Assembly: GCA_902386385.1 (NCBI GenBank)
Contig: CABMIU010000022.1
Location: 1 to 40,157 of the forward strand
Direction of reading: 5' to 3'
DNA length: 40,157 nt
From: an uncultured archaeon
Lineage (GTDB): Archaea; Iainarchaeota; Iainarchaeia; Iainarchaeales; Iainarchaeaceae
Shown here: positions 1-40,157 of the stretch, one piece after another
Layout of the letters: the number at the start of each line of letters is the position of its first letter
Numbering within the stretch: position 1 is the stretch's first letter
Position numbers and translations under genes: made by a program
Notes under the pieces: model-generated
What the model was told of the DNA's origin: nothing
Databases searched by the model: none
Seen by the model: the letters and a program-made list of their open reading frames with translations, nothing else

Positions 1-56
1 CCGTTTAGGAACAATTAAACTTGGGCTGCCGTTTTAATTTTTTGTAGAGGGGGGCG

Positions 57-1550
57 TCAGATTATCCTGTCGATTATGAATTCCGGCCTGAACTCAAGCA
101 GGTCGGAGTAGCGCTGCCCCGTGCCTACGAACACAATCGGCTTCTTCAGGGAGTAAAGCAGTGAAATCGCTGTCCCGCCTTTTGTGTCTGTGTCAATCTT
201 TGTGAGCACAAACCCGTCAATGCCAATCGCCTTGTCGAATTCTGTCGCCTGCTCCAGAAGGGCCTGGCCGGTGTATGCCTCCCCGACATATAGCTTCAGG
301 TCTGGCTTTGCCACGCGGACGATTTTCTTCAGCTCCTCGATTAGGTTGCGGTTGGTTTCCTGCCTTCCTGCGGTGTCAATGAGCACTACATCAATGCCCT
401 TTGCCTCCGCGGCCTTCACCGCGTCAAACGCAACCGCCGCGGGGTCGGCCCCGTACTTGTGCTTCACTACCTTTACCCCCAATGCATTTGCATGGATTTC
501 AAGCTGCTCTATGCTCGCGGCCCTGAAGGTGTCCCCTGCTGCAAGTATAACTCTCTTGCCTGCCTTCATGAAGTAATCCGCTATCTTTGCAATGGATGTT
601 GTCTTGCCCGCCCCGTTTGGGCCGAGGAACATTATTTTCAGCGGCTTGTGCTTTGCAGTGAGGCCAAGGATATCAATTGCCTCGGTTTTCATCACCTTTT
701 CGAGCGACGCCTTCACTTCCCTCTTCAGGAATTCCGTGACGTCCTCTCGCGAGGAAATTTCCCTGCCGACTATCCTTGATTTCAGCTCATTCGCAATCGC
801 TTCCGCGGCATCCTGCTGGACATCCGCCTCGAGCAGGCTCAGCTCGAACTCCTCAAAGAATTCCTGAGTATCTTTTTCCCCTATTCTGATTTTCCCGCCG
901 AGGAAACCGAAAACCTTCTGCGTGAGCCCCACTTTTGCCTTCAGCTCGCGCTTCTCCTCATCGCGTATCTCTTTCACTTTCTCAATGGCCGCCTTTCTTT
1001 CGCCGGCTATTTCGAATTCAGGCTCTGAAAATACCTGTTCAGGTGCCTTTTCTTCTGCTGGTTTTTTTTCAGGGGGCTTTTCAGCAAAAATTTCCTTTTC
1101 TTCGCGCCTTTCAATTTTCTGCAGCGGCTTTTTTGCTTGAGGCTTTCCTTGTTTTTGCATTTCTGCTTTTTCAGCCGGTGCAGTTTTCTTTTCAATCAGT
1201 TTTTCAGTCCCTTCCGCATGCTTTTCAATTTTTTCCTTAGGCATTTCCGGCTGTTCGGCATCGCGCTCTTTTTTTTCTTCAGCCTCTTCCTCTCCCGCCT
1301 GCGGGGCAGGTGATTCCTGAGGCATTTGTGGTTCTGGGGCGTGCAATTTTTTTTCAGGGGCGATCTTTTCTTCAGAAACGGTTGGGAGGTCCGCTGCCAG
1401 ACCTGCCCTACTCTCGCTTTGCTCGGTAGGCCTTGCCTCAGACAGGATTGGTTCTTTCCCGTTCGGCTTTTCAGGCTCCGGCTTTTTCGCCATGGCCTGC
1501 TGTATTTTGCCTGTAAAATCGGCTATTTTTTTCTTCAGGAAATCGAACAT
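57..1550 (-). CDS. ftsY: Signal recognition particle receptor FtsY with long acidic/basic N-terminal region
   Basis: SRP receptor GTPase that docks ribosome-SRP complexes at the membrane for co-translational insertion. Seen in the 497-residue product: the P-loop GPNGAGKT at about residues 310-317, GDTFRAA at 339-345, DTAGR at 392-396 and TKID at 450-453, followed by the closing GTGQ segment, which together make a complete NG domain in the last 300 residues. Residues 20-190 are a low-complexity Lys/Glu/Pro stretch, far longer than the short N domain extension of most archaeal FtsY; it probably acts as a membrane or ribosome contact region (inference). It is the last gene of a minus-strand cluster with prefoldin alpha, eL20, aIF6 and eL31, a gene order common in archaea. 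The ATG start is 13 bases after the prefoldin stop, so co-transcription is likely. Confidence 0.97.
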   Translation of the reverse strand: MFDFLKKKIADFTGKIQQAMAKKPEPEKPNGKEPILSEARPTEQSESRAGLAADLPTVSEEKIAPEKKLHAPEPQMPQESPAPQAGEEEAEEKKERDAEQPEMPKEKIEKHAEGTEKLIEKKTAPAEKAEMQKQGKPQAKKPLQKIERREEKEIFAEKPPEKKPAEEKAPEQVFSEPEFEIAGERKAAIEKVKEIRDEEKRELKAKVGLTQKVFGFLGGKIRIGEKDTQEFFEEFELSLLEADVQQDAAEAIANELKSRIVGREISSREDVTEFLKREVKASLEKVMKTEAIDILGLTAKHKPLKIMFLGPNGAGKTTSIAKIADYFMKAGKRVILAAGDTFRAASIEQLEIHANALGVKVVKHKYGADPAAVAFDAVKAAEAKGIDVVLIDTAGRQETNRNLIEELKKIVRVAKPDLKLYVGEAYTGQALLEQATEFDKAIGIDGFVLTKIDTDTKGGTAISLLYSLKKPIVFVGTGQRYSDLLEFRPEFIIDRII

Positions 1551-1563
1551 AATCTTTAACGCT

Positions 1564-2079
1564 TTACTGTGGCTTCTGCCTTGCCTGCTGCATGTATGCC
1601 GCGCCTGCCTGTATTATGGATTCGAGTTGGTTGACCCTTGCGATAACGCTTTGCTGTTCCTGCCCCAAAACACCGAGTTGTTTTTCAATTGATTGTGTCC
1701 TTGATTCAATTTCCTTTATTATTTCATCTGCTTTCTTTTCCCTGAAAACATTCCCTGCTATTGCCGTTGTCGCTTTCGAGCAGTCCTCAATGCTTGCCTC
1801 GGCGTAAATCCCGGCGCCAAGGTTTACCATTATCTTCGTCCCCTTGTCCGCATTGGAAAGTTCCTTTAGTGCATCTTTCGCGCCAAAGAGTTCGTTCCTC
1901 GCCCCCTGGAGCGATGAAATCCTCGTGTTCAGCTGCTCGAGCCTGCTTCTTTCCTGCTGGCCGAGCTGCATGAGCTGGGGCCCAGTAAGCGTCATCTTTT
2001 TCTCTTCGTTGTTTGCCTGTGTGCCCCCCTCTTTTGTCTGCATTTCCCTGCTGTTCCCCTGCCTGTTTTCAGATGCCAT
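1564..2079 (-). CDS. pfdA: Prefoldin subunit alpha
   Basis: Alpha subunit of the archaeal hexameric prefoldin chaperone, which captures unfolded proteins through coiled-coil tentacles and hands them to the thermosome. The 171-residue product has the family layout: an N-terminal helix with QQERSRLEQLNTRISSL, the central beta-hairpin segment around NLGAGIYAEASI, then a C-terminal helix with REKKADEIIKEIE. The first 30 residues are a polar Gln/Asn/Glu-rich tail not seen in most homologues. ATG at 2079 was chosen because it lies four bases after the eL20 stop and follows a GAAGTGAT-like ribosome binding site; an in-frame upstream extension would overlap the end of eL20. Its place between eL20 and ftsY matches the usual archaeal order. 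Confidence 0.93.
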   Translation of the reverse strand: MASENRQGNSREMQTKEGGTQANNEEKKMTLTGPQLMQLGQQERSRLEQLNTRISSLQGARNELFGAKDALKELSNADKGTKIMVNLGAGIYAEASIEDCSKATTAIAGNVFREKKADEIIKEIESRTQSIEKQLGVLGQEQQSVIARVNQLESIIQAGAAYMQQARQKPQ

Positions 2080-2083
2080 AGAA

Positions 2084-2311
2084 TCACTTCTTTCCCCGTT
2101 CCTTTCCAGCTTTGCCCTCTTTCCCTTCCTTTTTCTCTTCAATTTTGAGTATCTTTATCGCATTCCTTTTTGACCCGTGGTTGGAGCCGAAGATTGAAAA
2201 TGTCTTTTCGCGTGCAAATGCCTCGTTGTGTGCAAATATCTCCTTTTCGAATTTCTGTGCAGTCCTGCCTTCCATGAATGTGCCGCTCACCGTAAATGCC
2301 TTCTGTTCCAA
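2084..2311 (-). CDS. rpl18a: 50S ribosomal protein eL20 (L18Ae/LX)
   Basis: Large-subunit protein of the eL20 (LX) family. The 75-residue product begins with KAFTVSGTF and contains KFEKEIFAHNEAFAREK and the family signature FGSNHGSKRNAIKI, which in archaea matches the single-domain LX protein. A Lys/Glu/Gly tail of about 18 residues follows the domain. The start is TTG, two bases beyond the aIF6 stop region, with a G-rich GGGGGATT ribosome binding site lying inside the end of aIF6. There is no ATG in frame near it, so translation is probably coupled to aIF6. The neighbours aIF6 and prefoldin alpha support the assignment. Confidence 0.92.
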   Translation of the reverse strand: MEQKAFTVSGTFMEGRTAQKFEKEIFAHNEAFAREKTFSIFGSNHGSKRNAIKILKIEEKKEGKEGKAGKERGKK

Positions 2312-2312
2312 T

Positions 2313-2978
2313 TCAATCCCCCCTCAGTCCCTCGTCAATCCTTGAAAGTTCGCTTCCTGAGGTCTTTTCGCCGACAATCGCGCCTTTGGAGTTTGCAACA
2401 ATGCTGTTCCCGACCATCAGGTCCCCGAAGTTTGCGGTTGTTGCCATTCCCCTGACCCTGAAGAGCGTTTCTAGCCTTTCAAATTCGCTTTCGCTGATAT
2501 TAGGGTTCGCAATAAGCCCTTTATTTGTTACTGTTACGCATGCGCCCGAAAGTTCGTTGCCGCCAATCGCCATCTGCTCGATTTTTGTGCCGAAGAATTT
2601 CCCCAATGCGGTTACCGCCTTTTCGCTGAATAGTGGGCTTGCAATTGCCCCGCTTTTGTTCAGGGCCATGAGGTTTCCCGTCGCAGTATAGTTTTCCTGC
2701 ACTGCAAGCACTTCAAGGCCTTCCTTTTCCAGGGCCTTTACCTCGTTGCGGTCAGCCAGGCTGGAAACCGCGAATTTATTCCCGATGCCTTTTGCCAGCA
2801 CTCCGAGCAGGCCGCTGTTCCCGATGGATGCCCTTATTGCACTGGCCTCGAGCTTCTCCTCGACAAGCCTCAGTTCCTTTGGCTGTACTGAAAACGGGAC
2901 AAGGGCGTAATCGTCTGTCGCGGAGCAGAAAACCCCGACATAAGGGCTGCCCCTCACTGTGCCCTTTGAAAAATTCAA
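2313..2978 (-). CDS. eif6: Translation initiation factor aIF6
   Basis: Ribosome anti-association factor that binds the large subunit and blocks premature joining with the small subunit. The product of about 221 residues shows the repeated pseudo-fivefold pattern of the family: RGSPYVGVFCSATDDYALVP at the start, then ASIGNSGLLGVLAKGIGNKF, GNLMALNKSGAIASPL, ACVTVTNKGLIANPN and VGNSIVANSKGAIVGEKTS. A TTG at 2978 was chosen because it begins just before the conserved start of the fold and has a GGTGATT site upstream. An ATG at 3050 would add a hydrophobic stretch that the family lacks; a GTG at 2987 is another option. About 105 bases separate it from eL31. Confidence 0.93.
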   Translation of the reverse strand: MNFSKGTVRGSPYVGVFCSATDDYALVPFSVQPKELRLVEEKLEASAIRASIGNSGLLGVLAKGIGNKFAVSSLADRNEVKALEKEGLEVLAVQENYTATGNLMALNKSGAIASPLFSEKAVTALGKFFGTKIEQMAIGGNELSGACVTVTNKGLIANPNISESEFERLETLFRVRGMATTANFGDLMVGNSIVANSKGAIVGEKTSGSELSRIDEGLRGD

Positions 2979-3083
2979 CCAAATCACCGGAATTATAAAA
3001 ATTGGAAGCCAATGCGTAAATCCTGTCTTGGCCCAAACTTTGGATGGCATTGCAATGGAAGTGTGTTCCCTCCGACTGCCCGG

Positions 3084-3560
3084 TCATCCCCTCTTGTGTT
3101 CCAGGGCCTTGCCTGCCTCTTCCTTGATCCTTTTTTCCTCTAACAGCCTCTTTTTCTCGGCATCCTCTGCGGCTTCTCCTTCAGGGACCTTGCCCGATTC
3201 CTGCTTCCCATTTTCCGCTTTTTCTTCCTTTGAAGCTTCTTTCTTTTCCTTTTTTGGCTCTTTGCGCTTCTTTTCTTCAGCCCTCATCTTGATGTAAGCA
3301 TCCATCTCCTTTCCGCCTTGCAGGAAAACCGAAACCGTGCTGCCTTCCCGGTAAAGCACTGCCTCAATCCTGCGGGGGATGTTCTTCGAGTGCTTGAATA
3401 TGAACCCGTTAACCTCGTTGCTTATGCGTATTTCCTTTGGCCGCGCATGCTTGTTCACGAATGCCTTTATCTCCGAGAGCGCTTTCCTCGGTCTCTTCAG
3501 CGCAGTGAACTTGAATGCGTTCCTGAGGTCTATTGAGTATCCGACTTTGTCGCCTTTCAT
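3084..3560 (-). CDS. rpl31e: 50S ribosomal protein eL31 with charged C-terminal tail
   Basis: Large-subunit protein near the tunnel exit. Residues 1-92 of the 158-residue product carry the eL31 fold: YSIDLRNAFKFTALKRPRKAL, VNKHARPKEIRISNEVN and a basic central stretch ending in VSVFLQGG. Archaeal eL31 is usually around 90 residues; here a Lys/Glu/Ala-rich tail of about 65 residues follows, predicted to be helical or disordered. The ATG has a GGGTGA ribosome binding site nine bases upstream, after the eL39 stop 30 bases away. It sits in the eS19-PDCD5-eL39-eL31-aIF6 cluster typical of archaea. Confidence 0.95.
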   Translation of the reverse strand: MKGDKVGYSIDLRNAFKFTALKRPRKALSEIKAFVNKHARPKEIRISNEVNGFIFKHSKNIPRRIEAVLYREGSTVSVFLQGGKEMDAYIKMRAEEKKRKEPKKEKKEASKEEKAENGKQESGKVPEGEAAEDAEKKRLLEEKRIKEEAGKALEHKRG

Positions 3561-3590
3561 TCCTTCACCCTTGCCTAATCTTTGCTTCCT

Positions 3591-3869
3591 TTACCTTGGC
3601 CTTTTCACGACGAGGGATTTTGCGTGCTTTACAGTCTTTCCCCTCTTTGCCTTGTCGCCGCTTTTCCTCTTGCCCTTGTTGCGCTCCTTTTCGAGCTTGT
3701 CGAATTTCGCCCCGAAGTTAGTTTCGCGCCAGTGCTTCTTTGCGCGCTTGTTGTAAATGCGCTTTCCAGCCTTTTGCATCACCCATACTGGCGCATTGCT
3801 CGCCCCGCTCCCTATCTTCTTCCTCTGTGCTATGAGGAAATCCTTGAGTTCAGCGTCCTTTCTTCCCAC
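3591..3869 (-). CDS. rpl39e: 50S ribosomal protein eL39, extended
   Basis: Small basic large-subunit protein that lines the exit tunnel. The core LIAQRKKIGSG, NAPVWVMQKAGKRIY and NKRAKKHWRETNFG matches eL39, which is normally about 50 residues. Here the product is about 92 residues because a very basic tail rich in Lys and Arg follows the core. GTG at 3869 gives MGRKDAELKDF and has a GGTGG ribosome binding site four bases upstream; a TTG at 3884 is the alternative and would add five residues. It is placed between PDCD5 and eL31 in the minus-strand translation cluster. Confidence 0.9.
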   Translation of the reverse strand: MGRKDAELKDFLIAQRKKIGSGASNAPVWVMQKAGKRIYNKRAKKHWRETNFGAKFDKLEKERNKGKRKSGDKAKRGKTVKHAKSLVVKRPR

Positions 3870-3962
3870 AAAACCACCGTTCAATTCTTTGCATCAAAAA
3901 ACAAATTCAAATCCTTATTGCCAGTGCCCTCAAATCCAAGCCATTTTCCGGATTGCTTTGCA

Positions 3963-4280
3963 TCATTTCCTCTTTATCGTTATCTCCTTTTCAGGCCTGA
4001 GCCTGTAAAGGATTTGTTTCAACTGTGAATCATCCGCTTTTCCTTCCAAATACCCTTTCTGGGCCATTGAGACGAGCGCATTGAATGCGTTGGAGTAAAG
4101 TTCCCTGTTCACGAGCTTCACGTTGTTCATCCTTTCAAGCGCCTTGTCGTCAAGCATTCTCCTCAGGATTGCCTGGGCCTTCATTTCGGCTTCAAGCTGC
4201 TTTTGCTCGGCATCTTTCTGCCTGAGGTATGCTTGCTGCATCTCCTCCAGCTTTTTCTGCCTTGGCTCATCCTCTTCCAA
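3963..4280 (-). CDS. PDCD5 (TFAR19) family DNA/RNA-binding protein
   Basis: Archaeal homologue of PDCD5, a small helical bundle protein usually encoded between eS19 and eL39; it is reported to bind nucleic acid, but its cellular role in archaea is unsettled. The 105-residue product has the family pattern: acidic start LEEDEPRQKKLEEMQQAYL, a long helix through AEMKAQAILRRMLDDKALERM, then NNVKLVNRELYSNAFNALVSMAQKG and a C-terminal DSQLKQILYRL. TTG at 4280 was chosen since the open frame further upstream would lie inside eS19 in another frame, and a GGGAG site precedes it. It begins 22 bases after the eS19 stop. Confidence 0.9.
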   Translation of the reverse strand: MEEDEPRQKKLEEMQQAYLRQKDAEQKQLEAEMKAQAILRRMLDDKALERMNNVKLVNRELYSNAFNALVSMAQKGYLEGKADDSQLKQILYRLRPEKEITIKRK

Positions 4281-4302
4281 GTTTCTCCCTTTTTCCCCGA
4301 AA

Positions 4303-5058
4303 TCAGCCAACAGGTGCGAACTGTTTTTTGTCCTTGTCGTCCTGCATTGGCTTGTTTTCAGCTTCAGTTTTCTTCTGGGCTTTTGCTTCGTGGCCTTTTT
4401 CATGTGCCTTTTCTGCCGTATTTTTTGCCGGCATTTCCGCAGTGGCATTGCCCTGGCCCGCTGTCGCCGCAGGTGCAGTTGCCCCAGTTTTTGCCGCTGC
4501 AATTTCCGCTGCCTTTTTTGCCTGCTCTGCCATTGCCTGTTTCTTGGCGGCTTCTTGGGCTGCCCTCGCTTCCTTGGCTTTTTGCCTTGCGAGTTCCGCC
4601 TTTGCAAGCCTTTCCGCGAGCTCTGCCTTTTCCTTCTCGCGCACCTGCCCGAATTCCATTCCGGCAATCTTCGATTTTTCAAACAAAAGCTTTTCTCCTT
4701 TCTGCGTTATTACGCGGCCCTTCTTGCCTTTCTTCACGAGGCCTTCCTTTTCCAGGGCCTGCAGGGCGCTCCTGATGATTTTTCCGGATGCCTTGTACTT
4801 GTGCTCCGGCCTTACTCCCCGGTTCTTCCTGCCGCCGTAGTGTGAGCGCAAAGAGCCTGTTCCTAGTTCTCCTTCCTTGTAAACCCTGTACAGTATGCTT
4901 GCGGCCCTCGTAAAGTACCAGTCCGGGCTGTTAGGCGCCCTTTCCCTGTTGATGCCTGTTTTCACATAAAGCGCGAAAGCGGGCTGCTTTATCTTCTCCT
5001 TGAGTTCCTTTGCAAGCTCGCCGATTAGCATCGCCGCAGGAACGTCGTAAACTCCCAT
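4303..5058 (-). CDS. rps19e: 30S ribosomal protein eS19 with long Ala/Lys/Glu tail
   Basis: Small-subunit protein of the eS19 family. Residues 1-140 hold the family fold: MGVYDVPAAMLIGELAKELK, PDWYFTRAASILYRVYKEG, the SLRSHYGGRKNRGVRPEHKYKAS region and the winged-helix end ALEKEGLVKKGKKGRVIT. A further 100 residues made of Ala, Lys, Glu and Gln follow, so the protein is 251 residues where the family is about 150. ATG at 5058 fits the family start (VYDVP) and has GTGAT a few bases before it; an ATG at 5091 would add eleven residues that the family lacks. First gene of the eS19-ftsY cluster; the likely promoter lies far upstream at 5265-5276. Confidence 0.95.
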   Translation of the reverse strand: MGVYDVPAAMLIGELAKELKEKIKQPAFALYVKTGINRERAPNSPDWYFTRAASILYRVYKEGELGTGSLRSHYGGRKNRGVRPEHKYKASGKIIRSALQALEKEGLVKKGKKGRVITQKGEKLLFEKSKIAGMEFGQVREKEKAELAERLAKAELARQKAKEARAAQEAAKKQAMAEQAKKAAEIAAAKTGATAPAATAGQGNATAEMPAKNTAEKAHEKGHEAKAQKKTEAENKPMQDDKDKKQFAPVG

Positions 5059-5145
5059 CAAAATCACGTCTCTTTCAAATGTCTTTTTCAATGATTCAAG
5101 GCTTCAGCTTTTTTGCCCTCTTGCGAGGAAAGCTGAATTGTTCAA

Positions 5146-5167
5146 GCCGCCGTTTGCGACCGGCGGC
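5146..5167. other. GC-rich hairpin in the eS19 leader
   Basis: A perfect seven-base stem GCCGCCG/CGGCGGC with an eight-base loop. It lies between the likely promoter at 5265-5276 and the eS19 start, so it would be part of a leader of about 190 bases on the minus-strand transcript. A regulatory role is inference. Confidence 0.45.
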
Positions 5168-5264
5168 CGCGTATCCCCTTCGGGAAACTGGCCAGCTTCG
5201 CTCGCATTAGCTGACGAACTCCCAATTCCTGAGAATCAGAAGCTGATTAATCATCATCGGGCAA

Positions 5265-5276
5265 GATTTTTAAAGG
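5265..5276 (-). promoter_or_regulatory. Candidate TATA box for the eS19-ftsY cluster
   Basis: Read on the minus strand this is CCTTTAAAAATC, an archaeal TATA-like element, and the best one in the 263-base gap upstream of eS19. It predicts a start near 5245-5250 and hence a long structured leader. The rest of the gap holds a palindrome TGATTAATCA and no gene that I can support. Confidence 0.4.
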
Positions 5277-5321
5277 TTGGTTTTTAATCGGGATGGGCCG
5301 CCTTCTGCTTGGCCGAATCCT

Positions 5322-6215
5322 TCATCTGTTCACCAGGCTCGTGATTTCCTGCTGGGTTAGGACGCGGTTGAAAATCAGCAACTCGTCAAAAGTAGTCCCG
5401 GGGTCGCCATCTGCACAAGTTGGGCTGAAAATTCCGACCGCGAGCCAGCTTATTGTGCCATAATTGCCGCTCGGCAAGGTTTTCTCCTGGGCTTTTACTC
5501 CGTCTATATAAATTCCTGCTTTGAGGTTCGGCTTGTCAAAGTAATAGGCATAATGGTGCCATGCATTTAGGCTTGGCTTGGTAAATGAAATGTCTGCTGA
5601 AGCGTCCGATGTGTCCTCGCTATGCCTTATGGATATGCTGCTTGTGCCAATCACGTTGCCGCAATTTCCGCAGCCCGTGACAACAAAATTCGTTGCAGGG
5701 TTTATCAGAATCCCATTGCCGCTGGAGGTGCGTTTCGCCCAGAAAGCGATTGTGTACTGGCTGCTTGGAAGGTTCTTTATGGAATCCGGCAGGGTGTTTG
5801 TGTAAAGCCCGCCATTTGTGGCAGTACAGGCAGTGGTAAGTGAAGGGCTCATCTGTATCCCGTTTCCATATTTCCCGCCATCAATAGCCCAAGAGGTAGC
5901 TGTACTGCCTGCAACAAAAGGGAGGCTTATTGGCAGTTGCCCAACGGCGACAAGGTTTGTCGAGGCCCCGCTCCCTTCTTCCATCTTGCCATAGCCTGCA
6001 AGGCCGACAGCGCTTATCCCGCCGGAAATATAGAAACCATACAGCATTTGCTGCTTCTGCTCTTCAAGTTTTGACATTGTGCTCTTCGCCTGCCCCGCAC
6101 CGGCACTTGAATTGCCGAGCATCAGCACGAGCACCATCCCCGAAACAAGCACTGCGCCCCCTACAAGGAGCAGGTATTCCAATGCCCCCTGGCTTTTTGT
6201 CTTTCCTCTTTGCAT
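5322..6215 (-). CDS. Archaeal class III signal (pilin-type) protein with LamG/concanavalin-like domain
   Basis: Secreted or pilus-assembled surface protein. The N-terminus MQRGKTKSQGALEYLLLVGG is an archaeal class III signal: a short basic leader, then QGALE followed by a hydrophobic helix (residues 9-35), with cleavage by the EppA-type peptidase expected just before the QG. The rest of the 297 residues resembles a LamG/jellyroll domain: QYTIAFWAKR, NAWHHYAYYFDK, IYIDGV, and the closing GTTFDELLIFNRVLTQQEI, which is the usual end of these carbohydrate- or protein-binding domains. ATG at 6215 is preceded by a TATA-like CAAATAAATTC centred about 28 bases away (leaderless). Upstream in-frame extension is basic and overlaps rnp4, so rejected. 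Confidence 0.85.
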   Translation of the reverse strand: MQRGKTKSQGALEYLLLVGGAVLVSGMVLVLMLGNSSAGAGQAKSTMSKLEEQKQQMLYGFYISGGISAVGLAGYGKMEEGSGASTNLVAVGQLPISLPFVAGSTATSWAIDGGKYGNGIQMSPSLTTACTATNGGLYTNTLPDSIKNLPSSQYTIAFWAKRTSSGNGILINPATNFVVTGCGNCGNVIGTSSISIRHSEDTSDASADISFTKPSLNAWHHYAYYFDKPNLKAGIYIDGVKAQEKTLPSGNYGTISWLAVGIFSPTCADGDPGTTFDELLIFNRVLTQQEITSLVNR

Positions 6216-6340
6216 CAAAAGTAGTTGGGCTTTGATGAATTTATTTGTTTGCTTCGTTTTGCGATAGGCATTGCTATGACTTTTTCGTTGCCTGTTTGGC
6301 CTCTCGGGCATTTGTCCTTTTGGCTCAGATTTGCAAATAG

Positions 6341-6643
6341 TCATGCTCTCGATTTTCTTCCGGTTTTGCGCTCGAATCCGCAGCCGAGGCACTTCACATT
6401 TGCAATGCCGCCGGATTCGGTTATTGCCCCGTTGTACCCATCCTTGATGAATGCATTGCACTTCTTGCAGAATTTCAGCTTCAGTTCATCAGGGAACCGT
6501 GCCCTTGTTTTCTTGGAAATCTCGCGGCTGAGCTGGACATACCTTACGCTCCGCTCAGGGTGCTTTTCAAGTTCCTGTTCCGCAAGTTCGAAGAGCCTGT
6601 AAATGCGCTCCGTGCCTATTTGGCTCAAGCCGTTCTTGTTCAT
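6341..6643 (-). CDS. rnp4: RNase P protein component 4 (Rpp21/Rpr2 family)
   Basis: Zinc-binding protein subunit of archaeal RNase P, which trims tRNA 5' leaders together with the catalytic RNA. The 100-residue product has the N-terminal helical part ERIYRLFELAEQELEKHPERSVRYV, then ISKKTRARFPDELKLKFCKKC and VKCLGCGFERKTG; the two CxxC pairs form the zinc ribbon of this family. ATG at 6643 follows a GGGTGG ribosome binding site. It lies 32 bases after the ACT-domain gene, so both are probably in one transcript. Confidence 0.92.
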   Translation of the reverse strand: MNKNGLSQIGTERIYRLFELAEQELEKHPERSVRYVQLSREISKKTRARFPDELKLKFCKKCNAFIKDGYNGAITESGGIANVKCLGCGFERKTGRKSRA

Positions 6644-6675
6644 GGAACCCACCCGCCCCGGCTTTTTATCCTTGC

Positions 6676-7371
6676 TCAGCCCTTCTGGCCGGTTGCCTTT
6701 TTCGCGGAAAGAATCAGCTCCCTTATCGTGTGGTGCGCCTTTTCCGCATCGTCCTCTGACACGATGAAATGTATATCCGGGGGTGAGCTTATCACGTGGA
6801 TGCTTATCCCGTTCTTTGCGAGCAGCGATGACATTTCAGCTATTATCCCGTAATCATTGAACGATTCCAGGGGCATCCTGGCCGTCAGTATTGAGCTGTG
6901 GTTCGTGAAATACAGCGTGTCGTCCTTGAGCTCTTCCTTTATCTCCTGGAAGCGCGTTTCCTTCAGGATTGTGGCTATCTGGTCGGGGCTTTCAATCATC
7001 ATCCTTGTCTCGCCAACGTTCCAGTCCTCCTCTGCGAAAATTTTCTCAATCTTCGAAAGGGTCCTGTCATTCTTCCTGAATTTTGCGTAGCATATATTGT
7101 CCTGCAGGTTAACCTCTGAACCCGCGAAATATTCCATTATGTTCTTTGCCTTTTCCTTTCCGCCGAGCTCGTCGGCATAGCGCTTTATCGAAACAACGAT
7201 TGATTCTTCGTTCACTTTCTTGCCGAGGCGCTTCTGCACAACCGGCATGAGCCGTCTTGCAAGTGCGGAGTAGTTTATGACGCCATCGCTGAGAGCTGCT
7301 TTTATGTAAGGGGTGGAGCTTATTTCCTGCCTCACGATTTCAGCCAGGCTTGCGCCGTTTTCATTTGCCAT
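6676..7371 (-). CDS. ACT-domain regulatory protein
   Basis: Protein of 231 residues that looks like the archaeal predicted regulators with a C-terminal ACT fold (COG2150-like). The N-terminal 75 residues are helical, with NYSALARRLMPVVQKRLGKKVNEESIVVSIKRYA, reminiscent of a small winged-helix domain. The C-terminal half has two hydrophobic beta-alpha-beta units; the last, IAEMSSLLAKNGISIHVISS then DIHFIVSEDDAEKAHHTI, is a typical ACT unit. No catalytic motif is visible, so a ligand-sensing role is inferred. ATG at 7371 has a TATA-like GTATATTTTTA about 30 bases upstream. The 250 bases above it hold only this promoter and that of the small ORF at 7629. Confidence 0.7.
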   Translation of the reverse strand: MANENGASLAEIVRQEISSTPYIKAALSDGVINYSALARRLMPVVQKRLGKKVNEESIVVSIKRYADELGGKEKAKNIMEYFAGSEVNLQDNICYAKFRKNDRTLSKIEKIFAEEDWNVGETRMMIESPDQIATILKETRFQEIKEELKDDTLYFTNHSSILTARMPLESFNDYGIIAEMSSLLAKNGISIHVISSPPDIHFIVSEDDAEKAHHTIRELILSAKKATGQKG

Positions 7372-7628
7372 CAAATCATTTGCCTGTGAAACATGTAAAA
7401 ATATACCACTGACCCCTTTGAATTGTAAGAAAACCCGTGTTTTTCGGCATTCGTGTTAAATTTCCCGTTTTTTACGCAAAAATTTTACGCGGCTTTGCGA
7501 TTTTTTCGCTGGTTCTTGGTTTGCCCGAAGTTTTCCTTCCCTTTCCGCATTTTTTTTTCAATTAAGCGTTTTTCGGGGTTTTTCTGGTCGCCACCAATAT
7601 TAAAGTGAATCAACGCAACTCTGGCGGG

Positions 7629-7742
7629 ATGCCGATGATGAAAGGAAACCCTGTCAGGAAGGAAAAGGAAAAAAACCTTGATGGCGAGTGGGCTTCCATC
7701 TTTGTCAACGGCAAGCCCTTCAGGGTGAAAATAAGGAGGTGA
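7629..7742 (+). CDS. Small basic protein, 37 residues, unknown
   Basis: A short open frame with ATG at 7629, ending in KIRR before TGA. It has a TATA-like AATATTAAAG at 7596-7605, about 29 bases before the ATG, which is the leaderless spacing used by other genes in this window. The segment GEWASIFVNGKPFRVKI reads like a compact beta-strand pair rather than random sequence. I do not recognise a family. It could instead be the start of a non-coding transcript that includes the GNRA hairpin just downstream. Confidence 0.45.
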   Translation: MPMMKGNPVRKEKEKNLDGEWASIFVNGKPFRVKIRR

Positions 7743-7804
7743 GGGGTGTCACGAATGTTCCGGGCGAAAGTAATTTGCTGATTGGGGGTGGTTGCAATGG
7801 AAAG

Positions 7805-7824
7805 CCGGGGGCGGGAGCCCCCGG
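7805..7824. other. Perfect GC hairpin with GGGA loop
   Basis: Eight-base stem CCGGGGGC/GCCCCCGG closed by the GNRA-type loop GGGA on the plus strand. No T-run follows on either strand, so it is not a classical terminator. It sits between the small ORF and the 3' end of tRNA-Gly(UCC). Confidence 0.5.
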
Positions 7825-7879
7825 AGAACATCCAAGCAATTTCAATTTCTACTCAGTTTGTTCCCTTGTTCTTGCAATA

Positions 7880-8000
7880 TGCACCCGCCGGGATTTGAAC
7901 CCGGTCCAAGAGCTCACTCCAACCATTTTCATAAACGCTTTTTTCCAGAAGGGAAAAAAGGTTATGGAAGGCTCTGAGGCTACCGTTACCCCACAGGTGC
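7880..8000 (-). tRNA. tRNA-Gly(UCC) with a 50-base BHB intron
   Basis: Acceptor stem GCACCUG pairs with CGGGUGC, discriminator A at 7880, no encoded CCA. D stem GGGU/GCCU, T arm GACCGGG-UUCAAAU-CCCGG. The anticodon stem AGAGC/GCUCU is interrupted by an intron at 7915-7964. The junction folds as a classic bulge-helix-bulge: stem AGAGC/GCUCU, three-base bulge UGA, four-pair core CUUC/GGAG, three-base bulge CAU, stem AACC/GGUU. Cutting after the second bulge base on each side gives the seven-base loop CUUCCAA, anticodon UCC, with the intron at the canonical position 37/38. Mature length 71. Confidence 0.93.
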
Positions 8001-8054
8001 TCGAATTAATTCCAGTATGGCATTATTTTAAATTCAACGCAGGGCGAATTCTCC

Positions 8055-8063
8055 TTAAATTAT
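8055..8063 (+). promoter_or_regulatory. TATA box of tmk
   Basis: TTAAATTAT centred 25 bases before the tmk ATG, which predicts a leaderless transcript. It lies just beyond the 5' end of the minus-strand tRNA-Gly(UCC). Confidence 0.55.
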
Positions 8064-8083
8064 CTTTGATTTCCCATTTATTC

Positions 8084-8701
8084 ATGCCTGGCTTTTTCAT
8101 TGTCTTCGAGGGCCTTGACGGCTCCGGCAAGGGTACCTGCATAAAGCTCGTGCACGAGGCGCTCCTGAAAAAAGGCTTTCCGAAGGAAAAATTCCTGCTG
8201 ACCGCCGAGCCCACCGCTGGCTATTATGGCCGGAAGGTGCGCGAGCTCCTGAAGCAGGATATTGGCCCGAAAGTTAACGCCGCCCAGTTCCTTGATTTGT
8301 ATGTCTCGGACAGGAAGGAGCACATAGAGAAAGTCATTCTTCCCGGCCTCGCCGGAAATAAAATAATTCTGTGCGACCGCTACAAGTACAGCACCTTCGT
8401 TTATCAGCAATTGCAGGGAATCCCTATTGAAAAAATCCGTTCCCTGCACGAATTGATGCCGGTGCCGGATTTGGTTTTCATCCTTGACATTCCCGCCGAA
8501 GTTGCCCTGAAGAGGATTTCGCGCCGCAAGAGCCTGGAGAGCTTCGAGCGCAGGGATTTCATGGAGAAGGTCCGCGCTGTCTTCCTTGAACTGAAGGGAA
8601 CATTCCCGCAGGAGAACCTTGTTGTTATTGACGCCTCGAAGGAAATTCCTGCGGTGAAGAACGAAGTTGCCGGAATAATTGAAAATAGGCTTAAGGCCTG
8701 A
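8084..8701 (+). CDS. tmk: Thymidylate kinase
   Basis: Phosphorylates dTMP to dTDP with ATP in the cytoplasm. The 205-residue product begins MPGFFIVFEG, with the P-loop GLDGSGKGT at residues 10-18, the dTMP-binding segment AEPTAGYYG, the DRY motif at 98-100 (DRYKYST) and the lid region RRKSLESFERR. Length and motif spacing are normal. The open frame continues upstream through the tRNA gene, but ATG at 8084 fits the family start and lies 25 bases from a TATA box, so it is the start. Monocistronic. Confidence 0.95.
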   Translation: MPGFFIVFEGLDGSGKGTCIKLVHEALLKKGFPKEKFLLTAEPTAGYYGRKVRELLKQDIGPKVNAAQFLDLYVSDRKEHIEKVILPGLAGNKIILCDRYKYSTFVYQQLQGIPIEKIRSLHELMPVPDLVFILDIPAEVALKRISRRKSLESFERRDFMEKVRAVFLELKGTFPQENLVVIDASKEIPAVKNEVAGIIENRLKA

Positions 8702-8760
8702 AATTGGCTTGATTTTCTTACGAACCAGTTCTTTTTCTTTACAAGAAAAAAACCTGAAAA

Positions 8761-8800
8761 TGCGACCGCCGGGAATCAAACCAACCGTTTCGTCGGTTGG
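8761..8800 (-). pseudogene. Truncated tRNA-Gly(GCC) 3' end joined to a stem-loop
   Basis: Positions 8761-8780 repeat the last 20 bases of the intact tRNA-Gly(GCC) gene (8994-9013), with the first 16 identical and two changes in the T loop. At the T-loop boundary the match stops and a seven-base perfect stem-loop CCAACCG/CGGTTGG takes over (8781-8800). The upstream AT-rich hairpin sequence is also shared with the intact copy. It lacks anticodon and D arms, so it cannot be a working tRNA. Confidence 0.7.
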
Positions 8801-8837
8801 GTGCGACGGTTATCCCGTCTGCGAGACGGGATAAGCC
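8795..8837. repeat. Dispersed palindromic element, short copy
   Basis: Contains the inverted repeat TTATCCCGTCT/AGACGGGATAA around the loop GCG. On the opposite strand its two arms match the ends of the larger element at 33985-34099: 13 of 13 bases at GGCTTATCCCGTC and about 22 of 25 at the arm starting GACGGGA. The two copies differ mainly in the size of the loop between arms. It follows directly on the truncated tRNA-Gly end. Confidence 0.65.
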
Positions 8838-8957
8838 TGCTGTTATTTAATTGTCCTGTCGCATTGGGCATTTTTTGCCGAATCAGTTCTTTTTCTTTTT
8901 GCCTCGTGTTTCCTTGCCCCTTTAGGGACGAGGTCTCGTGCCTTCTTGGGCACAAGA

Positions 8958-8982
8958 TTCTTTTTCTTTCCAAGAAAAAGAA
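8958..8982 (-). terminator. AT-rich hairpin downstream of tRNA-Gly(GCC)
   Basis: Perfect 11-base inverted repeat TTCTTTTTCTT/AAGAAAAAGAA with a three-base loop, 12 bases past the tRNA 3' end on the minus strand. The transcript would carry long U-runs, fitting archaeal termination. Related hairpins occur at 9354-9386 and 28971-29000, and a partial one near 8728-8750. Confidence 0.5.
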
Positions 8983-8993
8983 AAACGCGAAAA

Positions 8994-9065
8994 TGCGACC
9001 GCCGGGAATTGAACCCGGGCCCCGACCTTGGCAAGGTCGAATCATAACCACTAGACAACGGTCGC
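8994..9065 (-). tRNA. tRNA-Gly(GCC)
   Basis: Cloverleaf on the minus strand: acceptor GCGACCG/CGGUCGC, D arm with UAGUGGUUA, anticodon stem CGACC/GGUCG with loop UUGCCAA (anticodon GCC), T arm CCGGG-UUCAAUU-CCCGG, discriminator A. 72 bases, no intron, CCA not encoded. Its 3' end is duplicated at 8761-8780. Confidence 0.96.
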
Positions 9066-9136
9066 TTTACAAAGGAATTTGCCCAGCAAAGTATTTTAAA
9101 ATACAATAATCCCGGCAAGCAGGCATTGGATGCCTT

Positions 9137-9229
9137 ATGCCCCCTCGCAGAGGGTACGACGTCCGCTCCACCAATCGGAGCATGCGATTAGGCCGGGCAG
9201 GAACCGAAGAAACCTTTGCCAAAGGTTTC
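9137..9229 (-). pseudogene. Truncated tRNA-Val 3' end joined to stem-loops
   Basis: Positions 9189-9208 repeat the last 20 bases of tRNA-Val(UAC) (9278-9297) with two differences, then the match stops at the T loop and a perfect nine-base stem-loop GAAACCTTT/AAAGGTTTC follows (9209-9229). On the other side (9137-9188) lie two more small hairpins, including CCCTC/GAGGG and GCTCC/GGAGC, and a GGGTACGACG segment resembling the element at 8795-8837. The arrangement mirrors the truncated tRNA-Gly copy. Confidence 0.6.
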
Positions 9230-9277
9230 CCCAAATGTACCATTCCGCGATATGCCACTTCGCTACGCTCAGCGGCA

Positions 9278-9350
9278 TGGGCCGGGCAGGAATCGAACCT
9301 GCGACTTCATCGGTGTAAACGATGCGTCATAACCGCTAGACCACCGGCCC
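9278..9350 (-). tRNA. tRNA-Val(UAC)
   Basis: Acceptor GGGCCGG/CCGGCCC, D arm with UAGCGGUUA, anticodon stem CAUCG/CGAUG with loop UUUACAC (anticodon UAC), T arm GCAGG-UUCGAUU-CCUGC, discriminator A at 9278. 73 bases, no intron, no CCA. Its 3' end is duplicated at 9189-9208. Confidence 0.96.
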
Positions 9351-9353
9351 GAC

Positions 9354-9386
9354 CTTTTTCTTTTTCTTGGGAAGAAAAAGAAAAAG
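9354..9386. repeat. Perfect 15-base AT-rich inverted repeat
   Basis: CTTTTTCTTTTTCTT, loop GGG, then its exact complement. It lies just upstream of tRNA-Val on the minus strand, so it is not that gene's terminator. It is the longest member of a hairpin family also seen at 8958-8982 and 28971-29000. Confidence 0.65.
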
Positions 9387-9464
9387 CTCGATCAAAAAGA
9401 AAAAGAACCTGTCTTCGGTGGAAATCCAGCGAAGGCCGTTCCTGAAAAATCACTTGGGCGCAAG

Positions 9465-9475
9465 CTTTATATATT
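9465..9475 (+). promoter_or_regulatory. TATA box for the 9498 membrane protein
   Basis: CTTTATATATT centred about 28 bases before the ATG at 9498, the clearest TATA box in the window; it implies a leaderless or nearly leaderless message. Confidence 0.6.
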
Positions 9476-9497
9476 AATTAACCTCTAATAATGCTCG

Positions 9498-9956
9498 ATG
9501 AAGAGGCTTGTTTACATCCGCGTTGCGGACAGGGAAGTTCACCTGCCGAAACTCATCGGCTCTTTTGTTCTCGCTGCTGCGGTGCTGATGTTCCTGCACG
9601 CTTGCTTTGCAATGGCGGATTCATGGAATACAATCAATTACTATACAAAGTGCGTTGAAGGCCTTAGTGCATTGCCCACAATTGACCAGCAGCTCGCACA
9701 GTTCTCGTTCTGCTCTGAAGCGCTTTACAGGGCGACAGGCATTGTCGCGAGGGGCAACAGTGCAATGCTCACAGGGGCGCAGCTCTTCGGCGGATTGCTT
9801 ACTCCTATCGCGAATGTCCTGTTCTGGGTTGCAGTGCTTTTGTTCGGATACCTCCTTTACAGGAGCGGCGACCTCGAACTGCCGCTAGAGGAAACCGTGA
9901 GGGAAGTGGCGGATTACCCCGCAACGCCAAGGCATACTTTCAGGAAAAAGAAGTGA
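9498..9956 (+). CDS. Membrane protein with two transmembrane helices, unknown
   Basis: 152-residue protein that I do not recognise. Seen: a basic N-terminus, a first hydrophobic helix at about residues 18-40 (LIGSFVLAAAVLMFLHACFA), a loop of about 65 residues with two cysteines (YYTKCVEGL and FSFCSEALY) that could form a disulfide if the loop is outside, a second helix at about 107-122 (IANVLFWVAVLLFGYLL), then an acidic and finally Arg/Lys-rich tail. The loop-out, tails-in topology fits the basic ends. The gene is alone, with a strong TATA box, and converges on dnaG. Confidence 0.75.
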   Translation: MKRLVYIRVADREVHLPKLIGSFVLAAAVLMFLHACFAMADSWNTINYYTKCVEGLSALPTIDQQLAQFSFCSEALYRATGIVARGNSAMLTGAQLFGGLLTPIANVLFWVAVLLFGYLLYRSGDLELPLEETVREVADYPATPRHTFRKKK

Positions 9957-10024
9957 AATCGGGATTCAAAATAGCCTGATTTCAAAAACTGATTCTAAAA
10001 TTAAAAAAATTATTTGAAGGCAGC

Positions 10025-11506
10025 TTAAAGTGCCGCCGCCTTCACTTTTTCCGATGCCTCTATTTTTCCCTTGCGGGCGCCGATGACATATTTCGCTCCG
10101 GCCTTTTCCGCTGCCTCGATGAGCCTTTTTGTCACGACTCCGTCAAGGACTATCGAGTGTGCCCCCTTGGCCTTTCCTATTTCCGCGACAATGTCCTTTA
10201 CCTTTGCCTCTTTCAGCAGTTGGTGTTTCTCGTCAAGTATGCGTGCTTTCATGCTGCCCTTTAGTTCCGCGAGCACCGGCCTGAAATTCGTTTCCTCTTC
10301 AGGCGTGAGCATTGCGGATTGCTGTGGCATTGGGCTGTCTTCGCCTTGGCTGGAAAATGACACTCTCCCGCCCTGGCTGAACCCCCCTTCCTGCGGTGGC
10401 ATTGAATTGAAATCCCTTCTCGGGAACCTTTCAGGCCTGTGGCCGATCATCCCTCTAGGGCCCCTTGGCCGCATTCCGCGTTCAGCCATCTGCCCGTGCA
10501 GTCCCATTGGCCTTGGCCTCGGGAACCTTCCTCTCCCCATTGGCCTCGGTGGCCTGCCAAACCCCATTTCAGGCCTTTCCTGCCTTGCCCCGAACCCCTG
10601 GAAAGACGGCCTTTCAATTGCGATGCCTTCCCTTTCAAGCGGCTGTTCCGGCCTCTCGAACCTTGCATGGAACGGGGTTTCCTCGATAAGGGCTTCCTTT
10701 GGCAGGAGCTTCTTTTTGAGCGACTGCAGTATTTCCTTGCGCGTCAGCTCCTCCACTTCTTTTCCGTCAGGTGCCCTCGATATGAATGCGACGCGCGCCA
10801 TCTGGCAGAGCTTTCTCGCATTGAGGAGCCCTCCCCTGTCGCCGTCAACAAAAAGCGTTATTTCCTTTTCCTTGCTCAGCCTGACAATTGTTTCGGAAAT
10901 GTTGGAGCCGTTCATGCCGATTACATTTTTTATCTGGTTCCTCAGGAGGTTGAGGACGTCCGCCCTGCCTTCAACAACAATTATTTCAGCGCTTGCTTCA
11001 ATGTCTGGGCCAGCGGGAAGCTTGTCAGGGCCATAATCCGTGATGTCCGCTGCTCTCGCGTTTTCCCTTATCTCCTCGCTGAGGCTCTGCAGCTCAGGCT
11101 TTGATTTCTCCATCATCCTCTTGAGGAGTTCCTTTGCCCTGTCCTTTATCTCGTCCCTCTTGTTTGTGCGCGTATCGGAAATGTCAGCTATCTCGAATTT
11201 TGCAGCGCATGGCCCGACTTTGTCAACGCTCTCGATGCCTGCCGCGAGAATGCTTGTCTCTGCCATGTCCATTGAGGAGGGCACTATGACATCGCCTTTT
11301 GTCCTCCCCATGGAGGTAGAGTGGTTTATTTCAATCCTGCCGACCTTGCCGTTCTTCTGGAGCTCCTTGAGGTCCATCTCGTCGCCCAAGAGTCCTTCGC
11401 TCTGGCCGAATATCGCGCCTATGATATCGGGCTTGTCTACAATCCCGTCAATCTCGAACTTGAGCTTTATCTCGTATTTCACTGTGTTAATGTATGTTTT
11501 TGCCAT
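10025..11506 (-). CDS. dnaG: Archaeal DnaG-like primase/exosome subunit (TOPRIM)
   Basis: Archaeal DnaG homologue; it is a subunit of the RNA-degrading exosome and has weak primase activity in some species. The 493-residue product has an N-terminal domain of about 165 residues, then the TOPRIM domain with VVEG at 177-180 and DGDRGG at 221-226, both acidic motifs intact. A Pro/Arg/Gly/Met-rich low-complexity linker (about residues 285-400) precedes a conserved C-terminal part, KGAHSIVLDGVVTKRLIEAA. ATG at 11506 has an AAGGAGTTGATT ribosome binding site. It follows the DUF167 gene after 23 bases, so they likely form an operon. Confidence 0.94.
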   Translation of the reverse strand: MAKTYINTVKYEIKLKFEIDGIVDKPDIIGAIFGQSEGLLGDEMDLKELQKNGKVGRIEINHSTSMGRTKGDVIVPSSMDMAETSILAAGIESVDKVGPCAAKFEIADISDTRTNKRDEIKDRAKELLKRMMEKSKPELQSLSEEIRENARAADITDYGPDKLPAGPDIEASAEIIVVEGRADVLNLLRNQIKNVIGMNGSNISETIVRLSKEKEITLFVDGDRGGLLNARKLCQMARVAFISRAPDGKEVEELTRKEILQSLKKKLLPKEALIEETPFHARFERPEQPLEREGIAIERPSFQGFGARQERPEMGFGRPPRPMGRGRFPRPRPMGLHGQMAERGMRPRGPRGMIGHRPERFPRRDFNSMPPQEGGFSQGGRVSFSSQGEDSPMPQQSAMLTPEEETNFRPVLAELKGSMKARILDEKHQLLKEAKVKDIVAEIGKAKGAHSIVLDGVVTKRLIEAAEKAGAKYVIGARKGKIEASEKVKAAAL

Positions 11507-11529
11507 TGCAAATCAACTCCTTTGTAGAA

Positions 11530-11796
11530 TCAGGGTTGCAGTGCTTTGTTGATTTGCTCTCTGGATGCCCCTGTCACGAGCACCTTTTTTTTCCTGCTTT
11601 TTCCGCCGGAAATGATTTCCACTTTCGCGTTGAGAAGTTTTCCAAGCTCAGCGGCAAGCTCTTTGTTGGTCTGCCCCTTCAGCGCTTTTCCCTTGACTTT
11701 AACTCTTAGCGAGTTTGTCCAAGGGTTGAACCCTTTCACACAAAACTGCGCCGAATTGGGAATAACTTCCAATTCGAGTTCAACGCTTTCAATCAT
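11530..11796 (-). CDS. DUF167 (YggU/UPF0235) family protein
   Basis: 88-residue protein of the DUF167 family, found in all domains; the function is not established. The family core is visible: a first beta strand LEVIPNSAQFCVKGFNPWTNSLRVKVKG, then KGQTNKELAAELGKLLNAKVEIISGGKSRKKKVLVTGAS, which contains the conserved KG-x-AN-like (here KGQTN) helix start and the GxxSRxK signature. The ATG at 11796 is preceded by a weak TATA-like element around 11820-11832. First gene of a likely operon with dnaG. Confidence 0.88.
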   Translation of the reverse strand: MIESVELELEVIPNSAQFCVKGFNPWTNSLRVKVKGKALKGQTNKELAAELGKLLNAKVEIISGGKSRKKKVLVTGASREQINKALQP

Positions 11797-11955
11797 TTTA
11801 AAGTGTTAACCGCAAATCCTGCAAAGCATAAACCCTGCGGTAAATGCTATAGGTGCCTTCCGCACCAATATAGTCCCTGTCCGCAACCTATATTAATGCC
11901 TTGGTTCAAACGCGGAAAATGTGTTAAAATGGCAATAAATGCCAAAATAATGGCT

Positions 11956-12006
11956 TTTTACCGGGATTTCAGGTGTTTTATTAACTTGCCGGGATTCCCG
12001 GTAAAA
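11956..12006. promoter_or_regulatory. Inverted repeats upstream of the GHKL/STAS-like operon
   Basis: The arms TTTTACCGGGA (11956-11966) and TCCCGGTAAAA (11996-12006) are exact complements, and the right arm overlaps a second palindrome CCGGGA-T-TCCCGG (11989-12001). The block ends just before the TATA box at 12014-12024. This is the layout of a repressor or activator site. The rest of the 248-base gap contains further small repeats such as TGGCA/TGCCA around 11929-11943. Confidence 0.5.
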
Positions 12007-12013
12007 TTGGTGG

Positions 12014-12024
12014 TTTTATTAAGG
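12014..12024 (+). promoter_or_regulatory. TATA box for the GHKL ATPase gene
   Basis: TTTTATTAAGG centred 26 bases before the ATG at 12045. It supports that ATG over the in-frame TTG at 12027, which would be too close. Confidence 0.5.
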
Positions 12025-12044
12025 TTTTGGATAAATTAAGTTAT

Positions 12045-13013
12045 ATGAAAATCCATTTGCCCAATAGTGCATTTTTGGGAAACATTGACCCGTTCCTTCG
12101 CTCTTTCAGCCCTGAGCAAAAAGATTCTTTGCATATCACTTCAAACGCAAAATGGATTTCCGTCCATCCAATTGTCCTTTCCATGGTTGCATCCTTGGGC
12201 CTGTCAATTCAGGACAAATCAAAAATTATTTTTGAACACCTTGAGGCGAAGTCCAAGCATTATTTGGAAAGGATGGGGCTGTTCAAAAGCATTGGCGTAG
12301 ATTCCGGAATGTCTATTATCTCGCATGAGCCATCCGGCAGGTTCATACCCTTGACAAGAATAACCTCTTCCGATGAGTTAAGCAGATTTATTGCGGAAAT
12401 GGTGCCTTTGCTTCATGCGACTCCAGAACAGGCCGAGCCAATCAAGTATGTTTTGAGCGAGTTGGTAAGCAATGTCTTTGAGCATTCAATGTCTTCTTCA
12501 GGCGCTGTAGTGTGCGCCCAATTTTATGAAAAAACCAGGCGGATAAGCATAGGCGTTGCGGATTCCGGTGTCGGAATAAGGAAAACAATTACTGCTTCCC
12601 ATTCTGCTCAGTTGGACATTGATGCAATCAACTTGGCATTGACCCCGGGAATCACCGGTGCAACTGAAAAAATCGGCGGAACCGAGTTGAATGCAGGGGC
12701 CGGGTTGTTTTTTATCAAATCAATAGCAAAGGTCAACAGGGACTTTTTGGTGATTTACAGCGGGAAAGGGATGTATAAGCTTTTGAAAACGGATTTGCGG
12801 AAAGAAAAGGTTAAGTTAAATTCCGACCCGTCATTGGATAAGTCCTCCAGCAAAAATGATTTTCCTTATTGGCAGGGCACCGCAGTGGGAATTGACATCT
12901 CGATTGAGAGGAATCAGGATTTTGACCATCTCTTGGATTTGATTTATGAAGCATATCAGAAGGAAATCCAGGAAAGAAAAAAAGCCAAGTTCAGGAAGGC
13001 GCAATTCATATGA
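12045..13013 (+). CDS. GHKL-type ATP-binding protein (anti-sigma/histidine-kinase-like ATPase)
   Basis: 322-residue protein with a GHKL ATP-binding fold in the middle: the N box ELVSNVFEHS, the G1 box VADSGVGI and the G2 box GGTELNAGAGLFFIKS. No phospho-acceptor histidine domain precedes it, so it resembles the SpoIIAB/RsbW type rather than a full sensor kinase. The N-terminal 100 residues end in HYLERMGLF and may form a STAS- or MlaB-like domain (inference). The stop overlaps the start of the next gene, a STAS-like protein, by four bases (ATGA), which indicates translational coupling. ATG at 12045 is 26 bases from a TATA box, and an inverted repeat sits just upstream. Base composition is somewhat more AT-rich than the neighbours. 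Confidence 0.82.
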   Translation: MKIHLPNSAFLGNIDPFLRSFSPEQKDSLHITSNAKWISVHPIVLSMVASLGLSIQDKSKIIFEHLEAKSKHYLERMGLFKSIGVDSGMSIISHEPSGRFIPLTRITSSDELSRFIAEMVPLLHATPEQAEPIKYVLSELVSNVFEHSMSSSGAVVCAQFYEKTRRISIGVADSGVGIRKTITASHSAQLDIDAINLALTPGITGATEKIGGTELNAGAGLFFIKSIAKVNRDFLVIYSGKGMYKLLKTDLRKEKVKLNSDPSLDKSSSKNDFPYWQGTAVGIDISIERNQDFDHLLDLIYEAYQKEIQERKKAKFRKAQFI

Positions 13014-13300
13014 ATGAAGTCAGGATTTTTCCGATGGTCGGGCAGTTCGCCGGAAACAAGGATGTTGCCCGTGAAATAAGGCTGAGGCATATACTTCCCG
13101 CGATTGAAATCGGCGAGGGCATAATCCTTGATTTTGAAAATGTGGATTCTGCAACTCAGTCTTTTATCCATGCAATGATAAGTGACGTGATAAGAAAAAA
13201 AGGGGCTGAGGCAATTGAAAAAATTTACTTCAAGAATTGCAATGTCACAATCCAGAAAATAATAAATATCGTTGTACAGTATATGCAGGAATCTCTTTAG
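13010..13300 (+). CDS. STAS-like protein (DUF4325)
   Basis: 96-residue protein matching the STAS-like DUF4325 pattern: ILDFENVDSATQSFIHAMISDVIRKKG, that is a hydrophobic beta strand, a short acidic turn and a helix starting with S/T residues where anti-anti-sigma proteins are phosphorylated. The start overlaps the GHKL gene by four bases, so the two are made together. In bacteria such pairs act by partner switching; archaea lack sigma factors, so the target here must be something else. The functional pairing is inference from fold and gene order. Confidence 0.78.
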   Translation: MNEVRIFPMVGQFAGNKDVAREIRLRHILPAIEIGEGIILDFENVDSATQSFIHAMISDVIRKKGAEAIEKIYFKNCNVTIQKIINIVVQYMQESL

Positions 13301-13359
13301 CTATTGCATTTAGCTTGGCTATTTAAACCCGAAAAGCATTAGTGTATTGGGGGAATTGG

Positions 13360-13767
13360 ATGGCTCATTACAACAAGGGCGCGAACGCGGAGCGGGAGCT
13401 CCTGAAACTTGTGTGGGACAAGGGCTTTGTCGTGGCTCGCACCGCGGGTTCAGGGAAAAACCCTTTGCCGATGCCGGATTTGATTGTGATGGGCAAGGGG
13501 CGTTCCATTATAATTGAGGCAAAGGCCTGGCGCGCCAACAACCTGACTATTATTGGCGAGAAGATGGGGGAGCTATTCAAGTGGCGCGATGTCGCAGGCG
13601 CTGAGGTTTACATCGCGTGGAAGTATCCCAACAAGGGGTGGTTTTTCATCAGGCCTGAAACGTTCCGCAAGGCAAAGAATTATTCCATTTCAATTGCCGA
13701 GGCGCAGCGCCATGGCCTGCTCCTTGACGTGCTCCTCGGCGAACAGAGGCAGCTGCCGCTGCAGTGA
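13360..13767 (+). CDS. hjc: Holliday junction resolvase Hjc
   Basis: Structure-specific endonuclease that cuts four-way junctions during recombination. The 135-residue product shows the archaeal Hjc motif set: KGANAERELLKLVWDKGF (catalytic Glu near residue 11), RTAGSGKNPLPMPDLIVMGKG (Asp 40) and SIIIEAKAW (Glu 53, Lys 55), a PD-(D/E)xK nuclease. ATG at 13360 gives the family start; a GTG at 13342 would be too close to the TATA-like CTATTTAAA at 13319-13327. The last codons overlap the tRNA-T-loop-like sequence GAATCGAACC of the intergenic element that follows. Confidence 0.94.
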   Translation: MAHYNKGANAERELLKLVWDKGFVVARTAGSGKNPLPMPDLIVMGKGRSIIIEAKAWRANNLTIIGEKMGELFKWRDVAGAEVYIAWKYPNKGWFFIRPETFRKAKNYSISIAEAQRHGLLLDVLLGEQRQLPLQ

Positions 13768-13867
13768 ATCGAACCGCCTATTGGCAGGCCTGCCCCGTCG
13801 AAGATGGGGCCTCCGTCGCTCCGAAATGCCGAAGGCATCCGCCCTTCCGAGGCGGTCTCGGACGAAA
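13766..13867. repeat. Dispersed palindromic element next to hjc
   Basis: Begins with the tRNA T-loop-like GAATCGAACC, then a series of hairpins: GCCT/AGGC, CCCC/GGGG, ATGCC-GAA-GGCAT and CCGCC/GGCGG. The segment GCCCTTCCGAG followed by GCGGTCTCGGACG matches the element at 33985-34099 base for base, except that the copy there carries about 44 extra bases between the two parts. No gene is present in this gap. Confidence 0.6.
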
Positions 13868-13910
13868 GGCTTCCTTTTTAAATTTCCCGCGGGGAGTTCT
13901 TTAGGTTGCC

Positions 13911-14045
13911 ATGCTGGAATTCGAGCTGATTATTCGCGAGGTCGAGCGCCTTTACGAGAAGGAGAAGAGCCTCCGCAGGAAGATAATGCTCGAAACCGCG
14001 ATAAAGTCCCTGAAGGATTACGCGAAGGAAATTGCGAGCCGGTGA
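13911..14045 (+). CDS. Small helical protein, 44 residues, unknown
   Basis: ATG at 13911 follows a TATA-like CTTTTTAAATTT at 13874-13885. The product is one amphipathic charged helix: IIREVERLYEKEKSLRRKI followed by LETAIKSLKDYAKEIASR. Codon third positions are G/C-rich as in neighbouring genes, which supports real coding. No family recognised. It may be a small DNA- or protein-binding helix protein. Confidence 0.55.
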   Translation: MLEFELIIREVERLYEKEKSLRRKIMLETAIKSLKDYAKEIASR

Positions 14046-14132
14046 AGCTGATTCTGTAATTGTCAAGCATGAAAAAATGCCGGCTCAGGGCGTCCTGGGC
14101 GTTTTATATTATTGGCGTATGTGGCTCAGTCC

Positions 14133-15857
14133 TTATTTCCTCATTGGCCAGGTGTTTTGTATCGGCTTGAGGTTTGCGAGGGTTGTCTCTTCCTGCTTTC
14201 CATCGGGCTGCAGTTCTGTCGCAACAAACAGCAGGGTGATTGTGAGCAGGGCCATTATTGTCATCACTATGAGCGAATCAACGCTCAGCGGCTTGCCGAA
14301 GATATTGTACAGGAAATAAAGGTTCGCGAGGCCGAAGAGCAATCCGACGCCCCAGAGTATGTCTGCCATGAGCTTGTGCCGGTCCTGGGTGGTTGGCTGC
14401 GAAGGCATTGCGAATGGCCTGTTCAATGTCATCGGCCTTGATTGCAGCAGCTTCATTGCCTCGTTCATCTGGTATATCCTGCTCTTGAGTTCCATCAGTG
14501 TCTTGCCCTGGTTCTTGTACTGTTCCAGGTTCTTCAAGTAATCCCCGAACTGGCCGAGCCTTGCCTTGAGGTCCTGCAGCTGCTTTGCCTCGTTGTCCGT
14601 GAGCGCCGAGTTGTTGTTCTGCATATGTTTTATTGAATCTGACAATTGCGACATCCTTGTCCTGATGTCCTGCATCTGCCCGGAATCCTCTGTAACTTTT
14701 GGCTTGCTCTGGACCTGCTTCACCGCGCCTCCTAGTTCGGAGAGCTGTGATTTGATTTCCTGTATCTGCCTCACGATGTCGGGCTGCGCACCCGATTGCC
14801 TTGCCTGCATCTGCTTCAGGGCGTCGGAGAGCTGTGCCATGCGTGAGCGCATTTCCTGTATCTGCCTTGTCTGCTCCTCGGACTGGCCGGCGGGCCTTGC
14901 CTGCACCTGTTTAAGGGCATCAGCGACCTGGTTGATTTTCGCCTTTACTTCCTGCAGTTGCCTTAGCTCATCAGGCATTGCCTGCATCTGCCTCGCATCG
15001 GTTTTTGTGCCCTGCATCTGCCTGACAACTTCGCTGAGTTGTGAGAGCTGCGCCTTGATTGCCTGCATCTGCCGTGAATCATCAGTGCTCATCTGGCTCT
15101 GCTTCATTGCCTGGGTCTGCTTCACCGCACTGCCAAGCTCTGAGAGTTTTGCCTGCATTTCCTGCAGTTGCCTTGTGACGTCCTGCTGCGGGGCCTGTTG
15201 TCTCGTCTGTATCTGCCTCAGGGAATCCGCGAGAAGGTTCATCCTGTTCTTTACTTCCTGCAGCTGCCTCACTTCATCCGTCAGCGGCTGCACCTGCTTT
15301 GCATCGGCCTTCGCGCTCTGCACCTGCTTTACCATTTCATTGAGCTGCCCTATCTGCGACTTTACCTGCTGGATTGCCTTCAGGTCCTCCTGGCTGAGCG
15401 GGCCGACTTTTCCCGTTTGTATCGCCTTTACCGCGTCGCCAAGTTCGTTGAGCTTCACCCTGACCTTTTCGCTGAGGTCATTGACCCGGATTGCGTTCTC
15501 CTTCATCTGCTCCTCGAATGTCTTGCTCTGGCCGGTGAGGTCCTTCTCGAATTCCTTGAGGTAGCTTATAAACGATTTTGTAACCTGCTGCCTTGTCTCG
15601 TTCGCAACGCTCATCGCCTCGTCCTCGATGAATTTCTTGAGCACGGGCTTCTCCTCGTTGAGCTGCTGCTCGACAATCTTCTTAACCTCGCGCCTTAACA
15701 ATGAGAAAGTGTCCGCCTGTGCAATCCTGATGAGCTTCTCCGCTTTTTCCTCCGGCACGCCGAGCTCTTTGAGCGTCTTGACTATACGGTCGTCTGGCTC
15801 GCCTTCGCCAATCATCTTTTCGATGATTTCAATTATGCTGACGTCTCTCTTGTCCAT
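14133..15857 (-). CDS. Long tandem-repeat coiled-coil protein with two C-terminal membrane helices
   Basis: 574 residues, unknown function. Residues 1-60 look like a UBA/winged-type small helical domain (EIIEKMIGEGEPDDRIVKTLKELGVPEEKAEKLI). From about 150 to 490 there are nine or ten units of roughly 30-38 residues, each with the pattern RQ-LQE-hydrophobic-KxxhxxLxxAhKQhQ followed by a Gln/Pro/Asp-rich linker, giving an elongated coiled coil. Larger blocks are also repeated: the KADAKQVQ...TDEVRQLQEVK block recurs as KTDARQMQ...PDELRQLQEVK. Two hydrophobic helices near residues 505-527 and 530-550 anchor the end in the membrane. The start overlaps the stop of the anchored protein upstream (TAATG), so the two are one operon. 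A cytoskeletal or tether role is only a guess. Confidence 0.85.
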   Translation of the reverse strand: MDKRDVSIIEIIEKMIGEGEPDDRIVKTLKELGVPEEKAEKLIRIAQADTFSLLRREVKKIVEQQLNEEKPVLKKFIEDEAMSVANETRQQVTKSFISYLKEFEKDLTGQSKTFEEQMKENAIRVNDLSEKVRVKLNELGDAVKAIQTGKVGPLSQEDLKAIQQVKSQIGQLNEMVKQVQSAKADAKQVQPLTDEVRQLQEVKNRMNLLADSLRQIQTRQQAPQQDVTRQLQEMQAKLSELGSAVKQTQAMKQSQMSTDDSRQMQAIKAQLSQLSEVVRQMQGTKTDARQMQAMPDELRQLQEVKAKINQVADALKQVQARPAGQSEEQTRQIQEMRSRMAQLSDALKQMQARQSGAQPDIVRQIQEIKSQLSELGGAVKQVQSKPKVTEDSGQMQDIRTRMSQLSDSIKHMQNNNSALTDNEAKQLQDLKARLGQFGDYLKNLEQYKNQGKTLMELKSRIYQMNEAMKLLQSRPMTLNRPFAMPSQPTTQDRHKLMADILWGVGLLFGLANLYFLYNIFGKPLSVDSLIVMTIMALLTITLLFVATELQPDGKQEETTLANLKPIQNTWPMRK

Positions 15858-16516
15858 TACCGAACACTCACGCTGCGCTGGAATTGCTCGTTACTATTTG
15901 GGAAGTTTACATTAAAATAGATTGTGGTTTCGCCTTTCTTCCCCGGGACGATGCCGTATTTAATGGTTTGGCATTCCCCTTGCCCCAGCGTGAGGGTTTT
16001 CTCGTCATTCTGGCTGAGGAAAAATAACGGCTCGTGGATTTCCTGCACAATTATATTTTCTTTTCCCTGCTCGTAATTGCACACTTCGAGGGAGAATTCG
16101 AATGGCTTTCCGGTTTCCGCGGTTTGCGGCATTGAAACCTTTATGGGCTGGCCGGTTTCAGTGCCGAGGTCAATGGTTTCGCTTGCAGCAACGTGGAAAG
16201 GGGCCTCGGCAATGAACTCGGTTTTTTTCCTTGGCAATTGGCTCGTGTCCAGCCTCTTCTTTTCCTTTGGCCCGAGCTCTGCAATGGTCGCCAGCATCTT
16301 TTCAGCGCCGCCGTCCCTGTACTTCACTGTCACGCTGTTGATCAGCCTGTCGGTCGTGTTCATGACAAAAACCGCCTTTTGGCCAGTTGCATAGTCCATT
16401 CTGGATGTTATTTCGATGCCGGAGTTGAAAAAAAGGAGGTAAGCGAGAAGCAGGGTGAGAATTATGTAAACCGCTGCAAATACCTTCTTTATTTCCTTTT
16501 TTTTTCTCTCTGGCAT
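15857..16516 (-). CDS. Membrane-anchored exported protein, unknown
   Basis: 219 residues: a Lys-rich start (PERKKKEIKK), one hydrophobic helix at about 12-31 (FAAVYIILTLLLAYLLFF), then an exported domain rich in beta strands, with TGKPFEFSLEVCNYEQGKENIIVQ and ECQTIKYGIVPGKKGETTIYFNVNFP. The strand pattern resembles immunoglobulin-like or CARDB-type domains, but no family is certain. Two cysteines may form a disulfide. TATA-like GGTTTAAAATGGG at 16540-16552 lies upstream. It is translationally coupled to the coiled-coil membrane protein, suggesting a shared membrane complex. Confidence 0.75.
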   Translation of the reverse strand: MPERKKKEIKKVFAAVYIILTLLLAYLLFFNSGIEITSRMDYATGQKAVFVMNTTDRLINSVTVKYRDGGAEKMLATIAELGPKEKKRLDTSQLPRKKTEFIAEAPFHVAASETIDLGTETGQPIKVSMPQTAETGKPFEFSLEVCNYEQGKENIIVQEIHEPLFFLSQNDEKTLTLGQGECQTIKYGIVPGKKGETTIYFNVNFPNSNEQFQRSVSVR

Positions 16517-16674
16517 TCATTCTTAATTAAGCATTTTCCCATTTTAAACCTTCGGTCGGATGAGGGATTATCCGGCATTTAACCGTGTAAATGGCCTTGC
16601 CAACTCAATTTGCCGGTCATTTTCTCTTGCCTAGGGGCATTTTGGCTTCTGGGGGGGGGCGGGTGCTTGTCGGC

Positions 16675-17463
16675 TCATTTTTCAGCTACCTCCACCGGTT
16701 TCCTGCCAATCCTTATTTCGCTTTTCTGGAGGTCGTTTATGAGTATCTTTGCCGCAGCATTGAGGTCGGGTCTTGCACCTTTGAGGAGCCTGTTGCGCGA
16801 AAAAGCGATTTTCTCGAGCAGGGCTTCCGCATCGCCATTGAAATCAGGGCCCAGCTTATAATGTTCATTAATGGCTTCCCTGTTGTTTTCAAGCAGTGCT
16901 TCCGCGACATCGAGACCAGTGCCCTCCAAATCCTTGAGCTGTTCCGGGTTCTTAGTCCCCAGCATTGCCATGATGCATTCGTCGCCTTCCTCGAGGGGTA
17001 TCACGCCCGGAGTGTCAACGAGCATTACTCCCTTGCTGGCCCTTATTTTCTGCATTCCTTTCGTGAACCCGGCCCTCGGCGAGGTTCCGGCTGATTTTTT
17101 CCTCGCGAGCCTGTTGATTATGCTTGACTTGCCGACATTGGGGTAGCCGCAGAAAGCTATCCTTACATGCCTGCCGCCAGCGAGCTCTCCAACAGCTTTC
17201 CTGAGCGCGTTGGTTCCCTGCCTCATTTTTGCCGAGATGAAAATGCACGGGGCTTCCCTTGAAAGTTCCCTGGCCTTTTTCTCCACCGCTCTCTTTCCGC
17301 AGAGGTCCGCCTTGTTTATTATGAATGCGAGCTTTTTGCCCTTGCCCTTCACCAGCGATTCGAGCTTTGCGTTCCTGCTCCGCTCCGGGAAGCGCGCATC
17401 AAGGACCTCGAAAATGATGTCCGCCTCCTCAATAACCCTTTTCACGGTTTCCCAATAGCCCAT
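16675..17463 (-). CDS. Circularly permuted ribosome-assembly GTPase (YlqF/RbgA-like)
   Basis: 262-residue GTPase with motifs in permuted order: NKAD (G4) and SAK (G5) first, then the P-loop GYPNVGKSS (G1), the TKG (G2) region and DTPG (G3). This is the YlqF/RbgA/Nog2 arrangement of GTPases that act in large-subunit maturation; the archaeal member probably does the same. A C-terminal helical domain with EKIAFSRNRLLKGARPDLNAAAKILIND follows. ATG at 17463 has a GGGTG site eight bases upstream; ATG at 17481 is an alternative with six more residues. The gap below it (16517-16674) holds a run of nine G but no gene. Confidence 0.92.
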   Translation of the reverse strand: MGYWETVKRVIEEADIIFEVLDARFPERSRNAKLESLVKGKGKKLAFIINKADLCGKRAVEKKARELSREAPCIFISAKMRQGTNALRKAVGELAGGRHVRIAFCGYPNVGKSSIINRLARKKSAGTSPRAGFTKGMQKIRASKGVMLVDTPGVIPLEEGDECIMAMLGTKNPEQLKDLEGTGLDVAEALLENNREAINEHYKLGPDFNGDAEALLEKIAFSRNRLLKGARPDLNAAAKILINDLQKSEIRIGRKPVEVAEK

Positions 17464-17579
17464 AAGAATGCACCCTTGCATTACAATCCAAATTCAATGC
17501 CGTGGCCAATATGCCAAAAAATATCATCGTGAGGCCGGAGCAATGCAATCCCGGTGCAGAGCGTTTTTCCGCGAGTCCC

Positions 17580-17930
17580 TCATAATAGCTTCAGCTCTTT
17601 GGTTATTTTGTCAATCTCCGAAGAAGGTCCGGGGCCGATTGCGACGCAGGTCGCGGAACCTGCCTCGATTTGTGTCCTGCCCGCGTCATGAATCAGCGCG
17701 CTTGGAAGGATTTTCCTTGCCCGTTCGAATATTTCCAGCAGCTCTTTTTCGGAATTAACCTTCAGCACTACCTTTGTCTGGCCGCTTTCCTTCCATGCCT
17801 TGACCCATTCCGGTTCCTTTTTGAGGGCCTTTTCGTATGCCTCGAGTGAAGCGTGTGAGGACTGTGCAGCCGCTTTTCCCCTGCCCATGCCGAGGTCATG
17901 CCTCACAATGATTGCCTGCTTGAATTCCAT
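17580..17930 (-). CDS. pth2: Peptidyl-tRNA hydrolase, archaeal type (Pth2)
   Basis: Releases tRNA from prematurely terminated peptidyl-tRNA. The 116-residue product has the Pth2 signature throughout: KQAIIVRHDLGMGRGKAAAQSSHAS, then KVVLKVNSEKELLEIFERA, LIHDAGRTQIEAGS and the closing CVAIGPGPSSEIDKITKEL. Length is normal. ATG at 17930 is 27 bases from the TATA-like GCTATAAATTCC (17951-17962), so leaderless; TTG at 17948 lies too near that box. Confidence 0.96.
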   Translation of the reverse strand: MEFKQAIIVRHDLGMGRGKAAAQSSHASLEAYEKALKKEPEWVKAWKESGQTKVVLKVNSEKELLEIFERARKILPSALIHDAGRTQIEAGSATCVAIGPGPSSEIDKITKELKLL

Positions 17931-17950
17931 GAGAAGAATTTGGTGCAAGG

Positions 17951-17962
17951 GGAATTTATAGC
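17951..17962 (-). promoter_or_regulatory. TATA box of pth2
   Basis: GCTATAAATTCC on the minus strand, centred 27 bases before the pth2 ATG. Confidence 0.55.
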
Positions 17963-17983
17963 AAACGGAAGAAGTTTTTAATA

Positions 17984-18041
17984 AAAAAATGGCAATTTGT
18001 TATCTATGGGGGGCCATGAAAGCTGAAAGGCTTTCGGGCCC
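17984..18041 (-). terminator. Hairpin and T-run after the 18106 gene
   Basis: Stem-loop GAAAGC/GCTTTC extended by GGGCC/GGCCC across small bulges (18011-18041), followed on the minus strand by a run of seven T in an AT-rich stretch near 17984-17996. It lies downstream of the 18106-18540 gene and before the pth2 promoter. Confidence 0.45.
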
Positions 18042-18105
18042 GGCGTAATTGTTTCCAATTGCGATGGCCATGGGCAACCGATTAATTTGAATTGAGGCAT
18101 TGCCT

Positions 18106-18540
18106 TTACTGTTGGGCGCCCTGCGCGGAACCGCTGCCGGGACTCGCCGGTTGGCTGACAACTTCCACAAGTTCCTCGGCCTGTTCCTCTATCGATTCCT
18201 CTTCCTTTGTGGCTATACCCTTATAAGTGACCATCTTGCTTATGCCCTGCTCCCCCCAGAGGTAGGTGAAGGTTACAGGCGAATCCCTGTCTAGCCATAT
18301 CCTTTTTTCCTTTTCCTGGCCCTCTGGCTGGCCCTTGAGCATGAATACGCGGCTGTATTTAATCTTGGCCCTGGCCCCTCCTATGCTCTCCAGCTGGAAT
18401 ATCGGTTCGTCGTTGCCGTTGCCGACAATGCGGTCAAAGGTCTCCATTTCCGAAACCGAGTACTGCTCTTCCGTCACCTCTTTCCTGAAAGGCGGCTTCC
18501 AGTCAGACTTGATGGTCTTTACGTTGAAAATGGCTTTCAT
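18106..18540 (-). CDS. Conserved-looking hypothetical protein, 144 residues
   Basis: I do not recognise this family. The soluble product starts with MKAIFNVKTIKSDWKPPF, has a beta-rich centre with ARAKIKYSRVFMLKGQ and RIWLDRDSPVTFTYLWGEQG, then SKMVTYKGIAT, and ends in a Glu-rich stretch and a Ser/Gly/Gln tail that is probably disordered. No signal peptide or membrane helix, no cysteines. The GC-rich codon use fits a real gene. A TATA-like TTATTTAAATGC lies near 18570-18580. Monocistronic with a terminator-like hairpin after it. Confidence 0.7.
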   Translation of the reverse strand: MKAIFNVKTIKSDWKPPFRKEVTEEQYSVSEMETFDRIVGNGNDEPIFQLESIGGARAKIKYSRVFMLKGQPEGQEKEKRIWLDRDSPVTFTYLWGEQGISKMVTYKGIATKEEESIEEQAEELVEVVSQPASPGSGSAQGAQQ

Positions 18541-18638
18541 GCAAAATCACAATGTAGTAAGTGTGGCTGCATTTAAATAATTTTCCCCTGCGAAATCGGC
18601 TGGAAAAAATGGGCGACGGGTGTTCTAATCGCGAAAAA

Positions 18639-19235
18639 TCATCTGCGTTTTATTGCTACTATTCTTTGAAGTGACCAGCCTTCGCGGCCAAACCACCGGT
18701 GGAATTCGCCATTTTTCCACAGTTTGTAGTATCCCCTCGTGGTTTGCGGCCCTTTCTTCGCTTCCTCTTCCGTGATTGGCGTGAACCTGACTTCAAATCC
18801 TGCTTCCTTTAATTTTTCAGCCAGTGGAATGCAATGCCATTTTACTGTTGTCGAATAAAGGCGCCCGTTCCTGCAAAGTGTACGCTTTATTTCTTTAAGG
18901 AGTTCTGGCTGGATTGGTTTTGTGATTGATGCGTCACATCTTTCCTTGCCTTCCAAATGCTTTGCGTAATTTTGCGCTAGCATATGCTCCGTGAAAAAGT
19001 TGTCAGCATTAATTACCTTGGCTTCAATTCCTTCGGAACGGAATTCTCTAAGGCGTTCCACCACATCCATTTTTGAATATCTCATTCCTTGAGGCACTTG
19101 CATTGAAGGCGCCAAAATGTCAATGGCTTCGATAACCCGGCCTTTTGTAAGGTGCTTTCTTCCGGCAATGGCTGCAGCCCGTTCGAATCTGCTTCCGGCG
19201 CCTAGGTCAATAAAATTGATTTTTCTTTTCAGCAT
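18639..19235 (-). CDS. SAM-dependent methyltransferase-like protein
   Basis: 198 residues with a Rossmann start: INFIDLGAGSRFERAAAIA is a typical motif I for SAM binding, although the usual GxGxG is loosened to GAGSR. Further signs are IEAIDILAPS (acidic end of strand 2), AKVINADNFF (motif near strand 3) and LLKEIKRTLCRNGRLYSTTV with EKLKEAGFEVRFTPIT, as in class I methyltransferases. The C-terminus has an aromatic stretch FHRWFGREGWSLQ. Substrate unknown; an RNA or tRNA target would fit the neighbourhood, but that is speculation. TATA GAATAATATACC is about 28 bases from the ATG. Confidence 0.7.
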   Translation of the reverse strand: MLKRKINFIDLGAGSRFERAAAIAGRKHLTKGRVIEAIDILAPSMQVPQGMRYSKMDVVERLREFRSEGIEAKVINADNFFTEHMLAQNYAKHLEGKERCDASITKPIQPELLKEIKRTLCRNGRLYSTTVKWHCIPLAEKLKEAGFEVRFTPITEEEAKKGPQTTRGYYKLWKNGEFHRWFGREGWSLQRIVAIKRR

Positions 19236-19394
19236 TTGAATGATAAACTGCTTTTTGGTATATTATTCTTTTGGCTTGTTTTCCCAGTTTGGCAGCAACA
19301 CGCCCCCGCGTTCAGGCAAAACAGGGGTTCATTCTATTTGCTTAACACCCCAAAATATTAATTAAAGTTCGGAGCCATATTTGGCAGTGGTTTG

Positions 19395-19631
19395 GTGCCA
19401 AGATTCAGGATAACTTATGACCGGGGCAATTGCGTTGCCGCTGGCGCCTGCGCCGCAGTTGACGATGTCCATTTTGCAATAAATGCGAAGGACGGGAAGG
19501 CGGACCTTGTCGGCGGCAGGGAAGTCAAGCCCGGCATTTTTGAGCTTGAGGTCGATTCTGACGAACTTGCACGCCATGCAGAGAGCGTGTGCCCGGCGGC
19601 AGTAATCAGCGTCAAAAAGATTTCCGATTGA
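19395..19631 (+). CDS. Ferredoxin with three cluster cysteines ([3Fe-4S]-type pattern)
   Basis: 78-residue electron carrier with the short ferredoxin fold: YDRGNCVAAGACAAVDDVHF and a C-terminal SVCPAAVI. The first loop is Cys-x5-Cys with Ala where the second cysteine of a [4Fe-4S] site should be, plus the Cys-Pro near the end, giving three ligands, as in the [3Fe-4S] ferredoxins of some oxygenase systems. The start is GTG at 19395 (MPRFRITYD) or TTG one codon earlier. A TATA-like ATATTAATTAAAG lies at about 19353-19365. Its redox partner is not in the window. Confidence 0.8.
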   Translation: MPRFRITYDRGNCVAAGACAAVDDVHFAINAKDGKADLVGGREVKPGIFELEVDSDELARHAESVCPAAVISVKKISD

Positions 19632-19687
19632 GATTTTTCCCGCCGCGCCACAGGGCTTTTGGCGGACCGGCAGTGTGCCCTGTACTG

Positions 19688-19697
19688 CTTTTAAAAA
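19688..19697 (+). promoter_or_regulatory. TATA box of the nurA-herA gene group
   Basis: CTTTTAAAAA centred 27 bases before the nurA ATG at 19719. Confidence 0.55.
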
Positions 19698-19718
19698 CCT
19701 CGACCAATTCTTTCCTTT

Positions 19719-20828
19719 ATGGGCATTTCCTCTGTGATTGAGCAGACTGTGAAGGCGATTCATTCCGGCGAGCAGAGGAAGAAATCCGTTGCGGAGCGCC
19801 TCGGCCCGCTGAAAAAAGGCATCCTTCCCTCCGGGTGCGAAAGCTTTCCGGAAAATGGCCTCGCTTTTACCGTGCAGGATTGGGTTCCGCAGGGCCTTGT
19901 CGCAGGGGTGGATTCCGGCTTTGTCGCGAAGCGCCTCGCTTCAGTGGACCTTGTCATAATTCGTGCGGTCGGCGTAGTGTTTGATTACAAAAACGGCGTC
20001 GTGGATTCCACGAAATATTTCCCTGATTATTTCCACTTTCCCGAGCCTCATTTGAGTTCCGGCTCGCTTGAGCAGGACGAGGCCGAGCAGAGCAAGAGCC
20101 TGATGCGTCTGCGCGAGGAAGTGGGTGTCATGAAAAAAGTCATTGAATTGCATTCTCCGAAATACCTTTTCATTGACGGCTCCATTGTCCCGCAGTTCCA
20201 GGACAAGCCACGGAAGGAATCGGCGCTCACCGGGAATTATTCCGATATCATAACTGAATTCGAATCCCTTTATGCCGTTGCGGAGAAGCACGGTTGCACT
20301 TTGATTGCAACTGTCGAGGACAGCAGGGGCTCGCGGTTCAGGCAAATCCTGCAGGATGACATCCTCGGCCGTGAAGAAGGGGCTGCAAAAAAATTATCGC
20401 TCATTGCGCAGGACCTGGATGGGCTTTCGGATTCAGCAATACTTGATTATTTTCTGGAAGTGGGGGAGCGCAGCTGTGCCTTCACCTACACGAAAAGCAT
20501 TTCCCAGCACCCTGTCCTGCAGGACTTCAACTCGAAGTGGTCAAAGGGGATTTATGGCCTTTACATAAAGCCGGCTGTGCTCGACCGCCCCCTGCGCTGC
20601 GAATTCATATGCCACGGCGGCCTGAAGGAAAAGGCAGATGAGGTGGCTTCAGTTGCACTTGCGCTGAGCTCGATGCACCGTGAATACGCTTTTCCCTCGG
20701 TGCTGATTGAAGCCGACCTCCGCGCTAAGCTCCACAACGATGAAATAGACCTTGTGTTCAATAAAATATGGGACAAGCTGGGGGCCGGCGTGAAGCTGCG
20801 GATGAGAAGGGAAAACAGGCCGTTCTGA
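19719..20828 (+). CDS. nurA: NurA 5'-3' nuclease
   Basis: Nuclease that works with the HerA helicase-translocase in DNA end resection. The 369-residue product has the NurA domain: VAGVDSGFVAKRL (metal-binding Asp 65), KYLFIDGSIVPQF (Asp 153), a mid region with EDSRGSRFRQIL, and the late LSSMHREYAFPSVLIEADLRAKL helix typical of the family. Start ATG at 19719 is 27 bases from a TATA box. It heads a plus-strand group NurA, two phosphatase-like proteins, HerA; the split of nurA and herA by other genes is unusual but both partners are present. Confidence 0.93.
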   Translation: MGISSVIEQTVKAIHSGEQRKKSVAERLGPLKKGILPSGCESFPENGLAFTVQDWVPQGLVAGVDSGFVAKRLASVDLVIIRAVGVVFDYKNGVVDSTKYFPDYFHFPEPHLSSGSLEQDEAEQSKSLMRLREEVGVMKKVIELHSPKYLFIDGSIVPQFQDKPRKESALTGNYSDIITEFESLYAVAEKHGCTLIATVEDSRGSRFRQILQDDILGREEGAAKKLSLIAQDLDGLSDSAILDYFLEVGERSCAFTYTKSISQHPVLQDFNSKWSKGIYGLYIKPAVLDRPLRCEFICHGGLKEKADEVASVALALSSMHREYAFPSVLIEADLRAKLHNDEIDLVFNKIWDKLGAGVKLRMRRENRPF

Positions 20829-20844
20829 GGTTTTGGTGGTTGTC

Positions 20845-21420
20845 GTGAAAAATTGGGGTAAAAAAGTTCCTTTGGAGAATTTCAGGCGCGTTGACAAAAC
20901 GCTTTACACGAGTGCGCTGCCCACAAAGGAAAAGGGAATAGATTTTTTGCTGCGGAACAATTTTGGCGCGGTTGTTTCCATTGCCCGAATGGAGCCACGC
21001 CTTTCAAAGAGGCTTGAGGCAGGGGGGATAAAGGTGCATGATTTTGTCGGAGATTATTCTTTTGTCACTGGCCTCCCAATAGTATGGTCTGGCAAAGTGC
21101 AGGGCTTTTTCAGGATTGTTGCCGAAAATGAGCTTTGCGGGAAAAGGGTTTTGGTCCATTGCTATGGTGGGTTCCACGGCGCAGGGTTTTTTTCTTCAAT
21201 GTACAAGGCTGTGAAGGGTTTGCCTATAGAAATAACCGAAATGCCGTTTTTATATCATGCAGAATATTTGAAAAAATTGTATTCTCAGGCGCTTGTCTCC
21301 GCAGCGAAGAAGCTCAGGATTCTTCCTTCAAGACCGCCGCGCGCAATTCTGAAATGGATGAAGCGCCACGGGAAAAAGGTTATTGTAGCGAAGCCTATTG
21401 GAAGGAGGCGCCTGAAATGA
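20845..21420 (+). CDS. Dual-specificity-phosphatase-like protein, P-loop arginine missing
   Basis: 191-residue protein with the fold signs of a dual-specificity tyrosine phosphatase: RRVDKTLYTSALPTKEKGIDFL, then GAVVSIARM, VHDFVGDYS, and the P-loop KRVLVHCYGGFHGAGFF. The catalytic Cys and the Gly three residues later are kept, but the invariant Arg of HCx5R is Gly. A basic tail follows (about 50 residues). It is probably a binding or regulatory pseudo-phosphatase. GTG at 20845 has GGTGGT upstream; an in-frame TTG at 20833 is the alternative. It starts 16 bases after nurA and shares an operon with it. A paralogue lies next to it. Confidence 0.7.
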   Translation: MKNWGKKVPLENFRRVDKTLYTSALPTKEKGIDFLLRNNFGAVVSIARMEPRLSKRLEAGGIKVHDFVGDYSFVTGLPIVWSGKVQGFFRIVAENELCGKRVLVHCYGGFHGAGFFSSMYKAVKGLPIEITEMPFLYHAEYLKKLYSQALVSAAKKLRILPSRPPRAILKWMKRHGKKVIVAKPIGRRRLK

Positions 21421-21530
21421 TTTGCCCCGCGCGGTGGTTCGAAGAGGATGAAGAAAATGTCTGAGAAGGGGTGCAGTTCAGGTGCGCTGAGTGCGGTTTC
21501 GAGGGGCTTGCGGTTGGAATTGTGATGTGA
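21417..21530 (+). pseudogene. Possible decayed zinc-ribbon mini-gene with in-frame TGA
   Basis: A frame starting with an ATG that overlaps the preceding stop (ATGA) reads ICPARWFEEDEENV, a TGA, then EGVQFRCAECGFEGL before a second TGA. The RCAECGFEG part looks like a zinc knuckle and CPAR like one whose second Cys is lost. Either the frame is broken, or a short GTG-started peptide (21471) is made. Weak evidence, based on pattern only. Confidence 0.3.
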
Positions 21531-21559
21531 CAATTGAACTTGGCAGTTTGGGTGATTTT

Positions 21560-22012
21560 ATGGGTGTGCATTTAAGACCGGTTTCAAGGCGAAAGAGCAG
21601 GGCTCGGATGGAGACAGGGCTCCAAAGGAAAATTGAATATCCCTGGTCTACTGAACCAGTAAATCATCTTGATGCTAACGTAGTTTGGGGAGGCAGGCAT
21701 AATATCTGGCAGGTGGCAGGCAAAGTGGATGTTCTGGTAACTGTAATTCCGCCAGAGAACATTCCCGCTATTGAACAGTTTCATTCAAATGGCGTCCAAA
21801 TAGTCAATCTTTTCCCTAATTTCAGGGAAGTAGCATATCCTGCAACGGAGTATAATGATTTTATTGTCCTTGCGGGAAAAAAGGTTTCAGAGTTAGTGCA
21901 TAGCGGAAAAAAGGTTGCAATTTGCTGCTATGCAGGATTGGAAACCAGCAGGGATATCGCGTTATTTTATAAGTCGCTCAATAAAGCCGTGAATAGGCAC
22001 GGCCAAAGGTGA
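21560..22012 (+). CDS. Second dual-specificity-phosphatase-like protein, P-loop arginine missing
   Basis: 150-residue protein, apparently a diverged paralogue of the preceding one. Seen: VDVLVTVIPPENIPAIEQF, VQIVNLFPNFREV, then GKKVAICCYAGLETSRDIALFYKSL, in line with the phosphatase P-loop; Cys and the Gly three residues later remain, but the Arg position is Thr. The His before the Cys is also replaced by Cys. ATG at 21560 has GGTGAT just upstream. It lies between the first copy and herA, so both paralogues are inserted into the nurA-herA group. AT content is higher than in nurA. A pseudo-enzyme role is inferred. Confidence 0.65.
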   Translation: MGVHLRPVSRRKSRARMETGLQRKIEYPWSTEPVNHLDANVVWGGRHNIWQVAGKVDVLVTVIPPENIPAIEQFHSNGVQIVNLFPNFREVAYPATEYNDFIVLAGKKVSELVHSGKKVAICCYAGLETSRDIALFYKSLNKAVNRHGQR

Positions 22013-22105
22013 AATAAAATCATTGCAGCATAATGAAACTTGGTGCGGTTTTGAGGAACATTCGTTGCAGGAGCTGTTTTGAATTTATTGGTTGTTGGTG
22101 TATTC

Positions 22106-25100
22106 ATGGAAAAGGAAAAAAGTCCTGATTTCAGGGCGGATGAAATAGGCACTGTCATTTCGAGCATTGATGGCCCATCCCCTAGCGCCTTGGACGTCGT
22201 CATTTACTCCGGCAAATTGCACAGGGGTCAGTTCGTTGAAATGGATTATTCGGAGGGAACGCTCGTTTGCCTTGTAACCGATGTCATCAAGACGAACCGT
22301 TACTTCGAGCGTGTTGAATCGGTGAAGGAGTTCGAGGCAACCGGCAACAAATTGTTCGAGCAGTTTCCCGCGGGTGAATGGGAGTACCTCGTTGCAAAGA
22401 CAAGGCCTCTCGGTGTTTATCAGGGTGGCCTCATCAAGCGCGCTACTTTTCCCCCCTCGCCGGGGACAAAGGTTAAAATCGCGGTGCGTCCCACAATCGA
22501 AAAATTCCTTGGCTTTGACCTTGAAAGTGGCTTGCATCTGGGCGAGATTGAGCACCATGAAACCCCTGTGAAGCTGAACCTCTCAAGGCTTTTCCAGAAG
22601 CACCTCGCAATCCTTGCGATGTCTGGCGCTGGCAAGTGCCTAACTGGGGGTACAAAAATATTGCTTGAAAATGATGAGCAAAAAACGATTGCCAATCTTG
22701 TTGATTCAGTTCTTGATAAGGGCAAGGTTGTTGAGGACGGTGTTGAGTTTTGGCAGCAGGATTTTGGCATTAAAACTTTTGCTTTTTCAGAAGAACATAA
22801 AATAATCCCTGCAAAAATACTTGGCTTTTACCGCAGAAAATCACCCGAGTTTCTTGTGTGCATCAAGACCAGAACTGGGCGGAAGATTGAGCTTACTCCA
22901 GAGCACTTTGTCCCGATTTTCGACGGCAAATTGGATTGGAAACCTGCTGGAGAGCTTTCCGCCGAAGATTACGTTTTCTTGCCGAGGATTGATTGGATTG
23001 GGGATGATACTGCAGTAGATTTTACTAACCTTGCTAATGAATTGAAAGGGGTTAATGTTTCAGGAAATAGGGCGATGCAAATGCAGTCTAAAATAAGCGT
23101 TCCTTTGAGGCATGAAGTTGACAATAGGTTGGCGAGGATGTTTGCTTATCTTTTGGCGGAAGGGCACAACACTTTAAAATCAAGGGTTACTTTTACAAAT
23201 GAAAACAAAAAACTCCAACGGGATTTTTCTGAAATTTGTGTGGAAAAATTCGGTTTTGCCCCAAAAATGGCAAAAATAAAGGGCGAGCTTTATGTTGATT
23301 CGGTTATTCTGGCGAGGTGCCTTGCAAATTTCGGATTCACTAATTCAAGCTGGACAAAATTCATTCCAGTGGAAATTTTGAAAGCCAAAAAACCAGTGTT
23401 GGAAAACTTCTTTGCCTCATTTGTTGATTGTGACGGCTATGTGAATCCGAACAAGCCGGAAATTAATGTTACCGTTGCCAGCCAAAGGCTTGCTGAAGGC
23501 ATTGGGGAAATTTTAACCAAGCTTGGCGTGATTTTCCTCAAAAAGATCAAGAAAATTAATGGCAAGGAGTATCAAATGGTTATTGTAAGCGGTTCTACGG
23601 AAATCAGGAAATTAGGCGGCATTAATCTTTTGGTAGATTATAAGAAGCAAGCTCTTGGCAAGTGGATTTCTGCAAAAAGCAACACAAACATTGATGTAGT
23701 GCCGAATCTTCATTCGCATTTTATGGAAATATTGCGCCTTTTGAGGATGCCGCAGCCACAGGCTGAATCAACTGGAATATGCAACTACCTTTACAGAAAA
23801 AATAACCCTTCACGAGAAAGCCTTGTTGTTTTAATCAGTGCCTTTGAAAGGCGAGCCGAAGAGGTGGGTGAAGCGATAACCCAAGCAAAGCAGCTAAATG
23901 TTTCAACCCCTGAGATGTGCGAATCTGGTGCTTTGGAAATCGTCAAATGCGCCTATTCAAGCGGCGTGAATTTCAAGCAGATTGCGCTTGAAAGCGGAGT
24001 TTCAAGCACAACCGCGCGCAGGGTCGTCAGGGGAATAACTTCTCCAAAAAGCTCGGTTTTCCTGCTTGCAAAAAATGCCGCCAAATTGCAGGGGCTTGAC
24101 ACTAAAGATGTGGATTTTGTTTCAATATTTGATGGAAACAAAGCTTTATTCACCGTAAAGGAAATATGCGATAAGCTGAATTATTCTGCTGCAGAACTTT
24201 GCCTAACTGCAGGTTGCCATCACAGGTTCTTGTATGAACACTCTTTAGGCAGGGGAACTCCTGAACAATCAAAAGTTGTTTCTATTGTCAAAGGACTAAA
24301 TTCTGTCGCGGAAAGTGCTGCAAGCGACCTGTTGCAGGCAAGGGGAAGAATTGGAATATTGAAACAGGTCCTTGAAATGAATGCATTTTTCGACAAAATT
24401 TCTTCTGTAGAAAGAGTCAGATCCGTTCAAGAATTTGTTTATGACCTTTCGGTCGAAAACTCCAATTTTGTTGCCAATAATATTTTGGTTCACAATAGTT
24501 ATTTGGTTTCCGTGCTGCTTGAGGAGCTGCTGCAGCGCAAAAAGGAGAACGGCAGGATTGGCGTTATCGTGATGGATGCGCACGGTGAGTATCGCTCTTT
24601 CGCCGAGCCGGTTAAGGACAAGAAGCATGTCGACTTTTCCTCTAAAACAAGGTTTGTCCGCGCAGGCGAAATCCAGATAGGGGTTCCGAAGCTTTCAATA
24701 GGCCTTCTCTCGGCGATGATTCCAGGGCTTTCGGCGCCGCAGAGGCGCGACCTTTCAAGGGTTTTCGACAAGCTTAGGCGGGAAATGAAGGATGGCCTTG
24801 GGCCTTTCGATTTCGGCGCGGTGCGCTCCGAAGTATTGCGCGACGAGGAGATAAAAGGCCAGACAAAGGACGCGCTCATAGGCTGGATTGTTGGCCTTGA
24901 GCAGCTCGGCATCTTCGGCAAGGCTGATTCGCCGAGCATAAGTGACATTGTGAGGCCTGGCCAGCTGACTATAATAGACCTCAGTGACATCATCGAGCTG
25001 AAGAAGAAGCAGATTATTGTGGCGTATTATGCGAGGAAGCTTTTTGACGAGCGCAGGCAGAAGAAGGTGCCACCATTCACTGTCGTTGTCGAGGAGGCCC

Positions 25101-26545
25101 ACAACTTTTGCCTGAGCAGTGATGCTGAAATCTTAACGCCAAATGGATGGAAATGCTATGAAAAATTAGCTGTTGGGCAACTTGCATATTCTTACAACAA
25201 AGAAAGCGGCAAACTTGAGCCTAATCCGATAGAACGGGTGATTGTTAGAGATTACTCCGGTGAAATGGTTAAACTTTCAAACCAAGACAGCATAGACGCA
25301 ATTGTCACCCCTGATCATCGTGTTTTGTGTAATGTTCGCACCACTGGCGCGGATAGGAATTGGCGTTGGTCAGATTCCAAGTTTGTTTTTGCTAAGGATT
25401 TACCTGGAGGGTTCAGAATCCCTGTTACCGCGCCAATTGAGAACATTTCTGAGTGCGCTATAGATGATGAACTGTTAAAGACAATTGGCTGGATAATAAC
25501 TGATGGGCACCTTCATAAATACCATAACAACAAATATTCCTATTTTGAAATATCGCAGGCTGAATCCAAAGGGGCTACCCTGCAAGAGATGATTTCAGTT
25601 GTCAAAAACAGGTTTCAGGAAGCAACAGTGAATCCACGAACAAAGCCAGTCAGGCAATTTGATTCAAGAGTCATAAAAAGTACTGATGAATACACATTTT
25701 ACTTGGGTGCTAAAGCGAGCGGTGAAATAAAGAAATGGCTGGCAGAAACGCCTCACAGGATTCCCCGTAAGTTTATAGAAAATGCTTCTCTTAGACAATT
25801 AAAACTGCTATTTGATGCCCTTGTTCAGGGAGATGGCACAAAATATAAATCGAAAAATGGTTTTGAAAGCATTGTTTTCTACCCCGGGAAGGATAAATGC
25901 TTGGCTGACGATTTCCAGGAATTGTGTACAAGATTAGGCTTCTCTGCAACAGTTAGGAATAATTCTTGGAATCACCAGATTAATGTGCTTGTATCTTTAA
26001 AGCGCAAATTCGCACACATACGAAAGTCCACAAAAGAACAGTATGCTGGAAAGGTTTGGGACATAACTGTTAAACATGGGGCTTTTGTAGCGCGAAGAAA
26101 TGGAAAAGTTTTTATTACTGGAAATTGCCCCGAAAAAACACCTAAAGAAAATTCAATAAGCAAGCATGTCATTGAAACAATCGCCCGTGAGGGAAGGAAG
26201 TTCGGCGCTTCAATCTGCCTGATTTCGCAGAGGCCCGTGAATCTTTCAACTACCGCGCTATCGCAGTGCAACACTCACATTATCCTGCGCGTCACAAACC
26301 CTTATGACCTGGACCACATCAAGCAAACCTCGGAAGGAATCGACCAGCGCACCGTTGACATGATTACCTCGCTCCGCACTGGCGAGGCGATTATTGTAGG
26401 GGAGGCAGTGAATTACCCTTCATTCTTCAAGGTGAGGAAGCGCCTTTCGCAGGAATCGAGGCACGAGACAACACTGGAAAAGGCCGCGGTAGATTTCGAG
26501 GACACGAAGGAAGCTGTCGAGAAGGATGTGCAGGATTTGCTGTGA
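22106..26545 (+). CDS. herA: HerA helicase-translocase precursor with two inteins
   Basis: Hexameric ATPase that pumps DNA and drives NurA in end resection. 1479 codons; without the inteins the host protein is about 520 residues. Host parts: the N-terminal HAS-barrel region (EIGTVISSIDGPSPSALDVVIY), LAILAMSGAGK (Walker A, residues 171-177), DAHGEYRSF, the Walker B strand PPFTVVVEEAHNF, RKFGASICLISQRP (sensor) and CNTHIILRVTNPYDLDHIKQ (arginine-finger region). Intein 1 splits the P-loop between GAGK and Ser; intein 2 lies right after the Walker B EEAHNF, before Cys-Pro-Glu-Lys. Active enzyme therefore requires both splicing steps. ATG at 22106 is preferred over an upstream TTG at 22079. Host codons are GC-rich, intein codons clearly more AT-rich. 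Confidence 0.96.
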   Translation: MEKEKSPDFRADEIGTVISSIDGPSPSALDVVIYSGKLHRGQFVEMDYSEGTLVCLVTDVIKTNRYFERVESVKEFEATGNKLFEQFPAGEWEYLVAKTRPLGVYQGGLIKRATFPPSPGTKVKIAVRPTIEKFLGFDLESGLHLGEIEHHETPVKLNLSRLFQKHLAILAMSGAGKCLTGGTKILLENDEQKTIANLVDSVLDKGKVVEDGVEFWQQDFGIKTFAFSEEHKIIPAKILGFYRRKSPEFLVCIKTRTGRKIELTPEHFVPIFDGKLDWKPAGELSAEDYVFLPRIDWIGDDTAVDFTNLANELKGVNVSGNRAMQMQSKISVPLRHEVDNRLARMFAYLLAEGHNTLKSRVTFTNENKKLQRDFSEICVEKFGFAPKMAKIKGELYVDSVILARCLANFGFTNSSWTKFIPVEILKAKKPVLENFFASFVDCDGYVNPNKPEINVTVASQRLAEGIGEILTKLGVIFLKKIKKINGKEYQMVIVSGSTEIRKLGGINLLVDYKKQALGKWISAKSNTNIDVVPNLHSHFMEILRLLRMPQPQAESTGICNYLYRKNNPSRESLVVLISAFERRAEEVGEAITQAKQLNVSTPEMCESGALEIVKCAYSSGVNFKQIALESGVSSTTARRVVRGITSPKSSVFLLAKNAAKLQGLDTKDVDFVSIFDGNKALFTVKEICDKLNYSAAELCLTAGCHHRFLYEHSLGRGTPEQSKVVSIVKGLNSVAESAASDLLQARGRIGILKQVLEMNAFFDKISSVERVRSVQEFVYDLSVENSNFVANNILVHNSYLVSVLLEELLQRKKENGRIGVIVMDAHGEYRSFAEPVKDKKHVDFSSKTRFVRAGEIQIGVPKLSIGLLSAMIPGLSAPQRRDLSRVFDKLRREMKDGLGPFDFGAVRSEVLRDEEIKGQTKDALIGWIVGLEQLGIFGKADSPSISDIVRPGQLTIIDLSDIIELKKKQIIVAYYARKLFDERRQKKVPPFTVVVEEAHNFCLSSDAEILTPNGWKCYEKLAVGQLAYSYNKESGKLEPNPIERVIVRDYSGEMVKLSNQDSIDAIVTPDHRVLCNVRTTGADRNWRWSDSKFVFAKDLPGGFRIPVTAPIENISECAIDDELLKTIGWIITDGHLHKYHNNKYSYFEISQAESKGATLQEMISVVKNRFQEATVNPRTKPVRQFDSRVIKSTDEYTFYLGAKASGEIKKWLAETPHRIPRKFIENASLRQLKLLFDALVQGDGTKYKSKNGFESIVFYPGKDKCLADDFQELCTRLGFSATVRNNSWNHQINVLVSLKRKFAHIRKSTKEQYAGKVWDITVKHGAFVARRNGKVFITGNCPEKTPKENSISKHVIETIAREGRKFGASICLISQRPVNLSTTALSQCNTHIILRVTNPYDLDHIKQTSEGIDQRTVDMITSLRTGEAIIVGEAVNYPSFFKVRKRLSQESRHETTLEKAAVDFEDTKEAVEKDVQDLL
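22637..24496 (+). mobile_element. HerA intein 1 (Walker A site), 620 residues, LAGLIDADG endonuclease plus extra domain
   Basis: In-frame insertion between Lys of GAGK and the next Ser. Splicing blocks: N-terminal CLTGGTKILLEN, TPEHF (block B, Thr and His kept), and the C-terminal VYDLSVENSNFVANNILVHN, ending His-Asn before Ser+1. Two LAGLIDADG helices are visible, ARMFAYLLAEGH and NFFASFVDCDGY, so the homing endonuclease was probably of the two-motif type. About 250 residues lie between the endonuclease and block F; they contain a helix-turn-helix-like SGVNFKQIALESGVSSTTARRVVRG and a second similar unit (VKEICDKLNYSAAELCL). This makes it longer than most inteins. Confidence 0.93.
25109..26125 (+). 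mobile_element. HerA intein 2 (Walker B site), 339 residues, LAGLIDADG endonuclease
   Basis: Starts CLSSDAEILTPNGW right after EEAHNF and ends KVFITGN before Cys+1. Block B is DAIVTPDHRVL; block F is GKVWDITVKHGAFVARRNG. The residue before the last Asn is Gly rather than the usual His, a variant seen in some active inteins. LAGLIDADG helices: LLKTIGWIITDGHLH and LKLLFDALVQGDGTK, so a two-motif endonuclease is present. DNA is AT-rich against the GC-rich host gene, a sign of recent transfer. Confidence 0.93.
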
Positions 26546-26589
26546 GGTATTTCTGGTCCTTTTGGCTGGGCATCCGCGTTGCAGCCTTT

Positions 26590-27762
26590 TCATTTTTTTT
26601 CATGCATTTTTTCCCCTGCCATCAGCAGCCTTAGCTTCTCCTCAAGGTTGCCGCGCGAGATGCTTTTCGCCCAGAGGCGCTGGCCGTCCTTTGTCAGGTC
26701 CACGACCGGTATTTTTTCCCTTGCTTTGTAGCCGCCAGCGTATTTTCCTTCTGATATCCTCACAAGGCCGTTGCGCTGCAGCTTTCCAACCGCATCATAT
26801 ACTGTCATTTCAGGGAATATCGCGTCAGTGTTTCCCGTGAAATATTGCTTGCCGTCCATTATTTTTTTTTGCCTGTAAAGCCTGTTTGTTTCCATTGGCC
26901 CGTTCATTAGCTGGTTGAGGATTTCCATCTGCGGATTCCTGTAATGCGTTATTCCGCGTTCCCTGAAAACATATGCCGAGAGGCTTGACCTGTGTGCCCT
27001 GTGCGACCACACCGTGAAAGTGCCCCCTGTTTTTCCTGTGCTGTATTCCGGCAGCTTTTTTGCGAAGCCCGCGGTTTCCAGCAGCTGCATTGCTGCATTT
27101 ATCACTGTTGCGCTTTCATGGCTCCATTGCACACCAAGCTTTCTTGCCATGTCCAGCCCTGTCATGCTTTCTTTTCTGCCATAAAGCATTTTTTCCAGCG
27201 CTGTTGGGTAGTTCTCTCCTTTTTTGTTTGCAGGAGTCTTGATTGCCATCGCTGTTGCAGTCACCGCGCCAACCCATGGGATAGCTGATTGGTTATTCTT
27301 TGTCGCAGCATAGCCCGCCATTTTTTTGGATGCTTCCCTTATTTCAGCTGAATCAAATCCGTACAAAAGCCCTATTTTTGCCAGTGCCTGGTAAATTGAA
27401 GGCTTCCTTCCGCCGAGCGCCTCGCCCAGGCTGATTGCGCTTGAAAGCACGCGCTCTTTTGCAAGAAGGCCGTTGTATTCCTTCTGGGCAAGGGTGTTCC
27501 TTCCGCTGCCTTGCCTGGTTGTACCGAGCCTGCCGCTGGCCATGTTAAGCCTTCTCCTGACGCTTTCAAGAAGGGTTTTTTCTTCTTGGTTCTGGGGCAC
27601 AGATGAAAGGGAATTTAGGATTATTCTCTTTCCTGGCCTGGCTTTCCTTGTTACTATGCGTGTCACGCCTGGCAGCACTGCCGCGGCTGTGTCGGGATTT
27701 TCAATAAGATGCGGGTTTCTCCATATGCTTTTCAGCCCCCCTGCGAGCCTTGCAGATACCAT
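26590..27762 (-). CDS. Hypothetical protein with winged-helix-like C-terminal part
   Basis: 390 residues, family not recognised. The first half is helical and basic. Two stretches read like winged-helix domains: KLGVQWSHESATVINAAMQLLETAGFAKKL near residues 208-236, then EMTVYDAVGKLQRNGLVRISEGKYAGGY near 320-347, each with a helix, a recognition helix and a beta-hairpin wing. The end RGNLEEKLRLLMAGEKMHEKK is a charged helix. A tandem DNA-binding role is inferred. The minus-strand TATA ATTAATATCC (27781-27790) is 24 bases from the ATG. It is opposed to dedA across a short gap. Confidence 0.6.
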   Translation of the reverse strand: MVSARLAGGLKSIWRNPHLIENPDTAAAVLPGVTRIVTRKARPGKRIILNSLSSVPQNQEEKTLLESVRRRLNMASGRLGTTRQGSGRNTLAQKEYNGLLAKERVLSSAISLGEALGGRKPSIYQALAKIGLLYGFDSAEIREASKKMAGYAATKNNQSAIPWVGAVTATAMAIKTPANKKGENYPTALEKMLYGRKESMTGLDMARKLGVQWSHESATVINAAMQLLETAGFAKKLPEYSTGKTGGTFTVWSHRAHRSSLSAYVFRERGITHYRNPQMEILNQLMNGPMETNRLYRQKKIMDGKQYFTGNTDAIFPEMTVYDAVGKLQRNGLVRISEGKYAGGYKAREKIPVVDLTKDGQRLWAKSISRGNLEEKLRLLMAGEKMHEKK

Positions 27763-27866
27763 GGAAGATGATTGTTTCAGGGGATATTAATGCCTTGCGT
27801 TGGCCGGCTTTTGGAGTTTTGGGCACCACGCATTTTTGGATTTTTACGGACACAATGAACCAATTC

Positions 27867-27876
27867 CTTAATTAAT
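27867..27876 (+). promoter_or_regulatory. TATA box of the DedA gene
   Basis: CTTAATTAAT centred about 28 bases before the ATG at 27900; divergent from the TATA box at 27781-27790. Confidence 0.5.
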
Positions 27877-27899
27877 TCCTTTGCCGGATATTGGGTTGC

Positions 27900-28514
27900 A
27901 TGCTTGACCTGGTTGGAAACATTGAAGGCCTTGTCCTCACTTTCGGCTACGTCGCGATTTTTTCCTTCGTTTTTGCTGAATCAGGGCTTTTTTTCGGTTT
28001 CTTTTTGCCGGGGGATTCCCTGCTATTCACTGCAGGCATCCTCGCGCAGAGGGGCATTCTTGACCTGAACATTCTGCTGGTTGGTGCCGCGGTTTGCGCA
28101 ATCGCCGGCGACCAGGTCGGCTACTGGATGGGCACCAAGTATGGCCGGGGCTTTTTCGCCAAGCCAGGGGATTTTTTCAGGGACCCGAAAAACATTTCCC
28201 GCGCTGAGGAGTTTTATGCAAAGCATGGCAGGAAAACGATTGTCCTGGCGCGCTTTGTCCCTGTTGTAAGGACCTTTGCGCCGATTGTTGCCGGCATCGG
28301 CAGTATGGATTACAAAACATTTCTCGGCTACAATATCATGGGCGGCCTGCTATGGACGCTTGCAATGGTGCTCGGCGGCTATTTCCTCGGAGGAATCCCA
28401 TTCATCGCGAAGAATCTCGAGCTGATTGTGCTTGTGATAATTTTCGTCTCGCTGCTGCCGGTGATTTACGAGTTGGCGAAAGGCGGGTTGGGCAAGGGCG
28501 GAAAAGAAAAGTGA
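27900..28514 (+). CDS. DedA family membrane protein
   Basis: 204-residue polytopic membrane protein of the DedA/SNARE-associated (VTT-like) family, thought to be transporters or lipid scramblases. Seen: the family stretch FAESGLFFGFFLPGDSLLFTAGILA (re-entrant region with the conserved E and LPGDSLL), then GDQVGYWMGTKYGRGFF, the signature LARFVPVVRTFAPIVAGIGSMDY and FLGYNIMGGLLWTLAMVLGGYFLG. Membrane helices lie at about 12-34, 40-60, 125-145 and 170-190. ATG at 27900 is 28 bases from a TATA box. Length is normal. Confidence 0.92.
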   Translation: MLDLVGNIEGLVLTFGYVAIFSFVFAESGLFFGFFLPGDSLLFTAGILAQRGILDLNILLVGAAVCAIAGDQVGYWMGTKYGRGFFAKPGDFFRDPKNISRAEEFYAKHGRKTIVLARFVPVVRTFAPIVAGIGSMDYKTFLGYNIMGGLLWTLAMVLGGYFLGGIPFIAKNLELIVLVIIFVSLLPVIYELAKGGLGKGGKEK

Positions 28515-28547
28515 TTTTTTTGCATTTGTTTTCCAGTAGCAATTGAT

Positions 28548-28940
28548 TCACTTGCAGTCCTGTGGGAAGTTCAAATTGTCTTCAGGCGCCTTGCATATGC
28601 CGTCTCCGCATTTTGTGCATATTGATTTGCCATTTAAATCGCCTGCATTGTACACTATCACTGGCACAAGCCCCTCGCAACAATAAATTTTCCCAAGCTC
28701 TTTGTGCACTATTTTCGTAAAATGGTCAATTTCAAGCTCGCCTTCTTTCGCGCACTTGAGGCAGTCCTCTTTGCAGTTTGACGCGTTTTCAAATTCGCTT
28801 TCGCAAACACCGTTGCCGCAGCTCGCGCAGATGTATGCTCTAGGGGCAAGGTTTTTTGCCTGGATTTTTTTCAGGCCTTTGCAGCATTCTTTTGGGTAGA
28901 AGCTTTCCGTCCAATTATTGTAGGCGTCGCCCTGAACGGC
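28548..28940 (-). pseudogene. 5'-truncated Cys-rich extracellular-type protein
   Basis: An open frame of 130 codons ends with TGA at 28548 and is closed upstream by TAG at 28941-28943 without any ATG, GTG or TTG in between. Codon use and sequence look like real protein: YPKECCKGLKKIQA, then two copies of the Cys motif YICASCGNGVCESEFENASNC and SICTKCGDGICKAPEDN, the 'CGxGxCE' Ca/disulfide motif common in exported prokaryotic proteins. The expected signal peptide and start are missing, as if cut off; an AT-rich hairpin (28971-29000) sits just upstream of the break. It may also be translated from a rare start codon, but that is less likely. Confidence 0.65.
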
Positions 28941-28970
28941 CTAAGCCAACACTTTTCTTTTTCGCCAGCG

Positions 28971-29000
28971 TTTTTCTTTTCTTGTTTAAGAAAAGAAAAA
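28971..29000. repeat. AT-rich 13-base inverted repeat
   Basis: TTTTTCTTTTCTT, loop GTTT, and its exact complement. It lies between the truncated Cys-rich frame and the promoter of the 29067 gene. Same type as the repeats at 8958-8982 and 9354-9386. Confidence 0.6.
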
Positions 29001-29037
29001 GGCTGTTGCTGGACCGGCAATGTACCCCCTCCAAATG

Positions 29038-29047
29038 CTTTTTAAAG
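29038..29047 (+). promoter_or_regulatory. TATA box of the 504-residue gene
   Basis: CTTTTTAAAG centred about 24 bases before the ATG at 29067. Confidence 0.55.
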
Positions 29048-29066
29048 GCCGAAACAAAGTCTTTTC

Positions 29067-30581
29067 ATGTTTCCCCCGGTGCGAATGCACCTGTCCAGCG
29101 TCGCGTACATTGAGGAAAAGGGGCAGGTTGCGGCGGAGTTCTCGAATGCGAAGGAGCGCAGGCGCATACGCTACGGTTTCGTTCCGAAGGCGCACTTTCC
29201 GGCTTCCGATGAGTCTGAAAGGTCCAGGATGAAGGAATTGTTTTTCCGGGAGGGCCTGAAGCGCATAATGGTAGAGCCAAGCCGGAATTCGCTGGAAGTT
29301 TCATCCCGGGATTTCTCCGCGCTGCGGAAGGCAGCGGAAATCGCGGGTGCTTTTTTCGGGGAAAAGTTCGCTGTCATTGAGCCTGAGAGGCAGTTTCTCA
29401 TTGAAACCGGCTGGAATTACCTTGATTCCTTTGAAATGAATTTCGAACCTGAGCCATTGGAATTTTTCGGGCTGCCTGATTGCCGTCCCGATTTCATTTC
29501 AGGCACGCTTGCAAGCGATTTTGCAGGGCTCTTGGAATCCAATCCGCGGCTTGCCGGTGGCATGGCTGAAAGGCTTGCTTTCTCGCGCCTTTTGAAGGAG
29601 CCTCCTTATTCGCCCGGGCAGATGGAAATTGGCCAGGGCGTTTCCGTAAAGGCATTCCTGGAAAATGTTTCCTTTGCTTCTTCCCTGCCGGTTCGTGATT
29701 TTGGCCAGGTCGTTGTCTCCGGTTTTTCCGGCAGCTCTGGCGAGGAGTTTAGGCGTGCTTCTCGTCCTGCAATTGATTTTTCAGGCCTTGTTTCGGTTGT
29801 ATGCTCCGAGCCTGTGAACAATCTCAGCCTTGATGCAGGGGCGTGCAAGTGCTGTTCCCCATCCTCTCTTTCCGCGGAGAACCTTTTGCCTTCAAGCACT
29901 GTCATTGTGAGGTTCCTGCGCGAGGGGGTTTACTTCAATTCTTCCTCGCAGTTCTGGGCGGGGCGCTTCCATGCTTCCATGCCGAACAAGGATGCGCGCT
30001 CGCAGAGGATGATGGATTACGGCTACAGCTCTGTCCCTGTCGGCCCTTTTTCTCGCTTCGAGGAATCAGAGGTGCTTCTCGCAGATGCAATGCACCTGCA
30101 GGCTTCAGGTCTCTGTGAAATAGTTTCAGCCGCGAGGCTTGAGTGGGTTTGTTCCAAGTCGGAAAACCCGCTCTCCAGGGGGATAAATTTTCTCCTGCAG
30201 TCGGCTGAAAAAGCCCAGGCATATTCCCGTGCAGCTGCTTCGCAGAACGCAGCTTCAAACGGCCTGAGGTATTATACCCTTGGCACACCTGAGAAGATTT
30301 ATTCCGAAGCTGTTTCGGGCATTGCAAATTCGGTCCTTTGCGCTTTGCCTGCAGCGCTCTCCCGCTTTTCCGGTGATGGCGCGAGGCTTGCCCTGGAATC
30401 AATTTCGGGTGAGATTGCGAGGGATGTCTGTGAGGTTGCATCTTCGCTCGGGGCGAGGGCTTGTCATGAAAACACGAAAGTTTATGTAGAAAGCGATTTT
30501 TGCCATGAGGTTTTCAGGCAGGTTTCGCAGCTCTATAATGTGAAAAAGCCGCTCCTGAGGCTTGAATTGTCCCCTGAATAA
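29067..30581 (+). CDS. Large soluble orphan protein, 504 residues
   Basis: I do not recognise this family. No signal peptide or membrane helix. Seen: MFPPVRMHLSSVAYIEEKGQVAAEF, a basic stretch RRRIRYGFVPKAHFP, a long Phe/Ser/Glu-rich middle with EPLEFFGLPDCRPDF, and a cysteine cluster ACKCCSPSS near residue 268 that could bind metal. The second half is helical, with DAMHLQASGLCEIVSAARLEWVC and further single Cys residues. Codon use is like the neighbours, TATA spacing is 24, and the frame is 504 codons long without stop, so it is clearly a gene. Nothing nearby explains its role; a lineage-restricted family is likely. Confidence 0.85.
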   Translation: MFPPVRMHLSSVAYIEEKGQVAAEFSNAKERRRIRYGFVPKAHFPASDESERSRMKELFFREGLKRIMVEPSRNSLEVSSRDFSALRKAAEIAGAFFGEKFAVIEPERQFLIETGWNYLDSFEMNFEPEPLEFFGLPDCRPDFISGTLASDFAGLLESNPRLAGGMAERLAFSRLLKEPPYSPGQMEIGQGVSVKAFLENVSFASSLPVRDFGQVVVSGFSGSSGEEFRRASRPAIDFSGLVSVVCSEPVNNLSLDAGACKCCSPSSLSAENLLPSSTVIVRFLREGVYFNSSSQFWAGRFHASMPNKDARSQRMMDYGYSSVPVGPFSRFEESEVLLADAMHLQASGLCEIVSAARLEWVCSKSENPLSRGINFLLQSAEKAQAYSRAAASQNAASNGLRYYTLGTPEKIYSEAVSGIANSVLCALPAALSRFSGDGARLALESISGEIARDVCEVASSLGARACHENTKVYVESDFCHEVFRQVSQLYNVKKPLLRLELSPE

Positions 30582-30685
30582 ACAGAATGCAAGGCAGGCT
30601 TTGGCAATCTTTCCGGCTTCGCCGATGCCCACCATTTTTAATTGTTTGCTGGGGATTCTTGGTATACTTTCCTTTAGTGTTATTT

Positions 30686-30892
30686 ATGGCTAAACTCACA
30701 AGGTTTGAGGTAACTCGCCTCATAAGTGCGCGCGCTTTGCAGCTTTCGCTCGGCGCGCCTTCACTTATCAAAGCACCGAAGCACTTGAATTTCCTTGGAA
30801 TCGCGAAGCTTGAGTTTGAGAAGAATGCCCTGCCTATTGCGGTCCTCAGGGAATTTCCGGATAACCATGTCGAAAGGGTAGAGGTCAGCTGA
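30686..30892 (+). CDS. rpoK: RNA polymerase subunit K (Rpb6 homologue)
   Basis: Small conserved RNA polymerase subunit involved in assembly and stability. The 68-residue product starts MAKLTRFEVTRLISARALQLSLGAPSLI, matching the family core (LTRFEVTRLIGARALQL), and ends LPIAVLREFPDNHVERVEV. ATG at 30686; a TATA-like GGTATACTTT lies near 30661-30670. eS17 follows 59 bases downstream. Confidence 0.95.
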   Translation: MAKLTRFEVTRLISARALQLSLGAPSLIKAPKHLNFLGIAKLEFEKNALPIAVLREFPDNHVERVEVS

Positions 30893-30951
30893 AGCAATTG
30901 CAGGTGGCCGCAATTTTGGCCGTTTTTTTTTATTTTTGGAAGGTGTTTTTG

Positions 30952-31149
30952 TTGGGCAAGGCAGTTCCTAAGAATGTCAAGAGCAAGGCAAATGAGCTTG
31001 TTAAGGCTTTTCCTGGCAAGTTCAGCGAGGATTTCAACGTCAACAAGAGGATTGTCACTGATGAGCTGAAGATACCCCTCGCAAAGGAGCAGCGCAACCT
31101 CGTTGCGGGCTTTATCACGAGGAAAATAATAAAATTGAAGGCTGCGTGA
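30952..31149 (+). CDS. rps17e: 30S ribosomal protein eS17
   Basis: Small-subunit protein eS17. The 65-residue product reads GKAVPKNVKSKANELVKAFPGKFSEDF, then NKRIVTDELKIPLAKEQRNLVAGFITRKI, all in line with archaeal eS17 (family about 60 residues). TTG at 30952 gives the right N-terminus and follows a GGAAGGTG ribosome binding site six bases away; a longer reading frame starting at 30898 would add a hydrophobic stretch absent in the family. Confidence 0.93.
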   Translation: MGKAVPKNVKSKANELVKAFPGKFSEDFNVNKRIVTDELKIPLAKEQRNLVAGFITRKIIKLKAA

Positions 31150-31238
31150 ATCCTGCTTTTTTCTATGCTGGTCAATAGCCATTCTTTCAGGCAGTGCATG
31201 ATTCAATTGCCCTTGTCTTTATTGGGTGCTGGTGCAGA

Positions 31239-33296
31239 TTACTGCTCTGCAGTTGTTATCCTTGTCACGCCGTCATTCCCTTTCTCGCGCTCTAGCGTGT
31301 AGAGCTTCCCGCTAGCGGCGTTCTCCATTTCCTTGTCGTGCGTTATGATGAATATCTGGTCGATTAGTTCAGGGAGATGGGTGCGCATCACTTCGCTGAG
31401 GCTGCTTACTGCATTCGCGTCGAGGTTGTGCGTCGGCTCATCAAGTATTATCCACCCTAAATTCTGCGTGAGCACCAGCGATACTGCGATGCGCATTGCG
31501 AGCGCTGCCGAACTCCTTTCCCCGCCTGAAAGGATTCCTTCAACCCTCGCCCATTCTCCGGAGCGTTGCCTCGCCATCACTTCGTAGCTGCCTTCCTCGA
31601 CTGAAATTTTCACCCCTGTGATGTCGTCATAGGGGTATATTTTTTGCCATATCTCCGCCATTGCCTCGTTTATTGCGCCTATCATCGCGTTCCTGAGTTC
31701 GGCCTGTGTTGCCCTCAGTGAGGAGCCGAACACTGCCATTTTTCCGGCGGATTTTTCCCCCGCGAGAATGCTTTCCTCCAAATTCTTTATCTGCTCCTGC
31801 AATGCAATTGCCCTATTTGACCCTTCCTCGAGCTCCTTCAGAATCTCCTTTTCCGCCTTCTCCTCTGCCCTGAGACCTGCAAGGCGGCTGCTGGTTTCAA
31901 TCATTTTTTTCCTGCTTTCCCGGAGCTTTGCATTGTCAAAGCCCAAAGATGATATTTTTTCCGCTGCCCTGCATGCTTCCGCTTCCAGCTTTTTGATTTC
32001 CTTTTCCGCGGATTCAATGTCTTTCTGGGCTTCAGAAGCCCTTCTCATGGATTCGGCTTCCTTTCTCGCTGCTTCCGTTTTTTCCTCTGCTATTTCTGTT
32101 TTTTTCTTCAGCCCGGAAATTTCGTCTTCAGCGGATTTTATCGAATATTCAATTTCAGCGAGCCACGCCTTCGCCTTTTCCTTTTCCGCCGACAGTTCCT
32201 TTTCTAGCTTTGCCTTGTCATGTTCCGCTAGCGGCCTCTTGCATACCGGACACTCCGCACCAAGGGCCTTTGCGTTCCGTATTCCCTTTTCATGTGTTTC
32301 CAGGGCATTCCGCATTCCAGCTCTCTTCTCTCGCAATTCCGCTGCTTTTTTCTCGGCCTTCTCCTTTTCCTTTGAGAGCCTCTTCATTTCCGCAGCCGAA
32401 GTTTCAATTGCTTTTTCCGCGGCACCAAGCAATTCCGCGGCATCCTTGCCTTTGATGCCTTCGGCCCTTTTACTTGCATTTGAAGCCTGTGTTTTCAGGG
32501 TTTCGGACATTGACCTTGCCCTTATCAACGCATCATTCAGGCTATTGTGCTCTTTCTCAATAGCTTCGAGCTTTTTAACTTCGGATTCATTTTCGCAAAG
32601 GGCTTTATGGCTCTTCCCTATTTCCTTCGCCTTTTCCTCTGCTTCCTTTTTCTTTTCTTCAATCCTTTTCCTGTATTCCACTATTAAGTCCGGGTCTGAT
32701 TTTTTCTTCTGCTCCGCCAGGAATGCTTTCCTGTCCTCGGTGCTCTTTTTCAGCCTGTTTGCGAGGGTTGCAGCGTTCTGCCTCACCTTTTCGTACCTGT
32801 CGAGGCCGAGAAGTTCGTCGAATTTTTCCTTGCGCTGACCCGGCGAGAGTCTTAGGAAATAATCCATCTGGTTCTGCTCCGAATAAATCGCGCGGCTGAA
32901 TAGGTCATAACTTGCCTCTAGCAGGCTTTCCACTTTCGAGTTCACCTCTGTCGGCTTGGGGCCCGCGAGTATTTTCCCGGCTTCGCGGAGATACGCCTCG
33001 TTGGAGCCTGAGCGCTTCACAACCCTTTCAACCGAATATTCCTTTCCCCTGTAATCGAATTCGACCCTTACTTTTGCCTGCTCCTGCTTTACCGGCCTGT
33101 CCATTATAGTTTCCTCTAAGCTGACTTTCCTCGCTGCCTGGGCGGGGAAGGTGCCGTACAATGCGAAAGAAATTGCGTCCATTATGCTGCTTTTCCCGCT
33201 GCCCATCACCCCGACAATGACATTCGTGCCCTTCTCAAAGGCGAATTCGCTGCGGTAATGGGTTTTCCAGTTCTCGAGTGAAATGGATTTTATCAT
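31239..33296 (-). CDS. rad50: Rad50 ATPase, compact
   Basis: SMC-like ATPase that with Mre11 tethers and processes DNA ends. The 685-residue product has Walker A GVMGSGKSS at 29-37, Q-loop EQNQMDYF near 140, a coiled coil interrupted by the zinc hook CPVC at 349-352, and, at the C-terminus, the ABC signature LSGGERSS at 589-596 and Walker B IILDEPTHNLD near 616-626. Typical archaeal Rad50 is about 850-900 residues, so the coiled coil here is short. No mre11 is adjacent, unlike many archaeal rad50-mre11-herA-nurA clusters. Confidence 0.95.
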   Translation of the reverse strand: MIKSISLENWKTHYRSEFAFEKGTNVIVGVMGSGKSSIMDAISFALYGTFPAQAARKVSLEETIMDRPVKQEQAKVRVEFDYRGKEYSVERVVKRSGSNEAYLREAGKILAGPKPTEVNSKVESLLEASYDLFSRAIYSEQNQMDYFLRLSPGQRKEKFDELLGLDRYEKVRQNAATLANRLKKSTEDRKAFLAEQKKKSDPDLIVEYRKRIEEKKKEAEEKAKEIGKSHKALCENESEVKKLEAIEKEHNSLNDALIRARSMSETLKTQASNASKRAEGIKGKDAAELLGAAEKAIETSAAEMKRLSKEKEKAEKKAAELREKRAGMRNALETHEKGIRNAKALGAECPVCKRPLAEHDKAKLEKELSAEKEKAKAWLAEIEYSIKSAEDEISGLKKKTEIAEEKTEAARKEAESMRRASEAQKDIESAEKEIKKLEAEACRAAEKISSLGFDNAKLRESRKKMIETSSRLAGLRAEEKAEKEILKELEEGSNRAIALQEQIKNLEESILAGEKSAGKMAVFGSSLRATQAELRNAMIGAINEAMAEIWQKIYPYDDITGVKISVEEGSYEVMARQRSGEWARVEGILSGGERSSAALAMRIAVSLVLTQNLGWIILDEPTHNLDANAVSSLSEVMRTHLPELIDQIFIITHDKEMENAASGKLYTLEREKGNDGVTRITTAEQ

Positions 33297-33359
33297 GCAG
33301 AAGAATCAGGGTGGAAAAGCATTTTATTTTGGGCTTGTTGGGCAAAAGGATTATTTGGC

Positions 33360-33623
33360 TTAAAGCAGGGTCATTCCCTCTACTTCCGCGTCCTCTATTT
33401 CCGGCAAGGCGAGGATTTCGTTTGTAACCCTCTCAACCGCCGCTTCGTCCTTGGAATCAACAGTAATGCCAGCCTTTATCACTTCTATGCCGAAGCCGAT
33501 TGGCTCCTTTTTGACGTCCATTACCTTGCCGGATTTTATTGTCCTGACCGCGTCCATAGCCTTGGCTATCTGTCCGATATCCCTCGGCTTGATTTTCATT
33601 ATGAGTATTGTCTTGTCAGGCAT
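33360..33623 (-). CDS. ef1b: Elongation factor 1-beta (aEF1B)
   Basis: Guanine nucleotide exchange factor for aEF1A. The 87-residue product is the family length and has ILIMKIKPRDIGQIAKAMDAV, EPIGFGIEVIKAGITV and VERVTNEILALPEIEDAEVEGMTLL, which is the conserved C-terminal end. ATG at 33623 follows AGGTGA five bases upstream; a longer frame would add three residues. A Zn-ribbon gene lies 28 bases upstream in the same operon. Confidence 0.93.
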   Translation of the reverse strand: MPDKTILIMKIKPRDIGQIAKAMDAVRTIKSGKVMDVKKEPIGFGIEVIKAGITVDSKDEAAVERVTNEILALPEIEDAEVEGMTLL

Positions 33624-33651
33624 CAGATTCACCTAATAATCAGGAGTTCGC

Positions 33652-33801
33652 TCATGGGCCGGTAAAGCCGCATTTGCACTTGTAAACCATGCTCTTTTCC
33701 CTCGCGGCAATGCTGCGCACCAGCCTTTCGCCGCAGCCGGGGCACTTGAACTCTATGAAGTCGCCGCTGACGACCTTGTTTGTGGTAATGCATGTTTTCA
33801 T
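33652..33801 (-). CDS. Small Zn-ribbon protein (COG2888, HVO_2753-like)
   Basis: 49-residue zinc finger protein of the family predicted to act with translation. Seen: MKTCITTNKVVSGDFIEFKCPGCGERLVRS and a final YKCKCGFTGP, with Cys at the usual positions of the archaeal family. ATG at 33801 has GGCGATTC just upstream. It precedes aEF1B, as in other archaea, which supports a translation link. Confidence 0.9.
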   Translation of the reverse strand: MKTCITTNKVVSGDFIEFKCPGCGERLVRSIAAREKSMVYKCKCGFTGP

Positions 33802-33862
33802 TGAATCGCCTTTTGAATACAATTCCTTCCTCAGCAACCTTTAAAAAGGTTAGATCTGGAAG

Positions 33863-33937
33863 CGAGCCCGGTGGGATTCGAACCCACGACCTCTTCGTCC
33901 GAAGCGAAGCACTCTATCCTGCCTGAGCTACGGGCCC
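33863..33937 (-). tRNA. tRNA-Arg(UCG)
   Basis: Acceptor GGGCCCG/CGGGCUC with one G-U pair, D stem GCUC/GAGU, anticodon stem CUUCG/CGAAG with loop CUUCGGA (anticodon UCG), T arm GUGGG-UUCGAAU-CCCAC, discriminator G at 33863. 75 bases, no intron, no CCA. It lies upstream of the Zn-ribbon/aEF1B gene pair on the same strand. Confidence 0.95.
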
Positions 33938-33984
33938 ATGCCTACAATAATTGAAGCCACGGTTAATTAAGAATTGGTTTTTCC

Positions 33985-34099
33985 GGCTTATCCCGTCGCC
34001 AAAGGTACTCGCCCTTCCGAGCAACCTTTTTTCGCGGAAAAAATGTTGGCGAAAAAGCAAACGAGGCGGTCTCGGACGGGACAACCGTCGTACCCATCC
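33985..34099. repeat. Dispersed palindromic element, long copy
   Basis: Outer arms GGCTTATCCCGTC and GACGGGACAACCGTCGTACCC match the short copy at 8795-8837 (reverse orientation). The inner part carries GCCCTTCCGAG and GCGGTCTCGGACG shared with the element at 13766-13867, plus about 44 extra bases with their own hairpin (CAACCTTTTTTCGCG and CGAAAAA). Next to tRNA-Arg. No gene in this 203-base gap. Confidence 0.65.
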
Positions 34100-34140
34100 T
34101 CCCAAGAGGATTCAGCAGCCCAGTTGCCGAAACTGTTGAG

Positions 34141-35025
34141 TCACATCTTCCTTAGCCGCGCAACCCTGTCAGCAATCGGCGGGTGCGTCGAGAACATGCC
34201 GTCGAAGAAGCTTTTCCTGTTCTTTAGTGGGTTGTCGATGTAGAGGTGCGCCGTTGCCTTGTTTGCTGCCTCGAGCACTTCCTTGTCCGAGCCGATTTTC
34301 TCGAGCGCGTTCGCCAGCCCGTTCGGGTTGCGCGTGAGCACCGCGGCAGAGGCATCCGCCAGATACTCGCGCTGCCTTGAAATCGCGAGCTGTATCAGTT
34401 GCGCGATGAATGGCGAGAGGATTGCGAGCACCACGCCGATTACGAGGAGGGCGATGTCGAATTTGCTGCTTTCCCTGTTCCCCCTATTCCCCCAGAGTAT
34501 TCCGCGCAAAAGGATGTCGCTGAGCAGGGCCGTAACCCCGACAAATACCGCTGCGATGAGCATTACCCTTATGTCAAAATTCTTTATGTGGCTCATTTCA
34601 TGAGCGATGACCCCTTCAAGCTCCTCGCGGTTCATCTTCTGCAGAATTCCCGATGTAACGACTATTGAAGCGTGGGCAGGGTCCCTTCCAGTGGCGAATG
34701 CATTCAGCGCAGTGTCATTGATTATGTAAGCCTTCGGTTTCGGTATTCCCGCCGCCATGCAGAGGCCGTCAATCAGGTTGAACAGGTAAGGGTTTTCTTC
34801 CTTTTTCACTTCGCGGGCCCCGCTTATTGCGAGCACAATGCTGTCGCCCATGAAATAATTGATTGCGACGTAAATTATCAGGAAAATGAACCCGAGGATT
34901 ACTCCCAGGGTTCCGTAGCCGGTGAATATTCTCCCGAGCACCCATGACAGGGCGAGCACGAACAGGGAAAACAGTGCTATGAGTATTAGCGTGTTGCGCT
35001 TGTTTTCATCTACTTGCTGGAACAT
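34141..35025 (-). CDS. htpX: HtpX-like membrane zinc metalloprotease
   Basis: Membrane protease that degrades damaged membrane proteins. The 294-residue product has two N-terminal membrane helices (about 11-32 and 40-58), the metal motif HEMSH at 142-146, the third ligand Glu in SRQREYLADASA near 220, and two further hydrophobic stretches around 155-175 and 188-215. The end STHPPIADRVARLR is the M48 C-terminal signature. lemA lies 77 bases upstream on the same strand; HtpX-LemA is a known neighbour pair. Confidence 0.95.
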   Translation of the reverse strand: MFQQVDENKRNTLILIALFSLFVLALSWVLGRIFTGYGTLGVILGFIFLIIYVAINYFMGDSIVLAISGAREVKKEENPYLFNLIDGLCMAAGIPKPKAYIINDTALNAFATGRDPAHASIVVTSGILQKMNREELEGVIAHEMSHIKNFDIRVMLIAAVFVGVTALLSDILLRGILWGNRGNRESSKFDIALLVIGVVLAILSPFIAQLIQLAISRQREYLADASAAVLTRNPNGLANALEKIGSDKEVLEAANKATAHLYIDNPLKNRKSFFDGMFSTHPPIADRVARLRKM

Positions 35026-35102
35026 GGAGGCATCACACTAATCCAAAAATAATTAAAAATAATTTTAAGTCGAAGGCCTAAAAAATATTTTTGTGAAGGC
35101 CA

Positions 35103-35663
35103 CTAAAACTTGACCTTCACATTCTGCTTTTCAGCTTCCGCGATTTCGAAGTATTCCTTTTTCTTGAAGCTGAGCATTCCTGCGACAATGCTGTCCGGGA
35201 ACACGTCGATGCGCGTGTTGAATGTCATCACGGAATCATTGTAGAACTGTCTCGTGTAAGCGATTTTTGATTCGATTCCTGAGAGTTCTTCCTGCAGCAT
35301 CATGAAATTCTGGTTAGCCTTGAGCTCGGGGTATGCCTCCGAAACCGCGAACAGCGATTTCAATGCGCCTGAGAGGACGTTCTCCGCCTTGGCGGTTGCC
35401 GCAAAGCCCTGTGCCTTTGTTACCGCGGTGCGCGCTTCCGTTACCATCCTGAAGGTTTCCTTCTCGTGCTTTGCGTAGCCTTTGACGGTTTCCATGAGAT
35501 TGGGTATTAGGTCAAATCTCCTCTTGAGCTGGACATCTATCTGGCTCCAGCTGTTCTCAATCTGGTTCTTCAGTGTGACTAATCCGTTGTAGGAGACAAT
35601 GAACCAGAGGCCCCCTATCACAACAACGCCGCCGACAGCGTAACCTATTATCTCAAGTGCCAT
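35103..35663 (-). CDS. lemA: LemA family protein
   Basis: 186-residue LemA family protein of unclear role, usually next to HtpX. One N-terminal helix (YAVGGVVVIGGLWFIVSYNGLVTL), then the helical domain: KNQIENSWSQIDVQLKRRFDLIPNL, AKHEKETFRMVTEARTAV, LFAVSEAYPELKANQNFMMLQEELSGIESKIAYTRQFYNDSV, ending in NTRIDVFPDSIVAGML. This is a full match to the family. TATA-like AGTATAAAATAG near 35688-35699. The 192-base gap upstream (35664-35855) is AT-rich and has no gene. Confidence 0.95.
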   Translation of the reverse strand: MALEIIGYAVGGVVVIGGLWFIVSYNGLVTLKNQIENSWSQIDVQLKRRFDLIPNLMETVKGYAKHEKETFRMVTEARTAVTKAQGFAATAKAENVLSGALKSLFAVSEAYPELKANQNFMMLQEELSGIESKIAYTRQFYNDSVMTFNTRIDVFPDSIVAGMLSFKKKEYFEIAEAEKQNVKVKF

Positions 35664-35855
35664 TCTTACCGCGCCTCCGATAGAACTATTTTATACTATT
35701 GCGGGTTTTGTGATTATTAATGTTTTGATTGGCAATAACCGCCTTTGGATTTTGTCAGTTGATGTGGTTTTAATTGTAAAATATTTTTTTTTACCTATTT
35801 TACTTATTTACAATTATTTTAGTTTTTTGTCGTAATTGTCCTGTTTTTTGTTTTG

Positions 35856-36038
35856 TTACTTTACCCTGATGTTCAGTATTGAAAAGTTGAAGGTTATTAT
35901 CGTAAGCAGCACCGAGAGGTAGCTGAAGCTTGTATCGGGTATGTGCCTCAGCCCCGATGCTCCTCCGAGCAGAAGCAGGGTGTAGAATACGCCAGAAACC
36001 AGCAGCGAGTCCGTGAAACTTTTGAAAAGCAGCCCCAT
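35856..36038 (-). CDS. Small membrane protein, 60 residues
   Basis: Two hydrophobic helices (DSLLVSGVFYTLLLLGGASGL and SYLSVLLTIITFNFSILNI) with a short polar link and no recognised domain. ATG at 36038 lies seven bases after the stop of the upstream membrane protein, so the pair is one operon. A longer frame would begin inside that gene. Function unknown. Confidence 0.6.
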   Translation of the reverse strand: MGLLFKSFTDSLLVSGVFYTLLLLGGASGLRHIPDTSFSYLSVLLTIITFNFSILNIRVK

Positions 36039-36045
36039 GGGACAC

Positions 36046-36402
36046 TCACACCATGAAGAAGTTGTAAAAGAAAACCACTGCCCACGTGGTGATTGCAAAG
36101 GCAAGGGGCAGCTGTTTGCTCCAGCCGCTGTGTTCGAGCACTGTCAGAACGATTTGCCTTGCAAAGAAAAGCACAAAGAGGCCTTGCGCGGTGTAAAGTG
36201 CAAGGCCCTGTGCCTTCAAAAGGTCCTGCATGCTGAGAACAAGGCCGGTGATTATTATGAAATTCAGCAGGAGGTTCTTGCCGTTGCCGAAATAGTGCGC
36301 TGCTGCGGCTAAAGCAAAAACCCAGAAAATCCCGCCCGTTGCCAGGTCCAAAAAATACCCTGGATTGAGGTCCAACAGGTTAACCAATATTTCCGAAATC
36401 AT
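36046..36402 (-). CDS. Membrane protein with three to four helices, 118 residues
   Basis: Hydrophobic stretches at about 22-40 (ATGGIFWVFALAAAAHYF), 46-60 (LLLNFIIITGLVLS), 70-88 (LYTAQGLFVLFFARQIVLTV) and 98-115 (PLAFAITTWAVVFFYNFF). No family recognised. ATG at 36402. It is divergent to the TrmB-like regulator, and the palindrome at 36445-36467 lies between the two, so it may be a regulated target (inference). Confidence 0.65.
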   Translation of the reverse strand: MISEILVNLLDLNPGYFLDLATGGIFWVFALAAAAHYFGNGKNLLLNFIIITGLVLSMQDLLKAQGLALYTAQGLFVLFFARQIVLTVLEHSGWSKQLPLAFAITTWAVVFFYNFFMV

Positions 36403-36444
36403 CAAACCACTATAAAGACTCCGGCCCCGCCCTTATTATGCATT

Positions 36445-36467
36445 TGTTGTCTGGCTAACAGACAACA
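36445..36467. promoter_or_regulatory. Palindromic operator upstream of the TrmB-like gene
   Basis: TGTTGTCTG and CAGACAACA are exact complements separated by five bases. The right arm touches the TATA box TTTAAATATTAAT (36468-36480), so a bound protein would block TFB/TBP access. It is the natural binding site for the regulator at 36497. Confidence 0.6.
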
Positions 36468-36480
36468 TTTAAATATTAAT
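36468..36480 (+). promoter_or_regulatory. TATA box of the TrmB-like gene
   Basis: TTTAAATATTAAT centred 24 bases before the ATG at 36497; it excludes the GTG at 36482 as start. Confidence 0.6.
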
Positions 36481-36496
36481 CGTGTGCAAGCTCATT

Positions 36497-37228
36497 ATGC
36501 GTAGGGAGGCACTTCGGGGCATAGGGCTTTCTGACAGCGAAATAGGGGTTTACCTTTCACTGCTCAAGAACGGGTCGTGCCTTGCGAGCCGCATTTCATC
36601 AGACACCGGAATGAACCGGACACACGTTTATGAGCTCATTGAAAAGCTCCTTGAAAAGGGCATTGCGAATTATGTCATCCGCGAGAACAGGAAGTATTTC
36701 AGCGTGATTTCCGCGAGGAACCTGCTGAATTTCATCGAGGAGCAGAAGCGCGTGCTGGAAACAAGGGGGAAGGAGATTGAGGAACTGATTCCAGAGCTTG
36801 AGAAACTGAAGAAGCAGCAGGAAGGCGTCGAGGTCGAGGTTTTCAAGGGGCCTGAAGGGGTGAAAACAATCCTTAACCACGTGGTTTCTGTAGGAAAGGA
36901 CAACCGGGTTTTTCCCATTATCGGGATTTTGTTCGAGCTTTTGCCTGTTTTTTACCAGAATTACCTGAAAAGAATGGAGCGCAACGGCCAACACAGGTAT
37001 CTGCTGGCGACTGAAGACAAGAGGGGGCTGTATGAAGGCACCCCCCTTGTGCATGTGAGGTATCTCCCCCCGAAATTCAACATCCCTTCTGCGACCTGGA
37101 TTTATGGCGACTTTGTGGTGATTTTCATTCCGGAAGAAGACTTGACTATGATTAGGATTCACAACAAGGCCGTTGCGGAAAACTACCTGAATTTCTTCAA
37201 TGAATTCTGGAAAATGTCGAAGGAGTGA
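36497..37228 (+). CDS. TrmB family transcriptional regulator
   Basis: 243-residue regulator. N-terminal winged helix: GLSDSEIGVYLSLLKNGSCLASRISSDTGMNRTHVYELIEKLLEKGI, the TrmB pattern with the recognition helix in MNRTHVYELIEKL. A coiled coil (EEQKRVLETRGKEIEELIPELEKLKKQ) links to a C-terminal domain with EVEVFKGPEGVKTILNHVV, as in the PLD-like TrmB_C effector region. The sugar-type ligand is unknown. ATG at 36497. A perfect palindrome overlaps its promoter, which suggests autoregulation and control of the divergent membrane gene pair. Confidence 0.88.
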   Translation: MRREALRGIGLSDSEIGVYLSLLKNGSCLASRISSDTGMNRTHVYELIEKLLEKGIANYVIRENRKYFSVISARNLLNFIEEQKRVLETRGKEIEELIPELEKLKKQQEGVEVEVFKGPEGVKTILNHVVSVGKDNRVFPIIGILFELLPVFYQNYLKRMERNGQHRYLLATEDKRGLYEGTPLVHVRYLPPKFNIPSATWIYGDFVVIFIPEEDLTMIRIHNKAVAENYLNFFNEFWKMSKE

Positions 37229-37295
37229 ATGCAGGGCCAATTGGCCGCCTGGGTCAAAATTTTTCCGACGACCTGTATTTCGGATTTCCCGTCGC

Positions 37296-38687
37296 CTAGT
37301 AATCCAGGAATTCCTCTTCTCCTTTCAAGTATGCCGTGAGGAACTGCTGGAACTCTTTGTTCTTGCGGTAAAGCGCAAGTATGTCCTTCTCCTCCATTAT
37401 GTGCGTGTGGGTCCGCAGGGCCTTTGCGATTCCCTCTCTTTCCTGTGTTTTCAGCTTCTTCAGCAGCTCAGCCAAAAGCAATTCTATATCTGTGTGCTTC
37501 CTCTCCACTTCAAGCACCCAGCGCCCGTTCTCGATGCGCGGCCCTGCAAGGGGCTTTTTGTGTGCTTTGAGGAATTGCTCAGAATTGTGGGCGTCGGTTG
37601 CCTCCGGGCCTGTGATGATTTTTGCCTTTTGTATTTTGGCGGATTCCACTTCTAGCAGAATAACGAGGTGCTTTTTGTGCTCGAGCCATTCCGCGGTGCG
37701 CTTCACGGCAAAGCCTTCGGCATGGCAGAGCGTTGAAACCTTCCTTGCGAACCTCTTGAGTTGGCCCCACATTATGTCCTCGACAATCCCTTTCGGGTAA
37801 CCAATCATCACCATGACCAATTCGGTTTTTTTCAGGAATGCGCGCAATTTTTGCGCGGGCCATGCTTTGTGCGGCTTGGGGAAGAAGAATTCAATCGATG
37901 GCTTTTTCAGGAAAGCCCTCGCGGCAGCGATGAACCTGGCGTACTGGTTCTGCGATAGCGCGGCCGCGACATTCCTGTTCCTGTCAACAGGGTCAACAAC
38001 CATCAAGTGCGAATTGAACTTGTTCTTTGCCTCGTGGATGCCCCAGCTGCCTTCGAGGTCAATGATTTCCTCGCGGCCCCATTTTGAAACCGCATTTATC
38101 GCGGCCCTGAAAGTGCCGTATTTGATTATTAGGATTTCTGCGACATATCCCGGGAATGAATTCGAGCTGAGGTCCGCGCCGTAGCATTTCACCCCTTTCA
38201 TGAACTGCTTGAGCAGCCTCACTTCCTGCTCCTGTCCTTTTTCAATGCGGTTCTTCACATATTCGCTGTGGAACAGTGTCCTGTCAACAGCGCTCTTTAT
38301 CCTCTCCGCGCTGCTTACGAGGTAAGCCGGAACGATTTCAACGTCAAAGCCGTTTATCCTGCCGCGGATGTAAGGGTGCTCAGAATATGCCTTTTCCCAT
38401 TCGTGGCCCCTGAATACCGCCCTGCCGATTGCAAGCCCTTCCTTCTCGAATTCCTCGCGTGGCAGGCTTTCAGGGTAGAAAACGAATATGTCGAGGTCGT
38501 GGTCCCCTGCGAGGTTTGTGTTGCGCGAGTTGCTGCCGACGAGTTCAGCCTTCAGGTGGCTTCCTTCCATGGACTTTATTTTGGATATCAGCTTTCCTGA
38601 AAGTTGCGCCTGTTCCATCGCTTCCTTGGGTGAAGGCGTGACTTTTTCCAGCACCGCGTGGATTATTTTTTCAATCTTTTCTTTCAT
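37296..38687 (-). CDS. cca: CCA-adding enzyme (class I, archaeal)
   Basis: tRNA nucleotidyltransferase that builds the 3' CCA end, needed here because none of the four tRNA genes encodes it. The 463-residue product has the nucleotidyltransferase motif AELVGSNSRNTNLAGDHDLDIFVF (catalytic Asp 64 and 66), the third Asp in GFDVEIVPAY (115), then VRLLKQFMKGVKCYG, VAEILIIKYG and the archaeal tail region. Length is typical for class I. A GAGGT site precedes the ATG, with a TATA-like stretch beyond. Divergent from the ATPase gene. Confidence 0.95.
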   Translation of the reverse strand: MKEKIEKIIHAVLEKVTPSPKEAMEQAQLSGKLISKIKSMEGSHLKAELVGSNSRNTNLAGDHDLDIFVFYPESLPREEFEKEGLAIGRAVFRGHEWEKAYSEHPYIRGRINGFDVEIVPAYLVSSAERIKSAVDRTLFHSEYVKNRIEKGQEQEVRLLKQFMKGVKCYGADLSSNSFPGYVAEILIIKYGTFRAAINAVSKWGREEIIDLEGSWGIHEAKNKFNSHLMVVDPVDRNRNVAAALSQNQYARFIAAARAFLKKPSIEFFFPKPHKAWPAQKLRAFLKKTELVMVMIGYPKGIVEDIMWGQLKRFARKVSTLCHAEGFAVKRTAEWLEHKKHLVILLEVESAKIQKAKIITGPEATDAHNSEQFLKAHKKPLAGPRIENGRWVLEVERKHTDIELLLAELLKKLKTQEREGIAKALRTHTHIMEEKDILALYRKNKEFQQFLTAYLKGEEEFLDY

Positions 38688-38716
38688 GGCGACCTCTTTT
38701 ATATACTAAATAACCC

Positions 38717-38725
38717 ATAATAAAT
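38717..38725 (+). promoter_or_regulatory. TATA box of the secretion ATPase gene
   Basis: ATAATAAAT centred 24 bases before the ATG at 38745. Confidence 0.5.
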
Positions 38726-38744
38726 AGCTTGCCTGGGTGTTGCA

Positions 38745-40157
38745 ATGGAACCTGAAAAAGGCCGAAAGATAATTTCTTATGGCCTTGTTGATATCTTCGA
38801 GGGCTTTCCTTTCCCTTATTATGAGGTGAGACCCCTGGCTTTTTCTCCCGAGGAGGAGGAGATATTCGACTCGCTTTACCGCCTCATACTCGGCAGGGCA
38901 AGCATCGACGAGCTCCTTTCGGCCAAGCAGAAATATTTCTCGAAGGATTTTGCCGGCCAGTTCAGGGAAAAGGTAGCTGTGCCTGTAACTTATCTCGGTG
39001 CCCTGGACCGGATGCCGACCCCTGATGAAATGTCCTCGCTGAAGGCATCGCTTTCAGGCATCCTTGCTTCTTACCTCGCCTGCATAAAGGCCCCTAAGGA
39101 ATTCGCGGACATCCTTCTTGGACTTTCAATAGGCTACGGCAAGCTTTCGCCACTGCTCGAGGACCCGAACCTGGAGGAGATAATGGTCAACGGCTATGAC
39201 ACGCCGGTTTTTGTGTATCACCGGACATTGGGGCCGTGCAAGACCAACATCGGTTTCCCCGTGAGGAAGGACCTCGACAATATCCTGCAGAAAATAGCCG
39301 AAACCGTGGGCAAGAAGCTTGATGACGAGAACCCTTTGCTTGATGCGCGGCTTTCTGACGGCAGCAGGGCCAACGCAACCCTTGGGTCCGTGACGCTTTC
39401 AGGCCCCACTCTTACTGTCAGGAAATTCTCGGTTGTGCCCATGAGCATAATAGAGCTGATTGCGAGCGGCACAATGTCTCCTGAGGTTGCCGCTTTCCTG
39501 TGGGTTATTGTGGACGGGCTGGGCATAGAGCCGTTGAATGTAATCATCACCGGCGGCTCCGGCTCCGGCAAGACAACAACCCTTAATGCAATTTCGTCTT
39601 TCATGCGTGCCTCGGAGAGGATTGTCTCGATTGAGGACACGCCGGAAATCCAGCTCTGGGGCCGGGAGAACTGGGTCCAGATGGAGACAAAGCAGGGGCT
39701 TCGCGGCAGCCGCGGGATTGAGATGGACGACCTCCTCAAGAACGCGATGAGGATGAGGCCCGACCGCATGATACTTGGCGAAGTGAGGGGCGCGGAAGCG
39801 GGCACGCTTTTCATTGCAATGGACACCGGCCATAATGGATGCGTAGGCACGATGCACAGCAACTCCGCGAAGGAGATGCTGCTGCGCCTGCGCTCCGAGC
39901 CAATGAACGTGCCGGAGCAGCTTCTCCCCCTGTTGGACATTATAGTGGTGCAGGCGAGGACATACATTAAGGGCAAGGGCATACAGCGCAGGGTCTCCTC
40001 CATCACCGAGGTCAGCTCAATGGAGAGGCAGGCGCTCCTCAACTGCATTTACGAATGGGACAGGAACTCCGACAGGATAAAGCGCACCGATGTGCCTTCA
40101 GGGGTCATCGAGGCCCTGGCAAACAAGGTTTCAAAAACCAAGAAGGACATTGAGCAG
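38745..40157 (+). CDS. Type II/IV secretion-type ATPase (GspE/FlaI family), partial
   Basis: Motor ATPase for pilus, archaellum or secretion assembly; the gene runs off the window end after 471 codons with no stop. Motifs: LEDPNLEEIMVNGYDTPVFV (N-terminal N2 domain), Walker A TGGSGSGKTTTLN at about 269-281, the Asp box SIEDTPEIQLWG, Walker B RMRPDRMILGEVRGAEA and the His box GTMHSNSAKEMLLRLRSEP. This is the full core of a secretion ATPase of the archaeal type. The N-terminus (PEKGRKIISYGLVDIFEGFPFP) is typical of archaeal pilus ATPases. It could power the LamG pilin-type protein of this window, but the two are 32 kb apart. Confidence 0.93.
   Translation, partial: MEPEKGRKIISYGLVDIFEGFPFPYYEVRPLAFSPEEEEIFDSLYRLILGRASIDELLSAKQKYFSKDFAGQFREKVAVPVTYLGALDRMPTPDEMSSLKASLSGILASYLACIKAPKEFADILLGLSIGYGKLSPLLEDPNLEEIMVNGYDTPVFVYHRTLGPCKTNIGFPVRKDLDNILQKIAETVGKKLDDENPLLDARLSDGSRANATLGSVTLSGPTLTVRKFSVVPMSIIELIASGTMSPEVAAFLWVIVDGLGIEPLNVIITGGSGSGKTTTLNAISSFMRASERIVSIEDTPEIQLWGRENWVQMETKQGLRGSRGIEMDDLLKNAMRMRPDRMILGEVRGAEAGTLFIAMDTGHNGCVGTMHSNSAKEMLLRLRSEPMNVPEQLLPLLDIIVVQARTYIKGKGIQRRVSSITEVSSMERQALLNCIYEWDRNSDRIKRTDVPSGVIEALANKVSKTKKDIEQ

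Follow-up and report, generated by a model that had tools for sequence, protein, structure and literature searches.

Two tRNA genes in the window, a 40,157-nucleotide stretch of DNA from an uncultured archaeon of the Iainarchaeaceae (assembly GCA_902386385.1, contig CABMIU010000022.1), each have their own 3′ end repeated downstream. The best explanation of these copies as a whole, to which we assign a probability of roughly three in four, is that tiny non-coding hairpin elements insert at tRNA T loops and at protein-gene edges, duplicating the target. In the insertion reading itself our confidence is high, and higher than in any single mechanistic step. It builds on direct observations: the repeats, a structured and conserved module, the dispersal of that module, target sequences of unrelated kinds that are directly repeated beside it, and relatives in which sites are empty.

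Displaced tRNA 3′ ends

In the tRNA sense, the last 20 nt of tRNA-Gly(GCC) (8994..9065, minus strand; ARAGORN, Rfam 59.8 bits) recur 213 nt downstream (8761..8780, minus strand), and those of tRNA-Val(TAC) (9278..9350, minus strand; ARAGORN, Rfam 68.3 bits) recur 69 nt downstream (9189..9208, minus strand). Sequence comparison gives 18/20 identical positions in each case, and both copies span the T loop to the discriminator. They represent 3′ ends in the tRNA sense because both tRNAs lie on the minus strand. The stems that the original prediction had placed next to the copies are present, a perfect 7 bp on the Gly side (CCAACCG/CGGTTGG) and a perfect 9 bp on the Val side (GAAACCTTT/AAAGGTTTC). 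In the tRNA sense these hairpins lie immediately 5′ of the copies that they abut, between intact tRNA and copy.

Scanning the 300 nt 3′ flank of each of the 48 tRNAs in the genome (G000; 1.09 Mb, 63 contigs) showed that the copies are real and excluded chance, since four tRNAs have a copy of their own 3′ end with two mismatches and the other 44 have at least seven. The two cases outside the window are tRNA-Thr(TGT) on contig C10, with a gap of 51 nt, and a Gly-type tRNA on contig C62, with a gap of 77 nt. Copies beyond this region, the same breakpoint and the same hairpin, on which the original prediction had staked its mechanism, were all found.

The claim of a consistent breakpoint in the T loop held. 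Among eight tRNA cases, with two element families taken together, the perfect block starts at tRNA positions 52-59 in seven; the exception is a tRNA-Gln, in which the start is reached only after two mismatches. At insert A, however, the repeat runs past the tRNA 3′ end: its perfect block of 21 nt covers positions 58-78, 5 nt beyond the tRNA, and a weaker match (48/57) extends into the terminator. Over the eight cases the perfect block ends at positions 71-78, mostly at or just beyond discriminator 73, a limit partly explained by selection, because the tRNA survives only if the block extends as far as position 73. Selection on tRNA survival does not account for the T-loop start.

Several other tRNA loci of this genome are unusual. 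In the insert that follows the Gly-type tRNA (C62:15967-16043), the 5′ edge resembles by eye the 3′ end of tRNA-Thr (15/20), as if a Thr-like end had been carried along from a copy beside tRNA-Thr. At C38:4491-4740 (L067) a duplicate of the tRNA-Leu(CAG) 5′ end (ATGCAAGGGTGGCGG) lies about 150 nt upstream, the two copies flanking a hairpin-rich insert; the gene for a second-class tyrosine recombinase lies directly downstream of this tRNA. The Tyr call of ARAGORN at C30:8491-8603 looks by eye like tRNA-Val(GAC) with an intron in the D arm.

Structure and dispersal of the inserted elements

A common module, hairpin - CCGTCGCACCC - hairpin CAACnGnCGAAACnGTTG, directly precedes three of the four tRNA copies, and a fourth module lies on contig C47 with no tRNA nearby; the inserts, and not just the tRNA fragments, therefore need explaining. 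The module is laid out as hairpin 1 (TTATCCCGTCnGCAGACGGGATAA), CCGTCGCAC and hairpin 2 (CCAACnnnCGAAACnGTTGG). In insert A it occupies 8782..8836 on the minus strand, with hairpin 1 (TTATCCCGTC/GACGGGATAA), CCGTCGCACC and hairpin 2 (CCAACCG/CGGTTGG), the latter abutting the duplication (fold z -5.3); it scores 76 bits with the covariance model R1, to whose training set this copy belongs. The 5′ part of insert A (8837..8993, minus strand) is probably composite: the sequence and the repeat survey reveal a T-rich terminator together with copies of another hairpin repeat, unrelated to the first (CTTTTTCTTT...AAAGAAAAAG).

The element is about 50-100 nt long and without coding capacity, and the inserts at tRNA sites measure 51-213 nt. 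Its 3′ hairpin forms a fixed end abutting the duplication, while the 5′ end and the insert length vary. By eye, no terminal inverted repeats were seen in the inserts read between duplications, and the 5′ ends are unlike one another and variable.

Within one subtype, represented by 17 distinct copies, paired cells make up 94.8%, a percentage that is biased because the structure was taken from single-sequence folds of the same copies, and ten pairs show double changes. The covariation counts are less affected by this bias: 43 double-change cells were counted against 12.5 +- 3.2 in shuffles, and slid structures were far worse. Hairpin 1 varies freely in sequence with its pairing kept. RNAalifold recovered only five pairs from an alignment of all 49 copies because hairpin 1 is misaligned in it, and the subtype alignment with a pre-named structure was therefore used.

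The pattern GTCGCACCCAACNNNCGAAACNGTTG, allowing up to three mismatches, was matched in seven of the eight genomes that represent this family of Diapherotrites (1-19 matches each) and in two others of the order; its reversed control gave 0 matches in the same genome set. A search of 84,980 representative genomes with a similar exact pattern returned 30 stretches, 25 of them titled Candidatus Diapherotrites. The others belong to four untitled 'archaeon' MAGs that match family members and to one genome titled Woesearchaeota, which shares an identical stretch with G006 and, judged by that identity, may be misbinned. The exact module pattern had 0 matches in IMG/VR, and viral carriage was rejected on this ground. 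R1 was built from 18 copies, which match it by construction, and its E-values are rough. It detects 12 copies in G000 and, across all eight family genomes, 3-37 per genome; outside the family its matches are few and weak.

The original prediction had also named a third, weaker site at 13766 after hjc, a T-loop-like sequence followed by a hairpin. It is not a tRNA end: neither a tRNA copy nor a flanking repeat was detected at the site, its tRNA-like look comes from the strand opposite to the module, and no matching tRNA was found. The real feature is a module on the plus strand beyond the hjc stop codon (13788..13826; R1 24.1 bits, E 0.003), whose fold is no better than that of shuffles (z -0.4) and which, from its model score, appears to be a weak, diverged member of the first element family.

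Elements may also lie close together. In G003 they form tandem clusters, 60-76 nt apart, on contigs C14, C30, C62 and C86 (L152, L192, L168 and L195), apparently as nested or serial insertions, and in G004 the end of carA (L172) seems to have been entered by two elements in succession.

Insert B (9209..9277, minus strand, 69 nt) does not match R1. It consists of a TGCCGCT..AGTGGCA hairpin followed by a GGGGAAACCTTTGGCAAAGGTTTC hairpin that abuts the duplication (fold z -2.8), and it represents a second, similarly built element family. Its last 32 nt recur with 97% identity in the sister species G001, between another tRNA, called as Ile, and a copy of the 3′ end of that tRNA. In G050, which belongs to a different family of the order, an unrelated hairpin insert of 40 nt (L141) separates tRNA-Gly(TCC) from a perfect 17-nt repeat of that tRNA's end. 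The T loop is therefore an insertion hot spot shared by different hairpin elements; T-loop insertion appears to be wider than the first element family. The original prediction was right in suggesting a single kind of process and a shared T-loop breakpoint, and in listing an element that targets T loops among its options.

A larger dispersed repeat, present in dozens of copies, consists of a T-rich/A-rich hairpin (AACCTTTTTCTTTCTCTT..AAGAGAAAGAAAAAGGTT) and then a mirror copy of the purine arm of that hairpin (AAAAAGAAAGAGAA), an arrangement from which a triple helix could form. It is found genome-wide, and in the window at 8729-8750, 8880-8990, 9352-9425 and 28943-29070. Besides lying between genes, this repeat makes up the introns in many tRNAs, among them those for Cys, Asn, Pro, Ser, Arg, Tyr and Glu.

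Target duplications and empty sites

Module copies outside tRNAs, at the ends of protein genes, likewise lie between direct repeats of their target. In the youngest copies these repeats are perfect, with lengths of 29, 26, 23, 20 and 19 nt (29/29 nt at L182, 26/26 at L181, 19/19 at L148), and longer, diverged repeats occur at msrB (L185), carA (L172) and fttA/aCPSF1 (G000 C48). Some perfect repeats lie at gene starts (L181, L303). When direct repeats were anchored at the element 3′ end, 20 of 97 copies scored at least 12, compared with 2 of 288 swapped controls. The duplications range from 11 to 47 nt. Around three quarters of the copies are without a clear duplication, owing to age or to another origin, and this counts against the insertion reading. 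An unbiased scan of the genome under study for near repeats around short inserts yielded more candidates, for example C8:9816 and C49:4610.

Repeats at gene ends (msrB, carA, fttA and L191, stops included) show 17 synonymous and 2 non-synonymous codon differences, in cases selected by protein similarity, which favours a synonymous excess. Such repeats could reflect either a functional copy under constraint or an element that arrived with its own gene end. Comparison with the fttA end of the sister species favoured neither the constrained copy nor the imported gene end, and imported gene ends, suggested by the codon comparison, were set aside.

The cluster tRNA-Gly(TCC) - tmk - tRNA-Gly(GCC) - tRNA-Val(TAC) is conserved, whole or in part, through the order. 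Its syntenic anchors in the window are tRNA-Gly(TCC) (7880..8000, minus strand; Rfam 44.9 bits, and ARAGORN with introns), which has a 50-nt anticodon-loop intron, and the thymidylate kinase gene tmk (8084..8701, plus strand; PF02223, E 5e-39, and neighbours in relatives). In G006 about 5 nt separate the 3′ end of tRNA-Gly(GCC) from the point where the tmk match ends, with no copy, and in G025 the Val and Gly tRNAs are 8 nt apart, again with no copies. The copy at the fttA end is absent in six relatives (G001, G002, G003, G005, G008 and G009; G004 is not readable there). Given these empty sites, the insertions in the window are derived.

Because the relatives keep the gene order without the copies, we interpret them as insertions with target-site duplications and not as tRNA halves. 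An origin from tRNA halves or truncated tRNAs, as had been proposed, is also contradicted by duplications that surround 51-213 nt inserts and by the duplication of protein-gene ends. Split, permuted or T-loop-intron tRNAs were rejected as well, as no matching 5′ part lies beside the fragments and the inserts are a dispersed repeat.

Mechanism and relation to known systems

In the mechanism that we propose, a non-coding element of about 50-100 nt would insert at a tRNA T loop or a protein-gene edge. The target would be cut with a stagger, the element would be joined to the cut target, and fill-in would create the target duplication. Roughly 11-35 bp of target are duplicated per insertion, so that the gene keeps a complete end and the displaced copy remains outside the element. 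The form recognised is probably a folded single strand, of DNA or RNA, because hairpin 1 changes its sequence but keeps its pairing. The mobilising enzyme would act in trans. No enzyme family examined as a candidate correlates with the element copies in these incomplete MAGs, and the duplications vary in length to a degree unusual for a DNA transposase; both points count against the proposed explanation.

SINEs are eukaryotic non-autonomous retroelements that are polar and structured, with a fixed 3′ end, a variable 5′ end and duplications of variable length. The elements described here share all of these traits, and they also lack terminal inverted repeats, vary in insert length and have a covarying structure, as would be expected if element RNA were copied at a nicked target by a trans-acting reverse transcriptase. 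Such a route is a mechanism for the insertion reading and no alternative to insertion. We consider it unlikely, as PF00078 had 0 matches in the eight family genomes (incomplete MAGs), although several copies look recent from their perfect duplications, and there is neither an A-tail nor another known priming feature. Gene content thus lends no support to the reverse transcription that the original prediction had raised. The elements are, moreover, archaeal and only 50-100 nt long; they are SINE-like in anatomy, with SINE membership unproven. Diversity-generating retroelements were rejected, as a reverse transcriptase was not found and tRNA targets do not fit.

A still less probable reading is that integrative elements of tyrosine recombinases entered at the T loop and were later deleted to 50-200 nt, leaving the fragments as attachment sites. 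Archaeal tyrosine recombinases commonly use tRNA genes (PMC8371274), and their integration leaves identity blocks from the T loop to the 3′ end, just as the displaced 3′ ends begin at a tRNA loop here. PF00589 genes are of general presence, in all six family genomes searched, with a second, larger integrase just past tRNA-Leu(CAG) on C38, and in some gene-end repeats nearly all differences are synonymous, as would fit an imported gene end. The 51-213 nt inserts, however, contain no genes (no integrase inside) and share a conserved internal module that is dispersed at many unrelated targets, protein genes included. Independent deletions would not leave an identical module beside each repeat, and a single integrase would not fit so many different targets. 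The elements in a survey of archaeal tRNA fragments measure about 9-23 kb (PMC9897764), whereas here no large element with matching ends, or far end, was found within 12 kb. Autonomous long copies were dropped as a candidate after a search within 12 kb of 20 copies that lack a near duplication yielded none.

The strongly conserved structure, the many copies beyond stop codons or tRNA ends and the tandem clusters in G003 would also suit a selected functional RNA or terminator-like module that follows gene ends and is spread by ordinary recombination, with repeats arising from slippage. We regard this as very improbable, given the perfect 19-29 nt target repeats at unrelated genes in different genomes, some of them at gene starts (L181, L303), and the lineage-specific presence of the module. 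Chance, or decay of tandem duplicates of whole tRNA genes, is scarcely credible: the retained part is the best-conserved part of a tRNA and tRNA genes do duplicate, but the jump from two to at least seven mismatches, the modules common to tRNA and protein-gene inserts, and the empty sites in relatives all argue against it.

Insertion of small hairpin elements, the reading that we prefer, invites comparison with further mobile systems. MITEs are similar in being short, non-coding, dispersed and multicopy (here 50-100 nt and 3-37 copies per genome), with target duplication in young copies and direct repeats that fade with age. Unlike MITEs, which have terminal inverted repeats of about 4-30 bp (PMC10969869), the elements here show none by eye, are polar with a fixed 3′ hairpin, and make longer, more variable duplications. 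Casposon or Cas1-type integration also takes the tRNA 3′ end as a target with target duplication; casposase duplications, however, are fixed at 14-15 bp, come with inverted repeats and need the casposase (PMC6977970), whereas those here span 11-47 nt without inverted repeats and no Cas1 (PF01867) was found in G000-G005, and casposase was rejected. The short dispersed palindromes recall REP/RAYT systems, and a Y1 transposase gene in four of the eight family genomes initially seemed correlated with the elements. It is absent from G002 and G005 and was then found absent in G006 and G007, and so is not in all carriers. RAYT genes are flanked by their own REPs, and their IS200/IS605 relatives make no larger duplication (PMC2817692), whereas here duplications are present and no module lies within 1.5 kb of Y1 genes. 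Integron attC sites were considered because ACCCAAC resembles RYYYAAC, and rejected, by eye, on the target duplications and the lack of GTTRRRY.

The combined features match no known family fully, and we file these elements under non-autonomous mobile elements. That they form a new class of archaeal mobile element, with a polar, structured, SINE-like anatomy, long variable duplications, a T-loop hot spot and an undescribed mobilisation route, is a tentative proposal, with the odds somewhat against it. Searches of the open-licence literature, mostly at the level of titles and abstracts, returned no prior description of such elements, which is weak evidence of novelty.

With these results, tRNA fragments that had looked odd can be recognised as traces of insertion by a family of micro-elements. 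The hosts are DPANN archaea, a group in which mobile elements have, to our knowledge, been little described. As the absence of inverted repeats, the covarying hairpins and duplications that reach 29 nt or more do not, in combination, fit the known prokaryotic systems tested, the enzyme becomes a concrete question. For annotation, tRNA ends truncated at the T loop need not signal large genomic islands. Because each element duplicates the gene end that it enters, such elements spread through compact genomes without breaking genes.
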